DNA of 64,000 nucleotides, from contig NZ_LT632547.1 in assembly GCF_900119695.1 (NCBI RefSeq), forward strand, positions 248,001 through 312,000. Reading direction: 5' to 3'. The translations under genes and the position numbers were made by a program. Source of the DNA: Actinomyces urinae. GTDB taxonomy: Bacteria; Actinomycetota; Actinomycetes; Actinomycetales; Actinomycetaceae. The stretch's first letter is position 1. Each line of letters begins with the position of its first letter. The notes beneath the pieces were generated by a model. The model had not been told where the DNA came from. It saw nothing but the letters and a program-made list of their open reading frames with translations, and ran no database searches. Positions 1-64,000 of the stretch are shown piece by piece.

Positions 1-369
1 GTGGAAACGATAGATCTGGATAAGTCCGAAAAACGCGTGTTCCGCCTGGACCGGATGGAGAACATCCGGGTTGGTGGGGAGGTGGCGTCCACCGAGGCGG
101 GCGGGGATGATCGAGGCGTGAAAGTCTGGATGTTTATCGAGCCGCAGGGACGGGCTGCTATAGAGACAAACGCTACGATCAAGCAGTACAAGAAGAGGAC
201 GCGCGCGATATACGAGGTTTTTGACGAGCAGTGGATGGCAACGCAGATGCTGATGGTAGCTCCGTGGATTGAGGATACGAACCGACCCGATATTTTGGCG
301 AAGGCAAGAGAGCGGGCGAAGACGGCGCGCACCAACCGCGACTTCTTTCGCGCCGAGTGGAATCGGTAA
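1..369 (+). CDS. pafC: WYL-domain transcriptional regulator PafC, C-terminal end (partial)
   Basis: This is the last 122 residues of an open frame that enters from the left edge, so the GTG at base 1 is probably an internal codon. The segment fits the distal part of a WYL-domain regulator: a short beta-rich stretch, then an acidic 'DEQWMATQMLMVAPW' segment and a helical 'ILAKARERAKTA' tail like the end of the PafB/PafC family. That family activates DNA-damage genes independently of LexA in Actinobacteria. The call rests mainly on position, because pafB-pafC-tatA-tatC-helY is a conserved actinobacterial order and tatA follows 38 bases downstream. The DNA-binding part lies outside the window. 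Another WYL protein is possible. Confidence 0.6.
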   Translation: METIDLDKSEKRVFRLDRMENIRVGGEVASTEAGGDDRGVKVWMFIEPQGRAAIETNATIKQYKKRTRAIYEVFDEQWMATQMLMVAPWIEDTNRPDILAKARERAKTARTNRDFFRAEWNR

Positions 370-407
370 AGTAGAATGAACTTGGTATTTCGCATTTTGG
401 AGGAAAC

Positions 408-602
408 ATGGGCGCATTTAAACCCTCGCACATCATTGTGCTTCTGATTATCTTGATCATCGTTTTTGGTGCGTCAAAGCTACCTGAGATTGCAAAGAAC
501 CTCGGTAAGTCCGCGAAGGTTTTGAAGAAGGAAATGAAGGAGCTAACAGACGAAGAGCAACCTTCTCCAAAGCCTTCCGATTCGGATGAAGAAGCTAAAT
601 AA
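408..602 (+). CDS. tatA: Sec-independent protein translocase subunit TatA
   Basis: TatA forms the channel of the twin-arginine translocase, which exports folded proteins. The 64-residue product has one N-terminal transmembrane helix (about residues 7-21), the hinge 'FGASKLPEIAKNLGKS' with the conserved Phe-Gly, an amphipathic helix to about residue 48 and a charged, proline-rich tail. It is short but within the actinobacterial range. A strong Shine-Dalgarno (GGAGG at 399-403) sits four bases before the ATG. tatC starts 12 bases after the stop, so they form one operon. No tatB is seen here, which is common in Gram-positive bacteria, where one TatA-type protein may serve both roles. Confidence 0.95.
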   Translation: MGAFKPSHIIVLLIILIIVFGASKLPEIAKNLGKSAKVLKKEMKELTDEEQPSPKPSDSDEEAK

Positions 603-613
603 CGCTACAGGTT

Positions 614-1438
614 ATGGCGAAGCTTACGAAACGTGATCCCGAGGGGCGAATGCCCCTCGTTGATCATTTAAGGGAAGCTCGGCGCCGCCTCATTTACATC
701 CTTCTAGGTATTACGGTGGGGGCGGTGGCCGGCTGGTTCCTCTACCCCTACATTTTTGACTATATGTCGCAGCCCTTGCGTGATTTGCGTGCCCGCGGTG
801 TCAGCGCGGATCTCAACTTCGAGACGGTCTCAGCCGCTTTTGATTTGAAGCTGAAAATTTCGCTGTTTGCGGGCTTCGTTCTCACAACGCCGTGGTGGGT
901 TTACCAGATCTGGGCCTACATCGCACCCGCCTTGAAAAGACGGGAAAAGATGTACGCGGTGATATTCACTATCGCCGGTGCGCTCCTGTTCGCTACGGGT
1001 GCCGGATTCGGCATCTGGATCATGCCACACGCGGTCAGTATCCTCACATCGTTCGCGCCAAACTCAGCCGTCATGCTTATGCGCTCCTCCATGTATTTCA
1101 GCTTCTACATGCGGCTCGTGATTGTGTTCGGCATATCGTTTTTGGTGCCCCTCGCGATGGTTGGTTTGAACCAGATGAACGTGCTACGCGCCTCTTCGAT
1201 GCTAAAGGCATGGCGCTGGGCGGTAGTGTCTGCATTCGTGTTTACAGCCCTTGCTAACCCGTTGCCGGACCCGTGGAACATGACGTTCCAAGCGCTGGCC
1301 ATGCTAGCTCTTTACTTTGTAGCAGTGGGTATTTCCTATATTCATGACCGGCGACGTGATAGGAAGATGGCGAAGGAAGAGGCTGAACTGGATGCCGCGC
1401 TGGCGCGGCTAGACGTGAAGGATGGTAGCGCGGAATGA
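614..1438 (+). CDS. tatC: Sec-independent protein translocase subunit TatC
   Basis: TatC is the polytopic receptor that binds twin-arginine signal peptides and recruits TatA. The 274-residue product has the cytoplasmic N-terminal motif 'PLVDHLREARRRL' (residues 14-26, with the conserved Glu), about six transmembrane helices, and the signature 'TPWWVYQIWAYIAPAL' near residues 92-107. The C-terminal tail is charged and cytoplasmic. No good ribosome binding site precedes the ATG, so it is probably translationally coupled to tatA 12 bases upstream. Its stop overlaps the helY start as ATGA, which shows that tatA-tatC-helY share a transcript. Confidence 0.96.
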   Translation: MAKLTKRDPEGRMPLVDHLREARRRLIYILLGITVGAVAGWFLYPYIFDYMSQPLRDLRARGVSADLNFETVSAAFDLKLKISLFAGFVLTTPWWVYQIWAYIAPALKRREKMYAVIFTIAGALLFATGAGFGIWIMPHAVSILTSFAPNSAVMLMRSSMYFSFYMRLVIVFGISFLVPLAMVGLNQMNVLRASSMLKAWRWAVVSAFVFTALANPLPDPWNMTFQALAMLALYFVAVGISYIHDRRRDRKMAKEEAELDAALARLDVKDGSAE

Positions 1439-4203
1439 ATCAGGAACTCTCCGCTGCCGAGCGCTACCGGGCGGCGAAAAAACGAAACGAGTATGCGCGC
1501 ACTGCGCGCGCCCAATTTGCCAGCCAGTTTGATTTTGAGCTGGACGATTTTCAGCTTGCCGCTCTAGAAGTGGTAGAGGATGGACGTAGCGTTCTTGTTG
1601 CGGCTCCAACGGGTTCAGGCAAAACCGTGGTGGGGGAGTTCGCCCTCCACATGGCGCTGCGGCGGCAACAGCGAGCGTTCTACACCACGCCTATTAAGGC
1701 CCTGTCGAACCAAAAGTACCTCGAGTTCGTGGCCGAGCTTGGAAGTGAAAATGTTGGATTACTAACTGGCGACACTTCGCTTAATGCAGATGCTCCCGTG
1801 GTGGTTATGACCACCGAGGTTGCGCGTAACATGATCTATTCGGGTACAGACCTGACTGATCTTGGTGCGGTAGTGCTCGATGAGGTCCACTATCTGGCTG
1901 ATCGTTTCCGCGGACCGGTGTGGGAAGAAGTAATCATTCACATGCCAAGCCACGTCCAAATCGTCGCTCTTTCGGCAACGGTGTCGAATGCGGAGGAGTT
2001 TGGAGCGTGGATAGATCAGGTGCGTAGTGGTTGTAGCGTAATCGTGTCTGAGGTGCGCCCTGTGCCGCTATACCAGCACATGATGGTAGAGCGTAAGCTT
2101 TACGACTTGTATCAGCCCACGCGTGAAGGTGGGCATGCGTTGCGCGGCAAGATCAACCCGCACCTGCGTCATGCCATCGCTAGGTTGCAGGGCATCCAAT
2201 CGCGTTCACCGCATGAGGCTGCCCGCGGTCTCGCAGGCGGGCGGCGAATGCGTGGGGCTGGCCGCAGAGCCAGCCGCGTTTCCAAGCCACAGATCGTGAT
2301 TTCCCTTGAGCAGGCCCATCTGCTTCCCGCGATTTTCTTTATCTTTTCGAGGGCGGGTTGTGAGGACGCCCTGGATGCGGTTTACAGCGCTGGGGTTAGT
2401 TTGACAAGCCGGCAGGAGGCGCAAGAAATCGCGGCGGTGGTGGACGAGGCCGTGTCTTCGCTGTCGGCTGAGGATCTCGGCGTTCTGGGTATTGCGCGAT
2501 GGTCTGCAGCGCTGGAGGCGGGTATTGCTGCCCATCATGCTGGAATGCTTCCCGTGATGAAGGAAACGGTTGAAAAACTTTTTGCCGCCGGCCTGATAAA
2601 GGTTGTTTTCGCAACGGAAACGCTGGCGTTGGGCATAAATATGCCGGCGCGAACCGTGGTTCTTGATTCGCTACGTAAGTTCAACGGCATTGCACACGTG
2701 GATCTTTCGCCGGGGGAGTACACGCAACTGACTGGCCGCGCGGGTAGGCGAGGTATCGATGTTGAGGGACATGCGGTAGTGGTGCACGGCTCCGATATTG
2801 TGCCCGAGGAGGTTGCATCGCTTTCATCTAAGCGCACGTTCCCACTGATTTCTGCATTCCGTCCCACTTACAACATGGTGGTTAACCTGGCGGCTGCGGG
2901 AACCTTGGCACAGGCACGCGAGGTTATGGATGAATCCTTCGCGCAATTCCAGGCTGACCGCAAACTGGTTGGGGTAGCGCGTGACACGCGCCTAGCAAAA
3001 GAACGCATGAAAGAGCTCGACCGTGGGTTTGAGTGCGAGTTGGGCGACGCGCACTCCTACTTTATTGCGCGCGATGACCTGACCCGGTTGCAGAAAGATT
3101 CGGCAAAACTGCGGGTGGTAAGCCGGTCGGCTGATACGGCCCGCGCTATTGCGAAACTGCGCGTGGGTGAAGTTGTAGCACTACCGGGGCGCAAACGAAA
3201 TATTGACGCAATCGTGGTGCATGACCCGCGGCCCGGACGAAACGGGCCGTCCGTACAGGTAATTGGCGCAGACGGGCGCGTTCAGATAGTGACCGCCGAT
3301 TCTTTCCCGCATGGCGTATCAGTCCTTGGTCACATGCGGATTAAGAAGAACCATATTCGCCGGCCTTCACGTTTTAAAGCGGCAATTTCTTCCGAGCTTA
3401 GGGCCATGCGTAAAGAAGGCCGGCTTGCTAAGCCTAAACAGAAGAAAATGCCTATCCCGCGAGCGGTGCAAGCTGAGATTGACCGCCTCGAGAGGAAAGT
3501 GCGCAACCATCCGGTGCATTCTTGCCCGGATCGTGATGAACATGCCCGCGTAGCGAGGACTTGGCTGAGCGCGCGCCGAGATTATCTGCGTCTGGCAGAC
3601 AAGATCGAGGCGGATACCTCCTCGCTGTCAGATAGGTTTGACCGAATCGTGGATGTTCTGGATCGAGTGGGCGCTTTGCACGGGGAAGAGGTTACCGAAG
3701 CTGGACAGATTCTGCGTGGTATTTATGGCGAACACGATCTGATTACGGCGTTGGCGATTCGCGCCGGGATATGGGATGAGCTAACTCCGGCGGAGCTGGC
3801 CGCAGCGGTCTCAACGTGCGTTTTTGAGCCGCGGAAAGACCACGATCCGGAGGCCGACATTCCTGGTGGACCGTCCAGCTCTTTAGCGCGGGCGCTACGC
3901 GACCTGGAGCGGATCTTGAAAGATGTGAACAGGGCGGAAAATGACGCGCACGCTCCCACCACCGGACCGTTAGAGTACGGAATCATGCCGGCAATCTACT
4001 GGTGGGTGATGGGGGATGACCTCGCATCTGCTGTGCGTAGCGCGGATTTGCCGCCAGGGGACTGGGTGCGCTGGTGCCGCCAGGTGATCGACGCGCTTGG
4101 GCAGATTGCTTCGAGTGCTAGCGAACCATTGAAAACTAATGCGCATACGGCCGCCGACTCCATTCGGCGTTCGGTAGTGGTGTTGGCTGAGGGATCCGCA
4201 TGA
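1435..4203 (+). CDS. helY: DEAD/DEAH-box RNA helicase HelY (Ski2/Mtr4-like)
   Basis: This 922-residue superfamily 2 helicase belongs to the Ski2-like family that Actinobacteria carry beside tatC. Walker A 'PTGSGKT' is at residues 58-64, the DEVH Walker B at 149-152, SAT ('ALSATVSNAEE') near 180, and motif VI 'QLTGRAGRRGID' near 430. A helical C-terminal part of about 400 residues includes the arch-like insertion typical of the Mtr4/Ski2 group. A basic insert near residues 240-285 precedes the second RecA domain. It is likely an RNA unwinding or turnover factor in the cytoplasm; the exact substrate is not established. It overlaps tatC by four bases (ATGA) and lnt by four bases, so it is co-translated with both. 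Confidence 0.95.
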   Translation: MNQELSAAERYRAAKKRNEYARTARAQFASQFDFELDDFQLAALEVVEDGRSVLVAAPTGSGKTVVGEFALHMALRRQQRAFYTTPIKALSNQKYLEFVAELGSENVGLLTGDTSLNADAPVVVMTTEVARNMIYSGTDLTDLGAVVLDEVHYLADRFRGPVWEEVIIHMPSHVQIVALSATVSNAEEFGAWIDQVRSGCSVIVSEVRPVPLYQHMMVERKLYDLYQPTREGGHALRGKINPHLRHAIARLQGIQSRSPHEAARGLAGGRRMRGAGRRASRVSKPQIVISLEQAHLLPAIFFIFSRAGCEDALDAVYSAGVSLTSRQEAQEIAAVVDEAVSSLSAEDLGVLGIARWSAALEAGIAAHHAGMLPVMKETVEKLFAAGLIKVVFATETLALGINMPARTVVLDSLRKFNGIAHVDLSPGEYTQLTGRAGRRGIDVEGHAVVVHGSDIVPEEVASLSSKRTFPLISAFRPTYNMVVNLAAAGTLAQAREVMDESFAQFQADRKLVGVARDTRLAKERMKELDRGFECELGDAHSYFIARDDLTRLQKDSAKLRVVSRSADTARAIAKLRVGEVVALPGRKRNIDAIVVHDPRPGRNGPSVQVIGADGRVQIVTADSFPHGVSVLGHMRIKKNHIRRPSRFKAAISSELRAMRKEGRLAKPKQKKMPIPRAVQAEIDRLERKVRNHPVHSCPDRDEHARVARTWLSARRDYLRLADKIEADTSSLSDRFDRIVDVLDRVGALHGEEVTEAGQILRGIYGEHDLITALAIRAGIWDELTPAELAAAVSTCVFEPRKDHDPEADIPGGPSSSLARALRDLERILKDVNRAENDAHAPTTGPLEYGIMPAIYWWVMGDDLASAVRSADLPPGDWVRWCRQVIDALGQIASSASEPLKTNAHTAADSIRRSVVVLAEGSA

Positions 4204-5759
4204 GCAGATATCTTCCTAAACGTCGCCGCTTCCTCGACTACATGCAAATTGCGGCCGCGGCGGCACTGATGTGGGCGGCATTTCCGGATCTTTCATACTG
4301 GTTCCTCGTATTCCCGTCCATCATCCTCCTGGTTTCGGCTTTGGATAGGTCCAGGGCAGGGCGAGCGTTCTGGTACGGCTTTGTATTTGGCCTGGGTTTT
4401 TTCTTGCCCCACATTTGGTGGGCCACGGTCTCGGTGGGAAGCTATTTGCCATGGTTCGCTCTGGCAACGGTGCAGGCTCTGTTTCTAGCCTTGTTCGGGT
4501 TGGCGGTGGCGTGGGTACGCCAGATTGGCGTGTTGCAACGCTCTGCCTTGCTGTATGCGCTAAGCGTGGGTGTTCTGTGGGTGGCAGTCGAACAGTTACG
4601 CGGTCGTGTACCGTTTGGCGGCTTCCCCTGGGGCTACCTCGCGTATTCGCAGGTTGATGCGCCCCTGCGGACGCTCGCCCCTTGGGGTTCTGAGGTCGTA
4701 ATTGGCCTCGTCATAGTGACCTCATCAGTGCTGATTCGTCGTTCGATTTGTCTGGTTCCAGCACTAGACGCCAGGCCGCTTCAACGTCTGGGCGCGATTG
4801 CGGTTGCCGCGTTGATGCTGGTTTCGCCGTTCGTACTAACTCTCGATGCGCGTGCGGAGGCAGGCACCATGCGTGTTGGCGTGATCCAGGGCAATATTGA
4901 GCTACCCGCGAATGCTACATTCAAGCAGTATTTGAAGGTCACGAAGAATCACGTGCAGACCACCGAGGAGGCTCTGGCTTCCGGTATGAATGCTGACGTG
5001 ATCTTGTGGGGCGAGAATTCGATGGACCGTGACCCGCGTAGTGACGCAAAAGCGAAGGCGCTGTTGGACAGGCTGGCGAAGCGTGCGGGTGTGCCGATTG
5101 TGGTTGGCGTACTGCGCTATGAGGACGACGCTCGCTGGAACGAAGCCTTGGTTTGGTATCCCGATGGTTCCGTAGGCGACATATACACAAAGCAGCTGCC
5201 TGTACCTTTTGGCGAATACATCCCGATGCGCAAATACCTGTCGATCTTGTCGAAGGAGACCGCGAAGGTATCTACCGATATGCTCCCGGGTACTAAGCCG
5301 GGCGTCATGAAGGTTGATTTGGCGGATCGTGAGCTCACAATGGGCGTTGGAATATGTTTCGAGGCCGCTTACGAACGCATTTTCAGTGAGGCCACGCAGC
5401 TGGGCGCCCAGATGCTGTTCGTTCCTACGAATAACTCATCTTTTGGTTATACCCCGGAGTCCACGCAGCAGTTACAGATGGTGCGATTGCGGGCCATGTC
5501 CATGTCCCGCACCGCCATGCAGGTTTCTACTAACGGAGTATCGGCTATCGTTCGTCCCAACGGAACCGTACTCAAAGTTACTGACCTTTACCACGCCGAT
5601 TGGATTGCCCAGGACGTGCCCCTCCGTACCAGCCTCACATTCAGTGCAAGGTGGGGCGAGTATCTGAATTATGGGGTTATGACACTGGGCGGACTCTTGA
5701 TGCTTGCGGGGTTTATACGAACTGTTTCCAGGCGTGGGGAAATAAGGTACGCCCGTTAA
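4200..5759 (+). CDS. lnt: Apolipoprotein N-acyltransferase
   Basis: Lnt transfers an acyl chain from phospholipid to the N-terminal cysteine of diacylated lipoproteins at the outer face of the membrane. The 519-residue product has the expected layout: about six N-terminal membrane helices to residue 215, an extracytoplasmic nitrilase domain, and a final membrane helix near 495-510. The catalytic triad is visible: Glu272 ('ILWGENSM'), Lys331 ('IYTKQLPVPFGEY') and Cys386 ('GVGICFEAAYE'). It starts inside the helY stop (ATGA). Many Actinobacteria fuse Lnt to a polyprenol-phosphate mannosyltransferase (Ppm1); no such domain is present here. lgt, which acts earlier in the same pathway, lies at the far end of the window. 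Confidence 0.94.
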   Translation: MSRYLPKRRRFLDYMQIAAAAALMWAAFPDLSYWFLVFPSIILLVSALDRSRAGRAFWYGFVFGLGFFLPHIWWATVSVGSYLPWFALATVQALFLALFGLAVAWVRQIGVLQRSALLYALSVGVLWVAVEQLRGRVPFGGFPWGYLAYSQVDAPLRTLAPWGSEVVIGLVIVTSSVLIRRSICLVPALDARPLQRLGAIAVAALMLVSPFVLTLDARAEAGTMRVGVIQGNIELPANATFKQYLKVTKNHVQTTEEALASGMNADVILWGENSMDRDPRSDAKAKALLDRLAKRAGVPIVVGVLRYEDDARWNEALVWYPDGSVGDIYTKQLPVPFGEYIPMRKYLSILSKETAKVSTDMLPGTKPGVMKVDLADRELTMGVGICFEAAYERIFSEATQLGAQMLFVPTNNSSFGYTPESTQQLQMVRLRAMSMSRTAMQVSTNGVSAIVRPNGTVLKVTDLYHADWIAQDVPLRTSLTFSARWGEYLNYGVMTLGGLLMLAGFIRTVSRRGEIRYAR

Positions 5760-5836
5760 GTTCAACAAATCGTAACCCGCTTGCAGTTGCGGTGTAACTT
5801 TGCCGCCATGTTCACTTAGGTCAACTAGGAAATCAT

Positions 5837-5842
5837 TATTAT
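5837..5842 (+). promoter_or_regulatory. Candidate -10 element for the DUF3137-LemA pair
   Basis: TATTAT lies in the 116-base gap after lnt and 33 bases before the next ATG. No convincing -35 is visible 17 bases upstream (CTTAGG). It suggests that the DUF3137-LemA pair has its own promoter rather than reading through from lnt. Confidence 0.35.
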
Positions 5843-5875
5843 CGAGTACAGCTGAAACCACGGGGGCGTCGCAAT

Positions 5876-6829
5876 ATGGCTGAGCAGCATCCATTTTTCG
5901 CGGACTCCACGGTTCTTGCACGGATCGAACAAATCGAAAGTTCACCAGAGAAACAAACCGTGTTGAATGAGATCAAGGCGGGCATGGTTTCCAGCGTGTC
6001 AGAGCAGTACAAGATGCTGTGGATTGGGATTCCTACACTAGTTATTCTGGTGTTCTGGCTCCGAAATGAAACCGTCATAATGGTGGCACTCGCAGCCCTC
6101 ATCTATTTTTGGAACAAGCAGCGCACAGCAATCAGAAATAAAACTACGGCGTCTTATGTGGAACACTTCTTACTTCCAGTGCTCCACGAGGTTATTCCAA
6201 ACGCGGAAGTTGATTACAACGGCGGCATTGAGAAGCGTATTTTGAAAGTAGTTACTCCAAGAGCGGAGAGCTACTCGCCAAACTGCCACATTATGTTCAA
6301 TGATGAAAGGCGCACGGAGTTCTGCAATCTGTGGGCCTATCACACCTACGAGGACTCCGACGGTAACACTCGTACCGTGGAGGACTTTAACGGGCAGGTG
6401 CTAACCGCCGAATATCCCACGGGCCTGCGCGGCCATATCCGCATTGTGCCGACAACGCGCGGGCTGTTTGGCCGAGAAAAGCAAAAGGGCTATGCCAAAG
6501 CCCAGGACGGTGAACTGAAGATTGAGACGGAAGACATTCGGTTCAATGAGACGTTCAATGTCTATTGCACTGACGAGGTCTCCAGCCGCACGCTCTTGAA
6601 TCCATACCTGCTTAGAACTCTTGTGGAGTATAGGGAAGGCTGCCCAATTACTGTGACAATGGATGAGAAACGAGTTGCGGTCTCGTTTTACACGGACGCC
6701 CATATTCTGAAGCGTCCCTCTAGCCGAAAAGAGATTGAAAGTCTTTCTCTTAGTGGCGAGTATAAAAAGGTGCAGAATCAGCTCGGCCAGTTTTACACGT
6801 TGTTAGATAAGGTTAATTCCCAGTTGTGA
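5876..6829 (+). CDS. DUF3137 domain membrane protein
   Basis: The 317-residue product has a soluble N-terminal segment, two close hydrophobic helices (about residues 44-78, split by 'RNETV') and a soluble C-terminal domain. The segment 'FNETFNVYCTDEVSSRTLL' followed by 'NPYLLRTLVEY' is the signature of DUF3137. The biochemical role of this family is unknown. Members often sit next to LemA proteins, as here: the LemA ATG is 11 bases past this stop. The start is the first ATG; the preceding ribosome binding site is poor. A DUF3137-LemA pair between lnt and rbpA looks like a lineage insertion into an otherwise conserved neighbourhood. Confidence 0.8.
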   Translation: MAEQHPFFADSTVLARIEQIESSPEKQTVLNEIKAGMVSSVSEQYKMLWIGIPTLVILVFWLRNETVIMVALAALIYFWNKQRTAIRNKTTASYVEHFLLPVLHEVIPNAEVDYNGGIEKRILKVVTPRAESYSPNCHIMFNDERRTEFCNLWAYHTYEDSDGNTRTVEDFNGQVLTAEYPTGLRGHIRIVPTTRGLFGREKQKGYAKAQDGELKIETEDIRFNETFNVYCTDEVSSRTLLNPYLLRTLVEYREGCPITVTMDEKRVAVSFYTDAHILKRPSSRKEIESLSLSGEYKKVQNQLGQFYTLLDKVNSQL

Positions 6830-6840
6830 ATGGAGAATCA

Positions 6841-7404
6841 ATGAATTCTTACTTGTATATTTGGCTTGCCGTTGCGGTCATTTTATTGTTGATCGTCTTT
6901 TGGTTTATTGCAAAAAGCAACCAAATATCGCGCTACCTGGTCATTATTGAAGAATCGAAGAAGAACGTCGATATTGCTCTTGCCAAGCGGTATGACACTA
7001 TCTTGGAAATGCTGAAGGTAGCGAAGTCATACGCGCAGCATGAAGAGAAACTCTTTGTGAACATCGTGAAACTGCGCCGCGGGGCGTCGGTTGCAGAGAT
7101 GAATGACGCAATGGTCTCTCAGGACAATGCACTGCGAAATATTTTCGCAGTGGGGGAGAACTACCCGCAGATGCTCTCTTCGCAGCAGTTCCTGAATCTC
7201 CAAAGTGAGATTGCAAAGGAAAACGACCAGCTCGCTGCTTCTAAACGGATCGTGAACTCGAACATTAGTTTGCTGAACCAAATGGTGGTTACCTTCCCAA
7301 TCTCGATTGTGGCTGCGATTCGCGGAATCAAGCAGATGGACTTCCTGCGCGAGCACGACGTGGCCTCGAAGAAAGACATCAGCGGCTTCGACTATTCCGT
7401 GTAA
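6841..7404 (+). CDS. lemA: LemA family protein
   Basis: LemA proteins have one N-terminal membrane helix followed by a long helical bundle outside or beneath the membrane; their function is not settled. The 187-residue product shows a transmembrane helix at residues 5-22 and then the helical LemA domain with 'YDTILEMLKVAKSYAQHEE', 'LQSEIAKENDQLAASKRIVN' and the late 'SNISLLNQMVVTFPISIVA' segment. I chose ATG 6841 because TGGAGA ends five bases before it. An in-frame GTG at 6826 overlaps the upstream stop but has no ribosome binding site. The pairing with DUF3137 suggests that the two act together at the membrane, which is inference. Confidence 0.88.
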   Translation: MNSYLYIWLAVAVILLLIVFWFIAKSNQISRYLVIIEESKKNVDIALAKRYDTILEMLKVAKSYAQHEEKLFVNIVKLRRGASVAEMNDAMVSQDNALRNIFAVGENYPQMLSSQQFLNLQSEIAKENDQLAASKRIVNSNISLLNQMVVTFPISIVAAIRGIKQMDFLREHDVASKKDISGFDYSV

Positions 7405-7427
7405 ACGAACCCGAGGTACAAGCAGAA

Positions 7428-7453
7428 CCCCGCGATCATATATGACCGCGGGG
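7428..7453 (+). terminator. Inverted repeat after lemA, possible terminator
   Basis: CCCCGCGATCA and TGACCGCGGGG form an 11-base stem with one mismatch and a four-base loop, 24 bases after the lemA stop. There is no T-run on the plus strand, so this may be a non-canonical terminator or an RNA-stabilising hairpin. The convergent rbpA stop lies 114 bases further on. Confidence 0.45.
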
Positions 7454-7566
7454 GAGGAGTGGGCAAGATCAAATCTGCGCTTTTGGGGGCCAAGAGGGGC
7501 TCTATGAGGTGCTCCGCTGCTTGACCACAATGCTCACTGCATGCTTTACTTAATCTTTACCGTTGT

Positions 7567-7926
7567 TTAGCGCCTGTAGGCAACGCCGTTGCGTAACTCG
7601 CCGCGGCGAAGCACCTCAAGTTGCTCCTGCAACAAAACTTCGAGTTCTTCTTCGCTACGACGCTCAAGAAGCATGTCCCAGTGCGTACGCTGTGGTTTTG
7701 CTGGTTTTTCTTCTTCAGGTTCCGCATCGCCAAGGTATTCGGCGGGCGAACCGCAGCGGCATTCCCAGTTTGCTGGCGGCTCAGAATCGATCGACATCGT
7801 CACCGCAAAAACGTGCCCATTTTCGCACTGGTAGCGACGCTGCTGGCGATCAGCAAAAACGATGCCATCTTCGGTCTCTAGCGACTTAGCGCCAATCTGC
7901 ATTCCGCGTAGTGCGCGATCTGCCAT
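7567..7926 (-). CDS. rbpA: RNA polymerase-binding protein RbpA
   Basis: RbpA is an actinobacterial transcription factor that binds the group 1/2 sigma factor and stabilises the open complex. The 119-residue product has the N-terminal 'MADRALRGMQIGAKSLE' tail, a zinc-ribbon-like core (residues 28-66: one Cys in 'YQCENGH', then 'WECRCG') and the C-terminal sigma-interacting helices with 'RTHWDMLLERRSEEELE' (residues 80-96). That last motif is nearly diagnostic. A good ribosome binding site (AAGGAAA) precedes the ATG. A second, shorter member of the family is at 31696-31983. Confidence 0.95.
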   Translation of the reverse strand: MADRALRGMQIGAKSLETEDGIVFADRQQRRYQCENGHVFAVTMSIDSEPPANWECRCGSPAEYLGDAEPEEEKPAKPQRTHWDMLLERRSEEELEVLLQEQLEVLRRGELRNGVAYRR

Positions 7927-8291
7927 CTGTTTTCCTTTCTTCGAACTTGCTCGTAGTCTAAACGCATAAACGCTATCGCTTTGGTAAATATTTCAGCTGA
8001 ATGCGCGAATCGAGCGGCGTTAGGGCAAAAGCCCCTCGACCACAAAGGGCTCAATCTAATACGCTAATCCGATAATGTACATTATGTCATTATTAGATAT
8101 GGTTTTACGCAATCTCAATACGGTGCCTCTACCCCTCTCAATCCTGAGGAGTGCGAGCGCGTGGCGCTTGTCATGAGCCGTGCCCACTACGAAACCACTC
8201 AGCGTTGGGGCCTAGGGTGTTCTGGGTCTTCAAGCGCGGCGAATAAATAATAGAATCGAAGAAACAACGTATCGCGTGTTTAGGAACCATA
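7927..8291. other. 365-base intergenic region between rbpA and the MMPL gene
   Basis: This region separates divergent rbpA and the MMPL-YhgE pair. It holds a small hairpin (GGGC-AAAA-GCCC at 8023-8034), an AT-rich patch with a perfect 14-base palindrome (8072-8085), and a possible -10 (TAGAAT at 8251-8256) close to the MMPL start. No open frame here has a convincing start or family signature, and I see no regulator gene next to the palindrome. Confidence 0.6.
8072..8085. promoter_or_regulatory. Perfect palindrome, candidate operator of the MMPL-YhgE operon
   Basis: ATAATGTACATTAT is a perfect 14-base palindrome. It lies inside a longer imperfect dyad (TCTAATA near 8052 and TATTAGA near 8091), about 205 bases before the MMPL start. 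Palindromes of this size and AT-richness are typical operators of TetR-like repressors, which often control MMPL and YhgE/Pip exporters. No TetR gene is seen in the window, so the cognate regulator is unknown. Confidence 0.4.
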
Positions 8292-10931
8292 GTGTCATCG
8301 ATTCTGTTTCGGCTAGCCACCTCCACGGTTAAGCATGCAAAAACGGTGCTGCTTGCCTGGATATTGATCCTGGCCGCGGTTATAGCTGCGATGTTCGGTC
8401 TGGGCGGCAAGCTGACTAATGATTTCACCATCCCGGGCACCGAGGGGCAAGATGGCCTTAATGTAATGGCTGAGCGCTTCCCAGAACTGTCTGGAACCGC
8501 AGGCCAGGTCATTTTCGGAGCTCCAGAGGGCGGTAACATCTGGGATTACCGAGACGAGATCACGGCCGTCCTCGACCAGGCAAAGAACATTAAGTATGCG
8601 ACCGCTGTAGCAGACCCATTTGATGACTCAATAATGGCTCCCCTGGTGTCAGATGATAATCGTTATGCGATGTCGCAGGTACAGTTCTCATTTGGCCTCG
8701 ACTCGATTGACGATAACTCCGTATCCGAGCTGGTGAGCATCGCTAAACAGGCAGAGGAAGCGGGGCTGAGCGTTCACGTTGGCGGCCAGATTATGTCGCT
8801 CACTGAGATTCCCCTCTCCCCTCTTGAAGCCGTGGGCGTCGCCCTGGCGCTAATCGTTTTGTCGGTGGCATTCCGCTCGTTTAAGACGGGCATGGTCCCG
8901 ATCATTACAGCGCTTTTTGGCGTTGGCATTTCAATGGGAATCACGATGATAGTGGCGGCCTTCGTCCCAATCTCTACCACTACCCCAACGCTTGCCATCA
9001 TGCTGGGATTGGCTGTGGGAATCGATTACGCCCTATTTATTGTCTCGCGCCATTTAGATCAGCTGGCTGAGGGCTACACCGTCGAAGAGTCGATTCCGCG
9101 TGCCATAGCTACCTCGGGCGCCGCCGTGCTTTTTGCGGGGATGACAGTGGTTATTGCGCTGACGGCGCTGTTTGTAGCGGGCATTCCCTTCCTCACTATT
9201 ATGGGTCTAGCGGCGGCCTTGGCTGTTGCTATCGCGGCGCTAATGGCAGTAACTGGCCTGCCCGCATTGCTTGCTTTGCTTGGTGATCGCCTGCGCCCTA
9301 GGCAGCGAAGGCTGAAGAATAGCGAGGATAGGGCCGAGACTGGGCGTAAACACCACTTGTCTGCATGGTGGGTGAAAACCGTAACCTCGCACCCCTGGCT
9401 AACGATTTTGAGTGTTACGGCTGCGGTTGTAGTCATGACCATTCCTGCGCTAAATCTGCGCCTGGCACTGCCGGATAATGGCGTTGAGGATGAATCCACG
9501 ATGGCACGGCAGACATTTGACCTGGTAGCCGAAGAATTCGGGCCGGGAGCTAACGGGCCGCTCGTTGTCATTGGCGACATCGTTACTTCGAGGGATCCGC
9601 TGGGTCTAATGGCGAGCATGAAGTCTGAAATCGAGCAGATGCCGGGCGTTGATCAGGTGCAGCTGTCCACACCTAACCGCAGCGCTGACCTGGGCGTTGT
9701 CGTGGTGATCCCTAAGACCGGGGCAGATAGCGTAGAAACCGAACAGCTTGTGCATGCCCTTAGGGATGCCGCACCCGATTGGGAATCCAAATACGACATC
9801 TCTAACGTGATGGTTACCGGCTCGGCGGCCGTGGCTATCGACGTATCAGAGAAGCTGTACTCGGCACTACTGCCATTTGGGGCGGTTGTTGTAGGGCTCT
9901 CCCTCATTATTCTGCTAATTGTGTTCCGCTCGATTTGGGTGCCGATCAAAGCAACGCTTGGCTACGTGTTCTCTGTGGCCGCAGCATTTGGCATGACCAC
10001 GTGGGTGTTCATCGACGGTGTTGGCAACGACCTGCTGCGAATAGGGCAGGTAGGTCCCGTCATTTCCTTCATGCCAATCATGCTCATGGGCGTTCTATTT
10101 GGATTGGCAATGGACTACGAACTGTTCTTGGTCTCACGTATGGCCGAAGACTACGCGCACGGTGGCAACGCGCAAGAGTCGATTCGCACGGGATTCGTGG
10201 GCTCGGCTCCGGTGGTTGTGGCCGCGGCCCTCATCATGATGTCCGTGTTCTCCGGCTTTATCCCCGACGGCTCGTTCTACGTGCAACCAATCGCATTCGG
10301 CCTGTTGGTTGGCGTTGGTGTGGACGCTTTCCTCGTACGAATGACACTGGTGCCCGCCGTCCTCCAACTTCTGGGCGACAGGGCGTGGTACCTACCGAAG
10401 TGGCTTGATCGGATGCTCCCCCTTCTAGACGTTGAGGGAACCGGAATGGACCTGCACTTCAAACACGTGGACTGGCAACGCCAATACGGCACGGTTGTAG
10501 CCAGAGCTGAGAATGTGAGCATTGGAGACCGGCGTGGTGACCTTGTAAGCGGCGCAGAACTGGCCGTGCGCCCGGGCGACATTATCCGCCTAACTGGCGA
10601 ACCGGCGGCCTGTAAGGCGATGCTTGCCGCATTTGGTGCCCGGCTCCTCCCCCACACCGGATCGATCTACGTGTTCGATATTTCGACTCGCGACGAAGCC
10701 AGCCGAGTGATAGCACGCAGCGTCTTCCTTGATGAACCGGCAACACGGCTCCCGCAGGTTTCTAAACCCATGTTGCTACTCGTCAACCGGCCTCTTCGTG
10801 AGGTGGAGAAGGCCAGGGTCCAAGAGAACCTCAAGGCGGGCGGCGCCCTGCTACTCGGACCGGATAACACGGATGAATTCGCAAATGAACACTCATATGA
10901 AGTACGCGTTAAGTTGGCGGTGAATGGGTAA
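8292..10931 (+). CDS. MMPL/RND-family transporter with a degenerate ABC-ATPase-like C-terminal domain
   Basis: The first 700 or so residues are a complete MMPL transporter: an N-terminal helix, an extracytoplasmic domain, a helix bundle containing 'GLAVGIDYALFIVSR', then a second copy containing 'GLAMDYELFLVSRMAEDY'. The Asp-Tyr pair in each is the proton-relay signature. Residues 731-879 do not belong to MMPL. They read like a worn ABC ATPase: a leading strand 'ARAENVSIGDRRGD', 'LAVRPGDIIRLTGEP' where Walker A should be (residues 767-777; no Gly-Lys-Ser/Thr), then 'LLPHTGSIYVFD'. Walker A Lys and the LSGGQ signature are absent. The GTG start has a TAGGAA ribosome binding site. The stop overlaps the next ATG (TAATG). 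The substrate is unknown. Confidence 0.9.
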   Translation: MSSILFRLATSTVKHAKTVLLAWILILAAVIAAMFGLGGKLTNDFTIPGTEGQDGLNVMAERFPELSGTAGQVIFGAPEGGNIWDYRDEITAVLDQAKNIKYATAVADPFDDSIMAPLVSDDNRYAMSQVQFSFGLDSIDDNSVSELVSIAKQAEEAGLSVHVGGQIMSLTEIPLSPLEAVGVALALIVLSVAFRSFKTGMVPIITALFGVGISMGITMIVAAFVPISTTTPTLAIMLGLAVGIDYALFIVSRHLDQLAEGYTVEESIPRAIATSGAAVLFAGMTVVIALTALFVAGIPFLTIMGLAAALAVAIAALMAVTGLPALLALLGDRLRPRQRRLKNSEDRAETGRKHHLSAWWVKTVTSHPWLTILSVTAAVVVMTIPALNLRLALPDNGVEDESTMARQTFDLVAEEFGPGANGPLVVIGDIVTSRDPLGLMASMKSEIEQMPGVDQVQLSTPNRSADLGVVVVIPKTGADSVETEQLVHALRDAAPDWESKYDISNVMVTGSAAVAIDVSEKLYSALLPFGAVVVGLSLIILLIVFRSIWVPIKATLGYVFSVAAAFGMTTWVFIDGVGNDLLRIGQVGPVISFMPIMLMGVLFGLAMDYELFLVSRMAEDYAHGGNAQESIRTGFVGSAPVVVAAALIMMSVFSGFIPDGSFYVQPIAFGLLVGVGVDAFLVRMTLVPAVLQLLGDRAWYLPKWLDRMLPLLDVEGTGMDLHFKHVDWQRQYGTVVARAENVSIGDRRGDLVSGAELAVRPGDIIRLTGEPAACKAMLAAFGARLLPHTGSIYVFDISTRDEASRVIARSVFLDEPATRLPQVSKPMLLLVNRPLREVEKARVQENLKAGGALLLGPDNTDEFANEHSYEVRVKLAVNG

Positions 10932-13447
10932 TGAAACTTACCGGACGAGACATACGGGCCCTCGTGGCCGTAGTGCTACTACCTATACTCGCGACTGCGC
11001 TTACGCTATGGTCACTTCCAGACCGCCCGAACAACTTCAACAAGATTCCCGCCGCCATCGTCAACTTGGACGAGGGCGCGAAAATGGTGGTTGATGGCGA
11101 AGAAGTTATGGTGCCCATCGGGCGTGAGCTGGCCGGGGGTCTCATGTATCCCGAAGAGCCCGTCGATCTGAACCTGGATTGGCAACTTGTCACGGAAGAA
11201 ACCGCGCGAAGCGGGCTTGAATCTGGGCAATACCAAGCGGTCATCACCATTCCAAAAAACTTTTCTAAGAATGTGACGTCCATTGGGACGACCACAGCTA
11301 CTCCTGCACTTATTACCGTGACATCTAATGACGCGTCATCTGAGCTCATGGGACGCATCTCTGCGCAGATCGCGGCTGTAGCTGCCACCACAATGGGGCA
11401 TACCTTAACCGAGACGATGCTGGATGAGATCTTCCTTGGCTTTGGCGATATGAAGGATCAACTGGGGCAGGCTGCAGACGGTGCCAAGCAACTAGATGAT
11501 GGTGTAAACGAGCTTGGTGAGGGAGCCGGACAGCTCTCCTCGGGCGCGCGTGACCTTGCTGATGGAACCGCACAGCTGGCCGCTGGATTGAACCAGCTGT
11601 ACGGAGGCGCAAACGAGCTTGCAGGCGGGGTAAGCGAACTGCGCGGAGGCGTGGGCCAGCTTGCCGATGGTGCTGATCAACTCGCTTCGGGCACCAAACA
11701 GTTGCGTGACGGTTTCGTAGGGACCAGCGCTACTCCCGGGCTGAAATCCGGTATTGACCAGTTGGAGCGAAGCGTGAATGAGCCAGGCGGGCTTGCCGAA
11801 GGAACCAGGCAACTCGCCGACGGATCCAAAGAACTCAGCGAAGGTATAGATCAGCTGGTGGATGGCCTGAATGAGGTGCTCGAGCCCCTTGCCCGCATCG
11901 AGGAGTCGATTCCAGATGGAGCGTTCGATAACCTCCCTTCCTCCGAAGAGATTGCCGCTGAGGTGGAAAAGATCCGTGACGTAATCAAAGATTCACAGAG
12001 CCTGCTCGATTACGTACGCGGCCTAATCTACGGTACGGACCAGAATACAGGCGCTCTGCCCCGCCTCAAGCAGCTGGCCGACCAGTGCGATGCCACACAG
12101 ACCCCGGAGTATTGCACAGCACTTAATCAAACCGTGAGCGACCTCGAGCAAGCTCTAGAAAATCTTCCCCAAAACGATCCCAACTTGGATCAGGCGCTTG
12201 TCCAGCTCAATGAACTACTTACCCGGTCTGGCATCAATGAGCTCGTGGATCAGATCGTGCAGATTAATGCCCGCATAGAAGAGTTGGTGAAACAGCTCCA
12301 AGAGGCCGGAGGCTTTGCCGGTATTAAAGCAGATCTGGAACGGTTGCGCGAAGGTTCGAGCCAGCTTGCCGCAGGTATTGCCCAGTTGCGCGATGGGGTG
12401 AATGGCACACCGGGTAGCCTCGGAATGTCGCAGGCGCTTAGTCAGCTCTCCGATGGCGCGGCAAAGCTTCAATCTGGCCTCGATGGAACACCAAGCCAGC
12501 TCGGCCTCGTGGATGGTGCCAGCCAGCTTGCAGCGGGCCTTAAGCTCTTAAATCCCGGCCTTATTCAGCTGGAAGACGGCACTTGGCAACTGGCCGACGG
12601 TGCGGAGCAAAGCTCAAGCGGAGCGGGCCAGCTGGCAGCGGGAACAGATCAACTTGCCGGGGGCACCAGTGAACTCTACGCAGGTATCGGGCAGCTGATA
12701 GAGGGAACGTCGCGCTTTGCTACCGAGCTTGAAGGCGGCGTCGATCAGGTGCCGAGCTACACGGATGCAGAGCGCACGCGGATTGTGAATGTGGGTGCGA
12801 TTCCGATTCGGTCTGAGAATGCCGCTCTGTACAAAACAAGTGAGGCCAACACGCTATTTCCTTGGGCTGCGGCGATAGTACTGTGGTTGGGAGCGTTTGC
12901 TACGTATTTAGCTATGCCCGGTTTGCGCCGTCGCGAATTAGCTTCTTCACTGACGCCCGTGCGCGTGGCATGGAACTCGCTTCGCCCAGCACTGATGTTC
13001 GCATTGGTACAAGCTATTGGTGTTGCAATTATCGCGGGTCTATTCGGGGTCTCTCCAAAGAACATCGCTCTAACTTCGATCATGATGGTCATAGGAGTGG
13101 TTTCATTTACCGCGATTAATCAGGCACTCCTAGCTGTTTGTGGGGCGCGAGTGGGCCGCATAGTGGCCCTACTGTTCCTAGTGGTGCAAGTTGTTTCGCT
13201 TGGCGGACTTATTCCGATTCAGACCGCGCCAAGTGCGTTCCAAATGATATCTGGATTGCTGCCGCTATCCGCCCTTATGAACGGTCTGACCCACACCGTA
13301 GTTGGCGGAAATCTAACCAGTATTGTGGCTACGGCCATCCCCCTCCTGCTCTGGGGCCTGGTGTCATTCCTGTTCAGTGCGATTGCCGCTAGGAAGGCGC
13401 GCAGGCTAGACGTAGCCCAACTTCGCCGGCAGTATGCAGAAGCTTAA
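10931..13447 (+). CDS. YhgE/Pip domain membrane protein
   Basis: The 838-residue product has one N-terminal helix (about residues 9-28), a large extracytoplasmic region, and a C-terminal ABC-2-like membrane block of five or six helices (about 640-830). The extracytoplasmic part contains many X-X-X-Leu-X-X-Gly heptads ('QLADGADQLASGTKQLRDG' style) at residues 178-315 and again about 475-610, as in the YhgE/Pip (phage infection protein) family. Its start overlaps the MMPL stop by one base, so the two are translated together. Related Actinobacteria pair YhgE/Pip proteins with exporters and ABC ATPases; here the upstream gene appears to carry the remains of such an ATPase. A role in export or cell-wall interaction is inference. 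Confidence 0.9.
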   Translation: MKLTGRDIRALVAVVLLPILATALTLWSLPDRPNNFNKIPAAIVNLDEGAKMVVDGEEVMVPIGRELAGGLMYPEEPVDLNLDWQLVTEETARSGLESGQYQAVITIPKNFSKNVTSIGTTTATPALITVTSNDASSELMGRISAQIAAVAATTMGHTLTETMLDEIFLGFGDMKDQLGQAADGAKQLDDGVNELGEGAGQLSSGARDLADGTAQLAAGLNQLYGGANELAGGVSELRGGVGQLADGADQLASGTKQLRDGFVGTSATPGLKSGIDQLERSVNEPGGLAEGTRQLADGSKELSEGIDQLVDGLNEVLEPLARIEESIPDGAFDNLPSSEEIAAEVEKIRDVIKDSQSLLDYVRGLIYGTDQNTGALPRLKQLADQCDATQTPEYCTALNQTVSDLEQALENLPQNDPNLDQALVQLNELLTRSGINELVDQIVQINARIEELVKQLQEAGGFAGIKADLERLREGSSQLAAGIAQLRDGVNGTPGSLGMSQALSQLSDGAAKLQSGLDGTPSQLGLVDGASQLAAGLKLLNPGLIQLEDGTWQLADGAEQSSSGAGQLAAGTDQLAGGTSELYAGIGQLIEGTSRFATELEGGVDQVPSYTDAERTRIVNVGAIPIRSENAALYKTSEANTLFPWAAAIVLWLGAFATYLAMPGLRRRELASSLTPVRVAWNSLRPALMFALVQAIGVAIIAGLFGVSPKNIALTSIMMVIGVVSFTAINQALLAVCGARVGRIVALLFLVVQVVSLGGLIPIQTAPSAFQMISGLLPLSALMNGLTHTVVGGNLTSIVATAIPLLLWGLVSFLFSAIAARKARRLDVAQLRRQYAEA

Positions 13448-13469
13448 CCGTCGAAGAAGCTAAAACTGA

Positions 13470-13499
13470 GGGGTGGAACAGATCAGAATGTTCCACCCC
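13470..13499. terminator. Bidirectional terminator between YhgE/Pip and MerR genes
   Basis: GGGGTGGAACA and TGTTCCACCCC form a perfect 11-base stem with an eight-base loop. AAAACTG precedes it and AAAACTTCG follows it, so each strand has a short T-containing tail, better on the minus strand (CAGTTTT). It sits between two convergent stops. Confidence 0.85.
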
Positions 13500-13516
13500 A
13501 AAACTTCGAAGATTTT

Positions 13517-14074
13517 CTAGGAAGCGTTACGCCGAGCGCGCCTTGCTTTGGCAAGCTCGTCTTCAACTGGAAGAACCGGCTCAGCCTCTTCACTAGGAAG
13601 CTCAGCTAGCGAGCCCTCAATCTCGCGCCAAACGTGACCAACTGCAATACCAAACACGCCTTGACCACCCTCGATTAGGTCGATCATCTCGTCGCGCGAG
13701 CGGCACTCGTAAACCGAAGCCCCATCGCTCATAAGCGTGATTGAAGCGAGGTCATCCACTCCCCTGTCTTTCAAGTGCGTTACGGCTGTACGGATCTGCT
13801 GCAGTGAGACGCCGGTGTCAAGAAGGCGCTTCACCACTTTCAGCACGAGGATGTCGCGGAACGAATAGAGCCTTTGAGAGCCTGAACCCTGTGCCGTGCG
13901 GATAGAGGGTTCCACGAGGCCGGTGCGTGCCCAGTAGTCCAACTGGCGGTAGGTTATGCCAGCTGCCTGGCAGGCGATGCGACCACGGTAGCCGGTTTCG
14001 GGGGTGAGGTGTGCGAGGACGTCGCCAAACAGCATGCCCTGCCGGGCCGTAGCGGCTCCATTATCTGGTACCAA
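13517..14074 (-). CDS. MerR-family transcriptional regulator (Rv1830-like)
   Basis: The 185-residue product has a winged-helix MerR DNA-binding domain: 'YRGRIACQAAGITYRQLDYWARTGLVEPS' (residues 28-56), a wing 'GSQRLYSFRDILVLKVVKRLLDTGVSLQQIRTAV', then a short C-terminal part without a recognisable ligand domain. It fits the second MerR gene of the conserved actinobacterial garA-ftsR-DUF151-merR cluster. The TTG start is chosen because AGGAG ends eight bases before it. A 7-1-7 inverted repeat at 14175-14189 lies upstream and may be its operator. In that cluster a DUF151 nuclease-like gene usually separates ftsR from this gene; here there is only a 138-base gap. Confidence 0.85.
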   Translation of the reverse strand: MVPDNGAATARQGMLFGDVLAHLTPETGYRGRIACQAAGITYRQLDYWARTGLVEPSIRTAQGSGSQRLYSFRDILVLKVVKRLLDTGVSLQQIRTAVTHLKDRGVDDLASITLMSDGASVYECRSRDEMIDLIEGGQGVFGIAVGHVWREIEGSLAELPSEEAEPVLPVEDELAKARRARRNAS

Positions 14075-14174
14075 CTGAATATCTCCTCGCGACTATTAGG
14101 TTGATGGTCAAACTGAGATCAACGCTAGAACGTAATAAGCGCCTCGTCAATGAAACGCGCGGTGCGCCTTACCT

Positions 14175-14189
14175 TCAAGTTTAACTTGA
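14175..14189. promoter_or_regulatory. Inverted repeat, candidate MerR operator upstream of the Rv1830-like gene
   Basis: TCAAGTT-T-AACTTGA is a perfect 7-1-7 inverted repeat, the size expected for a MerR dimer. It sits between ftsR and the downstream merR gene, about 100 bases before the merR start. The 12-mer CCTTCAAGTTTA beginning at 14172 recurs exactly at 15433 upstream of odhI. Confidence 0.5.
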
Positions 14190-14212
14190 GACTATTTTGT
14201 TATCGAATTTGT

Positions 14213-14959
14213 CTAACTATCTGAAAGCTTATCGATTGCCATGCGCAAAAACTCGCGATGCAGATCGGCGGTGAGCTCTGCAATCTCTGCACTCCGAGCT
14301 CGTGCCCGTTCAATATCCGAGGCGCGACCTCGTGCGCGAAGCGGCTGCACCGTAGTGTCGATAATATCCGCGTGCCTCTCGGCCGCCTGGCGCACTGTAC
14401 GGAGGTTGCGCGGGCTGATCCCCTCGCTGCGGATCTGTAGCAGAAGCTCAACTACTTTTACAGACTTTGCACGGAAGTAGCCGCTAATGTCCGGAGAGAG
14501 CAAACCAAGAGTGGTGAACTCCTCGATCTCTGCCTTTGAAGCGCCCGTTAGATCACACAGTTCCCGAACCGAAACGTGCTCGCGGGAAGGTACCTTAGTG
14601 ACGCCCTTGTCGGACACAACCCTTGCGGTAGGCATCCGGTCGATCTCGTGACCGGCGTCAAGCGCGGCAAGTTGCTCGCGTATAACGCGAAGCGGGCGGT
14701 AAGAGTCACGCTGCTCCGTCAGAATAAAGCGCAGCCGTTCGATGTCTGCGCTGGAGTATTTCCGGTACCCGGAATCAGTGCGTTCAGGCTCAAGCAGGCC
14801 TTCCGATTCTAGATACCGGATCTTAGACACTGTGAGTGCAGGAAACTCGGGCTTAACCTGTTCGGTTACCTGACCAATAGAAAATCTCGCCTCGTGAGAA
14901 ACGTCACGAGGCCAAGATATTGGTGTCTCATTTTCTAAACGAAGTCGTTTTGCGCTCAT
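14213..14959 (-). CDS. ftsR: MerR-family cell-division regulator FtsR (Rv1828-like)
   Basis: The 248-residue product begins with a MerR-type winged helix ('FSIGQVTEQVKPEFPALTVSKIRYLESEGLL', 'SGYRKYSSADIERLRFIL') and ends with a helical effector-like half. In Corynebacterium the homologue FtsR activates ftsZ; in mycobacteria it is Rv1828. Assignment rests on the family plus position directly after odhI/garA, whose stop it overlaps by four bases (ATGA), so the two are co-translated. Its direct targets here are unknown, but the shared motif at 14172 and 15433 is a candidate site. Confidence is high for a MerR regulator, moderate for the FtsR name. Confidence 0.82.
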   Translation of the reverse strand: MSAKRLRLENETPISWPRDVSHEARFSIGQVTEQVKPEFPALTVSKIRYLESEGLLEPERTDSGYRKYSSADIERLRFILTEQRDSYRPLRVIREQLAALDAGHEIDRMPTARVVSDKGVTKVPSREHVSVRELCDLTGASKAEIEEFTTLGLLSPDISGYFRAKSVKVVELLLQIRSEGISPRNLRTVRQAAERHADIIDTTVQPLRARGRASDIERARARSAEIAELTADLHREFLRMAIDKLSDS

Positions 14960-15396
14960 GAAGCTTTGTTCGATGGGTGGTACGTAAGGCGGTACTTGCC
15001 AACTTGCACTTCGTCGCCCGTGTGGAGCTCGGCGCTCTCAGTGCGTTCACGGTTAACATAGGTGCCGTTCAAAGAGCCGGAATCGCGCACAATAAAGCCC
15101 GCGTCAACGGCGCGGAATTCACAGTGGCGGCGCGAGACTGTGACATCGTCAAGGAAAATATCAGCCTTTGGGCTTCGACCTGCCGTAGTTACCTCTTTGT
15201 CGAGGAGGAAGCGAGCACCCGAGTTTGGACCACGTTGAACGATAAGGAGAGCCGAGCCGTAAGGTAGAGCGTCTACCGCGGCTTGATCGGTAGCAGAAAG
15301 CGGACGGCGAATAAACGACTCTGTGGATTCATTTGACGTGTCCAATGCGCCAAAAATGGCGGTTTCATTGGGATCTGGCGTGTTGTTTAAGGACAT
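14956..15396 (-). CDS. odhI: FHA-domain protein OdhI/GarA
   Basis: OdhI/GarA is a small forkhead-associated protein that, when unphosphorylated, inhibits 2-oxoglutarate dehydrogenase and tunes glutamate metabolism; Ser/Thr kinases switch it off. The 146-residue product has a flexible N-terminal tail (1-45) and an FHA domain (about 48-142) with 'TAGRSPKADIFLDD', 'VSRRHCEF' and 'SGSLNGTYVNRE', which contain the phosphothreonine-binding Arg, Ser, His and Asn. The canonical ETTS phosphorylation motif of the tail is not obvious; the tail has 'PNETAIF' and 'DTSNESTESF' instead. A strong ribosome binding site (GAAGGAG) precedes the ATG. ftsR overlaps its stop. Confidence 0.88.
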   Translation of the reverse strand: MSLNNTPDPNETAIFGALDTSNESTESFIRRPLSATDQAAVDALPYGSALLIVQRGPNSGARFLLDKEVTTAGRSPKADIFLDDVTVSRRHCEFRAVDAGFIVRDSGSLNGTYVNRERTESAELHTGDEVQVGKYRLTYHPSNKAS

Positions 15397-15432
15397 CGCC
15401 TTCTCCTTCGTCGACGGGGATCAAATATCTAT

Positions 15433-15444
15433 CCTTCAAGTTTA
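15433..15444 (-). promoter_or_regulatory. Second copy of the CCTTCAAGTTTA motif, odhI promoter region
   Basis: This exact 12-mer matches the one at 14172-14183. Read on the minus strand (TAAACTTGAAGG) it lies 37 bases before the odhI start, between a possible -35 (TTCCAA, 15451-15456) and AT-rich GATAGATA. MerR-family activators usually bind between -35 and -10, so this is a plausible site for FtsR or the neighbouring MerR protein. Only one arm of the 14175 dyad is kept here. Confidence 0.4.
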
Positions 15445-15480
15445 GTTCTGTTGGAAGAAGTTATCCACCACACGGACGTG

Positions 15481-16206
15481 CTACTCGACAGGCTTAGCGT
15501 AGCGGTATGTCATGGGGGCAACAGTGGCATCTATCTCGATGTCGTCTACACGCGTGATTTCGACGGTGGCATCTGATGCGCGAAGTTGCGAGGTGGCGCC
15601 GCGGGCGATGTCTAGGGCCGGCTGTATCGTGTCTGCGTCGCCAATCACTTTCCACGTGTATGGAGCTTTCAGCTCGGTCCCCGATAGGCTCAAAACACCG
15701 TCGTCACCGGCGGTGATGTAAGAGGTAGCCACAACGCGGTTGCCGTTCAATTCGATGGCTTCCGCGCCCGAGTTACGGAGCTCACCTAGCATGGTGACGA
15801 ACTTTTGGGCAGGAATCGGACTGCTCCCCTGCTTCACAACGATCTTCAGGCCGGGCCCGTGCACGGGAGTGGTTCCCCCAAGGATGCGAGCAAGCTCACG
15901 CTCCTTCTCGGCAGCTTCAACCGCTGCTTGTCCTTGCGAGTGTGCCGACTGCAGTTTATAGATCTGGTCGGTCAATTCAGCCTTTTCGTCCCGCAACTGA
16001 CTCTCGGCATCGGTTAGCTGATCCAGAAGCAACACCAACTCATCTTCATTCAGGCCATCGAGTGGATCTGATCGTTGGATTTTGAGCTGTGCGACGAATG
16101 CGAATCCGAGTGTGAACAGGAGCGCGCCAATAAGCAGGTGAATGGGACGAAACCGCACTGTTAAGAGGTCGCGCAAGCGACGCTTGGATAGGTCTCTTTG
16201 TCGCAC
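15481..16206 (-). CDS. DUF881 family protein
   Basis: The 241-residue product has one N-terminal membrane helix (about residues 24-42), a coiled coil ('DEDELVLLLDQLTDAESQLRDEKAELTDQIYKLQ', about 55-85) and a C-terminal DUF881 domain with 'GPGLKIVVKQGS', 'LRNSGAEAIELNGNRVV' and 'PYTWKVIGDADTIQPAL'. The topology resembles division proteins of the DivIC/FtsL kind, but the function of DUF881 is not known. It is the last of the DUF881-sbp-DUF881 trio that precedes garA in Actinobacteria. It starts with GTG two bases after the small basic protein stop, so it is co-translated with it. Confidence 0.88.
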   Translation of the reverse strand: MRQRDLSKRRLRDLLTVRFRPIHLLIGALLFTLGFAFVAQLKIQRSDPLDGLNEDELVLLLDQLTDAESQLRDEKAELTDQIYKLQSAHSQGQAAVEAAEKERELARILGGTTPVHGPGLKIVVKQGSSPIPAQKFVTMLGELRNSGAEAIELNGNRVVATSYITAGDDGVLSLSGTELKAPYTWKVIGDADTIQPALDIARGATSQLRASDATVEITRVDDIEIDATVAPMTYRYAKPVE

Positions 16207-16208
16207 GG

Positions 16209-16541
16209 TTACGCCCCGAAAATATGGCGGCGGATTGCTGCCGCGTTAGAGAAAATACGGATACCTAGAACAACTACGATTGCCGTGGTCATTGCGGCTC
16301 CCACGCCCAGTTGGGCACCAACCAGCACCAGCAGGGCGGCGATGAGCACGTTCCAAAAGAACGAGGTGATGAACACGCGGTCAGAGAACTTGCCCTCGAA
16401 CCAGGCGCGTGCACCACCCAGAAGCGCGTCCATGGCTGCCACAACGGCAATGGGCAGGTACGGTTGGAGCGCGTACGGAATGGTCGGGTCAAGAAGAATA
16501 CCAAGGATAATTCCAAGGACTAGACCAAGTATTGCGATCAT
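16209..16541 (-). CDS. sbp: Small basic protein, DUF1290
   Basis: The 110-residue product is almost entirely membrane: about three helices, with 'MIAILGLVLGIILGILLDPTIP' at the N-terminus, a middle 'AVVAAMDALLGGARAWFEGKFSDRVF' segment and a C-terminal helix. This matches the small basic protein (Sbp, DUF1290), found next to division genes in Gram-positive bacteria. Its role is unknown. It overlaps the upstream DUF881 gene by four bases (ATGA) and is followed two bases later by the second DUF881 gene. Confidence 0.88.
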   Translation of the reverse strand: MIAILGLVLGIILGILLDPTIPYALQPYLPIAVVAAMDALLGGARAWFEGKFSDRVFITSFFWNVLIAALLVLVGAQLGVGAAMTTAIVVVLGIRIFSNAAAIRRHIFGA

Positions 16542-17365
16542 TGCTGCTCCTGTTGAACGATCTCGGTAAGGCTCGCGCCACGAACGCTAGCGGGGCGCAA
16601 CGCGATTTTTTCTTCCGCCTGAATCGATGTTTTGATTCCGTACTTTGAGTCCAGTGTAGACAGATAGGCTGCTACGGCACCGGACCTTAGTTGAAGTTCT
16701 AGAGACTCTTGGTCTCCGATGGCGCGAATTCTGTATGGCGCCACCACGGGTTGGAAGTTAACTAGTATGGCGCCACCTGCGGTGCGAACGGCAGTGGTTG
16801 GCCCTACTCGAACACCATTTATTTCCACGCCCTCGGCGCCACCCGTCCAAAGCGCGTTAATAATGTAGCGAAGATCGGTATCCAGCACTCTCTCAAGGGA
16901 TTCAGATCCTTCCCTTTCAGTAACTGTGACCAGGATTCCACTGCCTTCGATTTCGTCCAGCTGTGCGTTTTGCACAGCTGATTCGTCCGCAGGAACCGTA
17001 TCTTTCAAGCCTGCGGACAAAAGAGCTATTCGAGCCGCGTCCTCAGCGTTTGCAACCTCCAGCCGATTGACAATGTCTTGCTGACGAGCAACCTGCTCAC
17101 TGAGATTGCTACGCGTTTTTTCCTGTGTGGTTTTATGTCCAATTAGGTTTTTCGCTGCGATGGTCACGCAGAAGGCAAGTACCATTGCGAGCAAGAGGGC
17201 GATGACAGCCTCAAGCGGTCTGCGCTGCCTTTTCCGGGTGGCAGATGGTTCGCCGACGCCATAGTTGAGCGGGTCAAAAAGGAGGCCGCCAAGCAGGGAC
17301 GACGACTCTGCTAATGCGCGATCTGGCTCGGCCGCGCGGTCAACGGGTTCTACTTGGTCAGCCAT
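16538..17365 (-). CDS. DUF881 family protein
   Basis: This 275-residue protein is the larger of the two DUF881 paralogues. A soluble N-terminal segment (1-50) precedes a membrane helix (about 53-72), a coiled-coil stretch ('EKTRSNLSEQVARQQDIVNRLEV') and the DUF881 domain with 'GSGILVTVTERE', 'LWTGGAEGVEINGVRVGP' and 'PYRIRAIGDQESLELQL'. The first 16 bases overlap the end of pepN. The start ATG at 17365 has an AGGA about ten bases upstream. Two DUF881 proteins flanking Sbp suggests a heteromeric membrane assembly, which is inference. Confidence 0.87.
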   Translation of the reverse strand: MADQVEPVDRAAEPDRALAESSSLLGGLLFDPLNYGVGEPSATRKRQRRPLEAVIALLLAMVLAFCVTIAAKNLIGHKTTQEKTRSNLSEQVARQQDIVNRLEVANAEDAARIALLSAGLKDTVPADESAVQNAQLDEIEGSGILVTVTEREGSESLERVLDTDLRYIINALWTGGAEGVEINGVRVGPTTAVRTAGGAILVNFQPVVAPYRIRAIGDQESLELQLRSGAVAAYLSTLDSKYGIKTSIQAEEKIALRPASVRGASLTEIVQQEQQ

Positions 17366-19917
17366 TTGGTTTGGATCCTAAAACTGCGTTCCAAATTATC
17401 TGCCGCCTCACGCATGAGACGCACAAGAGCGGCCGGCGCGTTCTCGTTTGCGCTCACCCACCAGGAAGCCATGTAGCGCAGTGCTGCAGCCTCATCGGGA
17501 TTGCCCGCGTCAATCACGGAAGGGTATGCGCCCGCAATGAAGCGCCTTCCCATACCGATGGTGTGGGAATCCCAATATTGCGAAGCAAGGTCGTAGAAGT
17601 CCCCGGCAAAACCGGTTGCGCCGTGGCCCAGCGATCCGGCGTTGAGGCCGGCAAGTATAGCGCTCATCTTCTCATTAGCCAGGTCGGCTTCAAGAATCCG
17701 CGTCCAGCTCTTTTGCCGTTCAATGCGGCTTGGTAGCGCAGAAATTGCCTGTAGCGCAAATACCTCAGCTTCACCGGCGGGATCGGTTTTCAAATACTCC
17801 TCGACATCCTCTCTGGTGATAGCCCCGAGAGCAGCAAGGGTGATTCGGGCTCGCCAAGCAAGATTTGGGCCAACCGTTAGGAGGGGCGAATTGGCGGCCG
17901 CGAGGTCGTGCAAGAACTGCATCTGGTCTTCCCCTGGAGAACCAGCGATATTCAATGCACGAGTTGCGGCAAGTGCCCATTCGCGCTTTCGGTCTTCGGC
18001 AGTGGAGCGCCCGATAGCATCGATAGCGTGGTTGGCAAAACGATTTGCTTCCACTTTTCGCTCTGGCGTAGCCATGTAGTGCAGGAGAGCTTCAAGAGCG
18101 TTCGAGATTAAGTCACCAGCAACCGCGTCATCTTCTTCAAGCGGTACCTGGGTTGCCACCGCATTCACGTAGTGGCATGGATTTATCCGAGCCGCTCGCA
18201 CGCCCGCCCACAGCGCCGACCAAAGCACTGCTCGTGAGGTTGGATTTGCAATCGTGGAAACGTAGTGAAGCGCAGTCGCAACATCATTCTCGTCTAGTTC
18301 AACAAGCGCATACGTCAGATCATCATCATTTGCGAGGACGAGGTCGAAGTTGCCTGCCGTCTCCAGTTGGAGGGATGGTCCGGTGAGCGTAACCTCTTCG
18401 AGGCCCACACGCATCAAAACATCGTCTGCCAACTCATAGAAGCCAACATTTATCCGGTGAGGGCGCAGGGCCTGGCGTCCGGTCATCGCGTCCACGGACT
18501 CCTGTTCCAGTATGAAACTGTCCTCATCCCGCAGAATACGCAGCGTCGAGGGGCCGGCTGTCTCCAGCCATGCCTTTGCCCAATCCTGGAGGTTATCGCG
18601 ACCGGAAGCTTCCTCGAGAGCCTTCAAGAAGTCCTGCATCCGAGTTGCTCCGAAGGCGTGTTTCTTAAAGTATTCACGAGCGCCGGTAAAGAAGGCATCT
18701 TTGCCTACATAGGCCACCAGCTGTTTAAGCACAGCCGCACCCTTAGCGTAGGTAATTCCGTCAAAGTTGTTCTTCGCCGCTTCAACGTCGGGAATGTCCG
18801 CTGCGATTGGGTGGGTGGTCGGTAGCTGATCCTGCTTGTATGCCCATTCTTTCCGGCCGGAAGCGAACGTGGCCCATTCGGTATCAAACTCGGTATTCTC
18901 CGTCAGTCCCATTGAGCCCTGGTTGTCCGCAAAGGACTCCTTCAGCCATAGGTCGTCCCACCACTTCGGGGTTACGAGGTCTCCAAACCACATGTGGCAC
19001 ATCTCGTGAAAAATGACGTTGGCACGAGATTGACGTGCGGCTCTGGTAGGGGTGTCGCGAGAAATCATCTTCTCGTTGAACGTCACGCACCCCGGGTTCT
19101 CCATCGCCCCAAGATTATACTCGGGTACAAAAACCTGGTCGTACTTACCCCACGGATATGTGAATCCGTAATGCTTGTGATAGAAATCGAGGCCCTGGCG
19201 CGTCACGGTCAAAATGTCCTCGGCATCCATGTACTGCGCCAAAGACGCGCGACAGTAAACGCCCAAGCTAATGTCGGCGTGACCGCCGTCGGCGGCTCCC
19301 CCACTCCAAGTGCCTCCATCAACGCGAGCGTATGGGCCGGCAACTACCGCAGTAATGTAGGACGAGAGCGGTGGCGTGCGATTGAAGGTGACCTCCGTGT
19401 GTTCGTCCAGCACATTACGGGACTGCTCGGGCTGGTTAGACAGAATAATCCAATCCGAGGCAGCCTTGACACTGAACTGCCAGCGAAGCTTTAGATCGGG
19501 CTGGTCAAAGCAGGCCCATGCACGGCGCGCATCCGTGGGCTCAAACTGCGTGTACAGGTAGGTAGCCCCGTCCTCTGGATCGATGTAGCGATGCAGTCCT
19601 TCCCCCGTGGTTGAGTAATAGCAGCGCGACTCTATCTCCAAGCTCACCGGCCGGCCCGTTGGGAGGTCTTTCACCAAGACTCTCGTATCCGTTACCTCAT
19701 AGTTTGCTGGCGCGCCATCAACGCGCACCGCATCAACACTCTTCGCAACCAGATCGACAAAAACAGATGAGGATTTCGTCTCAAAGCGAATCGTTGATTT
19801 CGAAAAAAACGCCTCTTCATCAGACTCTGCATTTGAGAGGTCGATGTACACATCAATTTCGTCCGGTATTACGTTTGCGCTGCGTTCCAGCGTTTCATCA
19901 CGGGTCAAAATCTCCAC
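17350..19917 (-). CDS. pepN: Aminopeptidase N (M1 family metallopeptidase)
   Basis: PepN removes N-terminal amino acids from peptides and is a cytoplasmic zinc enzyme. The 855-residue product has the M1 N-terminal beta domain, the exopeptidase signature 'GAMENPG' (near 274-280), the zinc motif 'HEMCHMWFGD' (HExxH) followed by the distal Glu in 'LWLKESFAD', the catalytic Tyr region 'ITYAKGAAVLKQL', and an ERAP1-like helical C-terminal domain. Length is normal for actinobacterial PepN. The GTG start has no Shine-Dalgarno but TACACT lies exactly six bases before it, so the mRNA is probably leaderless. The DUF881 gene starts inside its end. Confidence 0.95.
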   Translation of the reverse strand: MEILTRDETLERSANVIPDEIDVYIDLSNAESDEEAFFSKSTIRFETKSSSVFVDLVAKSVDAVRVDGAPANYEVTDTRVLVKDLPTGRPVSLEIESRCYYSTTGEGLHRYIDPEDGATYLYTQFEPTDARRAWACFDQPDLKLRWQFSVKAASDWIILSNQPEQSRNVLDEHTEVTFNRTPPLSSYITAVVAGPYARVDGGTWSGGAADGGHADISLGVYCRASLAQYMDAEDILTVTRQGLDFYHKHYGFTYPWGKYDQVFVPEYNLGAMENPGCVTFNEKMISRDTPTRAARQSRANVIFHEMCHMWFGDLVTPKWWDDLWLKESFADNQGSMGLTENTEFDTEWATFASGRKEWAYKQDQLPTTHPIAADIPDVEAAKNNFDGITYAKGAAVLKQLVAYVGKDAFFTGAREYFKKHAFGATRMQDFLKALEEASGRDNLQDWAKAWLETAGPSTLRILRDEDSFILEQESVDAMTGRQALRPHRINVGFYELADDVLMRVGLEEVTLTGPSLQLETAGNFDLVLANDDDLTYALVELDENDVATALHYVSTIANPTSRAVLWSALWAGVRAARINPCHYVNAVATQVPLEEDDAVAGDLISNALEALLHYMATPERKVEANRFANHAIDAIGRSTAEDRKREWALAATRALNIAGSPGEDQMQFLHDLAAANSPLLTVGPNLAWRARITLAALGAITREDVEEYLKTDPAGEAEVFALQAISALPSRIERQKSWTRILEADLANEKMSAILAGLNAGSLGHGATGFAGDFYDLASQYWDSHTIGMGRRFIAGAYPSVIDAGNPDEAAALRYMASWWVSANENAPAALVRLMREAADNLERSFRIQTKWLTK

Positions 19918-19923
19918 TGCTTC

Positions 19924-19929
19924 AGTGTA
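19924..19929 (-). promoter_or_regulatory. -10 element of a leaderless pepN transcript
   Basis: TACACT (minus strand) lies exactly six bases before the pepN GTG. This TANNNT-N6-start pattern is typical of leaderless actinobacterial genes, and no ribosome binding site is present. The -35 is not clear. Confidence 0.6.
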
Positions 19930-20080
19930 TCGAAGGCGCCCGCCAAACCGTTACTTGCATGAGCCGGCCATCCCCGCCAAACAGCAGCGGAGAATGGCAT
20001 CGCCGGGAGTAATCCACATTCTCGTGGCCGATTAGGCATGTGAGGAATGATTCGGTTAGAATCGTTGTTGCTGAAAAGCA

Positions 20081-20154
<74 letters not shown>

Positions 20155-20160
20155 CGATGT

Positions 20161-20199
20161 AAATCCCGCGACAACGTAAGTCATGTCTCGGGATTTTTT
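20161..20199 (+). terminator. Rho-independent terminator after tRNA-Pro
   Basis: AAATCCCG (20161-20168) pairs with CGGGATTT, extended by GAC/GTC, and a run of six T follows. It lies seven bases after the tRNA. Confidence 0.9.
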
Positions 20200-20240
20200 G
20201 ATACCTATTCCCCCACAGCGTCCTTTTAGATTGGTGTGTA

Positions 20241-21302
20241 ATGGCTGGTCGCGGCGTAGTAGTTTCGCTTCTCTCCTCGGTCATGTTTGCAGCTATCGCA
20301 TTCGTAGCCGGACAATTACCAGCTTTGTCAGGCACGCAGGTATGGGCGTGGCGCATAGTGCTAACGGTTCCAGGAATTCTCTTCTTACTTGCGGTAAGTG
20401 GGCGTTGGTTCTGGTTTTCAGGCGAGTTTAAGCGCACAATCGCTGCTCCAAAGAAACTACTGGCGTACGCATTTAATGTGCCAATGTTGGCCTCCCAAAT
20501 GTTCCTTTTTGGGTGGGCACCCCAAACTGGCAACACATTAGCTTTGTCAATGGGCTATTTCTTGATGCCCTTGGTAATGGTCCTGTTCGGCAGGGTGATT
20601 TTTAAAGAACGCCTTTCTACCATTACGTTTATCGCAACCCTCGTGGCGTGCTCCGCGGTGGTGTTCGAAGTGATTCGTGGTGGCGGACTAGGCTGGGTGA
20701 CCGTTTATGTTGCAGTGGGATACCCAATATACTTTGTACTTCGCCGCGTTTTTGAAACAGACGGCGTGGGAGCCCTCACTTGGGAGATGGCGCTGGCGAT
20801 GCCCCTCGCGATTTTTGCAGCTTCGCGAAAAAATGGTGTCAGCGTTGCGTTCTCACAAGTACCCGCCGCAATCCTGCTCTTGCTACTGGGTGGATTATCC
20901 GTATTTGCCCTGATCTTTTATGTGATGGCCGCAAAACTGTTGCCCTACGCGGTGTTCGGTTTGTTGTCTTACGTTGAACCGATCTTGGTCACCGTGGTTG
21001 CATCTTTGCTGGGTGAACGCATTGAAGGCCTCGAATGGGTTACTTACATCGGGATTTGGCTCGCTGTGGTCATCCTTGGCCTGGATGGTGTGCGTGCCAT
21101 CATGCGCAGGAGATCCTGGGCTGTGCCCGCGGCACGTCCATGGCGGCGCCGGCGGCCTCGAAAATCAAAGAATGAGGCGCATTCTTGGCGCAGGTTCCGT
21201 AAAACCTCAGCGAACACCCTGGTGGATCCGGGCGCGCCTAATGCAGCCGCTATTCCCATTCCGAATGAGCGGAACGAGAATAGCGCGGCCCAAACCAACT
21301 AA
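20241..21302 (+). CDS. EamA/RarD-family drug/metabolite transporter
   Basis: The 353-residue product has about ten membrane helices in two EamA-type halves: the first begins 'VSLLSSVMFAAIAFVAGQL', and the second ends with 'LLPYAVFGLLSYVEPILVTVVASLLGE', close to the RarD pattern. The last 60 residues are hydrophilic and basic ('ARPWRRRRPRKSKN'), a cytoplasmic tail that is unusual in length. The substrate cannot be read from sequence; family members export metabolites, amino acids or drugs. The start has no strong ribosome binding site; TAGATT lies eight bases upstream. It converges on cmk-der with an eight-base gap and no visible terminator. Confidence 0.85.
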   Translation: MAGRGVVVSLLSSVMFAAIAFVAGQLPALSGTQVWAWRIVLTVPGILFLLAVSGRWFWFSGEFKRTIAAPKKLLAYAFNVPMLASQMFLFGWAPQTGNTLALSMGYFLMPLVMVLFGRVIFKERLSTITFIATLVACSAVVFEVIRGGGLGWVTVYVAVGYPIYFVLRRVFETDGVGALTWEMALAMPLAIFAASRKNGVSVAFSQVPAAILLLLLGGLSVFALIFYVMAAKLLPYAVFGLLSYVEPILVTVVASLLGERIEGLEWVTYIGIWLAVVILGLDGVRAIMRRRSWAVPAARPWRRRRPRKSKNEAHSWRRFRKTSANTLVDPGAPNAAAIPIPNERNENSAAQTN

Positions 21303-21310
21303 CTGGAGGC

Positions 21311-23503
21311 TTAACGGCGCTTCTTTTCGCGCACTCTCACGCTGATTTTGATTGGGGTGCCCTCGAAGCCAAAGGTTTCTCGCAAACGGCGTTCAATGAA
21401 GCGGCGGTAGCCGGGGTCAAGGAAGCCGGTTGTGAAGATCACGAACCTTGGTGGACGGGCAGACACCTGCGTTGCAAATAGGATGCGCGGCTGCTTTCCA
21501 CCGCGCACCGGGTGGGGCGTGGCGGCAACGAGTTCTCCCAGGAACGAGTTCAACTTTGCCGTAGAAATGCGCATGTCCCAAGATCGCAGCGATGTATCCA
21601 GTGCCCGCACGATTCGATTCGTGTGCCATCCGGTGAGTGCAGACAGATTAATGCGCGGCGCCCAAGCCACGTGCGCAAGGTCGCGTTCTTGCTCATATTG
21701 AAGGTCAAGACGACGATCCTTATCAACTAGATCCCACTTATTGTTAACGATTACCAGGGCGCGGCCCGAATCAAGCGCGGCTTGCACAATGCGGACGTCC
21801 TGCTCGGATAGCGGCTCGGTGGCATCAAGTAGAACCATGGCCACCTCGGCCTTTTCAATCGCAGCCTGCGTGCGGATGGACGCGTAGTAGTCAGCGCCCG
21901 AGGTTCGGTGCATCTTGCGGCGAATACCAGCGGTGTCCACAAACCACCATTGGCGTCCGGCCATCTCGATGAGTTCATCAACCGGATCTCGGGTTGTGCC
22001 CGCGGTGTTGTCAACAACCACTCGGTTTTCTCCGGCCAACTGGTTAAGTAGAGAAGATTTGCCTACATTGGGGCGCCCAATGAGCGCCACGCGGCGCGGC
22101 CCTCCCTCGGGCAGTATCTGCGCAACAGCGGATTCTTCGGGAAGGATCTTCATAACTGCATCGAGCACGTCACCGGCTCCGCGGCCATGTAGCGCTGATA
22201 CTGGAAAAGGCTCGCCCAGCCCGAGATTCCAAAGCGCGTAGGCATCCGCCTCCTGTGCAGCTGAATCAACCTTGTTGGCAGCCAGTACGACGGGTTTTCC
22301 GGAACGGCGAAGGATCTTCACGATTCGCTCGTCCGTATCAGTGATACCAACAGTTGCGTCTACAACAAAGAGCACCGCGTCCGACATTTCAATTGCGATT
22401 TCAGCCTGCTGCGCAACGGAGCGGTCCAGGCCGCGCACGTCCACTTCCCAACCGCCTGTGTCAACCAGCGTGAAGTCGCGTCCGTTCCAGTTTGCGGGGT
22501 AAGAAACGCGGTCTCGTGTGACACCGGGAGTGTCTTGGACAACCGCGGCCCGGCGTTGTAAAATCCGGTTCACAAGTGTTGATTTACCAACGTTTGGGCG
22601 CCCTACAATGGCTAAAACAGGATTACCGGAGTTAGAGGTTTCTAACTCTTCAAAGGGAACCTCGCCTTCTAATACATCCTGGTCTTCTTCGTACAGCTCG
22701 TAGCTTGAGAGCGCGGCGCGCATAGCGCGGACGCGGGCATTGTCAGCCTCTGCCTGCTCAGCTCGGTGCGCAAGGTTTTGCCCCACGTAGCCAAGCACAA
22801 GCTCAAGCGTTTGTTGCGCATCAAGAGTGGAAGAATCAACCAGGATCTGGCCCTCAGTGGCCTCCTGAAAGTTCACCACTGTAGAATCCTTGGCATCTCG
22901 TCCAACAACCTCGTTGCGCATGGATTCAATGGCGGCCTCGTCCACGCCCTCACCTAGCAACTGTACGGCGCGACGTTTCATACGCGCCTCAGCTGAAGCG
23001 GTAAGTAGCAGACGCACATCCGCATCCGGTGCTACCACGGTGGTGATATCGCGCCCTTCGGCAACCATGCCGTTACCGGATTGGCGAGCTGCATTAATGA
23101 TTTCGCGTTGCTGCCGCACAAGCGACTCGCGCACATCCAGATTTGTGGCGGCTTTTGAAACTTCTTTGGAAATACGGGACTCGCGGATCTGCTCCGTCAC
23201 ATCCTTATCCCCCACGGTTACGCGAAAACCATCGGGCGAGGTGGTGATGGATAAGGGGAAGGAATCTGCGGCGCCAGCCACAGCGGCGTGGTCGTCCATG
23301 GGGAGGCCGGCGTCCAGACAGTACCAGGTGAGTGCGCGATACATCGCCCCGGTATCGAGGTAGCCAATACCAAGTTCTCGCGCGAGTGCTCGCGCAACTG
23401 TCGATTTGCCGGAGCCGGACGGGCCATCGATAGCAACAGACAGCCCAAGCTCGCTAATTAGCGCCTTCAATTGCTCTACGCTCATGTTTGCTGTTTCTTC
23501 CAC
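21311..23503 (-). CDS. der: Bifunctional cytidylate kinase / ribosome-assembly GTPase Der
   Basis: Two proteins that are separate in many bacteria are fused here. Residues 22-235 are cytidylate kinase (P-loop 'GPSGSGKST' 27-35, '[12 protein letters not shown]', 'RDITTVV'), which phosphorylates CMP and dCMP. Residues 295-730 are Der (EngA) with two GTPase domains (G1 'GRPNVGKST' 301-309 and 'GRPNVGKSS' 476-484; 'NKVD' and 'NKWD') and the KH-like end that acts in 50S assembly. This fusion is known in Actinobacteria. I chose GTG 23503 because GGAGG ends four bases before it; a longer frame from ATG 23551 would run 35 bases into tyrA and has no ribosome binding site. Confidence 0.95.
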
Positions 23504-23516
23504 GTTTCCTCCCAGC

Positions 23517-24647
23517 TCACTGGTTAACGATGCGCCAGCCGCGCATTTCAAGTTCTTTTTCGGCTTCTTTGGCTACAGCCGGGTTTACAAAAATTTGGGC
23601 CAGACCAACGCGCTGGTGTGCGGAATGATCCATGGTGAGGTCTTCGATGTTGATTCCGGCCGTGCCCAGTTCGGTGAATAGCCTGCCAAGCTCACCCGGT
23701 TTGTCAGGAATGAGTACCTCTACGATCGCCCAACGGCGCTGCGCTCCCCCGTGCTTTCCGGGGATCCGGGAAACACCTTCGTTGCCCTGCGATATAGCAG
23801 TGTTTATCGCCGCAACGGATCCGGTGGCTCCAAAACCGGCGGCAGCACCCGATTCAAGTCCGCGAACGAGGTCATCCAGTTCTCGCTGATATTCGCGCAA
23901 CACATCCACTACGGGACCGCAATTGCCTGACACTATCGATGTCCACAGACGCGGGTCGGAAGCCGCGATGCGAATGGTATCACGCAGGCCCTGGCCAACT
24001 AGGCTGAGCTCATCCTCGGTGGCATCGCGAAGCCGGGAGGCGAGTAGGGACGAGACTAGCTGCGGCACGTGCGAAACAATAGCCACTCCCCGATCATGCT
24101 CTTGCGCATTCATTTCCAGGACGGTAGCACCTAGATCCACGGCAAGATTGCGTATAACCACGCGTGCCTGAGGAGAGCATGTTAGGTGGTGAATCACTGC
24201 CCACGGTCGCCCCACAAATAGGTCCCGGTCCGCAGCTGCAACGCCAGATCTTTCCCGCCCTGCCATGGGGTGCGATGGGACGTACCGTGACGCATCAACA
24301 CCTGCGGCTTCAACTTCCTCTAAAATAATCGACTTTACCGAAGCCACGTCTGTAACCACCGCGTTGGGGTGTTCCATAAGTGCCTTTACAACACAATCGG
24401 CAGTCACATCGGGAGGCACTGCAACAATAACCAGTGTTGGTTGCGGGCTAGAGGGCGTGTATTCCTCGCCTGCACCAATGTCGCGGGCCAGGGCCAGTGA
24501 AACGGGGGAAATGTCTTGAAGGAACACTTCCACACCCGCAGCTTTTAGAGCGAGTGCCATGGATCCGCCCAGCAGGCCCGAGCCAATCACAAGCACCGGC
24601 CCCGTCGTTTGAATGGGGCGGCCGTCCGGGTTGGTTGAGATCTGCAC
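23517..24647 (-). CDS. tyrA: Prephenate dehydrogenase
   Basis: TyrA converts prephenate to 4-hydroxyphenylpyruvate for tyrosine synthesis. The 376-residue product has a Rossmann dinucleotide motif '[13 protein letters not shown]' (residues 22-34), the family motif '[12 protein letters not shown]' (about 121-132), a helical dimerisation domain, and a C-terminal ACT domain ('[22 protein letters not shown]', from about residue 310) that probably gives feedback control by an aromatic amino acid. The GTG start has AGGAATCGCC upstream. It lies between rluB and cmk-der in a minus-strand run with small gaps (8 and 13 bases), consistent with one operon. Confidence 0.92.
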
Positions 24648-24655
24648 GGCGATTC

Positions 24656-25402
24656 CTACAGGTTTACTGCATTGTACAGCTCTTGAAGCACAGCTCCATC
24701 AACCTTGCGTGTCACGCCTGGATGTAGTCGCCCGATCTTAACCGGTCCAAACTGGGTGCGAACCAGTTCAACCACTGGGAAGCCCACACTTTCGAGCAGG
24801 CGGCGAACAATGCGATTGCGCCCCTCGTGCAACGTCAGCTCCACGAGGGTGAGGTCGCCGTACTGGTCTTTGATGCGAAAATCTTGAACTTCAACGGGGC
24901 CGTCCTCAAGTTCGATACCGCGTAGCATCTTCTTGCGCAGGCCGCGTGGAACCTCGCCAGGAACAGTAGCAACGTAGGTTTTTGGAATTTCAAACGAGGG
25001 ATGCATGAGCCGATGTGCAAGCTCCCCGTCATTAGTCAGCAGGATCAGACCAGCCGTGTCGGTATCAAGACGTCCCACATGGAATAGGCGCTGGGTGTAG
25101 TCCTGCGTGTAGTCCGCTAGGCACGTGCGTCCTTCTGGATCGTCCATGGTTGAAACAACGCCAACGGGTTTGTTGAGGGCAATGGTTAGAGACTCAGTGT
25201 CTAACAGCAAGCGTTCGCCATCAACGTGGATCACTTGCCGACTGGGGTCAACCCTGGTGCCAAGCTTACGCACCACTTTGTCGTCCACGCGTACGCGGCC
25301 CGAGGTGATGAGGATTTCCGCGTGACGGCGCGAAGCCACGCCGGCTTGCGAGATAACCTTTTGCAGGCGGATTCCCGATTCTACGTGAGGATCGTTCTTC
25401 AT
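24656..25402 (-). CDS. rluB: Pseudouridine synthase, RluB/RsuA family
   Basis: This enzyme isomerises a uridine in 23S (or 16S) rRNA. The 248-residue product has an N-terminal S4 RNA-binding domain ('IRLQKVISQAGVASRRHAEILITSGRVRVDDK', residues 10-41), then the RsuA/RluB catalytic domain with 'HVGRLDTDTAGLILLTNDGELAHRLMHP', where the Asp of 'RLDTDTAG' is the catalytic residue. The 'LTLHEGRNRIVRRLLESVGFPV' motif is near the end. It starts inside the scpB stop (TAATG) with GGAGA upstream. The parA-scpA-scpB-rluB order is conserved in Actinobacteria. The exact target base is not determined. Confidence 0.93.
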   Translation of the reverse strand: MKNDPHVESGIRLQKVISQAGVASRRHAEILITSGRVRVDDKVVRKLGTRVDPSRQVIHVDGERLLLDTESLTIALNKPVGVVSTMDDPEGRTCLADYTQDYTQRLFHVGRLDTDTAGLILLTNDGELAHRLMHPSFEIPKTYVATVPGEVPRGLRKKMLRGIELEDGPVEVQDFRIKDQYGDLTLVELTLHEGRNRIVRRLLESVGFPVVELVRTQFGPVKIGRLHPGVTRKVDGAVLQELYNAVNL

Positions 25403-25980
25403 TATTTCTCCAAAGATTGCGCTAGTTCAGAAAGTTCGTCTCGGTGCGGAAGGTGGGGTGCAAGAGGACTTAACTCATCTAGTGAGCGTAGCCCCATCCG
25501 TTCAAGGAACTCGGTTGTGGTTTGAAAAAGTGTTGCACCGCTTGCGGTTTCGCCCGCACTTTCAATAAGACCTCGAGCTTGCAGGGAGCGGACAACAGAA
25601 TCCACGTTAACTCCCCGAATGGAACTGACTTTTTGCCTGGTGACAGGCTGGCGATAAGCAATAACGGCAAGCGTTTCTAGAGCAGCTTGCGAAAGCTTTT
25701 GCATACGGCTGCCACTGACAAAATGAGTCACGAAGGGGTCATATGCCGGACGCGAATAGTAGCGCCATCCCCCACCGACTTCGCGCAGTTCAAATCCCCG
25801 CTCATCACGCTCATACTCGGCGCGTAGCTGAGTAAGTGCTGTCTCCACCTGGTCGCCCGCGATACCAAGTGCATTCGCAATATCTGTCGATGCCACCGGC
25901 TCGGGCGCAACCATGAGGATTGCTTCGATTACTTTGGCTAGTTCTTCATCGCCAAAGATCTGGGGTATTGCCTCTTGCAT
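25402..25980 (-). CDS. scpB: Segregation and condensation protein B
   Basis: ScpB binds ScpA and with it forms the non-SMC part of the SMC condensin that organises the chromosome. The 192-residue product consists of two winged-helix domains: 'ELAKVIEAILMVAPEPVASTDIANAL' at the start, and 'QAALETLAVIAYRQPVTRQKVSSIRGVNVDSVV' (about 97-130) in the middle, the family hallmark. A strong ribosome binding site (GGGAGG) precedes the ATG. It follows scpA by 33 bases, and its stop overlaps the rluB start. Confidence 0.95.
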   Translation of the reverse strand: MQEAIPQIFGDEELAKVIEAILMVAPEPVASTDIANALGIAGDQVETALTQLRAEYERDERGFELREVGGGWRYYSRPAYDPFVTHFVSGSRMQKLSQAALETLAVIAYRQPVTRQKVSSIRGVNVDSVVRSLQARGLIESAGETASGATLFQTTTEFLERMGLRSLDELSPLAPHLPHRDELSELAQSLEK

Positions 25981-26013
25981 GTCGACCTCCCGTCAATACT
26001 GAAGTCATTGTAC

Positions 26014-26811
26014 CTAAAGTGAGGCGACCACTGCGCCTTCCTCGTCTTCCATCCGCATGTCGGCAACGTTGGTGTCCGAACCCGTCCAATGGATCGAGAG
26101 CTTCGCGAGAGGTGCTTCTTGTTTGAATGACACTGCGCCCTCACGGTACAGATCCAAAATTGCGAGGAAACGCGAAACAATCGTATTGACATCCGGTGCG
26201 TCTGCGCAGAGTTGCTCAAAGCTAGCATTGCCAATAACCTTCAACTGTTTCAAAATGTACTCAGCTTGCGGGCGTACCGGAACCAGCGGGTCATGCAAAT
26301 GAGTGGTTGCAACCTCCGGCGGCGCGGCAAAGATTGCCTCGGCCGCGATCTTGGCCAGGTCAAGCGGGGTTGTGGACCAGCGTAGCTGGGGCAAAAGAGC
26401 AGCGAACTTGGGTTCCATTTCCGCTTGCCTTGGATGCGCGGCGCTGTTTACCTCCCACAACTGGCCAAAAATATTCGCCACCTGCTTGAAGGCGCGGTAT
26501 TGCAAAAGTCGGGAGAATAGCAGGTCGCGAGCCTCCAGATATTCAAGGTCTGCTTCAAGCTGCTCATCTTCAACAGGCAGGAGGGAGCGGGCTTTCATGT
26601 CCAGCAAGGTTGCGGCAACAACAAGGAATTCAGACGTGCGCGAAAGGTCGGGGTCTACGCGCATGTAGGCGATGAACTCGTCTGTCACAGCAGCGAGGGC
26701 AACCTCGGTAATGTCCATTTCTCGCTTAGAGATAAGGCCGAGCAAAAGGTCGAACGGCCCTTCAAAGTTCTCTAACGAAACGGTGAACCCGCCGCCCTCG
26801 GTTGTGGTCAC
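26014..26811 (-). CDS. scpA: Segregation and condensation protein A
   Basis: ScpA is the kleisin of the bacterial SMC complex. The 265-residue product begins with the family signature 'FTVSLENFEGPFDLLLGLISKREMDITEVALA' (residues 8-39), has a central helical region with 'FLVVAATLLDMKARSLLP', and a C-terminal winged helix ('EYILKQLKVIGNASFEQLC', 'VSRFLAILDLYREGAVSFKQE'). Its GTG start overlaps the parA stop by one base (TAGTG), so both are translated together. ScpB follows downstream in the same operon. Confidence 0.95.
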   Translation of the reverse strand: MTTTEGGGFTVSLENFEGPFDLLLGLISKREMDITEVALAAVTDEFIAYMRVDPDLSRTSEFLVVAATLLDMKARSLLPVEDEQLEADLEYLEARDLLFSRLLQYRAFKQVANIFGQLWEVNSAAHPRQAEMEPKFAALLPQLRWSTTPLDLAKIAAEAIFAAPPEVATTHLHDPLVPVRPQAEYILKQLKVIGNASFEQLCADAPDVNTIVSRFLAILDLYREGAVSFKQEAPLAKLSIHWTGSDTNVADMRMEDEEGAVVASL

Positions 26812-27668
26812 TACGCTACGTCTCCGCGAGAGATCACTTCGCGCGCTAGGCGGCGGTAAGCCTGCGCTCCCTTGTGAGAGGGTGCGTAGGTAGTGATGGG
26901 TTCAGTGGCAACGGAAGCGTCCGGGAACTTCACTGTACGCCTGATGATAGTGTCGTAAACCTTGTCTCCAAATGCTTCTTGAAGGCGTTCGAGGACTTCA
27001 CGCGCATGCAACGTGCGCAGATCAACCATGGTGACCAAGATGCCATCAATTTTTAGGCGCGGATTTAGCCTGTCGTGCACCATATCGATCGTATCGATAA
27101 GGAGGGCAACGCCGCGCAACGCAAAAAACTCAGCCTCCAGGGGAACCATAACCCCGTGGGCGGCCGTCAGAGCGTTAACGGTAAGAAGTCCGAGAGACGG
27201 CTGGCAGTCGATGAGGATAACGTCGTACTCATCGATGACCGGGCGCAGCGCCCTGGTCAATGCCTGCTCGCGCGCAACTTCATTTACCAACTGGACTTCA
27301 GCTGCTGACAGGTCGATGTTGGCCGGTACTAGGTCTAGGTTTTCGATCTTGGTGTGCTCGATGGCGTCTCGAATAGAAACCTTGGAGGACATCAGCAGGT
27401 TGTAGATTGTGAAGTCGAGGTCTTGCGAGTTGATGCCAAGGCCTGCAGATGCTGCGCCTTGCGGATCGAAATCGACAATGAGGACTCGCCTGCCGTATTC
27501 CGCCAACGCTGCGGCCAGGTTGATGGTGGTGGTGGTTTTACCAACCCCACCCTTCTGGTTACACATCGCGATCACACGAGCAGGTCCGTGCGACGTTAGC
27601 GAGGCCGGTACGGGGAAATCGTCGTCGCGTCCGCCTTCTGGGGGTACGGGAACTAATCCTGGTTGCAT
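26811..27668 (-). CDS. parA: ParA-family chromosome-partitioning ATPase
   Basis: The 285-residue product is a deviant Walker A ATPase of the ParA/Soj type: 'CNQKGGVGKTTTTINLAAAL' (near 35-54), switch 'IVDFDPQGAASAGLGI', and 'DVILIDCQPSLGLLTVNAL'. ParB is not in this window, so this may be an orphan ParA-like protein linked to scpAB, as in other Actinobacteria (Rv1708 context). I chose ATG 27668 because GGGGAG ends eight bases before it; a longer frame from 27695 has a poorer signal. It is the first gene of parA-scpA-scpB-rluB-tyrA-cmk-der, downstream of xerD and its terminator. Confidence 0.9.
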   Translation of the reverse strand: MQPGLVPVPPEGGRDDDFPVPASLTSHGPARVIAMCNQKGGVGKTTTTINLAAALAEYGRRVLIVDFDPQGAASAGLGINSQDLDFTIYNLLMSSKVSIRDAIEHTKIENLDLVPANIDLSAAEVQLVNEVAREQALTRALRPVIDEYDVILIDCQPSLGLLTVNALTAAHGVMVPLEAEFFALRGVALLIDTIDMVHDRLNPRLKIDGILVTMVDLRTLHAREVLERLQEAFGDKVYDTIIRRTVKFPDASVATEPITTYAPSHKGAQAYRRLAREVISRGDVA

Positions 27669-27721
27669 CTCACTCACTCCCCTAGAATATGTCATCTGGC
27701 CTGGTCTTGCGCCGCCGGGCC

Positions 27722-27742
27722 AAAATAGCGCCTCGAGCGCTA
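27722..27742 (-). terminator. Small terminator overlapping the xerD stop
   Basis: On the minus strand TAGCGC-TCGAG-GCGCTA is a perfect 6-5-6 hairpin followed at once by TTTT. The xerD stop codon (TAG, 27742-27740) forms the first three bases of the stem, so a ribosome finishing xerD would cover the hairpin. It lies between xerD and parA. Confidence 0.6.
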
Positions 27743-28672
27743 GTCAGAGGTGGCTCGTGGGTGCGTGGTTGCATGAATCTCACGCAGCGTTGAGATCGAT
27801 ACTTTCGTGTAAATCTGGGTAGTTACCACCGATGAGTGGCCGAGGAGTTCTTGCACGTCGCGGATCGATGCGCCGCCTTCCAACAGGTGGGTGGCAAATG
27901 AGTGGCGAAGGGTATGTGGAGAGACATCCTCAACCTCTGCCTTCTTCGCCGCACTCTTGATGATTTCCCACGCGGACTGGCGCGATAGCGCTCCCCCGCG
28001 AGTGTTCAAGAACAGGTGCTTGTCGTTGCCTTTCTTAGCCGCGAGTTCGGGACGGCCCTCCTTCATATACTTCATTACCGCATCGCGGGCGTAGCTCCCC
28101 AAGGGGACGAGGCGCTCTTTACGTCCCTTGCCAAACAGGCGAACCACCGGCACGTCCTCATCCAGTAAAAGATCTTCGGGATAGAGGCCGGTTAGTTCCG
28201 AGATGCGGGCGCCGGTTCCGTAAAGCATCTCCATCACGGCGGTATCCCGCAGGCCGATTGGGCCGGGTGTTTCGGCTACGGCGTCGAGTAGTTGCCTGAC
28301 CTGGTCGAGCGTAAGCGCCTTCGGTAGCCGTGCAGGCGTGGCCATCGACTCGACGTCATCCATTGGGTCGGTTTCAAGCACGTCGCGATCGATTAAGAAC
28401 TTGATGAAACCAGAGATTGAGGAACGAGCGCGCGCAATCGAGGACCGTGCAAAGGCTCGCCCAAGCTCCCCCGTTGACAGCTTTGTTAAGTGGTCGTTAA
28501 TGACCTTAGCGTTTAGTTCGTTGGCCGATTCCAGGTGCGCGTCGTCGAGGAACCTGGAGATATCTGCACGGTAGGCCGAGATGGTGTGCTTTGACGCGCC
28601 GCTATCAACGCTCAGATAGTCTAAGAAATCGACTAGATACTGCTGTAAAGCACTGTTGCGTGAAGGTATCAT
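27740..28672 (-). CDS. xerD: Tyrosine recombinase XerD
   Basis: XerD with XerC resolves chromosome dimers at dif near the terminus. The 310-residue product has the SAM-like N-terminal core-binding domain ('LVDFLDYLSVDSGASKHTISAYRADISRF') and the catalytic domain with the tyrosine-recombinase residues: Arg in 'GTGARISEL', Lys in 'GKGRKERLVPLG', His-x-x-Arg in 'HTLRHSFATHLLEGG', His in 'LGHSSVVTTQ' and Tyr in 'IYTKVS'. ATG 28672 is chosen because the extra 20 residues of the longer frame do not fit the family. It is divergent from tkt and close to scpAB and parA, a segregation gene cluster. No integrase features (prophage neighbours, att repeats) are seen. Confidence 0.93.
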   Translation of the reverse strand: MIPSRNSALQQYLVDFLDYLSVDSGASKHTISAYRADISRFLDDAHLESANELNAKVINDHLTKLSTGELGRAFARSSIARARSSISGFIKFLIDRDVLETDPMDDVESMATPARLPKALTLDQVRQLLDAVAETPGPIGLRDTAVMEMLYGTGARISELTGLYPEDLLLDEDVPVVRLFGKGRKERLVPLGSYARDAVMKYMKEGRPELAAKKGNDKHLFLNTRGGALSRQSAWEIIKSAAKKAEVEDVSPHTLRHSFATHLLEGGASIRDVQELLGHSSVVTTQIYTKVSISTLREIHATTHPRATSD

Positions 28673-28694
28673 AATCTCAAATGTTCTCTCTTTT

Positions 28695-28712
28695 CGTGTT
28701 AAAATAAACACG
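28695..28712. promoter_or_regulatory. Inverted repeat in the xerD-tkt divergent promoter region
   Basis: CGTGTT-AAAATA-AACACG is a 6-6-6 dyad in the 113-base gap between divergent xerD and tkt. It could be an operator or a short hairpin. A possible tkt -10 (TACAAT) is at 28738-28743. No known regulator is implied. Confidence 0.3.
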
Positions 28713-28785
28713 GAAGGCGTTAAAACGACCAAACAGATACAATTGTGACCGATTTCTAAACCAACGACAAGGGAAGGCTATTTTC

Positions 28786-30849
28786 ATGACATTTTCATGG
28801 AACGAACTTGATGATCGCGCGGTTAAAACAGCAAAGATGCTTGCCGCAGACGCCGTCGAAAACGCTGGATCTGGCCACCCGGGCACCGCGATTTCTCTCG
28901 CGCCGCTCGCGTACCTAATCTTCCAGAAGCACCTAAAGATGGATCCGCAAGACAGCCTGTGGCTTGGTCGGGACCGTTTTGTGATGTCTGCGGGCCACTC
29001 ATCTTTAACCCAGTACATTTCTCTGTACCTGGCTGGCGGTGGCCTCGACCTTGAGGATCTGAAGAAGTTCCGCAGCCTGAAGTCAAAGACGCCGGGCCAC
29101 CCCGAGTACAAGCACACCGACTTTGTTGAGATCACTACGGGCCCGCTTGGCTCCGGCCTTTCGTCCGCTGTTGGTATGGCAATGGCACAGCGCCGTGTTC
29201 GGGGCATGTTCGACCCGGATGCCGCCCCCGGCGAGTCCCCGTTCGATCACAACATCTGGGTAATCGCAGGCGATGGCTGCTTGCAGGAAGGCATTTCTTC
29301 CGAGGCTTCCTCGCTGGCTGGCACTCAAAAGCTTGGCAACCTAATTGTGTTCTGGGATGACAACCACATTTCCATTGAAGATGACACCTCGATTGCGTTC
29401 ACTGAAGATGTGATGAAGCGCTACGAGTCTTACGGCTGGCACACCCAGCACGTGGATTGGACCAAGGGCGGCGAATACAAGGAAGACGTTGAGGCTGTTG
29501 AAGAGGCGATTCAGAACGCGCTAGCTGAGACCGACCGCCCGTCGATTATTGGACTGCGCACCATCATCGGTTGGCCCACTCCGGGCAAGCAGAACACGGG
29601 CGCTATACACGGCTCGAAGCTTGGCTCTGATGCTCTTGCAGGTTTGAAGGAAGCACTTGGCCTCGATCCGCAGAAGATGTTTGATGTGGACGAGGAGGCC
29701 GTTGCACACGCGCAGGCGAATATGAAGCAGCGCGGCGAGGCCGCCCGCTCCGAGTGGGACGCGAAGTTCGCTAAGTGGCGCGAGGCCAACCCGGAGCTTG
29801 CAAAGCTTTACGACCGCCTCGCAAAGCGCGAGCTACCCGAGGGCTGGGAGGATGCGCTACCGAAGTTCGAAGAGGGTAAGGCCGTTGCTACCCGCGCCGC
29901 GTCGGGCAAGGTGCTGAATGCTCTGGCTCCGGCTCTTCCTGAGCTTTGGGGTGGTTCAGCTGACCTCGCTGGCTCGAACAACACCTTTATGGACGGCGAG
30001 CCTTCCTTCCTGCCGGAAGACCGCAGCTCTGCAATGTTCTCGGGTGACAAGTATGGCCGCAACCTCCACTTCGGTGTTCGTGAGCACGCAATGGGTGCCA
30101 TCATGAACGGTATCGCGCTTGAGGGACTCACCCGCGTTTACGGCGGTACGTTCTTCGTGTTCGCTGACTACATGCGTGGCGCGGTTCGTCTAGCTGCTCT
30201 GATGGGGTTGCCCACGACCTTCGTTTGGACTCACGATTCGATTGGCGTTGGTGAGGATGGCCCCACGCACCAGCCTGTGGAGCACCTGACCGCTTACCGC
30301 GCCATTCCGAACCTTTCGATCGTTCGTCCGGCGGATGCCGCTGAGACTGCGGAGGCTTGGAAGGAAATCTTGAAGCGTGACGCCACGGCCGGTCTGATTC
30401 TGTCCCGTCAGAATCTGCCTAACCCGAAGCGTGGAGGCGACCTGGCTCCCGCAAGTGGTCTGGCTCGCGGAGCCTACGTGCTCCGCGACACCGAGGGCAC
30501 GCCAGACGTCATCCTGCTGGCTTCCGGTTCGGAAGTCCAGCATGCGCTTGGCGCCGCCGAGGTCCTCGCGGGTGAGGGCGTAAAGGCTCGCGTTGTGTCG
30601 GTTCCGTGTATGGAGTGGTTCGACGAGCAGTCTGACGAGTACAAGGAATCGGTACTCCCCTCGGCCGTTGCCGCCCGTGTTAGCGTCGAGGCCGGCTTGG
30701 CTGCACCGTGGCACAAGTACCTCGGTATTAAGGGCCGCGCGGTTTCGCTGGAGCGCTTCGGTGAGGTCGGCTCGGGCGATGATCTCATGGAGATGTTCGG
30801 ATTCACCACGGAAAACGTGGCTAAGGTTGCGCGCGAGGTACTAGCCTAA
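28786..30849 (+). CDS. tkt: Transketolase
   Basis: Transketolase moves two-carbon units between sugar phosphates in the non-oxidative pentose phosphate pathway, using thiamine diphosphate. The 687-residue product is full length: 'GSGHPGTAISLAPLAY' (28-43), the ThDP motif 'GDGCLQEGISSEASSLAG' ending in 'VFWDDNHISIED', the pyrimidine-binding domain with 'FGVREHAMGAIMNGIAL', and 'THDSIGVGEDGPTHQPVEHL'. Codon use appears strongly biased, as in a highly expressed gene. pgl follows after a terminator. In many Actinobacteria tkt is followed by tal, pgi, zwf and opcA before pgl; none is here. Confidence 0.97.
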   Translation: MTFSWNELDDRAVKTAKMLAADAVENAGSGHPGTAISLAPLAYLIFQKHLKMDPQDSLWLGRDRFVMSAGHSSLTQYISLYLAGGGLDLEDLKKFRSLKSKTPGHPEYKHTDFVEITTGPLGSGLSSAVGMAMAQRRVRGMFDPDAAPGESPFDHNIWVIAGDGCLQEGISSEASSLAGTQKLGNLIVFWDDNHISIEDDTSIAFTEDVMKRYESYGWHTQHVDWTKGGEYKEDVEAVEEAIQNALAETDRPSIIGLRTIIGWPTPGKQNTGAIHGSKLGSDALAGLKEALGLDPQKMFDVDEEAVAHAQANMKQRGEAARSEWDAKFAKWREANPELAKLYDRLAKRELPEGWEDALPKFEEGKAVATRAASGKVLNALAPALPELWGGSADLAGSNNTFMDGEPSFLPEDRSSAMFSGDKYGRNLHFGVREHAMGAIMNGIALEGLTRVYGGTFFVFADYMRGAVRLAALMGLPTTFVWTHDSIGVGEDGPTHQPVEHLTAYRAIPNLSIVRPADAAETAEAWKEILKRDATAGLILSRQNLPNPKRGGDLAPASGLARGAYVLRDTEGTPDVILLASGSEVQHALGAAEVLAGEGVKARVVSVPCMEWFDEQSDEYKESVLPSAVAARVSVEAGLAAPWHKYLGIKGRAVSLERFGEVGSGDDLMEMFGFTTENVAKVAREVLA

Positions 30850-30858
30850 CGTTCAACT

Positions 30859-30895
30859 AATCTGGAGGTCAGCTAAGCTGGCCTCCAGATTTTTT
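30859..30895 (+). terminator. Rho-independent terminator after tkt
   Basis: AATCTGGAGG pairs with CCTCCAGATT around a 13-base loop, followed by a run of T. It starts 10 bases after the tkt stop. Confidence 0.92.
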
Positions 30896-30940
30896 ACCCT
30901 AATCTCGTAAACTAAGCACAGTTGAATGCAAGGCGGGACG

Positions 30941-31699
30941 ATGCTTGAAACAGATTTGAAGGTTCACCGAACGGTAGAGGAACTTCACGCGAAGGTGGCG
31001 CTATCCTTGGTTCGCAAGATCACTGAGCTTTCACAGCAGCGCAGTCGTATCCATGTAGGGATCGCTAGCGATATAAGCACCACGCTGTTGCAGAAAATTG
31101 CCGACATCATGCGCCACCACCCTGATCTTGTGGAGCAGTGGTCACCCGTTCATATTTGGATGGCTGACGAGTGCTACGTGGAGTATGACGATTCAGATCG
31201 CGCCGACACGCGTGTTGATGAGGCTCTCGCGTCCCAGTTCCCTATTTTTGAGCTCCACCGGCCACCGACTCCATCGAATAGTAAGAATCTCGAGGCCGCG
31301 GCACGCCAGTATGAGGAAGAAATGGTGTCGGTATATTCGTTGCACGCCCTGCTGGATCCGCGTTCAATAGCTCTTGATATGAGCGTTTTAGGAATTGGCC
31401 AAGATGGACATTTTGCAGCCCTGTTTCCGTCTCACCGAACGTTGGATGCGGCTGGCTTGTATGTTTCTGAACCGCAGTCCCCTAAGCTTCCAGCGCAGCG
31501 AATCTCAATGACTATTCCTCTATTGCGACGTTCACGGGCGTCCTGGTTTGTGGTTGCGGGTAAAGAAAAGGCTACGGTTTTTGCACAGGCATTGCAGGGC
31601 GCCAACTTTAGAGAGGTGCCCGCAGGCGCGATGAACCAGGTGGGAACGCAGTGGTGGGTGGACAAAGCTGCCGCCAGCAGGATCGACAGGATCTTCTAG
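30941..31699 (+). CDS. pgl: 6-phosphogluconolactonase-like protein
   Basis: The 252-residue product belongs to the 6-phosphogluconolactonase/DevB branch of the glucosamine-6-phosphate isomerase fold. The usual motifs are partly altered. 'GIGQDGHFAALFPSH' keeps the catalytic His region, and 'AGKEKATVFAQAL' keeps the late Lys. The N-terminal Gly-rich loop is replaced by 'IASDISTTLLQKIA' (residues 41-54), and the conserved Asp-Glu-Arg reads Asp-Glu-Cys (Cys78 in 'WMADECYVEYDDSDRADT'). ATG 30941 is preferred: AAGGCGGGA lies just upstream, and a -10 (TAAACT, 30908-30913) would leave a leader of about 20 bases; ATG 30926 is the alternative. zwf and opcA are not next to it. Its stop codon overlaps that of the convergent RbpA-like gene. 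Confidence 0.8.
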   Translation: MLETDLKVHRTVEELHAKVALSLVRKITELSQQRSRIHVGIASDISTTLLQKIADIMRHHPDLVEQWSPVHIWMADECYVEYDDSDRADTRVDEALASQFPIFELHRPPTPSNSKNLEAAARQYEEEMVSVYSLHALLDPRSIALDMSVLGIGQDGHFAALFPSHRTLDAAGLYVSEPQSPKLPAQRISMTIPLLRRSRASWFVVAGKEKATVFAQALQGANFREVPAGAMNQVGTQWWVDKAAASRIDRIF

Positions 31700-31983
31700 C
31701 GCTCCCCTTCTCGTAGACGCCTGAGTGCATCCTCGAGGATAGCGTCTCTCTCGGCGGGGGTTCGCCGCGCCTCGGCCTCTTCCAAGTGTCTGCATGTAAG
31801 CGACGATTCCTGGTGTTGCGAGGCTTTACCCTCGCCTACTCCGGGGCGATTACGGTAGGCAACTTCGTGGCAAGTATCGCACGGATACGATTTTGGAACG
31901 TCGAAAAGTGCGGTTGCAGAAAAGGAAACGCGCGTGACATGGCCACGCGCGCAGAAGTATTCGATGTTTGCTATCGCATCCAA
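31696..31983 (-). CDS. RbpA-like zinc-ribbon protein (divergent RNA polymerase-binding paralogue)
   Basis: The 95-residue product resembles the short RbpA type found beside secG in Actinobacteria. 'IEYFCARGHVTRVSFSATA' followed by 'YPCDTCH' gives three or four zinc-ligand candidates (Cys, His, Cys-x-x-Cys), and 'EEAEARRTPAERDAILEDALRRLREGER' matches the C-terminal sigma-binding helices ('ERRSDADGEAILAEAL' in relatives). The linker and the N-terminal basic tail are reduced. It starts with TTG two bases after the secG stop, with no clear ribosome binding site, so translation is probably coupled to secG. Its stop shares the bases CTAG with the pgl stop on the other strand. Whether it binds RNA polymerase is inference. 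Confidence 0.7.
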   Translation of the reverse strand: MDAIANIEYFCARGHVTRVSFSATALFDVPKSYPCDTCHEVAYRNRPGVGEGKASQHQESSLTCRHLEEAEARRTPAERDAILEDALRRLREGER

Positions 31984-31984
31984 G

Positions 31985-32227
31985 CTAGGCGAACTTCGTC
32001 AAAATACCGATCAAGACAATTACGGTTACCCACACAACTAGGGTGCCAATCGTGATGCGATTAAGGTTACGCTCGGCAACACCGGACGAGCCTGCAGTGG
32101 ACGAGAACCCACCACCGAACATGTCGGATAGGCCGCCGCCGCGACCCTTGTGCATCAAAATGGTGAGGATGAGGAACAGGCTCGAAATCACGAGCAACAC
32201 GTCCAGGATGATTTTTACAGCTGTCAC
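31985..32227 (-). CDS. secG: Preprotein translocase subunit SecG
   Basis: SecG is a small accessory subunit of the SecYEG channel. The 80-residue product has two membrane helices (about residues 4-24 and 57-77) joined by a Gly-rich cytoplasmic loop 'GRGGGLSDMFGGGFSSTAGSSG' region, the family signature. The GTG start has AAGGA upstream. It follows tpiA in the usual actinobacterial gap-pgk-tpiA-secG order, but after a 165-base gap that holds a terminator, so it probably has its own promoter. The RbpA-like gene follows two bases later. Confidence 0.94.
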   Translation of the reverse strand: MTAVKIILDVLLVISSLFLILTILMHKGRGGGLSDMFGGGFSSTAGSSGVAERNLNRITIGTLVVWVTVIVLIGILTKFA

Positions 32228-32271
32228 GCTAATCCTTTTCCTTCACGCCTCGGCGCATAAAACAAACTTTT

Positions 32272-32285
32272 TCTAACCTGTTAGA
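32272..32285. promoter_or_regulatory. Short dyad upstream of secG
   Basis: TCTAAC-CT-GTTAGA is a 6-2-6 inverted repeat 45 bases before the secG start. On the minus strand a possible -10 (TAGAAT) lies just upstream at 32286-32291. It could be an operator or chance. Confidence 0.3.
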
Positions 32286-32349
32286 TTCTAGCGTGGCATC
32301 GCGAAAGTTCATAGCCGGGCGCGCAAGCATGGTGGCTTTCACTAATAAT

Positions 32350-32383
32350 GTGCCCCCACCGGGGTTGGTCCCGGCGGAGGCAC
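32350..32383 (-). terminator. Terminator after tpiA
   Basis: Minus-strand GTGCCTCCGCCGGG pairs with CCCGGTGGGGGCAC (14 bases, two G-U pairs), beginning 10 bases after the tpiA stop. The tail is ATTATTAG, a weak T-run. Confidence 0.75.
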
Positions 32384-32392
32384 AACAAGAGG

Positions 32393-33169
32393 TTAGGCGT
32401 TGAAGCACGCGATCTTCGCGAACTCGTCAGCCTTCAGCGATGCGCCGCCAACGAGGGCGCCGTCGACGTCCTCCTTAGCCATGATGTCCGCAACGTTCGA
32501 GGACTTCACGGAGCCGCCGTAGAGGATACGGACAGCGTCAGCGGTCTCGGCGTCGTACAGTTCACTTACGCGAACGCGGATTGCGCCGCAAACTTCCTGC
32601 GCATCTTCAGGGGTTGCGACCTCGCCGGTACCAATGGCCCAGATGGGCTCGTACGCAATAACGCTCTTCTTAACGTCGTCGGCGGACATGCCCTTTAGAG
32701 CGCCATCGATCTGCGCTAGTACGTGCGAAACCTGGTTTCCTGCCTTGCGAACGTCAAGACCTTCACCACAGCAGATGATCGGCGTCATTCCAGCCGCGAG
32801 GGCCACGCGTGCCTTCTCGCCCACCAGCGCGTCACTCTCGCCATGGTATTCACGACGCTCGGAGTGGCCCACAACGATGAAGCTGCAACCAAGCTTAGAG
32901 AGCATGGAAGCTGAAATCTCGCCGGTGTATGCACCGTTTTCGTGGGTGGAAACGTCCTGGGCGCCGTACTTGATCTTCATCTCGTCGCCCTCAACAACCG
33001 TCTGAACCGAACGAATGTCGGTGAACGGCGGAATGACAGCGACTTCAACAGCCGAGAAATCGAAGTTAGCGTCGGTCAGTTCTTGGTTTAGGCCCTGGAC
33101 CAGGTGGATCGCCTCAAGGTGATCCATGTTCATCTTCCAGTTGCCGGCCATAAGTGGCGTACGTGCCAT
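32393..33169 (-). CDS. tpiA: Triosephosphate isomerase
   Basis: TpiA interconverts dihydroxyacetone phosphate and glyceraldehyde 3-phosphate. The 258-residue product has all catalytic parts: 'GNWKMNMD' (Lys), '[12 protein letters not shown]' (His), '[19 protein letters not shown]' (Glu and the flexible loop) and '[14 protein letters not shown]' plus 'GALVGGASL' for phosphate binding. It follows pgk by five bases, in one glycolytic operon. The ATG start is the family start. Confidence 0.97.
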
Positions 33170-33174
33170 GTAAA

Positions 33175-34365
33175 TCAGTCCTCCAAAACTGCGATACCCG
33201 GAAGCGTCTTGCCCTCAAGAAGTTCGAGGGAGGCGCCGCCACCGGTGGAAATGTGAGAGAAAGTGGATTCGTCGAAGCCGAGTAGACGCACAGCAGCCGC
33301 GGAGTCGCCGCCGCCAACTACCGAGAAGCAGTCACCTTCGGATAGTGCGCGAGCAACGGCCTTCGTGCCGCCAGCAAAGTTCTCAAACTCGAATACGCCC
33401 ATCGGGCCATTCCAAGCAACGGTCTTCGCCGAAGCGATCTTCGAAGCGTAAAGCTCTTGCGACTTCGGACCAATATCGAGGCCCATCTGGTCGGCAGGAA
33501 TCGCGTCCGCGTCAACCACGGTTGGGGTTGCGTCCTTTGCAAACTCGGGAGCAACCACAATGTCGATCGGAAGAACAAGGTCAACGCCGCGCTCCTTCGC
33601 CTCATCGATGTAGCCCTTAACCGTTGCAAGCTGCTCTTCTTCTAGCAGCGACTTGCCAACCTCGTAGCCCTTTGCCTTCAAGAATGTGAAGGCCATGCCT
33701 CCACCAATCAGGAGCATGTCGGCCTTCTTCAGCAAGTTAGCGATAACGCCAAGCTTGTCCGAAACCTTGGAGCCGCCAAGTACGACCGCGTAGGGGCGTT
33801 CCGGATTGTCGGTAGCCTTCGACAGCGACTCGATCTCCTTCAACACGAGGAGGCCTGCAGCGGACGGAAGTTTCTTTGCAATGTCGTAAACCGAAGCCTG
33901 CTTGCGGTGTACAACGCCGAAGCCGTCCGAGACAAAAGCATCGGCAAGCTGCGCTAGTTCAGAAGCAAACTCTTCGCGCTCGGCGTCAACCTTTGAGGTT
34001 TCGCGCGGATCGAAGCGAACATTCTCGAGCAGAAGAATATCGCCGTCGTTTAGCTTGCCGGCCTCTTCCTTAGCGGATTCGCCGGTGATGTCCTTGGCAA
34101 GAGATACGTTGGCATCAACGAGTTCGCCGAGACGCTTTGCGACCGGTGCAAGGCTAAACTCTGGCTTGAACTCGCCTTTAGGACGGCCCAGGTGCGCCAT
34201 GACGATAACCTTGGCTCCGCCTTCTGTAAGCTTGTTCAAAGTGGGTAGTGCCGCGCGGATACGGCCGTCGTCGGTGATCGTCTGGCCATCTAGTGGCACG
34301 TTGAAGTCCGAACGAACCAGGACGCGCTTTCCTTTAAGGTCACCTAGACTTTCGATCGTTCTCAT
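33175..34365 (-). CDS. pgk: Phosphoglycerate kinase
   Basis: Pgk makes ATP from 1,3-bisphosphoglycerate. The 396-residue product shows '[13 protein letters not shown]' (residues 15-27), the helix with '[13 protein letters not shown]', '[15 protein letters not shown]' in the hinge region, and '[17 protein letters not shown]' plus '[16 protein letters not shown]' at the C-terminus. Length is normal. It lies between gap and tpiA. A terminator separates it from gap, so its expression may depend on read-through or its own start site. Confidence 0.97.
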
Positions 34366-34406
34366 AAAATCTTCCTCTCGAAGTTCAATAGTTCAGGCCT
34401 AAAGAA

Positions 34407-34440
34407 GACGCCCGCGCACGCGTCAGCATGTGCGGGCGTC
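34407..34440 (-). terminator. Terminator or attenuator between gap and pgk
   Basis: Minus-strand GACGCCCGCAC pairs with GTGCGCGGGCGTC (one bulged position) and is followed by TTCTTTA. It lies 24 bases after the gap stop. A terminator here would lower pgk-tpiA expression relative to gap, a common arrangement. Confidence 0.8.
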
Positions 34441-34463
34441 CAACTTTTACGCTCGACTCCTAA

Positions 34464-35570
<1,107 letters not shown>

Positions 35571-35717
35571 CTAAATTTACACCGTTTCGATCGATTTAGC
35601 ATGCTCGAATACGTCTTTTACGTTATTGCTAGGAAAATTCTTGGTTTCGGAAAGGTCTTTAGAGGTAAAAACTAAGCAAACATGGCGTTCGCGTTAGCTA
35701 TCAACCCGCTATTTTGT

Positions 35718-36698
35718 TTAACCTTCAAGTAAATCCGCACTCAGGCTTGCTTCCGTATCCGCAATGCCGTCCTCGTGGGCGCGCTTATCCGCCATCGCGA
35801 GAAGTCGGCGAATACGCCCCGCAATCGCGTCCTTAGTCAGTTGTGGGTTAGCAAGCTTGCCAAGTTCTTCAAGAGAGGCCTGCGGGTGACTAACGCGAAG
35901 TTCACCTGCCTCACGCAGATGCTCGGGAACCTCGTCGCCCAAGATGTCGAATGCGCGCTTCACCCGCGCACTTGCAACTACAGCTGCGCGCGCGGACCTG
36001 CGCAAATTAGCGTCGTCAAAGTTAGCCAGGCGGTTAGCGCTACCACGGGCTACGCGGCGCTTGCGGCGCGCCTGCCATATTTCCAGGGTTTCAGGAGCCT
36101 CTAGGGCCTGCAGAATCGAGGCGATACCATCGGCCTCGCGCACCACAACTCGCTGCGCGCTGCGAATCTCGCGCACCTTCGCCTGGGCGCCCATTCGGCG
36201 AGCGAAACCAGCCATTGCAAGCGCAGCCTCTGGACCGGGAGCCGTGATTTCCATTGCCGAGGACCTACCGGGCTCCATCAGAGAGCCGCGCGCTAGGAAC
36301 GCCCCGCGCCACGCTGCGATGGCCTCGGCATCGCCCGAAGCAACAATCCGGGTGGGTAGACCTCGCACCGGACGGCCCTGCGCATCAATTAGTCCGGTCA
36401 TGCGGGCCAGGTGATCGGCGCGCTCCACCACGCGCACAACGTAGCGGTCCCCCTTCTTTAGCGCTCCCCCAGAGACGATCACCACCGAAGAGTTCACCTT
36501 AAAAAGCTTCGCCATGAACGTGCGCAGGCGGGCAGCCGTGGCCGGAAGATCAACTTCGGCCTCAATAATTACGCGGCCTGAAACCAGGTGCAAACCACCT
36601 GCAAAACGGAGCATCGAGGCTACCTCCGCCACCATTTCAGATGGAGTGGCAACGGGTTTCTTAACCAGTTCCTCTTTCAGAGCGAGCGTCAGCGACAT
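35718..36698 (-). CDS. whiA: DNA-binding protein WhiA
   Basis: WhiA is a sporulation/division regulator kept even in non-sporulating Gram-positive bacteria. The 326-residue product has the LAGLIDADG-like N-terminal half ('[21 protein letters not shown]', '[19 protein letters not shown]') and the C-terminal helix-turn-helix ('[33 protein letters not shown]' region, cited here in part). The catalytic residues of a homing endonuclease are not expected in this family. The ATG has GGAG eight bases upstream. It follows yvcK by 17 bases in the conserved uvrC-rapZ-yvcK-whiA order. It probably does not share a transcript with gap, given the 249-base gap. Confidence 0.95.
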
Positions 36699-36715
36699 TA
36701 AACTATCTCCACAAT

Positions 36716-37726
36716 CTAGGCGAGCCAGGCCTCGCGCCGTCCCACTTCACCCAAGAAGCCATCAAACGCGTCACGTAGCGCTGCCGCCAGACGTAACGGG
36801 TCGTGCAAGGGCTGAGATCCACCGATCGACACCTGTCGAAGCAGTAGTCTAGCGCCTACCTCGCGGGCGGCGTTCTCCAAGTCCTCAATATCGTCAACCG
36901 TAGAAGGCTGAGCAATCACCACGTCAAGCGCAAATTCAGGAGCGTGTTGAGCCAGAACACGAACGTGGTCACCAGCAGAAAGCATCTCTGTTTCGCCCTC
37001 TTGCTCGGCAAGATTCAACACGAGGGCTCGCCGCGCCTTCGTTGAAACTAGCGCGTCGTGCAGTTTTGGCACCAGCAGGTGCGGGAGCACAGAGGTGTAC
37101 CACGAGCCTGGGCCCAGCACCACCCATTCAGCCTCGGCGATCGCGTTCAGAACTTCGGGAGCCACCGGCGGGTCAGCTGGGTTCAGGCGCACCGCTCGGG
37201 TTTGTCCTTCGGCGGTGGCTACGGCGCATTGACCTCGCACTACCCGTGTTAGCCCATCGGTGCCCTCAACGTCGGCCTCGATCTCCAGTGGGGCCTGTGC
37301 CATTGGCAATACGCGGCCATGGGCGCCCAGTAACCGAGCGATCCAGTCCAGGCCATCGACCTGGTCGCCCAAAAGTTGCCAGAGGGATACGATCAGAAGA
37401 TTTCCGAGGGCGTGGTCATTTAGCGGGCCATCGGTGTGGAAACGGTGCTGCATGACGTCGCGCCACGTTAGGCCCCATTCGGAGTCATCGCACAGCGAAG
37501 CGAGCGCCATCCGCAGGTCTCCCGGAGGTAACACGTCCATTTCCTCGCGTAGCCGCCCCGAGGAGCCGCCGTCGTCCGCTACGGTTACCACTGCGGTGAG
37601 CTGATGCGTTATGTGTTTGAGGGCGCGCAGGGTTGCAGAAAGGCCGTGGCCGCCGCCAAAAGCAACCACTCGTGTGCCGGCCTCTCCCCTGCGTGGCCAG
37701 CCGTTTGCATCCAGTAGACCTGCCAC
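36716..37726 (-). CDS. yvcK: UDP-GlcNAc-binding gluconeogenesis factor YvcK
   Basis: YvcK (CuvA in mycobacteria) binds UDP-sugars and links carbon supply to cell-wall synthesis. The 336-residue product starts near '[20 protein letters not shown]' (residues 17-36), then '[28 protein letters not shown]' with the CofD-like nucleotide loop, '[13 protein letters not shown]', and '[17 protein letters not shown]' later, all typical. GTG 37726 has GGGAG upstream and lies two bases after the rapZ stop. Position between rapZ and whiA is highly conserved. Confidence 0.95.
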
Positions 37727-37728
37727 GA

Positions 37729-38685
37729 TTACTCCCTACCCAAGTCCCTGTGAAGCACTCGAACAGGGAAGCCTTCATCACGCAGCGTGGCCGCAATCAG
37801 TTCAGTCATGGCAACCGATCTGTGCTTACCACCGGTGCAGCCTACCGCGATGGTAGTGAAGGGCTTCAGTTCATTCACGTAACCGCGGATCATGGGGGCG
37901 AGTAGTTTTGCGTAGTTGATAGCGAAATCGCGGGCGCCGGGCTGCTCCAGCACGTACTTGGCAACCGGCTCATCGCGTCCCGTTAGGTGGCGAAGTTCGC
38001 TAACCCAGTACGGGTTGGCCAAGAAACGCACGTCCAGCACGTGGTCCGCGTCCAGCGGCAGCCCGTACTTAAAGCCGAAAGACATGACGGTGAGTTTTAG
38101 TTGCGTGTCGGCCTCGCCTGCAACGATGTCCCGCATGTGCCGGGTGAGGTCATGTACCGACATTTTTGAGGTGTCGATGATCTCATCCGCGCGGGCGCGA
38201 AGCGGAGCGAGCATCTGTTTCTCTTTACGAATCCCGTCGAGAATTCGCCCGTCGCCCTGGAGAGGGTGCGGACGCCGGTTAGACTCGTAGCGGCGCACAA
38301 GCGTGGCATCGTCTGCCTCGAGGAAAATAATTCTGTATGTAACCGCGTCTTCGTTGAGTTTAGCGAGGACATCCTCGAGGTCGTGAAAGAACTCGCGGCT
38401 GCGAACATCTACCACTGCGCCCAGGCGGTGCACACCCGAGCCGTCCACGGTCATCATGCCGGCCAGTGCCGGTAGTAGCGTGGGCGGAAGATTATCTACC
38501 ACGTACCAGTCAAGGTCTTCCAGTGCCATTGAAGCGCGTGTGCGGCCCGCGCCGGACATTCCGGAGATGATGATTAGCTCTGGTTCATTGGCTTTAGGGA
38601 GCCGCGCCATCTCATCAAGTAACGGGATACCCGCAGGCACAGTTGGCGGGTTATTTTCAGTCACCGACTTCATGTCTTCACTCAT
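37729..38685 (-). CDS. rapZ: RNase adapter / nucleotide-binding protein RapZ
   Basis: RapZ-family proteins bind nucleotides and small RNA, and in enterobacteria they control amino-sugar synthesis; the role in Actinobacteria is less clear. The 318-residue product has a Walker A variant 'GMSGAGRTRASMALED' (Arg in place of the usual Lys, as in other actinobacterial members), 'WYVVDNLPPTLLPAL', 'VDVRSREFF' and 'FLEADDATLVRRYESNRRPHPL', and the C-terminal 'VGCTGGKHRSVAMTELIA' domain. It overlaps the uvrC stop (ATGA) and is followed by yvcK two bases on, so uvrC-rapZ-yvcK-whiA is one operon. Confidence 0.94.
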   Translation of the reverse strand: MSEDMKSVTENNPPTVPAGIPLLDEMARLPKANEPELIIISGMSGAGRTRASMALEDLDWYVVDNLPPTLLPALAGMMTVDGSGVHRLGAVVDVRSREFFHDLEDVLAKLNEDAVTYRIIFLEADDATLVRRYESNRRPHPLQGDGRILDGIRKEKQMLAPLRARADEIIDTSKMSVHDLTRHMRDIVAGEADTQLKLTVMSFGFKYGLPLDADHVLDVRFLANPYWVSELRHLTGRDEPVAKYVLEQPGARDFAINYAKLLAPMIRGYVNELKPFTTIAVGCTGGKHRSVAMTELIAATLRDEGFPVRVLHRDLGRE

Positions 38686-40730
38686 GTGTCTAGTTTGCCA
38701 GCCTTTTGGCCGCTCGTCTCGCTTTCTTTGTTACCGGGCTCATTCGCCTGGGCGTGGAAGAAGTCAAAAATAGCTTGTGCCAACATGGGGCCCACACCGG
38801 GTGCAGTTTGGAGTTCTTCTACACTAGCCTCGCGAATCTTCTTTGCGGATTTGAACTTCTTCAGTAGTTCAGCCTGCCTGGTGGGGCCGAGGCCGGGCAC
38901 TTGATCAAGCACGGATCGTCTCATCGCTTTGGAACGTTTTTGACGGTGGTGGGTGATGGCAAAGCGGTGGGACTCGTCGCGGAGGTGTTGGAGCAGATAC
39001 AGGCCGGGTGAGGTGCGTGGCAGGATGACCGGGAAGTCGTCACCGGGGATCCATACTTCTTCGAGCCGTTTTGCTAGCCCCACTACGGGTACGGTAATGC
39101 CGAGTTCTTCTAGCGTTGCCGAGGCAGCGTTTACTTGCGGTAGGCCCCCATCAACCACCACCAGGTCGGGCCGGTAGGAGAATCTGCGAGGCAGGCCGGT
39201 TTGTGGGTCTACCGGGCCGGAGGCCAGTTCGATGCCATCCTCGTCGTAGCCAGACTCCCCCGCTTCCTCAGCCAAGAGTCTCTTGAAGCGGCGAGTTAGG
39301 GTTTCGCGCATGGCAGCCGTGTCGTCCGGTACGCCTTCGCCGTCCTCGCCTCGGATAGTGAAATGACGGTAGTCGGTTTTGCGGGGCGCCCCGTCTTCAA
39401 AAACGACCATGGACGCCACCTGGTTTGTGCTCATCGTGTGGGACACGTCGTAGCACTCGATGCGTAGCGGTGCGGATGAGAGGTCAAGATAATCGCGCAG
39501 TTCTTCGAGGGCTTGGCTACGCTGCGTGAGGTCGCCCGCGCGTTTGGTCTTGTGCAGGCGCAAGGCGTGCTCCGCGTTAGCTTGAACGGTGTCCATGAGG
39601 GCGCGTTTTTCGCCGCGTTGAGGGATACGCAGGTCTACGTTGGCGCCGCGAATTTGGGTGAGCCATTGGGTGACTGCTTCGGCGTCGCTGGGGAGGACTG
39701 ATACGAGTACTTCACGTGGAACAGCGGAGGTTGGGGCGTGTTCAACGTCGTCAACGGAGACTGCGGCCACTCGTTCGTGTACGTCTGCGCGGGTAGCTTC
39801 GGCGTAAACCTGTTGGAGCAGACGCTGCATAAGTTCGGCTTCACTGGTGTTGTCCGGGCGGTCTACTACCCAGCCGCGCACGCCACGGATACGGCCTCCG
39901 CGCACGTGGAACACTTGGACTGCAGCTTCGAGTTCGTCAACAACTTGGGCGAATACGTCCGCGTCCGTGCCATCACCGAGTACAACGGCGTTTTGCTCCA
40001 GGACCTTGTCGAGCGCTGCCAGTGAATCGCGCAGGCGCGCGGCGCGCTCGAAGTCGAGTTCGGTGGCGGCTTGCTTCATTTGGCTTTTGAGGTCGCGAAT
40101 GTAGGGGCCAACTTTGCCGGACATGAATTGGCACAGCTGCTCGGCTAGTTTGTAGTGGTCTTGTTTGGAGATTTTTCCTACGCAGGGTGCGCTGCAGCGT
40201 TCGATGTAGCCGAGTAGGCAGGGCCTTCCGGCGCGTTCGGCGCGACGGTAGACGCCTTTGGAGCAGGTGCGGATGGGGAATACTCGTTGGAGTTGGTCTA
40301 CAGTTTCACGAATGGCCCACACTTGGGAGTAGGGGCCGAAGTAGCGGGTGTCTTTGCGCCGGGCGCCTCGCATGATTTGCATGCGCGGCACGTCCTCCCC
40401 CATAGACACCGCGAGGTAGGGGTAGGATTTGTCATCCCGATACATGACGTTGAAGCGCGGGTCGTACTGTTTGATCCACGAGTATTCCAGCGTCAGCGCT
40501 TCAACTTCTGTGGCTACAACGGTCCACTGCACTGAGGCTGCCGAGAACACCATTTGCTGAGTGCGCGGATGTAGGCCGGCGGGGTCCTGAAAATAGTTGG
40601 TGAGGCGGTTGCGTAAATTCTTGGCTTTACCCACGTATATGACGCGCCCCTCAGCGTCACGAAAACGATACACCCCAGGCTCAGCTGGGATCTCAGACGT
40701 CTTCGGACGATAAGTTACAGGGTCAGCCAC
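38682..40730 (-). CDS. uvrC: Excinuclease ABC subunit C
   Basis: UvrC makes both incisions around a UvrB-bound lesion. The 682-residue product has the GIY-YIG nuclease domain ('GVYRFRDAEGRVIYVGKAKNLRNRL', 19-43), a Cys-rich patch ('CLLGYIERCSAPCVGKIS'), the UvrBC domain (about 205-235), the RNase H-like second nuclease ('RIECYDVSHTMST', 'LVVVDGGLPQVNAA', 'FAITHHRQKRSKA') and C-terminal helix-hairpin-helix ('DQVPGLGPTRQAELLKKF'). The GTG start has TAGAAT six bases upstream and no usable ribosome binding site, so it is probably leaderless. No LexA box was seen. Confidence 0.97.
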   Translation of the reverse strand: MADPVTYRPKTSEIPAEPGVYRFRDAEGRVIYVGKAKNLRNRLTNYFQDPAGLHPRTQQMVFSAASVQWTVVATEVEALTLEYSWIKQYDPRFNVMYRDDKSYPYLAVSMGEDVPRMQIMRGARRKDTRYFGPYSQVWAIRETVDQLQRVFPIRTCSKGVYRRAERAGRPCLLGYIERCSAPCVGKISKQDHYKLAEQLCQFMSGKVGPYIRDLKSQMKQAATELDFERAARLRDSLAALDKVLEQNAVVLGDGTDADVFAQVVDELEAAVQVFHVRGGRIRGVRGWVVDRPDNTSEAELMQRLLQQVYAEATRADVHERVAAVSVDDVEHAPTSAVPREVLVSVLPSDAEAVTQWLTQIRGANVDLRIPQRGEKRALMDTVQANAEHALRLHKTKRAGDLTQRSQALEELRDYLDLSSAPLRIECYDVSHTMSTNQVASMVVFEDGAPRKTDYRHFTIRGEDGEGVPDDTAAMRETLTRRFKRLLAEEAGESGYDEDGIELASGPVDPQTGLPRRFSYRPDLVVVDGGLPQVNAASATLEELGITVPVVGLAKRLEEVWIPGDDFPVILPRTSPGLYLLQHLRDESHRFAITHHRQKRSKAMRRSVLDQVPGLGPTRQAELLKKFKSAKKIREASVEELQTAPGVGPMLAQAIFDFFHAQANEPGNKESETSGQKAGKLDT

Positions 40731-40736
40731 GCCTCG

Positions 40737-40742
40737 ATTCTA
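40737..40742 (-). promoter_or_regulatory. -10 element of a leaderless uvrC transcript
   Basis: TAGAAT (minus strand) is six bases before the uvrC GTG. It is close to the consensus TATAAT. The spacing fits transcription starting at the start codon. Confidence 0.65.
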
Positions 40743-40923
40743 CGAAGTTTAGACACCGAGAGCGAGCGCTCGTGAGCACTCCTGTTCGCAACCTTCGACG
40801 AGTCCCCAAGAATGATTTGTGGTTTGAACTGGGCCACTTCATAGATTGGTGGTGACAGCGACCGCATATCAGCTGATGATCCTGCTAGGACCCAGTGGGC
40901 AGTAACTTGCAGCCGTACTTCGT

Positions 40924-41502
40924 CTACATACCCGAAAACAGGTCTGGCTCTTGCGTGTCCAGCCCTAGGGCGCGGGCCACGCGGTACTCTAACTGCAAAA
41001 GCGAACGTTTGCGATCCACTCCACCCGCGTAACCCGACAGTGTGCCATCCGACGCGATTACCCGGTGACACGGCACAACAATCGACAACGGATTATGACC
41101 CACAGCCGTGCCCACCGCCCGATACGAACGCGGCCTCCCTACCGACTGCGCAACTTCCTTATAAGTAGAAACGGCGCCGTAAGGAATCCTTTGCAGGCAC
41201 CGCCAAACTTCCGTGTAAAATCCCGAATCTGGTAACCGAAGCGGGACAGAGAACTCCAGCCGCTCCCCTGCCAAATACTCGTGTATCTGATCCGCAGCCG
41301 CGCTCAGCACACTATCTGCCGGCGACACCCACACACCCAAATCCTGCACGCCCGGCGCCGGATGATGATCCGAAAAATACACACCCATCAGGAATTCGCC
41401 CTGCGCAACCAGGCTCAGCTCACCAACGGGAGTTACCGTCAAAGTGTGTCGCAAAACCACTTGCAGTTCCCCTCCCGCCTCAAAATGAAAACTCATCAGC
41501 AT
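40924..41502 (-). CDS. ogt: Methylated-DNA--protein-cysteine methyltransferase
   Basis: Ogt directly repairs O6-alkylguanine by moving the alkyl group to its own cysteine. The product, about 192 residues, has an N-terminal RNase H-like domain and the C-terminal active-site domain: 'RIPYGAVSTYKEVAQSVG', 'RAVGTAVGHNPLSIVVPCHRVIASDG' with the PCHRV active Cys, and 'LSGYAGGVDRKRSLLQLE'. The start is uncertain: ATG 41502 gives the family length but has no ribosome binding site; ATG 41496 is six bases nearer, and an in-frame extension towards 41560 is also open. It is divergent from the acyl-CoA synthetase gene. Confidence 0.88.
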   Translation of the reverse strand: MLMSFHFEAGGELQVVLRHTLTVTPVGELSLVAQGEFLMGVYFSDHHPAPGVQDLGVWVSPADSVLSAAADQIHEYLAGERLEFSVPLRLPDSGFYTEVWRCLQRIPYGAVSTYKEVAQSVGRPRSYRAVGTAVGHNPLSIVVPCHRVIASDGTLSGYAGGVDRKRSLLQLEYRVARALGLDTQEPDLFSGM

Positions 41503-41635
41503 GTGCCAAACGGATGACCGACGCAAGCAAACACGCCGAAAATCATCTGGTTTCATAAACATACAATTGTGTATTCGACGCCTACAAAACCTATTGGAAT
41601 CATTAACGAAAACAAAAGTATCCAAAGGAGCGCCG

Positions 41636-43444
41636 ATGACCCGCCTAATGACGCAACCCCGCACCAACAAGGCCGAATACACAATCGACCAAAACGAAAC
41701 GATCCTCACCGCACTGCGTGAACGCGCAAGACGCCGACCAAACGAAGTTGTCATGGAACGCCGGCGCGAAGTGGGCGGATGGTACGCGGTATCAGCAAAA
41801 CGCTTCGTCACAGAAATTGACAACATCGCACGCGGCCTGCTGGGCTTAGGGCTAAAACAGGGCGATGCGTTAGCAATCATGTCATCCACGAGGCCGGAAT
41901 GGACTCTCATCGACCTTGCGGCCCTCTCCATTGGCGTGATCGTGGTTCCCATCTACGAGTCCGACTCCGTAAGCCAAATCGAATGGATCTGCAAAGACTC
42001 CAACGTGCGCATCGCTATCTGTGATACCCACGCGCGCGCCCAACTGATCGAACACGCTAACACGCCAACCGTTGGGCGAATCATGACGTTCGAATCCGGC
42101 GCTATCCGCACCGTCCTGGAGGCAGCCACCTCCATCAGCGAGGACACGCTGCGCGCAGTGCAGGCAGAAGTCGACGTAGACTCCATTGCAACGGTCATCT
42201 ACACCTCCGGCACCACGGGCGTTCCCAAGGGCGTAATCCTCACCCACCGAAACTTCGTGGGCACCACCAAAGCCATCGCGCAAGTGGTTCCAAACATTCT
42301 TTACTCCACTCAGACGCGCTTCCTGCTATTCCTTCCCCTTGCCCATGTTTTGGCTCGTTTTGTCCAACTTGCAGTGCTTTCCGGGCGCGGCGTGTTCAGT
42401 CACTCCCCTGACACTAAGAACCTGCTTGCCGATATCGAGAGCTTCCAGCCTTCACTGCTGCTTCTCGTGCCGCGCGTACTTGAGAAGATCTACAACGCTG
42501 CCGAAGCCAAGGCTGGCAAGGGAACCAAGCGCAAACTGTTTCGCTGGGCAGCCCAAGCCGCAATCGACTACTCCAAAGCAATGGAAACCACGTTTGGCCC
42601 AACGGCTGCGCAACGTCGCAAACGAACGTGGGCAGACCGGATTGTGCTGCGCAAAATCCGCCGTCTACTCGGCCCCAACATGAAGTACGTTGTCTCCGGT
42701 GGAGCTCCCCTGTCCCCCACACTCGGCCACTTCTTCCGCGGCATGGGCCTTACAGTCTACGAAGGGTGGGGACTATCCGAAAGCACCGGCCCGATCAGCC
42801 TGTCCGACCCCCACAACCCGATCATGGGATCTGTCGGCCAAGTTCTTCCCGGAAACACCATCACGCTTAACGACGAAGGTGAGATCCTCGTCAAAGGCGT
42901 CTCCATCACCCCCGGCTACATGAACAACCCAGAAGCCAGCGCCAAAGCATTCGATGAGGACGGCTGGTTCCACACCGGCGACATCGGCCACATCGATAGA
43001 CGTGGCAACCTCTACATTACGGGCCGGAAGAAAGACATTATCGTCACCGCAGGCGGCAAGAACGTAGCGCCCGCCGGCCTCGAAGAATTACTAGTCACCC
43101 ACCCGCTCGTCTCCCACGTCATCGTGGTTGGCGACCAAAAACCATTCATTGGCGCGCTCATCACCCTCGACCGCGAAATGCTCCCCACCTGGCTGGCCAA
43201 CCACGGCCTTGAAAACATGGACGTCACGCAGGCGGCCCAGCATCCGCGCGTCATCGCATCACTAGACAAAGCGATTGCAAGAGCAAACAAGTCGGTTTCT
43301 AAAGCTGAATCGATCCGCGAGTTCCGCATCATTAACGCGGAGTTCACCGTTGACAACGGCTACCTCACCCCCTCCATGAAACTAAAGCGAGCCGAGGTCG
43401 CGCGAGACTTCGCCGGTGAGATCGAAGCTCTCTATGCCACGTGA
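41636..43444 (+). CDS. Long-chain fatty acid--CoA ligase
   Basis: The 602-residue product is an AMP-forming acyl-CoA synthetase of the long-chain (FadD15/FAA) group. Motifs: the P-loop 'VIYTSGTTGVPKGVILTHRN', the helix 'FLLFLPLAHVLARFVQLAVL', 'VVSGGAPLSPTLGHFF', 'YEGWGLSESTGPISL' and 'DGWFHTGDIGHIDRRGNLYITGRKKDII'-type adenylation and linker motifs (the last cited in part). It activates fatty acids with ATP and CoA at the membrane. ATG 41636 is chosen because AGGAG ends five bases before it; a longer frame from 41501 overlaps the divergent ogt gene. An SDR gene follows 34 bases on. Confidence 0.93.
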   Translation: MTRLMTQPRTNKAEYTIDQNETILTALRERARRRPNEVVMERRREVGGWYAVSAKRFVTEIDNIARGLLGLGLKQGDALAIMSSTRPEWTLIDLAALSIGVIVVPIYESDSVSQIEWICKDSNVRIAICDTHARAQLIEHANTPTVGRIMTFESGAIRTVLEAATSISEDTLRAVQAEVDVDSIATVIYTSGTTGVPKGVILTHRNFVGTTKAIAQVVPNILYSTQTRFLLFLPLAHVLARFVQLAVLSGRGVFSHSPDTKNLLADIESFQPSLLLLVPRVLEKIYNAAEAKAGKGTKRKLFRWAAQAAIDYSKAMETTFGPTAAQRRKRTWADRIVLRKIRRLLGPNMKYVVSGGAPLSPTLGHFFRGMGLTVYEGWGLSESTGPISLSDPHNPIMGSVGQVLPGNTITLNDEGEILVKGVSITPGYMNNPEASAKAFDEDGWFHTGDIGHIDRRGNLYITGRKKDIIVTAGGKNVAPAGLEELLVTHPLVSHVIVVGDQKPFIGALITLDREMLPTWLANHGLENMDVTQAAQHPRVIASLDKAIARANKSVSKAESIREFRIINAEFTVDNGYLTPSMKLKRAEVARDFAGEIEALYAT

Positions 43445-43466
43445 AGCCGGGCACCGGATGATCCAC

Positions 43467-43472
43467 TAGGCT
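43467..43472 (+). promoter_or_regulatory. -10 element of a leaderless SDR transcript
   Basis: TAGGCT lies six bases before the SDR gene ATG. This suggests that the SDR gene has its own leaderless transcript in addition to any read-through from the acyl-CoA synthetase gene. Confidence 0.5.
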
Positions 43473-43478
43473 GGAAAT

Positions 43479-44162
43479 ATGTGCAGAAAAACCGTACTTG
43501 TAACCGGTGGCAGCCGCGGAATAGGGCGTGCCATTAGCGAAGACCTATCCAAGGATTGGCATGTTCTTGTAGGAGGACGCGGCGAATCAGCCATGAGCGT
43601 GGCTTCCTCCCTCGAATCTGCACAGCCCTGGGTGGTGGATATCACCGACGAGGAGGCCGTTCGCGACGCATGCGCCAAAATCGACAAGCTCGATGCGCTG
43701 GTACTCAGCGCCGGCATCTCCATGGGTAAAACCATTGCCGAAGCCACGCGCGAAGACTGGGAAACGATCCTGAATGTGAACGTGATAGCCCAGGCGAACC
43801 TAGTGAAGCACCTGCTGCCCGCGCTACGCAAAGCGCGTGGCCAGGTGGTTGCCATCAACTCTGGCTCCGGCTTCAACTCAAAGGCGGGTGGCGGCCTGTA
43901 CTCCGCCTCGAAATTCGCGCTTCGAGCCATGACCGACGCGCTCCGCGAAGAAGAGCGCACCGCGGTGCGCGTCAGCTCCGTGCATCCGGGCCGGGTAGAT
44001 ACCGACATGCAAGTGGAGATTCAAGAGCAGGCCGGCCGTGACTACAATCCGACTGATCACGTGCGCCCCGAATCGATTGCAAAAACCGTGCGCCTAGCCC
44101 TCGAAACAACAGAAGACGCCACGGTTGAAGTCATCTCTGTGCGACCGGTTAACCAAATCTAA
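43479..44162 (+). CDS. Short-chain dehydrogenase/reductase
   Basis: The 227-residue product is a classical SDR: N-terminal cofactor motif 'VLVTGGSRGIGRAIS' (residues 6-20), 'LVLSAGISMGK' in the NNAG position, catalytic Ser in 'NSGSGFNSKAGG' and the 'YSASKFALRAM' Tyr-Lys pair, and 'SVHPGRVDTDM'. NADP is more likely than NAD, because an Arg occurs soon after the glycine motif, but this is a weak inference. The substrate is unknown. It follows the acyl-CoA synthetase by 34 bases, so a lipid-related role is possible. It is slightly short but complete. Confidence 0.88.
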   Translation: MCRKTVLVTGGSRGIGRAISEDLSKDWHVLVGGRGESAMSVASSLESAQPWVVDITDEEAVRDACAKIDKLDALVLSAGISMGKTIAEATREDWETILNVNVIAQANLVKHLLPALRKARGQVVAINSGSGFNSKAGGGLYSASKFALRAMTDALREEERTAVRVSSVHPGRVDTDMQVEIQEQAGRDYNPTDHVRPESIAKTVRLALETTEDATVEVISVRPVNQI

Positions 44163-44236
44163 ACACCACCGATTGCTGGCATCGCTTTGTAAAGCGGTAT
44201 CAGACCAGAAATCGCAGTATCTGGCGAAAAGAAACG

Positions 44237-47074
44237 CTATTTTGCGAGGATCTTCGCCAAATAGTGGCCGGTGAAAGAGCCCTTAACCTCAGAGACTTGC
44301 TCCGGGGTTCCCTGCGCAATCACCTTGCCGCCTCCCGAGCCTCCTTCGGGCCCCATATCGATAACCCAATCAGCGGATTTAATGACGTCCAGATTGTGCT
44401 CAATGACAATCACCGTGTTGCCTTTATCGACCAGGCCCTGCAATACGAGGAGCAATTTGCGGATGTCCTCGCTGTGAAGACCCGTGGTTGGCTCATCCAA
44501 GACGTACACCGTGCGGCCACGCGAACGCTTCTGCAGCTCCGCGGCCAGCTTAACGCGCTGCGCCTCGCCGCCGGAGAGTGTGGTTGCGGACTGGCCCAGG
44601 CGCACGTACCCCAGACCTACCTCAACCAGCGTGTTCAAATGCCGCGCAATACGCGGGATATGCTCAAAGAACTTCGCGCCCTCTGAAATGGGCATGTCCA
44701 AAATGTCTGAAACGTTCTTGCCCTTGTATTCGATTTCCAAAGTCTCGCGGTTGTAGCGTTTACCTCCGCAAACCTCGCAGGGAACATACACGTCGGGCAG
44801 GAAGTTCATCTCAATCTTGATGGTGCCATCGCCCTTACAGGACTCACAGCGCCCACCCTTAACGTTAAACGAGAAGCGGCCCGGCTTGTAGCCGCGCACC
44901 TGAGCCTCCTGCGTCTGCGCAAAGAGCGTGCGCACGTGATCCCACACGCCCGTGTAGGTGGCCGGGTTTGAGCGCGGCGTTCGCCCAATTGGCGATTGGT
45001 CTACGTGCACAACCTTGTCGAGCTCCTCCACACCCGCAATGGTGCGGTGGCGGCCCGGCACAATCTGCGCGCGGTTCAACTTCGACGCCAGGGAGCGGTA
45101 CAGAATCGTATTCACCAAAGTGGACTTACCCGAGCCGGACACACCAGTTACCGCCACAAAAAGCCCGAGGGGGAATTCAACCGTTAGGTTCTGTAGGTTG
45201 TTCTCCACCGCTCCTCGCACCGTCAGCATTCGTTGCGGGTCCACAGCGCGTCGTTCCTTCGGCGTGGCGATCGACTTACGCCCCGAAAGGTAGTCTCCCG
45301 TAATCGACTTCTTATTCGCCTTCAGTTCCTTCAAAGTGCCAGAGTGAACGATCTGGCCACCATACTCGCCGGCGCCTGGCCCGATATCGACTATCCAATC
45401 GGCGGCCTCCATTGTCTCTTCATCATGCTCGACAACGATCAGAGTATTTCCGAGGTCGCGTAGGCGAATCAGCGTGTCAATCAGGCGCCTATTGTCGCGC
45501 TGGTGCAGGCCGATGGAGGGCTCATCAAGCACGTACAGCACGCCCACCAGGCCCGAGCCGATCTGCGTCGCCAATCTAATGCGCTGGGCCTCACCGCCCG
45601 AGAGAGTGCCCGCCGAGCGTGAGAGCGTCAAATAGTTCAGCCCCACATCCACCAAGAAGTTGAGGCGCACCAAAATCTCTGTGAGCACCGGGGCCGCAAT
45701 CTGCTTCGCCCTGCCCTGTAGGTGCACATTCTTCAAGAAGTCGCGAGCTTCCAAGATCGATAGATTCGAAAGCGCAGCGATCGAGAGGTCACCAATCGTA
45801 ACCGCCAAGACCTCGGGCTTCAGACGCGCTCCCTCACAAACCGGGCAGGGAACCTCCCTCATGAATGAATCCAGGCGCTCCAACTGGTTCTCTGACTCCG
45901 TTTCGGAACGCTTACGCTCAATATAGTTAACCGCGCCTTCAAACCCAGTTGTGTAAGAACGCCGTCTGCCCCACCGGTTCTTGTACCGAACGTGCACCTC
46001 GTAGTCATTGCCGTACAAAACCGCCTTCTGGATCTTCTTCGGCAAATCCTTCCACGGCGTAGTCATCGAAAAATCGAGCTGCTTAGCCAGTGCCTCCAGC
46101 AGGTTTGCGTGGTACTTGTTGTTAGCAGTCCAGACGGCAATCGCGCCATCTTTTAGCGAAACGTCCTCATCTGGCACCAGCAGATCCGGATCCACTTCCA
46201 GCTTTGAACCAATCCCGGAGCACTCCGGGCACGCACCGTAAGGAGCGTTAAATGAGAAGGTGCGTGGCTCAATCTCCTCGAGCATCAACGGGTGACCATT
46301 CGGACATGCCCGAGCCTCTGAATAACGGCGTGAGCGGTGCGGATCGTCCTCGTCCAAATCGATCCGCTCAATCACCACAATGCCGCCCGCAAGCTCCAGG
46401 GCGGTCTCCACCGAATCCGTGAGGCGCTGGCGGAGTCCATCTTTAATCACCAGACGGTCCACTACAACGTCGATCGTGTGCTTCAGATTCTTGTCCAGCT
46501 GGATATCTTGATCGAGGCGGAGCTGCTCACCATCTACGCGAACGCGCGCAAAGCCCTTCTGGCGCATCTCATCAAACAGATCCTGATACTCGCCCTTGCG
46601 TCCCCTAACCAGTGGAGCCAGGACGAGGAAGCGTGTGCGCTCGGGAAGCTCTAAAACCGAGTCCACGATCTGCTGCGGAGTTTGGGCGGTAATCTCAGCC
46701 ATACACTGCGGGCAATGCTGTACGCCCGCGCGGGCGTACAAAAGACGCAAATAGTCGTGAATCTCCGTGATAGTACCAACCGTTGAACGCGGGTTGCGTG
46801 ACGTTGACTTCTGATCTATCGAGACCGCGGGAGACAGGCCCTCAATGAAATCGACGTCCGGCTTATCCATCTGGCCCAGGAACTGGCGCGCGTACGAGGA
46901 TAGTGACTCCACGTAGCGGCGCTGGCCCTCTGCAAAAATCGTGTCGAAAGCCAGTGATGACTTACCCGAACCTGACAAACCCGTAAAAACGATCATCGAT
47001 TCCCTGGGCAGATCCAGGTCAACACTCTTCAAATTATGCTGGCGCGCACCGCGGACAATTAGCGAATCATTCAC
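44237..47074 (-). CDS. uvrA: Excinuclease ABC subunit A
   Basis: UvrA is the damage-recognition ATPase of nucleotide-excision repair. The 945-residue product has two ABC modules: Walker A '[14 protein letters not shown]' (residues 32-45) and '[15 protein letters not shown]', ABC signatures '[15 protein letters not shown]' and '[15 protein letters not shown]', and the zinc-binding Cys motifs 'CPQC', 'CPECSGIGS', 'CPVC', 'CESCKGDG' and '[10 protein letters not shown]'. The ATG has an AGAGG ribosome binding site six bases upstream. A LexA-like box lies 30 bases before the start (47104-47119). It converges with the SDR gene. Confidence 0.97.
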
Positions 47075-47103
47075 ACCTCTACCCTAAATACCCCAGACCA
47101 AAA

Positions 47104-47119
47104 GCGCACATTTGTTCGA
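47104..47119. promoter_or_regulatory. LexA-like (SOS) box upstream of uvrA
   Basis: GCGCACATTTGTTCGA resembles the Gram-positive SOS consensus TCGAAC-N4-GTTCGA: the right half is perfect and the left matches 4 of 6. Spacing is correct (N4), and it lies 30 bases before the uvrA start, in the promoter zone. uvrA is a usual LexA target, which supports the call. Confidence 0.65.
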
Positions 47120-47232
47120 TTCCAGCAAAACCAACCAGCAGTGTTAATGCACTCGGCGGGCCAGCTCCCTTCCACTTCATTCAAAAATGTGACTTCGCGG
47201 CTTGTCCAGCTGAAAAAGTCTCGACCACGAGA

Positions 47233-47238
47233 GATAAT
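47233..47238 (+). promoter_or_regulatory. -10 element of a leaderless YciI-family transcript
   Basis: GATAAT lies six bases before the ATG; 17 bases upstream of it is CTGAAA, a possible -35. No ribosome binding site is present. Confidence 0.55.
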
Positions 47239-47244
47239 GTAGCC

Positions 47245-47574
47245 ATGCACACATACGCCGTTATTTATGAATATGAGCCGCAACTGCTTGCTCTTACCGA
47301 CAACTGGCGCCCAGCGCACCGCGAATACCTTCGCAAGTTGCACCGGCAGGGCAAGCTATTCACCTCTGGCCACCTACGCGAGGCCAGCCACACAGGCGCA
47401 CTGCTAATCATGCGTACTGAAACCGCTCAAGAGGCTCGCGCCCTTCTAGAAAAAGACCCGTTCTTTGAGCACGGGCTCGTGACTAACATCATTGTTCGAG
47501 AATGGAAGCCGACCATTGGCGATCTGGCTGAACGCTTCTCTAACGTCTCAGACTTCCCCATCTCAAATCCGTAG
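47245..47574 (+). CDS. YciI family protein
   Basis: The 109-residue product has the YciI dimeric alpha-beta barrel pattern: 'YAVIYEYEP' strand, 'NWRPAHREYLRKLHRQGKLFTSGHL' (with the conserved His of the family), 'LIMRTETAQEARALLEKDPFFEHGL' and a final strand 'NIIVREWKP'. YciI proteins are small enzyme-like proteins of unclear function, related to muconolactone isomerase folds. The nearby alpha/beta hydrolase resembles enol-lactonases; a shared pathway would be conjecture. It is probably leaderless. Confidence 0.85.
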   Translation: MHTYAVIYEYEPQLLALTDNWRPAHREYLRKLHRQGKLFTSGHLREASHTGALLIMRTETAQEARALLEKDPFFEHGLVTNIIVREWKPTIGDLAERFSNVSDFPISNP

Positions 47575-47588
47575 AGATAAACGCGAAG

Positions 47589-47620
47589 CGCGGGGTTGGT
47601 TTCACCCAACCCCGCACTTT
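47589..47620 (+). terminator. Terminator after the YciI gene
   Basis: GCGGGGTTGG pairs perfectly with CCAACCCCGC (10-base stem, six-base loop), followed by ACTTTTATT. It lies 14 bases after the stop, before the convergent hydrolase stop. Confidence 0.9.
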
Positions 47621-47647
47621 TATTGCCTGAAACGATTTAGCCGCGCA

Positions 47648-48433
47648 CTAGGCGTACTTATTCAAATGTGCGAGGACGGCTTGCAATACCTGCCCGGGCT
47701 GTTCTACCGCTGCCAGGTGAGCCGCGCCCTCAACGCAGGCCAAGTTCACCTGCTCGTTGCCTCCCTCGCAAAGCGAAGCAACCAGATCAAGCGCCGCGTC
47801 CTTTGGTAGCGTCCCATCAAACTCTGCGCGCACAACCGTAATCGGCTGGTCCACCCCAGCAAGGCCGGGGCGATTATCCATATTCGCGATCACCTCACAG
47901 CATTGGGCGTAACCCTCATCGCAGCAATCCAAAAAGGTCTGGCGCGTACGCTGAACGCCGTGTCCGTTTGCCTGGTAAAAAGATGGGGTGAACCAGCGTT
48001 GCAGCGTTGCCTCCACCAAAGCCTTTGTTCCCTGCTCACGGACCGCGCCGGCACGCTCCGTCCAAGCGCTGGAAGGTAGCAACACCGGACCAGAACACAT
48101 CATGATCACGCTCTGGATCCGCTGAGGGTGATTAATCCCCATCCAAAGCGACATCATGCCACCCAATGAGAGACCCGCGATGTGGAATCGATCCACCCCG
48201 AGCTCATTCGCAACCTCCAGGATCCAATCTCCCAGCATCGAAGGAGTCACCTCACCCTGAACTTGCGGTACCTGCGAGCGGCCATGGCCCGGGAAATCGA
48301 AGCGAACCACGCGATAATCAGCGAGTCCCGGTGCTACCTCATTCCACATGTTGCGGTCTGAGCCCAATGAAGATCCGAGGAAAATGACTGGCGCGTCGGC
48401 CGGTCCGAAAACGTCATAGCTAAGTGTCGTCAT
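47648..48433 (-). CDS. Alpha/beta hydrolase (3-oxoadipate enol-lactonase-like)
   Basis: The 261-residue product is an alpha/beta hydrolase: 'VIFLGSSLGSDRNMWNEVAPGL' (oxyanion region), 'YRVVRFDFPGHGRSQVP', nucleophile elbow 'IAGLSLGGMMSLWMGINHP' with Ser, and late 'EGAAHLAAVEQPGQV' with His. The pattern is close to enol-lactonases (PcaD) but no pca genes are nearby, so the substrate is open. ATG 48433 is chosen because TATCGT lies exactly six bases before it (leaderless pattern) and it avoids overlap with the divergent BASS gene; ATG 48463 would overlap that gene. Confidence 0.88.
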   Translation of the reverse strand: MTTLSYDVFGPADAPVIFLGSSLGSDRNMWNEVAPGLADYRVVRFDFPGHGRSQVPQVQGEVTPSMLGDWILEVANELGVDRFHIAGLSLGGMMSLWMGINHPQRIQSVIMMCSGPVLLPSSAWTERAGAVREQGTKALVEATLQRWFTPSFYQANGHGVQRTRQTFLDCCDEGYAQCCEVIANMDNRPGLAGVDQPITVVRAEFDGTLPKDAALDLVASLCEGGNEQVNLACVEGAAHLAAVEQPGQVLQAVLAHLNKYA

Positions 48434-48439
48434 ATTCCC

Positions 48440-48445
48440 ACGATA
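48440..48445 (-). promoter_or_regulatory. -10 element of a leaderless hydrolase transcript
   Basis: TATCGT (minus strand) lies six bases before the hydrolase ATG. It faces the divergent -10 element of the BASS gene, 22 bases away. Confidence 0.5.
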
Positions 48446-48467
48446 CTGCGAATGCGCTCCCATGGCG

Positions 48468-48473
48468 TACCAT
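48468..48473 (+). promoter_or_regulatory. -10 element of a leaderless BASS transporter transcript
   Basis: TACCAT lies six bases before GTG 48480. This supports GTG 48480 rather than ATG 48462 as the start. Confidence 0.5.
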
Positions 48474-48479
48474 CATTGC

Positions 48480-49460
48480 GTGAAGGTCTTAGTGCGCTAC
48501 ATTGATCCGTTTATCGTCAGCATCCTTGCCATCTTAGTTATCGGCATCCTCGTTCCGATCCCCGCGCAATGGATTGATGTCCTCACCATTATGGGCACCG
48601 TAGCTGTCATGATCCTATTCCTCGTCTACGGCATGCGGCTTCGCACCAGTGAGATCATTGAAGGCCTAAAGAACCTGAAGCTACAAGCCAGTGTGCTTGC
48701 CTCCACTTTCCTTGTCTTCCCCATCCTCGGTGCCATTACGCAGCCCCTGTTTCGGCCCTGGCTTGGCGCCACCTTTGCTCTTGGCCTGCTCTACCTGACT
48801 CTCCTGCCCTCAACCGTGCAAAGTTCCATATCGTTTACCTCGATCGCGGGCGGCAACGTAGCTGGTGCCGTATGTGCCGCCACCATCTCAAACATCCTCG
48901 GCATGGCACTCACGCCCCTCCTCGTCATGATCATCATGGGCGCGTCCACCGGGGTTGGCTGGGGATCAATCGTAGATGTCCTCGTCAAACTACTCATTCC
49001 ATTCATCATTGGGCAGCTACTCCAACCCAAGCTTGGCGACGTTGTGCGAGCCAACAAATGGCTAACAAAAACCGTTGACCGTGGCACCATCCTCATCGTT
49101 GTTGCCTCCTCCGTTGCTGGCGCTACCGCTCGGGGCCTGTGGAGCACGCTCACTTGGGGCGATGCCATTGGCCTCGTCATCGCATCTAGCATTTTGCTAG
49201 CAATCATGATGAGCGCCTCGTGGAAGGCTGGTCACCTGCTCAAGATGAATCGCGGCGATAACATCGCCCTGCTCATGTGCGGATCTAAAAAGTCCCTGGC
49301 AACCGGCCTACCCATGGCTGCCATTATCTTTCCGCCTCACATCGTGGCGGCCGTGACCGTTCCAGTCATTGTCTTCCACCAACTGCAGCTCATGGCCGCC
49401 GCAGTCATCGCAAAGCGCCTCGCCGCAACAACCGAGCAAACGGGTGAAAACACCTGGTAA
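48480..49460 (+). CDS. Bile acid:sodium symporter family (BASS, SBF-like) transporter
   Basis: The 326-residue product has nine or ten membrane helices in the SBF-like (DUF4137, YfeH-type) pattern: 'YIDPFIVSILAILVIGILVP', 'LVYGMRLRTSEIIEGLKNLKLQ', 'LLYLTLLPSTVQSSISFTSIAGGNVAGAVCAA' and 'LMCGSKKSLATGLPMAAIIFPP' (the key 'CGSKKSLATG' is typical). It probably imports an organic anion with sodium; the substrate is unknown. GTG 48480 is preferred over ATG 48462 because of TACCAT-N6-GTG and the better N-terminal fit. It is divergent from the hydrolase and converges on the P-type ATPase with no clear terminator. Confidence 0.87.
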   Translation: MKVLVRYIDPFIVSILAILVIGILVPIPAQWIDVLTIMGTVAVMILFLVYGMRLRTSEIIEGLKNLKLQASVLASTFLVFPILGAITQPLFRPWLGATFALGLLYLTLLPSTVQSSISFTSIAGGNVAGAVCAATISNILGMALTPLLVMIIMGASTGVGWGSIVDVLVKLLIPFIIGQLLQPKLGDVVRANKWLTKTVDRGTILIVVASSVAGATARGLWSTLTWGDAIGLVIASSILLAIMMSASWKAGHLLKMNRGDNIALLMCGSKKSLATGLPMAAIIFPPHIVAAVTVPVIVFHQLQLMAAAVIAKRLAATTEQTGENTW

Positions 49461-49488
49461 TCGGCCTGCTATTAGCCTCAGACGATAG

Positions 49489-51885
49489 TTATTCGTCTAT
49501 GTCGCCGACAATGCGGTTCAAATCGCCAAACTTGCGTGAGTAGTTACGGAATACCAACTCAATCAGGAATGAGCACGCTGCCGCTAACACCAGGACACCC
49601 AGCCACTGGGTTGGCGTGGGCCATGTGAGGGCAAAGAACGCGCGCATAGGTTCAATAAGCACTATTGCCACACCAGCGCTCAGCATTGCGAACAGGATAA
49701 CCGCTCTGTATGCAACGATCGGGCGGGACATCACAGACAGCAAGTAGAGCGCCGCCATGAGCACGGCCAACGTTGCCACTGTAGAGCCAACCTCTAGCGA
49801 CTGCGCTGCGTAGAACCTCTGCGCTACCAGCGCTGTAACTGCCAAAACTATGCCGGAGGGTATCGCGATGTGCAGCGTGCGCTCGAGGAAGCCGGGCCTA
49901 TACCTGCGGTAATTCGGCGTTAGTGACAAGAAGAACGCGGGAATGCCTATTGTTAAACTCGAAATGATTGTCAAATGACGAGGCAAGAACGGGTATCTCC
50001 ACGCAAAAATAGCGACCAGTACCGCAAGCAGGGCCGACATTGCCGTCTTGGTAAGGAACAGGGACGAGACACGCTCCATGTTCGCAATGATGCGGCGGCC
50101 TTCAGCGACAACGCGAGGCAACTTCGAGAATTTACCGTCCACGAGGACAAGCTTTGCCACTGCTCTCGTTGCGGGCGCTCCTGATCCCATCGCAATGCCG
50201 AGGTCCGCATCCTTTAGCGCGAGGACATCGTTCACCCCGTCACCCGTCATAGCAACCGTATGCCCACGCGATTGCAATGCTTTTACCATCTTGCGTTTAG
50301 TTTCCGGAGTCACGCGCCCAAACACGTCAAACTCATTGACTGCCTCGACAAAGTCCTCCTCGGCCTGCGGCAAATCGCGCGCGTCCAGAACCTTTACCGG
50401 CTCGCCGCGTCTTACTCCCACGCGGTTAGCAATCGCAGCTACCGTGCTGGGACTATCACCCGAAATCACCTTGATCTGAACGTCTTGGCGTAAGAAATAA
50501 GAGATTGTGTCCGCGGCATCCGCTCTAATCTGCTCAGCCAGAACCACAATCAAAACAGCTCTCAACTGCTTCGGTAGGCTCGGCTTATCCTCATCAATAT
50601 GATCCGAAGTGGAATGGGCCAGACAAACAACACGGGCCCCTTGCTCCGTGAAGGTCGAAACCTGATCTAAAGTCTGAGCCGCATTCACCGCGTGGTTTGC
50701 CACAATATCGGGCGCACCAAAATACCAAGAACCCGAGTCGGTGACTGCCGCCGACCATTTGCGCGACGAATCGAACGGGACGACCTGCTCCAGCTTCGCC
50801 GGTTCAATACCGCTGAGGCCCGCCATAGTGGCTTTCGCGGTCTGGTTCTCCCCGCCCGCAACCATTGCCGCAAGAGCGCTTTGGGCGTCCTCTTCTATCG
50901 ACTCATCCAGACAAATCACCTGCTGCGGCGCGATTTCCCCCGTAGTGATCGTACCTGTCTTATCGAGGCAGAGCCGATCCACACGGGCCAAAACTTCAAC
51001 CGCGCCAAGTTCTTGAATGAGGACGTTACGCTTTGCTAAACCTGCCCCGGCAAGCGCGAAGTTAAGAGACGTGAGCAGTACCAAGCCTTGCGGGATCATG
51101 CCCACCACACCCGCAACGGCGAGCACCACTGCGTGCTGCCACGTAGTGCCCTCGTCAGAACGCAACTGGGAGGCCACCAGCAGTAGCACAACAGGCAAGA
51201 TTACCCAGGAAATCCACTTCAGGATCGTGTTGATGCTCTGCCCGATCTCAGACTTAACCCTCTTGAACTGCTTAGCCTCTTTAGTGAGCCGATTCGCGTA
51301 GGAATCCTCACCCACCTTTGAAGTCTCAAACAGGGCCTCGCCCGCAACCACAGCCGTACCTGAAAGTACCGAATCGCCCTCGCGCTTGCGTACGGGCACC
51401 GACTCCCCCGTCAGCATCGACTCGTCCACACGCAATCCGTAGCTTTCTAGGACCGTGCCGTCAGTTGGCACCTGATCACCCGAGCCCAGTAGCACCAGGT
51501 CACCCAAAATCAGCTCGGCCGATGACACCTGTACCCGCGCACCATCGCGGATCACCCACGACCTCGGGGACTCCAAGATCGCTAAACTATCCAGCACGTA
51601 CTTTGCGCGGATCTCGGAGTAAATTCCAATCACAGCATTGGTTACCATCACAATGCCAAACACCGCGTCACGCCAGTTGCCAACCAGTAACACGACCACT
51701 ACGGCCGTAGTTAAAATCGCGTTGAACAGCGTGAAAAGGTTGGACCGAATGATGACCTTGATGGGCCGGGAAGTAGTGCTCTCAACCCAGTTGGTTTTGC
51801 CTAGTTGCTTAGCCCGGGCAACATCGTGCGCACTAACTCCCACATGGCCCAAGTAGCGGTCTTTGGTCGCGGCTGTTTCACTCAC
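49489..51885 (-). CDS. CtpE-like cation-transporting P-type ATPase
   Basis: The 798-residue product is a complete P-type ATPase without a heavy-metal N-terminal domain: actuator 'LTGES' (158-162), M4 'VGMIPQGLVLLTSL' (261-274), phosphorylation site 'CLDKTGTITTGE' (Asp308), and hinge 'MTGDGVNDVLALKDADLGIAMGSG'-type motif (cited in part). It resembles the mycobacterial CtpE family linked to calcium uptake. The M4 motif has Pro-Gln-Gly where many calcium pumps have Pro-Glu-Gly. The GTG start has TAGGAT six bases upstream, so it can be transcribed on its own. It lies 58 bases after terC, which is preceded by a Mn riboswitch, so manganese or calcium transport is plausible. Transport direction cannot be read from sequence. 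Confidence 0.9.
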   Translation of the reverse strand: MSETAATKDRYLGHVGVSAHDVARAKQLGKTNWVESTTSRPIKVIIRSNLFTLFNAILTTAVVVVLLVGNWRDAVFGIVMVTNAVIGIYSEIRAKYVLDSLAILESPRSWVIRDGARVQVSSAELILGDLVLLGSGDQVPTDGTVLESYGLRVDESMLTGESVPVRKREGDSVLSGTAVVAGEALFETSKVGEDSYANRLTKEAKQFKRVKSEIGQSINTILKWISWVILPVVLLLVASQLRSDEGTTWQHAVVLAVAGVVGMIPQGLVLLTSLNFALAGAGLAKRNVLIQELGAVEVLARVDRLCLDKTGTITTGEIAPQQVICLDESIEEDAQSALAAMVAGGENQTAKATMAGLSGIEPAKLEQVVPFDSSRKWSAAVTDSGSWYFGAPDIVANHAVNAAQTLDQVSTFTEQGARVVCLAHSTSDHIDEDKPSLPKQLRAVLIVVLAEQIRADAADTISYFLRQDVQIKVISGDSPSTVAAIANRVGVRRGEPVKVLDARDLPQAEEDFVEAVNEFDVFGRVTPETKRKMVKALQSRGHTVAMTGDGVNDVLALKDADLGIAMGSGAPATRAVAKLVLVDGKFSKLPRVVAEGRRIIANMERVSSLFLTKTAMSALLAVLVAIFAWRYPFLPRHLTIISSLTIGIPAFFLSLTPNYRRYRPGFLERTLHIAIPSGIVLAVTALVAQRFYAAQSLEVGSTVATLAVLMAALYLLSVMSRPIVAYRAVILFAMLSAGVAIVLIEPMRAFFALTWPTPTQWLGVLVLAAACSFLIELVFRNYSRKFGDLNRIVGDIDE

Positions 51886-51891
51886 GGTTAA

Positions 51892-51897
51892 ATCCTA
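51892..51897 (-). promoter_or_regulatory. -10 element of a leaderless P-type ATPase transcript
   Basis: TAGGAT (minus strand) lies six bases before the GTG start of the P-type ATPase. The gene may also be read through from terC and the riboswitch. Confidence 0.5.
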
Positions 51898-51943
51898 ATG
51901 GCGAACCCTGATTATTGCCTCGACGTTGCTTTTAGGGTGCGAG

Positions 51944-52933
51944 TTAAGAGTCCGCACGATTATCTGCCCGAGTCTTCAGCATAGATGCCACCACCGTTAT
52001 GAGCAGGGTACCGCCAATAAATCCGAGTGAGGCGGGAATACCGATCTCTGGCACATTAAACGGCATACCCGAGTTGATGAACGGCAGATTGTTCTCGTGC
52101 AGAGCATGCAAAACCAGTTTGACCCCGATAAAGCCCAAAATTGCAGCAAGACCAAAGTGTAGGTAAACCAAGCGCTCAAGGAGGCCATCGATCAAGAAAT
52201 ACAGCTGACGCAATCCGAGTAGTGAGAATGCGTTCGCTGCGAAAACTAGGTACGGCTCTTTAGTGAGCCCAAAGATCGCAGGAATCGAATCGAAAGCGAA
52301 CATGATGTCCGTAGATCCAAGAGCAATAATTACCAAGAGCATTGGCGTCAGATAAGTGCGTCCCGCGTGGCGGTGAAGCATCTTATCCGAAAGGAACCCA
52401 TCGGTAACTGGGAACACCTTGCGCACCAAACGCACGAATCCAGGTTCCTTGTACTCGTCCTCTTCCTCATCTCCCTGGATCCCTTCGCGCACCTGCGAGT
52501 AGGCCGTGTACAACAACCAAATACCAAAAATGTAGAAGATCCACGCGAACTTTTCGATGATCGCAGCGCCGATCAATATGAAGATCAGGCGCATGACCAG
52601 GGCCATCACAATGCCATAAAGGAGGACCTTCTGCTGATACTTGCGCGGCACTCGAAATGCCGAAATGATCAGCACAAACACGAACAGGTTGTCCAAAGAC
52701 AGCGACTTTTCAGTGATGTAACCGGCCCAATACTCGCCGGCATACTGCAAATCCCAGAAGAACCAGACTACAAAGCCGAACACAACGCCAAGAAGGATGT
52801 AAGCAACCGACCAGACCGCCGCCTCTTTCAGCGTTGGCTCATGCGGGGTGCGGACGTGCCCGACAATATCGACGATAATCAGGGCAAGGATAATAACGGC
52901 CAGCATGATCCAGCCAAGAGCATGAACGTGCAA
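51944..52933 (-). CDS. TerC/Alx family membrane protein, probable manganese exporter
   Basis: The 329-residue product has about nine membrane helices. Family landmarks include 'WFFWDLQYAGEYWAGYITEKSLSLDNLFVF' (partly cited; the Glu, Asp and Asn of this stretch are conserved), and 'ALGSTDIMFAFDSIPAIFGLTKEPYLVFAANAF'-type motif in the second half. TerC/Alx proteins export manganese, also protecting secreted enzymes from mismetallation. A Mn riboswitch lies directly upstream, which supports this role. The TTG start (52933) is the outermost one in frame; GAAAG upstream is a weak ribosome binding site, and ATG 52906 is an alternative. The P-type ATPase follows after 58 bases. Confidence 0.9.
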   Translation of the reverse strand: MHVHALGWIMLAVIILALIIVDIVGHVRTPHEPTLKEAAVWSVAYILLGVVFGFVVWFFWDLQYAGEYWAGYITEKSLSLDNLFVFVLIISAFRVPRKYQQKVLLYGIVMALVMRLIFILIGAAIIEKFAWIFYIFGIWLLYTAYSQVREGIQGDEEEDEYKEPGFVRLVRKVFPVTDGFLSDKMLHRHAGRTYLTPMLLVIIALGSTDIMFAFDSIPAIFGLTKEPYLVFAANAFSLLGLRQLYFLIDGLLERLVYLHFGLAAILGFIGVKLVLHALHENNLPFINSGMPFNVPEIGIPASLGFIGGTLLITVVASMLKTRADNRADS

Positions 52934-52960
52934 TTGAAAACTTTCGGTAGTCCAAACAGG

Positions 52961-53060
52961 GCTTATCCGAAGGTCTTCTCCACCACTTCAGTGGCCACAA
53001 CACCGGGTTTTCACCGTGCTGACGATGCTGTGATTGTGGGAGTACTCCCCCTCGACAAGC
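52961..53060 (-). promoter_or_regulatory. yybP-ykoY family manganese riboswitch upstream of terC
   Basis: This minus-strand 100-base element matches the yybP-ykoY fold. P1 pairs GCTTGTCGAGG (5') with CCTTCGGATAAGC (3') with one bulge. The conserved GGGGAGTA follows P1. A second helix pairs CACAGCA with TGTTGTG and carries the conserved strand TCGTCA in its loop. A four-base hairpin CCAC-TGAA-GTGG precedes the conserved AAGACCT. These are the L1 and L3 features that dock around Mn(2+). TAGAAT just upstream (53063-53068, minus) would start transcription at the first base of P1. The gene controlled is terC, a standard target. The expression platform between 52961 and the start is not clear. Confidence 0.85.
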
Positions 53061-53062
53061 CC

Positions 53063-53068
53063 ATTCTA
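53063..53068 (-). promoter_or_regulatory. -10 element of the terC riboswitch transcript
   Basis: TAGAAT (minus strand) ends two bases before the 5' end of the aptamer, so transcription would begin at about 53060. The -35 is weak. Confidence 0.6.
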
Positions 53069-53118
53069 TCCAAAATCGCTCGCCGCGCCGAGAGGCCTGC
53101 AGTGGTTCTTCTCACCGG

Positions 53119-55203
53119 TTAATTTGCATCGCGCATTTGGCGAAGCTCCTGCTTAAGTTCCTTCAGCTCATCCCGCAGTCGGGCAGCAACTTCAAACTGG
53201 AGCTCCTCAGCAGCCAGGTGCATTTGCTTCGTCAGCTCATCAATCAGACCGGCCAGATCATCCTCGGCGGCAGCCGCCAGACGAGCTCGCGCCGACAAAT
53301 TCACCTCGCCTGCTCGACGTGAATCCGCAACTGCCTTACGGTAGCCGCCCTCCAAAAGCTCTTCGGTATCGATGTCCTCGCGGGCAAGCATATCGGTGAC
53401 ATCTTGAATCTTCTTGCGCAGCGGCTGCGGATCGATGCCGCGCTCCTTGTTGTAAGCAATCTGCTTCTCGCGACGCCGCTCCGTCTCATCAATCGCGCGC
53501 TGCATCGAATCTGTGATGTTGTCAGCGTACATATGAACCTCACCGGCAACATTTCGGGCAGCGCGCCCAATAGTTTGAATAAGGGAGGTAGTAGAGCGCA
53601 AGAATCCTTCTTTGTCCGCATCCAAAATTGCAACCAGTGAAACCTCGGGTAGATCCAAGCCCTCGCGCAAAAGATTAATACCGACCAGTACATCAAACTT
53701 GCCTTGGCGTAGTTCACGCAATAGTTCCACGCGACGAAGCGTATCCACATCCGAATGCAGATACTCCACGCGCACACCGCGAACCGACATGTAGTCCGTT
53801 AGGTCTTCAGCCATACGCTTGGTCAAAGTGGTGACAAGCACGCGCTCGCCCCGCTCCACGCGCGCATTGACCTCGCCAAGCAGGTCATCAATCTGCCCCT
53901 CTGTTGGTTTGATGACGATCTTTGGATCCACGAGGCCGGTGGGGCGAATGATCTGCTCAACAACACCCGAAGCTTGGGACAGCTCATAGGAACCAGGAGT
54001 TGCAGACATGTATACGGTTTGGCCGATCCGCTGGAGAAACTCATCCCACTTGAGCGGTCGGTTATCCATTGCCGAGGGCAAGCGGAAGCCGTGGTCAACT
54101 AGCGTGCGCTTACGGGACATATCCCCCTCGTACATGGCGCCGATTTGCGGCACAGTCACATGCGACTCGTCGATAATCAGCACAAAATCATCCGGGAAAT
54201 AATCCAGCAGAGTATGCGGCGGCGTGCCCGGCCCGCGCCCATCAATGTGACGCGAGTAGTTCTCAATACCCGCACACGTGCCAATCTCGCGCATCATTTC
54301 AAGATCGTAGGTTGTGCGCATACGCAACCTTTGGGCCTCAAGAAGCTTGTTCTGACCTTCAAACCACTGAACGCGCTCATCAAGTTCCTCTTCAATGGTC
54401 TTAAGGGCGCGCTTCATGCGTTCTTCACCCGCAACGTAGTGCGAGGCCGGAAATAGGTACACGTGATCGGTTTCGCGAATGAGATCACCGGTAAGCGGGT
54501 GCAGGTACGCTAGGGCGTCGATCTCGTCCCCAAACATCTCAATGCGAATCGCGAGCTCTTCATAAACGGGAATGATCTCGATGGTGTCACCCCGCACGCG
54601 GAAAGTGCCGCGCGAAAACGCCATGTCATTGCGCGAATACTGCATATTCACAAATGCACGCAAAAGGTCATCTCGCGAGACCTCCATACCAACGCTCAGT
54701 TCCACCATGCGCGCAACATACTCTTCAGGCGTACCCAAACCGTATATACATGAAACCGATGCCACGACAACCGTGTCGCGCCGAGTAAGCAAAGAGTTCG
54801 TTGCAGAGTGGCGCAGCCGCTCTACCTCATCATTAATCGATGAGTCTTTTTCGATATACGTGTCCGTCTGTGGCACGTACGCTTCCGGCTGATAATAGTC
54901 GTAGTAGGACACGAAATACTCAACCGCATTGTTCGGCAGCAAACTGCGTAGTTCCGCGGCGAGCTGCGCGGCGAGCGTCTTGTTTGGTGCCATCACCAGC
55001 GTGGGGCGCTGGATCTGCTCAATCAGCCACGCGGCTGTAGCCGACTTACCGGTACCCGTGGCGCCCAACAAGACAATGTCTTTTTCACCAGCGTTGATCC
55101 GCTCGGCCAGCTCCCTAATAGCCGTTGGCTGGTCACCCGACGGGGTGAACTCAGAGACGACCTCGAAAGGCGCTTCCTGGCGAACAACAGTCTGGTTTTC
55201 CAT
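53119..55203 (-). CDS. uvrB: Excinuclease ABC subunit B
   Basis: UvrB verifies the lesion handed over by UvrA and recruits UvrC. The 694-residue product has Walker A '[13 protein letters not shown]' (about 47-59), the damage-contacting beta-hairpin region ('[21 protein letters not shown]'-type, cited in part), Walker B 'LIIDESHVT', helicase motif '[16 protein letters not shown]' and a C-terminal UVR domain ('[26 protein letters not shown]'-type) that contacts UvrC. The ATG follows coaE by ten bases, so the two share a transcript. Its end lies 58 bases from the terC riboswitch promoter. Confidence 0.97.
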
Positions 55204-55213
55204 ACCTTCTAGT

Positions 55214-55912
55214 CTAAGCTTCTGTGCCTGCAGTAAGCATTTGGTAGAGTTCGCGGGCCACGCAATCTAGATCTGCCAGCGAGCCCTCGTTTTCGATGAT
55301 GATGCTGGCATGTTTGCGCCGCTCCGCATCGCTCATCTGGTTCATAATCCGCCGCCTGGCATCCTGCTCGTCCATTCCTCGCATGCCCGTCAAACGAGCT
55401 ACGCGGTCTTGTTCATCTGCCACAACGACAGCAACCGCATCAACCATGTGCGTCATTTTGGCCTCTATCAAAACAGCTGCGTCATACACCGCAAGGCCGT
55501 CATTTGGCGCCGCCTCTAAAATCTCTAATGCGCGCGCACGGATGCGTGGATGGGTTATCGCATTTAGATCTGCAAGGGCCGCCTCATCGTGAAAAACAAT
55601 GCTGGCTAGGCTTGCCCTGTTTAACACACCGCCCGGAGCAACCTCGGATCCGAAACGCTGAATGATGTGCGCCAGAGCATCCTTATCCGGCCCGGTGATC
55701 TCCCGAGCGATCACATCGCCATCAGCAATCGTTGCGCCCATCCCGCGCCAAACGTTTGTAACCGCAGATTTACCGGCCCCAATACCGCCCGTGAGTCCGA
55801 TCCAAAGCGGACGCGCCTCGCGTAGTTGAGCGCTAGGGACCGAAACAGATTTCATTAACGGCAGTTTGACAAGAGCGCGCGCTCCCCCGCGCTGGATCTC
55901 TTCCCAAGCCAT
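55214..55912 (-). CDS. coaE: Dephospho-CoA kinase
   Basis: CoaE performs the last step of CoA synthesis. The 232-residue product has the P-loop '[17 protein letters not shown]' (about 39-55), '[19 protein letters not shown]', '[13 protein letters not shown]' and '[27 protein letters not shown]'-type lid motif (cited in part). About 37 residues precede the P-loop, more than in most CoaE, but ATG 55912 has a strong GGGAGG five bases upstream, so this longer N-terminus is probably real. rpsA-coaE-uvrB is a conserved actinobacterial order; here rpsA is separated from coaE by a terminator. Confidence 0.93.
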
Positions 55913-55970
55913 ATCGACCTCCCAGTTTCTAGTTGCCCCAAAACCCGATTGAACAGTTCGACTATAGCGA

Positions 55971-56012
55971 GCAATAAAGAGGTGGCCGAGTGGTTTCCCA
56001 CTCGGCCACCTC
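55971..56012 (-). terminator. Strong rho-independent terminator after rpsA
   Basis: GAGGTGGCCGAGTGG pairs perfectly with CCACTCGGCCACCTC (15-base stem, four-base loop). On the minus strand TTTATTG follows. It separates rpsA from coaE-uvrB. Confidence 0.95.
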
Positions 56013-56051
56013 CTGAACGTCTAGTTCAAGCGCCTAACGGCAACAAGACAA

Positions 56052-57497
56052 TTAGTTGTTCGTCAGCTTCTCGCGAAGCGCTGCAAGCGCCTCGTCAGAA
56101 GCGAGGGTGCCCTCCGACTCAACCGGGGTCGAGTAGGATGCCTGATCCTCAATCTTCGGAGCAGCCTCGGCGTCCTCTTCCATCGCACGAGCAACCTGAG
56201 CCTTGTGGGACTCCCAACGAGCGTGAGCCTCAGCGTACTGGGACTCCCAAGCAACGCGTTGCTCGTCGTAGCCTTCCATCCACTCCTGGGTCTCCGGATC
56301 GAAGCCCTCAGGGTACTTGTAGTTGCCGTTCTCGTCGTACTCAGCGGCCATGCCGTACAGCGACGGATCGAAGTCCGAAGAGTTCGGATCCACACCTTCG
56401 TTAGCCTGCTTCAGCGACAGCGAGATGCGGCGGCGCTCAAGATCAATGTCGATGATCTTAACGAAGACCTCATCGCCCACCTTCGCGACCTGCTCCGGAG
56501 CGTCGATGTGACGCTGCGCAAGCTCGGAAATGTGAACGAGGCCCTCAATGCCATCCTCAACGCGAACAAACGCGCCGAACGGAACCAGCTTGGTGACCTT
56601 GCCCGGCACAACCTGACCGATAGCGTGGATGCGGGCAAATGCCTGCCACGGATCTTCCTGAGTAGCCTTGAGCGAAAGCGAAACGCGCTCGCGGTTCATA
56701 TCGACGTCGAGAACCTCAACGGTAACCTCGTCGCCAACCTCAACAACCTCGGACGGGTGATCGATGTGCTTCCAAGACAGCTCAGAAACGTGAACGAGAC
56801 CGTCTACACCGCCAAGATCAACGAACGCACCGAAGTTAACGATCGAGGAAACAACACCGGAACGAACCTGGCCCTTCTGCAGGGTGTTGAGGAAGTTGGT
56901 GCGCACCTCAGACTGGGTCTGCTCCAACCAAGCGCGGCGAGACAGAACAACGTTGTTTCGGTTCTTGTCCAGCTCAATAATCTTGGCTTCAAGCTCACGG
57001 CCAATGTACGGCTGCAGGTCACGAACGCGACGCATCTCCACGAGGGATGCCGGCAGGAAGCCACGCAAACCGATGTCGAGGATAAGGCCGCCCTTGACGA
57101 CCTCGATGACGGTACCGTTTACAACGCCATCTTCTTCCTTGACCTTCTCGATCGTGCCCCAGGCACGCTCGTACTGAGCACGCTTCTTCGACAGAAGCAA
57201 ACGGCCTTCCTTGTCTTCCATCTGAAGAACAAGAGCCTCAATCTTGTCGCCAACCTCTACAACGTCATCAGGATCGACGTCGTGCTTGATCGACAATTCG
57301 CGCGAAAGAATAACGCCCTCGGTCTTGTAACCGATATCTAGCAGGACTTCATCGCGGTCAACCTTGACGACAGAGCCTTCGACAATGTCGCCTTCCTTGA
57401 AGTACTTGATGGTCTCGTCGATAGCGGCGAGTAGATCCTGTTCGGATCCAATATCGTTGACTGCAACCTGCTCGGGCTGCGGGGTTGAGTTGGTCAT
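56052..57497 (-). CDS. rpsA: 30S ribosomal protein S1
   Basis: S1 helps mRNA bind the 30S subunit. The 481-residue product has four S1 RNA-binding repeats: 'EGSVVKVDRDEVLLDIGYKTEGV' (about 40), 'NGTVIEVVKGGLILDIGLRGFLP' (about 127), 'SGVVSSIVNFGAFVDLGGVDGLVHVSEL' (about 212, cited in part) and 'PGKVTKLVPFGAFVRVEDGIEGLVH' (about 297). Four repeats is normal for Actinobacteria (six in E. coli). The tail is acidic and Trp/Glu-rich. Codon bias is strong. It has its own upstream region of 207 bases with a 7-1-7 dyad at 57561-57575. Confidence 0.97.
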   Translation of the reverse strand: MTNSTPQPEQVAVNDIGSEQDLLAAIDETIKYFKEGDIVEGSVVKVDRDEVLLDIGYKTEGVILSRELSIKHDVDPDDVVEVGDKIEALVLQMEDKEGRLLLSKKRAQYERAWGTIEKVKEEDGVVNGTVIEVVKGGLILDIGLRGFLPASLVEMRRVRDLQPYIGRELEAKIIELDKNRNNVVLSRRAWLEQTQSEVRTNFLNTLQKGQVRSGVVSSIVNFGAFVDLGGVDGLVHVSELSWKHIDHPSEVVEVGDEVTVEVLDVDMNRERVSLSLKATQEDPWQAFARIHAIGQVVPGKVTKLVPFGAFVRVEDGIEGLVHISELAQRHIDAPEQVAKVGDEVFVKIIDIDLERRRISLSLKQANEGVDPNSSDFDPSLYGMAAEYDENGNYKYPEGFDPETQEWMEGYDEQRVAWESQYAEAHARWESHKAQVARAMEEDAEAAPKIEDQASYSTPVESEGTLASDEALAALREKLTNN

Positions 57498-57560
57498 AAA
57501 GTTTAAATCCCCGAATACGGATAAATAGTAGTGAATACGGACAATTTGGCGCCTATGCGC

Positions 57561-57575
57561 ACAGTTTCAAACTGT
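57561..57575. promoter_or_regulatory. Dyad upstream of rpsA
   Basis: ACAGTTT-C-AAACTGT is a perfect 7-1-7 inverted repeat 64 bases before the rpsA start. TCCGTATTC also occurs twice nearby on the minus strand (57537 and 57515 areas). Either may reflect promoter control of rpsA; the promoter itself is not clear. Confidence 0.3.
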
Positions 57576-57650
57576 AACGACAAAGAGCACCAATGGCAAT
57601 GGTACCAGTGAAGTTCCGGCCCATACGAAATAAAATCGAGACTCTAGGCA

Positions 57651-57684
57651 TGAGAGTTTGGTCGCATTTTGGGCCAAACGCTCA
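57651..57684 (-). terminator. Inverted repeat after polA, possible terminator
   Basis: TGAGAGTTTGG (57651) and CCAAACGCTCA (57674) form an 11-base stem with one mismatch and a 12-base loop, 21 bases past the polA stop. No T-run follows on the minus strand, so it would be a non-canonical terminator. Confidence 0.4.
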
Positions 57685-57704
57685 TTCGCGTCCCATTCTT
57701 AGGA

Positions 57705-60350
57705 CTAATGGCCGGCACTACGCCAGTTATCGCCGATGCCCATGGACACATCCAGGGGCACATCCAGGGCAACCGCATTAGACATCGCATGCTTCACGAG
57801 TTTTTTAATCTCGTCTTTCTCACTGTTCTTGATCTCAAGTACAAGTTCGTCATGCACCTGCAGCAGCACGCGCGAGCTCAGACCCGATTTGGCAAGGGCG
57901 CTATCAAGGTGAATCATCGCAACCTTGATGATGTCCGCTGCAGAGCCTTGAATCGGCGCATTGAGCGCGGCGCGTTCGGCCATCTCTCTTCTCTGGCGGT
58001 TAGTCGAAGTGAGGTCCGGAAGATAGCGACGCCTCCCAAACAGCGTGGTGGTGTAACCCACCTTGCGAGCGTTCTCCACCAGGCCTGCGAGGAAATCCCG
58101 TACTCCCCCAAAGCGTTCGAAATACTTATCGCGTAGCGCAGCGGCCTCGGCAACGCTGATGCCGAGCTGCTGGGACAGACCATAGGAGGATAAGCCATAA
58201 GCTAAGCCGTAGGAAGTTGCCTTGATTCGGCTACGCAGATTCGAATCGACTTCATCAACGGGCACGTGGAACACCATGGAGGCCATGGTCTTGTGCAAAT
58301 CCTCACCCGAATTAAAAGCCTCAATCAACGCCGCGTCTTCAGACATGTGCGCCATGATGCGCATTTCGATCTGCGAATAGTCTGCAGTGAGAAGTGCGTC
58401 AAAGCCGTCCGCTGGAACGAACGCCTCGCGAATCCGCAGCCCCTCCTCCGTGCGGGCCGGAATGTTCTGCAAGTTAGGCTGAGTGGAGGACAGGCGCCCC
58501 GTGGCTGCCTTGGTCTGTTCGAATGTGGTGTGAATGCGCCCATCAGGCTGTACCGAACCGATCAGGCCGTCAACCGTTTGGCGCAGCTTAATCTTGTCGC
58601 GATGCTCCAGCAGGTGCGCAAGGAAAGGATGCTCCGTTTGCAAGAACAGCTTTTCAAGAGCATCCGCGTTTGTGGTGTAGCCCGTTTTTGTTTTCTTAGT
58701 CTTGGGCATATCCAACTCGTCAAACAGCACTGTCTGCAGCTGCTTGGGACTGGAAAGATTAACCTCGTGTCCGATCACCTCATAAGCGGCATCGGCGGCG
58801 CGGTTCACCATACTGCCAAGCTCATCCGACATCGCCCGCAAAGTGTCCATGTCCGCGCCAATGCCTACGTGCTCCATCTTCCACAACACGTTGTGCACCG
58901 GAAGCTCCATTTGCTGGAATAGCTCCCACGCGTCCTGCCTGTTCAGCTCTGCCCGCATTGGCTGCTCCAAATCGTACAGAGCTTGCGCAAGGATCACCTT
59001 CTGCGAATGATCGGTCAGCAAAGACAACTGCCCGTCAGACTCTTCGGCCGCAATAGTGCGGTCCAAATAGCGTCGCGCTAGAGCCGGGAGCTCATAGCCT
59101 CGCTGATCGGGACGCAAAAGATAGGCGGCGAGCTCAGCCTCAAACCAAATGTTCTCAAAGCCAATGCCGCGGTCGGCAAACAGGTGCCGCCACTTTTTGG
59201 CCTCGTGCGTGATAACCCGCGCCTTGCTAAATAAAGCTTGCAGGTCATTCGCAGCGGCTTCGTCAAGATCAACGGGATCTACGATAAGAGCCCTTCCGGG
59301 GGTGTACAGCACGACCACTTCGATATCGCTACCGGCCAGAACTGGTAGAACCGCCAAGAGGTCACCCTCCTCGACGGTTTGTGCCCACGCTTCGATCCCA
59401 ACCTGAGGGTACGTTGAGGTTTCAACCTGCACCGCCTCACTTGCCGATGGAGTGGGAGCCTCATCCTGATCAGCCACATCTACAGCAAAAACCCGGGAGC
59501 GAAGCGTTGCGAATTCAAGGGAATCGAAGAGCTCCTCAACTCCATTGCGGTCAAACGGCTTGCGTTCTAAATCTGCAAGGTCTACTTCCAGATCAACGTC
59601 GCGGAGCAGCGCATTTAGACGGCGATTGCGACGCACATCTTCTAGATGCTCGCGCAACGCCTCGCCGCGCTTACCGCCGACCTTGTCCGCATTCTCAATC
59701 AGCTGCTCAAGGCCGCCGTACTTCTTTAACCACTGTGCGGCCGTCTTATCACCCACACCAGGAACGCCGGGCAGGTTATCTGCCGATTCCCCTACCAGCG
59801 CCGCAATTTCTGGATACTGAACTGGCGCTACGCCGTAACGATCCGTTACCGCCTGCGGATCCATCAGCCTTAAATCCGACATTGAACGTCCCGGATAAAT
59901 CACGAACGTAGAATCCGTGACCAGCTGGAAGGTATCGCGGTCTCCAGAAGCCAAAAACGTCTCCATCCCCGCTTCTTGTGCCATCTCAGAAACCGTTGCG
60001 AGGACGTCATCTGCTTCTACGCCCTCTTTAACAACCACGGGGATGTCTAGCTTCTTCAGCACCTCTTGAATGAGAGGAACCTGGCTCTTAAACTCATCCG
60101 GCGTCTTCGCGCGCCCCGCCTTATACTCGGGATACTCATCGGAGCGAAAAGACTTCTCAGCAGCATCAAAAGCTGCCAACACATGCGTTGGTTCGTAGTC
60201 GGCAAGCATCTTCACAAGCATCGAAACAAATCCGTAAACCGCGTTAGTGTGCTGCCCCGTGCTCGTAATGAAAGATTCCACGGGTAGCGCGTAGAACGCT
60301 CGAAATGCCATCGAATGGCCATCTAGAACTAGAAGTCGTTTTTCACTCAC
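57705..60350 (-). CDS. polA: DNA polymerase I
   Basis: PolA removes RNA primers and fills gaps in repair. The 881-residue product has the 5' nuclease domain ('LLVLDGHSMAFRAFYALP', 'VLASGDRDTFQLV', 'GVPGVGDKTAAQWL'), a degenerate 3'-5' exonuclease-like domain (about 310-490) lacking the DxE metal motif, and the polymerase domain with 'LLTADYSQIEMRIMAHMSED' (motif A), 'RIKATSYGLAYGLSSYGLS' (motif B) and 'VLLQVHDELVLE' (motif C). Loss of proofreading residues is usual in actinobacterial PolA. The GTG start has TAGGCT seven bases upstream and no usable ribosome binding site, so it is probably leaderless. Confidence 0.97.
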   Translation of the reverse strand: MSEKRLLVLDGHSMAFRAFYALPVESFITSTGQHTNAVYGFVSMLVKMLADYEPTHVLAAFDAAEKSFRSDEYPEYKAGRAKTPDEFKSQVPLIQEVLKKLDIPVVVKEGVEADDVLATVSEMAQEAGMETFLASGDRDTFQLVTDSTFVIYPGRSMSDLRLMDPQAVTDRYGVAPVQYPEIAALVGESADNLPGVPGVGDKTAAQWLKKYGGLEQLIENADKVGGKRGEALREHLEDVRRNRRLNALLRDVDLEVDLADLERKPFDRNGVEELFDSLEFATLRSRVFAVDVADQDEAPTPSASEAVQVETSTYPQVGIEAWAQTVEEGDLLAVLPVLAGSDIEVVVLYTPGRALIVDPVDLDEAAANDLQALFSKARVITHEAKKWRHLFADRGIGFENIWFEAELAAYLLRPDQRGYELPALARRYLDRTIAAEESDGQLSLLTDHSQKVILAQALYDLEQPMRAELNRQDAWELFQQMELPVHNVLWKMEHVGIGADMDTLRAMSDELGSMVNRAADAAYEVIGHEVNLSSPKQLQTVLFDELDMPKTKKTKTGYTTNADALEKLFLQTEHPFLAHLLEHRDKIKLRQTVDGLIGSVQPDGRIHTTFEQTKAATGRLSSTQPNLQNIPARTEEGLRIREAFVPADGFDALLTADYSQIEMRIMAHMSEDAALIEAFNSGEDLHKTMASMVFHVPVDEVDSNLRSRIKATSYGLAYGLSSYGLSQQLGISVAEAAALRDKYFERFGGVRDFLAGLVENARKVGYTTTLFGRRRYLPDLTSTNRQRREMAERAALNAPIQGSAADIIKVAMIHLDSALAKSGLSSRVLLQVHDELVLEIKNSEKDEIKKLVKHAMSNAVALDVPLDVSMGIGDNWRSAGH

Positions 60351-60357
60351 GCCTTCA

Positions 60358-60363
60358 AGCCTA
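60358..60363 (-). promoter_or_regulatory. -10 element of a leaderless polA transcript
   Basis: TAGGCT (minus strand) is seven bases before the polA GTG. GAAGG is too close to the start codon to act as a normal ribosome binding site. Confidence 0.45.
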
Positions 60364-60497
60364 GAGCAGAGGGCCGCAATTCACAGCACCTACAGTACCG
60401 AGAGAGCACAACCAAACGTCTATTGCGCACCTTGCTATACACCTGCGAGCCGGGAGGAACGTAAGCTGGGTACTAGTTATTTACGAAAGGAACAACG

Positions 60498-60890
60498 GTG
60501 CCTCACTTCGATAAGCAGACCCTTATGGCTCGCACCGGAATGGAAGTTATCAAGCTCTCGCCTGCAAACTGCGTGATGCGCATGCCGATAGAAGGCAACA
60601 GGCAGACAGCGGGTGTGCTGCACGGGGGTGCAAGTGCTGCCCTAGCAGAAACCGCAGGATCCTTAGCTTCGCGTGAACATGCCCGCACTTTTGGAGATGA
60701 CTTCGTTGCCGTTGGCGTGGAACTATCCATCCAACATATTCGACCCACTAAAGCTGGCCACGTTACCGCCACGGCTACCGCGATGCATTTAGGGCGCACG
60801 CGCTGCGTACACCGGGTGGATATAACAGATGAGGGCGGCAGATTGATATCCACCGCCCTGATCTCAAACCAGATCATTAAGAAACCGTGA
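60498..60890 (+). CDS. PaaI-like hotdog thioesterase
   Basis: The 130-residue product has the hotdog-fold thioesterase layout: N-terminal strands, the signature 'QTAGVLHGGASAALAETAGSLAS' (residues 37-59, with the conserved His-Gly-Gly and the catalytic acid on the long helix), 'VGVELSIQHIRPTKAG' and a final beta strand. It hydrolyses an acyl-CoA; the acyl group cannot be read from sequence. The GTG start has AAAGGA about six bases upstream. It converges on pdtaR with a two-base gap. It lies between polA and pdtaR, as similar genes do in other Actinobacteria. Confidence 0.9.
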   Translation: MPHFDKQTLMARTGMEVIKLSPANCVMRMPIEGNRQTAGVLHGGASAALAETAGSLASREHARTFGDDFVAVGVELSIQHIRPTKAGHVTATATAMHLGRTRCVHRVDITDEGGRLISTALISNQIIKKP

Positions 60891-60892
60891 GG

Positions 60893-61483
60893 TTACTCTC
60901 CCACCTGATCCACAACCGCATCCGCAACTTCGCGCATAGAAAGACGCCTATCCATAGACGTTTTTTGAATCCAGCGGAATGCCTCCGGCTCGGTCATGCC
61001 CATTCGCTCCATGAGCAAGCCCTTAGCGCGGTCAACAACCTTGCGCGTCTCAAAACGCTCGGTCAGATCAGCAATCTCATCTTCCATAGCAAGCATCTCT
61101 GCCTGTCTCGAAACCGCGATCTCCACAGCGGGAAGCAGGTCCGTAGGCGAGAACGGCTTAACGACGTATGCCATCGCACCAGCATCACGCGCACGCTCAA
61201 CCAGCTCGGCCTGCGAAAATGCGGTTAGCATAACCACGGCGCAAGAAAGCTCCTTCAAAATGCGCTCAGCCGCAGTAATGCCATCCATCTTCGGCATCTT
61301 CACATCAAACACGCAAAGATCCGGTTCTAGCTCGAGCGCCTTCGCAACCGCGTCCTCGCCATTATCTACCTCGGCAACTACGTCGTATCCGGCACCTTTA
61401 AGGGTTTCAACAATATCCAGGCGGATTAGAGCTTCGTCTTCAGCGACAACCACCCTGCGCGATTTACGTTCAGTGTCACTCAT
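60893..61483 (-). CDS. pdtaR: ANTAR-domain response regulator PdtaR
   Basis: The 196-residue product has a receiver domain (acidic 'AEDEALIRLDIVETL', phospho-acceptor Asp60 in 'LCVFDVKMPKMDG', Lys in 'YVVKPFSPTDL') and a C-terminal ANTAR RNA-binding domain ('VVDRAKGLLMERMGMTEPEAFRWIQKTSMDRR'-type, cited in part). ANTAR proteins act as antiterminators by binding dual hairpins. The homologue Rv1626 of M. tuberculosis is paired with the kinase PdtaS, which is not in this window. Position near polA and rpsA is conserved. AGGA lies six bases upstream of the ATG. No obvious ANTAR dual-hexaloop hairpin was recognised in the window. Confidence 0.94.
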   Translation of the reverse strand: MSDTERKSRRVVVAEDEALIRLDIVETLKGAGYDVVAEVDNGEDAVAKALELEPDLCVFDVKMPKMDGITAAERILKELSCAVVMLTAFSQAELVERARDAGAMAYVVKPFSPTDLLPAVEIAVSRQAEMLAMEDEIADLTERFETRKVVDRAKGLLMERMGMTEPEAFRWIQKTSMDRRLSMREVADAVVDQVGE

Positions 61484-61556
61484 AACATTCCTAAATTTTG
61501 GTCCAACTTAAAACTATGGCTATTCTAGACCTTGGTTCCGTTCAAACGGTAACAAT

Positions 61557-61630
61557 GCCCCGGTGGCCCAACTGGCAGAGGCGGTCGACTCAAAATCGGC
61601 ATGTTGTGGGTTCGAATCCCACCCGGGGTA
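61557..61630 (+). tRNA. tRNA-Leu (anticodon CAA) with a short variable loop
   Basis: Acceptor GCCCCGG pairs with CCGGGGT, leaving a G-U pair at position 1-72, with discriminator A. The D-arm has a three-base stem (GCC/GGC) and an extended loop containing AACTGG, a form typical of class II tRNAs. The anticodon stem is GTCGA/TCGGC with loop CTCAAAA, so anticodon CAA (Leu, UUG codon). The T-arm is GTGGG-TTCGAAT-CCCAC. Only five bases (ATGTT) lie between the anticodon and T stems, where Leu tRNAs normally have a long extra arm. CCA is not encoded, and CTTTTT follows directly. Confidence 0.9.
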
Positions 61631-61677
61631 CTTTTTAATTTCCAATTTCCAGCAGGCGTGGAATTGCATAGAGAAAA

Positions 61678-61716
61678 CGGGAGCTTAACAGCTCTTTATG
61701 ATCTATCAAGCTCCCG
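61678..61716 (-). terminator. Inverted repeat, possible terminator of the small gene
   Basis: CGGGAGCTT pairs with AAGCTCCCG (nine bases, 21-base loop) in the gap between tRNA-Leu and the 67-residue gene. A second dyad follows at 61723-61752. On the minus strand they lie downstream of the small gene; TTTTC follows the first on that strand. Confidence 0.5.
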
Positions 61717-61722
61717 AGAAAA

Positions 61723-61752
61723 CACCTACAAGACCAAATCTCCTATTAGGTG
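61723..61752 (-). terminator. Second inverted repeat downstream of the small gene
   Basis: CACCTA pairs with TAGGTG (six bases, 18-base loop), beginning 14 bases after the small gene stop on the minus strand. It may be an RNA-stabilising or weak terminator hairpin together with the dyad at 61678. Confidence 0.35.
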
Positions 61753-61765
61753 CTACTGACTTCTG

Positions 61766-61969
61766 TTATGCAACCTGGACGAGACTAATGCCCAGGTAAT
61801 CAGCTGCCTGCTTACGCGTTGCCGGTACAGCCAACGCATCAATCGCACGCCTGACCTGCATCGAATCGACATCTTTAAACCACGGACGCACAGCCTCTGC
61901 AATGTTCATCTCGCTAAGGTTGCGCGCCTGACGGCTTGTATGCATGTCATAAATGCTAAACATCTGCAT
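61766..61969 (-). CDS. Small protein of unknown function with helix-turn-helix-like end
   Basis: I do not recognise this 67-residue protein. It is probably real: AAGGAAGGAGATATCT, one of the best ribosome binding sites in the window, precedes its ATG. The C-terminal part 'VRRAIDALAVPATRKQAADYLGISLVQVA' looks like a helix-turn-helix ('TRKQAADYLGIS' resembles a DNA-recognition turn), ending right after it, so it may be a truncated or minimal DNA-binding protein. The N-terminus has 'SRQARNLSEMNIAEAVRPWF'. A 12-base palindrome and a hairpin-rich leader of about 150 bases lie upstream. No partner gene is adjacent, so an antitoxin role is not supported. Confidence 0.7.
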   Translation of the reverse strand: MQMFSIYDMHTSRQARNLSEMNIAEAVRPWFKDVDSMQVRRAIDALAVPATRKQAADYLGISLVQVA

Positions 61970-61987
61970 AGATATCTCCTTCCTTCT

Positions 61988-61999
61988 ATCCGGCCGGAT
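61988..61999. promoter_or_regulatory. Perfect palindrome upstream of the small gene
   Basis: ATCCGGCCGGAT is a perfect 12-base palindrome 18 bases before the small gene's ATG. It could be an autoregulatory operator or form a hairpin near the ribosome binding site. Confidence 0.4.
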
Positions 62000-62000
62000 G

Positions 62001-62104
62001 TGCGCAACGGCAGCGCAGGTAATCCAGCCTCACAAAAACGAAAATGCTTCATCCGCTAGGCGCCTGGGAAACCGGAGAAACCGGCCTGTAGCAAGTGCGC
62101 TACA
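62001..62104 (-). other. Hairpin-rich leader of the small gene
   Basis: Minus-strand RNA from this stretch would form several hairpins: TGTAGC/GCTACA (62087-62104), two tandem CCGGTTTC copies (62068-62084), an AGGCGCCT palindrome (62058-62065), TGCGC/GCGCA (62001-62017), then the palindrome at 61988. I cannot match it to a known riboswitch class. A possible -10 (TATATT or TACTAT) lies near 62128-62137. Confidence 0.4.
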
Positions 62105-62145
62105 ACGCCTTAACCATTTGCGGAGAATAATATAGTAAATCATAT

Positions 62146-62180
62146 TAATGCCGGGATTGCAAGCAGCAACCCCGGCATTA
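62146..62180 (-). terminator. Terminator after pyk
   Basis: TAATGCCGGG pairs perfectly with CCCGGCATTA (10-base stem, 15-base loop), starting about 20 bases after the pyk stop. The downstream minus-strand tail is AT-rich (TATGATTTACTATATT) rather than a pure T-run. Confidence 0.75.
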
Positions 62181-62200
62181 GCACTCGAATACAGACTGGA

Positions 62201-63640
62201 CTAGATTCCGCCACCAATCGAATAGTCGACGTCATCGCCAATCGTATGGATACGAAGCGAGTTAGTAGAACCCGGGGTGCCTGGCGGCATGCCAGCCACA
62301 ATCACCAGCACATCGCCCACGTCCGCCAACTGTGAAAGCCGCAGGACCTGGTCGACCTGCCACACCATGTCATCCGTATGCTTCACTTCTGGCACTCGAT
62401 ACGTCTGAATGCCCCAGGACAGGGCCAACTGGTTTCGAGTGGTCTCAAGCGGAGTGAATGCGAGCATCGGGATCGGTGAACGCAAACGCGACATCTGCCG
62501 CGCCGTTGAACCCGACTGAGTAAAGTTCACCAAGAACTTAACATCCAAACGCTCTCCAATTTGCGCAGCTGCCTGGGTCAAGACCGAAGAGTTCGCAACG
62601 TTAAACGCGCCGATCGGAGCAATACGCTCGCCGCCGTTTTCCTCAACGTTTTCAATAATGCGGTCCATTGTGCGGACGGCTTCAATCGGGTAGGCGCCAA
62701 TCGACGTCTCACCGGAGAGCATCACCGCGTCAGCGCCGTCCAAAATCGCGTTAGCACAGTCAGATGCCTCAGCGCGCGTTGGCCTCGGATTCTTAATCAT
62801 CGAATCCATTACCTGCGTTGCAACAATAGCCGGCTTCGCGCGGCGGCGAGCAAGCTCAATCGCACGCTTTTGTACCAGCGGGACCGTCTCGAGTGGCACC
62901 TCAACGCCCAAGTCACCACGGGCGACCATGATGCCATCAAACGCTTCCACGATCTCAAGCAAATGCTCAACGGCTTGCGGCTTCTCAATCTTGGCAATTA
63001 CCGGACGGTAAATACCAACCTCTTCCATGACCGCGTGAACATCGTTAATATCCTTGGCATCACGCACAAACGACAGGGCAATGAAATCCGCACCAATGTT
63101 AAGCGCCCAGCGAAGATCTTCCTCATCTTTTTCCGTCAGTGCGGGCACCGAAACAGCCACGCCCGGAAGATTAATGCCCTTGTTGTTCGAAACGTTACCG
63201 GGAACCTCAACGCGAGTCTTCACGTCAGTATCGGTTACCTCAATAACACGAACCGCCACGTTGCCGTCGTCAATCAGCAAACGGTCACCGGGGCGACAGT
63301 CACCTGGAAGCCCCGCAAACGTGGTTGAAACCAATTCCTTCGTTCCCGGCACGTCGCGGGTGGTGATAGTGAAAGTATCACCCACGTTCAAATAGTGCGG
63401 GCCATCCTCAAAACGCCCCAAGCGGATCTTCGGGCCCTGCAAATCAACAAGTACGGCAATCGCACGGCCGGAAGCGCGCGCAGCCTTCCGCACATGCCTA
63501 ATAACTGCTTCGTGGCCCTCTACATCGCCATGGCTCCTGTTAATACGAGCCACATCCATGCCGGCATCCACCAAGGCTTGAATCTGATCAGGACTCTCTG
63601 TTGCCGGGCCAATAGTGCAAACAATCTTAGCTCTACGCAT
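62201..63640 (-). CDS. pyk: Pyruvate kinase
   Basis: Pyk makes pyruvate and ATP from phosphoenolpyruvate. The 479-residue product has 'RRAKIVCTIGPATESPDQI' at the start, 'VARINRSHGDVEGHE', the B-domain, the metal/substrate site 'PVIAKIEKPQAVEHLLEIVEAFDGIMVARGDLGVEVP' (cited in part; contains the catalytic Lys) and 'ATQVMDSMIKNPRPTRAEASDCANAILDGADAVMLSGET' (cited in part). The C-terminal allosteric domain is present. In 'RINRSHGD' an Arg takes the place of the more usual Phe. It has its own terminator. lgt ends four bases upstream. Confidence 0.96.
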   Translation of the reverse strand: MRRAKIVCTIGPATESPDQIQALVDAGMDVARINRSHGDVEGHEAVIRHVRKAARASGRAIAVLVDLQGPKIRLGRFEDGPHYLNVGDTFTITTRDVPGTKELVSTTFAGLPGDCRPGDRLLIDDGNVAVRVIEVTDTDVKTRVEVPGNVSNNKGINLPGVAVSVPALTEKDEEDLRWALNIGADFIALSFVRDAKDINDVHAVMEEVGIYRPVIAKIEKPQAVEHLLEIVEAFDGIMVARGDLGVEVPLETVPLVQKRAIELARRRAKPAIVATQVMDSMIKNPRPTRAEASDCANAILDGADAVMLSGETSIGAYPIEAVRTMDRIIENVEENGGERIAPIGAFNVANSSVLTQAAAQIGERLDVKFLVNFTQSGSTARQMSRLRSPIPMLAFTPLETTRNQLALSWGIQTYRVPEVKHTDDMVWQVDQVLRLSQLADVGDVLVIVAGMPPGTPGSTNSLRIHTIGDDVDYSIGGGI

Positions 63641-63644
63641 ATAA

Positions 63645-64000
63645 CTACTCTACGTTCTCCTCAGTGCGTTCGGGAGCTTCCACGCGAGTCGATGCTCCCC
63701 GTTTACCCGCTATTAAGAATCCAACAATCCCAATAATAATGATTGCGAGTGCCGACCAGGCATTCAAACGCATACCTAAGAAAATCTTCGCGGGATCAAT
63801 CCGAAGATTCTCAATCCAGAACCTGCCAATCGCGTACAGGCTCATATACAAGAAGATCAGCTGGCCGCCCTTGAACTTAACCCTCTTATCGAGGGCAATA
63901 ATGATGAAGGCCATCGAAAGGTTCCAGATCACCTCGTACAAGAAAGTCGGGTGGAACAGCGTACCAGACGCATACCCGGCAGGCAGATGGCGATCATCAA
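63645..64000 (-). CDS. lgt: Prolipoprotein diacylglyceryl transferase, C-terminal part (partial)
   Basis: Lgt attaches diacylglycerol to the conserved Cys of prolipoproteins, the first step of the pathway that Lnt finishes. The visible end (about 118 residues) has 'AGYASGTLFHPTFLYEVIWNL', the family motif with the conserved His-Pro and Tyr-Glu, the membrane helix after it, 'LYAIGRFWIENLRID' and a final helix plus a charged tail. The gene enters from the right edge and is cut there. Its stop lies four bases before the pyk start; lgt-pyk adjacency is common in Actinobacteria. Confidence 0.93.
   Translation of the reverse strand, partial: DDRHLPAGYASGTLFHPTFLYEVIWNLSMAFIIIALDKRVKFKGGQLIFLYMSLYAIGRFWIENLRIDPAKIFLGMRLNAWSALAIIIIGIVGFLIAGKRGASTRVEAPERTEENVE

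Follow-up and report, generated by a model that had tools for sequence, protein, structure and literature searches.

The yybP-ykoY class of Mn2+ riboswitches is already known, and one actinobacterial terC leader, that of C. glutamicum, was placed in it in 2013. The leader of that gene (cg2157) reached 49.13 bits with the Rfam model of the time, and RNA-seq put its transcription start at the start of the aptamer (PMC3890552). In the structures of L. lactis yoaB and X. oryzae yebN, which belong to RF00080, the RNA forms a four-way junction with a hairpin P2, and A41 of L. lactis, within UCA41, contacts Mn2+ (PMC6754395). The alx (PRE) and mntP leaders of E. coli are Mn-responsive riboswitches as well (PMC9603457).

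We analysed a stretch of 64,000 nucleotides of Actinomyces urinae DNA (the window), in which the leader of terC, on the minus strand, is very probably a Mn2+ riboswitch of the yybP-ykoY class. By its sequence, the aptamer has the compact form without P2 that is seen in E. coli alx. The initial annotation had proposed a yybP-ykoY manganese riboswitch before terC, and the comparisons below support this and make it one of the same kind as the alx leader. The two leaders share the order of elements, the words GGGGAGUA and UCGUCA, the 3′ word of L1 (GAGACC in alx, AAGACC here), the lack of P2 and a TerC/Alx target. They differ in the stretch from the aptamer to the start codon, which is longer and partly different in alx, whereas here the 3′ strand of the aptamer can pair with the initiation region 20–30 nt on. 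The C. glutamicum leader, likened by its published description to the A. urinae leader, also precedes an actinobacterial terC but comes from another family. The L. lactis and X. oryzae RNAs share its L1/L3 core, including the adenosine that contacts Mn2+, and differ from the present leader in having P2.

Elements of the aptamer

The aptamer occupies positions 52966–53056 of the minus strand, as delimited by two covariance models and by covariation. The 5′ side of L1, GGGGAGUA (53043–53050; DNA word GGGGAGTA at 53050–53043), has its first two G paired in P1.1 and is invariant in 37 aligned leaders. It faces AGA(CC) at 52976–52972, within the AAGACC (52972–52977) that forms both the 3′ side of L1 and the 3′ strand of P1.1; AGACC is invariant in the same leaders. 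L3 is UCGUCA (53020–53025), of which CGUCA is invariant, and its adenosine at 53020, the counterpart of A41 of L. lactis, does not vary in the 37 leaders. The P1 pairing, GGGGAGTA, TCGTCA and AAGACC had been listed earlier as lying in this order on the minus strand, and all were found there with complementary flanks.

The inner part (52978–53042) is enclosed by P1.2 (53042–53039 with 52981–52978) and holds P3.1 (53032–53026 with 53002–52996), P3.2 (53015–53013 with 53008–53006) and P4 (52995–52982), each of these helices with compensatory changes among relatives. The linker from P1.2 to P3.1 (53038–53033) is about 6 nt here and 5 nt in alx, and a P2 does not fit into it. Hairpin P2 and a four-way junction were sought in the terC leader and are absent; they are usual in the class and not required, as alx is also without P2. 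Since there is no P2, a three-way junction is expected. The minus-strand leader folds with a z score of −2.63, and none of 200 shuffled sequences was equally stable.

Covariation of the predicted helices

Leaders of terC were gathered from 110 loci of the family Actinomycetaceae and of named actinobacteria, with a few genomes counted twice. Under a strict pattern that tolerates one changed base in AGACC, the words GGGGAGTA, CGTCA and AGACC occur in this order at 101 of the 110 loci. From these leaders 37 were aligned by MAFFT without use of the structure (alignment A3). The 25 proposed pairs are paired in 89.9% of the cells, versus 40–53% when the partners are slid, a control biased in favour of the structure because the structure was drawn from these same sequences. 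The compensatory changes are independent of that bias: two-sided changes occur in 20 of the 25 pairs, with some in each of P1.1, P1.2, P3.1, P3.2 and P4. On no covariation measure did any of 500 shuffled alignments match the real one. Moreover, RNAalifold, unaided, recovers the same P1 and P3 helices.

Covariance models

The search with RF00080 (177 positions, gathering score 45 bits, Rfam 15) that the initial annotation had put forward as its test came out negative: neither at the gathering score nor at E 10 does the model hit the terC leader, in the window or in the genome as a whole. Similarly, the model matches none of 16 leaders of relatives, and in 36 named actinobacterial genomes no hit reaches its cutoff. 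However, it also misses the alx leader of E. coli K-12 and gives mntP 41.6 bits, under its own cutoff, and for this reason the negative result carries little weight. The printed consensus of RF00080 shows P2, P3 and P4 as paired and P1 as unpaired, with no recognisable 3′ half of L1. The lack of a match reflects the limits of RF00080, and such a match is no defining biological trait of the class. The compact form without P2 is common to most bacterial relatives, yet it is missed by the current Rfam model.

Two models were built for comparison. R1 was made from terC leaders including the present one; it gives this leader 71.2 bits (E 1.3e-15, with the leader in the training set) and E. coli alx, which is not in the training set, 46.4 bits. 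R2 was made from 21 leaders of other actinobacterial families, with none from Actinomycetaceae, and gives the terC leader 64.8 bits (E 7.9e-12 in 130 kb) and alx 44.5 bits (E 1.9e-7); the E-values of both models are rough. R2 ties the terC leader to an accepted Mn2+ riboswitch, alx, and RF00080 is not needed for this link. In the 1.95 Mb genome the best match of R1 is the terC leader, the sole credible copy, and the runner-up has 13.9 bits and E 6. A match at 30555–30666, of 13.9 bits, was discarded as chance. Over the family, R1 finds the aptamer in 136 of 151 genomes, whereas no hit of RF00080 in these 151 reaches the cutoff. The copy of RF00080 used here thus misses a large and well-conserved group, and in pipelines that depend on this model most terC switches of actinobacteria will go unannotated.

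terC and the adjacent ATPase

The gene behind the leader is terC/alx (51944–52933, minus strand), which begins with TTG and encodes 329 aa. It matches Pfam TerC with 174.9 bits and NCBIfam TIGR03718 (R_switched_Alx) with 366.8 bits, above the cutoff of 246.4, so that the leader stands before a gene of Mn2+ homeostasis, as is characteristic of the class. The product is likely a Mn2+ exporter or a metal chaperone. It is followed on the same strand by a P-type cation ATPase (49489–51885; Pfam E1-E2_ATPase), whose closest relatives of known structure are Ca2+ ATPases from bacteria. The gap of 58 bases reported earlier between the two genes was confirmed; it holds no terminator-like site, and the ATPase is probably co-transcribed with terC. 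The order of uvrB upstream and the ATPase downstream of terC recurs in many members of Actinomycetaceae, and adjacency of terC and the ATPase was not found outside this family. The suggestion that the ATPase may share the Mn response gains support from this family-wide adjacency and from the aptamer's place immediately before P-type cation ATPases in other Actinomycetota.

Predicted promoter and expression platform

A −10-like hexamer, TAGAAT, lies at 53063–53068 on the minus strand, and a promoter is predicted here from its sequence and from enrichment in relatives. Of 97 leaders, 54 have the pattern TANNNT 9–17 nt ahead of GGGGAGTA, and 2 have it in each of the two stretches taken as controls. 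A −10 element had been described as ending at the first base of the aptamer. The hexamer is indeed present, but it ends 12 nt before GGGGAGTA, and the first transcribed base is therefore likely to be about 53056 and not 53060.

The expression platform (52936–52980, minus strand) consists of GAGAAGACCUUCGG (52980–52967), which can pair with CCGAAAGUUUUC (52947–52936), as RNAfold indicates in calculations of both states. Two mutually exclusive folds of the terC leader exist by calculation. For a transcript starting at 53056, the blocked fold has −43.9 versus −35.6 kcal/mol for the aptamer fold; for a start at 53061 the minimum, which is a blocked fold, has −45.8 and the aptamer fold −45.3; and a transcript starting at 53062 has its overall minimum at −49.4, with −49.0 for the aptamer and −48.1 kcal/mol for the blocked fold, all of these being energies that leave out Mn2+ and tertiary contacts. 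The helix of GAGAAGACCUUCGG and CCGAAAGUUUUC is broken by bulges and stops 2 nt short of the TTG start. Counting against the scheme, the aptamer state includes a competing hairpin, formed locally by UUUGG and CCGAA.

In relatives, the Shine-Dalgarno region GUACCGGAGG has its complement in the P1 3′ strand CCUCCGGUAC, and the platform occurs in many compensatory versions, such as CCUCCGGUAC/GUACCGGAGG, CCUCCAGC/GCUGGAGG and UUCGGUUC/GAACCGAA. The platform here has no strong Shine-Dalgarno sequence, and its longest unbroken helix, of 7 bp, is equalled in 12 of 100 shuffles by a simple count. Because of the weak Shine-Dalgarno sequence and the ordinary helix length, the switching mechanism is more certain in relatives that have GUACCGGAGG than in this leader. 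The idea that the platform is degraded in this leader was dropped, since folding gives a longer, interrupted helix that extends nearly to the start codon, although the count of helix length by itself is not significant.

The leader most likely works as a translational ON switch, for which the following course is proposed. Transcription would begin at P1 or just before. At low Mn2+, GAGAAGACCUUCGG, on the 3′ side of the aptamer, would pair with the terC initiation region CCGAAAGUUUUC and block ribosome binding. At high Mn2+, the ion would bridge loops L1 and L3 via the conserved adenosine 53020, P1.1 would close and the anti-initiation strand would be withdrawn. TerC, probably together with the following P-type ATPase, would then be made and would lower free Mn2+.

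Alternative explanations

Control of terC by the same aptamer could instead proceed through transcription termination or Rho. Transcriptional yybP-ykoY switches do exist, for instance in X. oryzae (PMC6754395), and this route is unlikely here without being negligible. No terminator-like site lies from the aptamer to the start of terC; the search gave just two sites, both inside terC and within chance. In many relatives, moreover, pairing joins the 3′ strand of the aptamer to the initiation region, where a GGAGG Shine-Dalgarno sequence is usual. Blocking of translation initiation is the mechanism that we favour for Actinomyces urinae, and it is reasonably likely. A more radical reading takes the plus-strand open frame (52367–53122) to be a genuine gene, with the RNA-like pattern of the minus strand as a by-product. 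The frame is open for 251 codons and spans the riboswitch. Nevertheless, it has no Pfam match, it runs codon for codon antisense to terC in exact register, it is broken by stops in same-genus relatives, and the pairs on the minus strand covary, which leaves this reading with hardly any credence. The frame had been called misleading, and we agree that it is a shadow open frame and not a gene; the statement that it ends in ...ILSK was mistaken, as it continues for 15 residues to 53122.

Mn2+ as the ligand of the terC leader is proposed by analogy with the known members of the class. The actinobacterial group without P2 might sense another divalent ion, such as Ca2+, Ni2+ or Co2+, and the P-type ATPases and Na/Ca-exchanger-like proteins that accompany it are not Mn2+-specific by sequence. 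This is nevertheless very improbable, as loops L1 and L3 of the metal site are invariant, alx is found by the same models R1 and R2, and proteins of the TerC/Alx and UPF0016 types include known Mn2+ exporters (PMC13274385). Scarcely more credible is that the form without P2 that is common among Actinomycetota, presumably with a three-way junction, is a functional subclass in addition to a structural variant, with docking or selection of the metal unlike that of the four-way form, for example in affinity or ion.

Distribution and downstream genes

With a stricter E cutoff, R1 finds the aptamer in 53 of 247 genomes drawn from across the phylum. The genes 3′ of the aptamer in this sample mostly encode TerC, and also P-type cation ATPases (L148, L149, L156, L160, L162 and L164), Na/Ca-exchanger-like proteins (L159 and L163) and a UPF0016/GDT1-like protein (L167). 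The last has two E-x-G-D-K-(S/T) motifs, in the form described in PMC7380456. This set of downstream genes fits Mn2+ export (PMC13274385), and the ATPases, the UPF0016-like protein and the exchanger-like proteins behind the aptamer suggest Mn2+ exporters that have yet to be characterised. Unexpectedly, the aptamer of locus L158 precedes an M50 peptidase that carries a CBS domain.

Within the genus, two genomes (G053 and G095; loci L004/L140 and L005/L141) keep the order uvrB, terC and ATPase, and the aptamer is absent there. Since some species of the genus keep terC and the ATPase without the aptamer, the switch is dispensable. One of these loci (L140) keeps a GAGAAGTATTCTT stretch, which may be a remnant of the aptamer. 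R1 also gives no match in G170 and G183. Another genome of the family, G051, has two elements without P2, both found by R1 and both passed over by RF00080. The same genome carries an element with P2 that resembles yybP-ykoY (L171, G051:C1 near 771011), which RF00080 scores at 29.5 bits. It precedes a gene for a probable CDF-type transporter, as assigned by eye.
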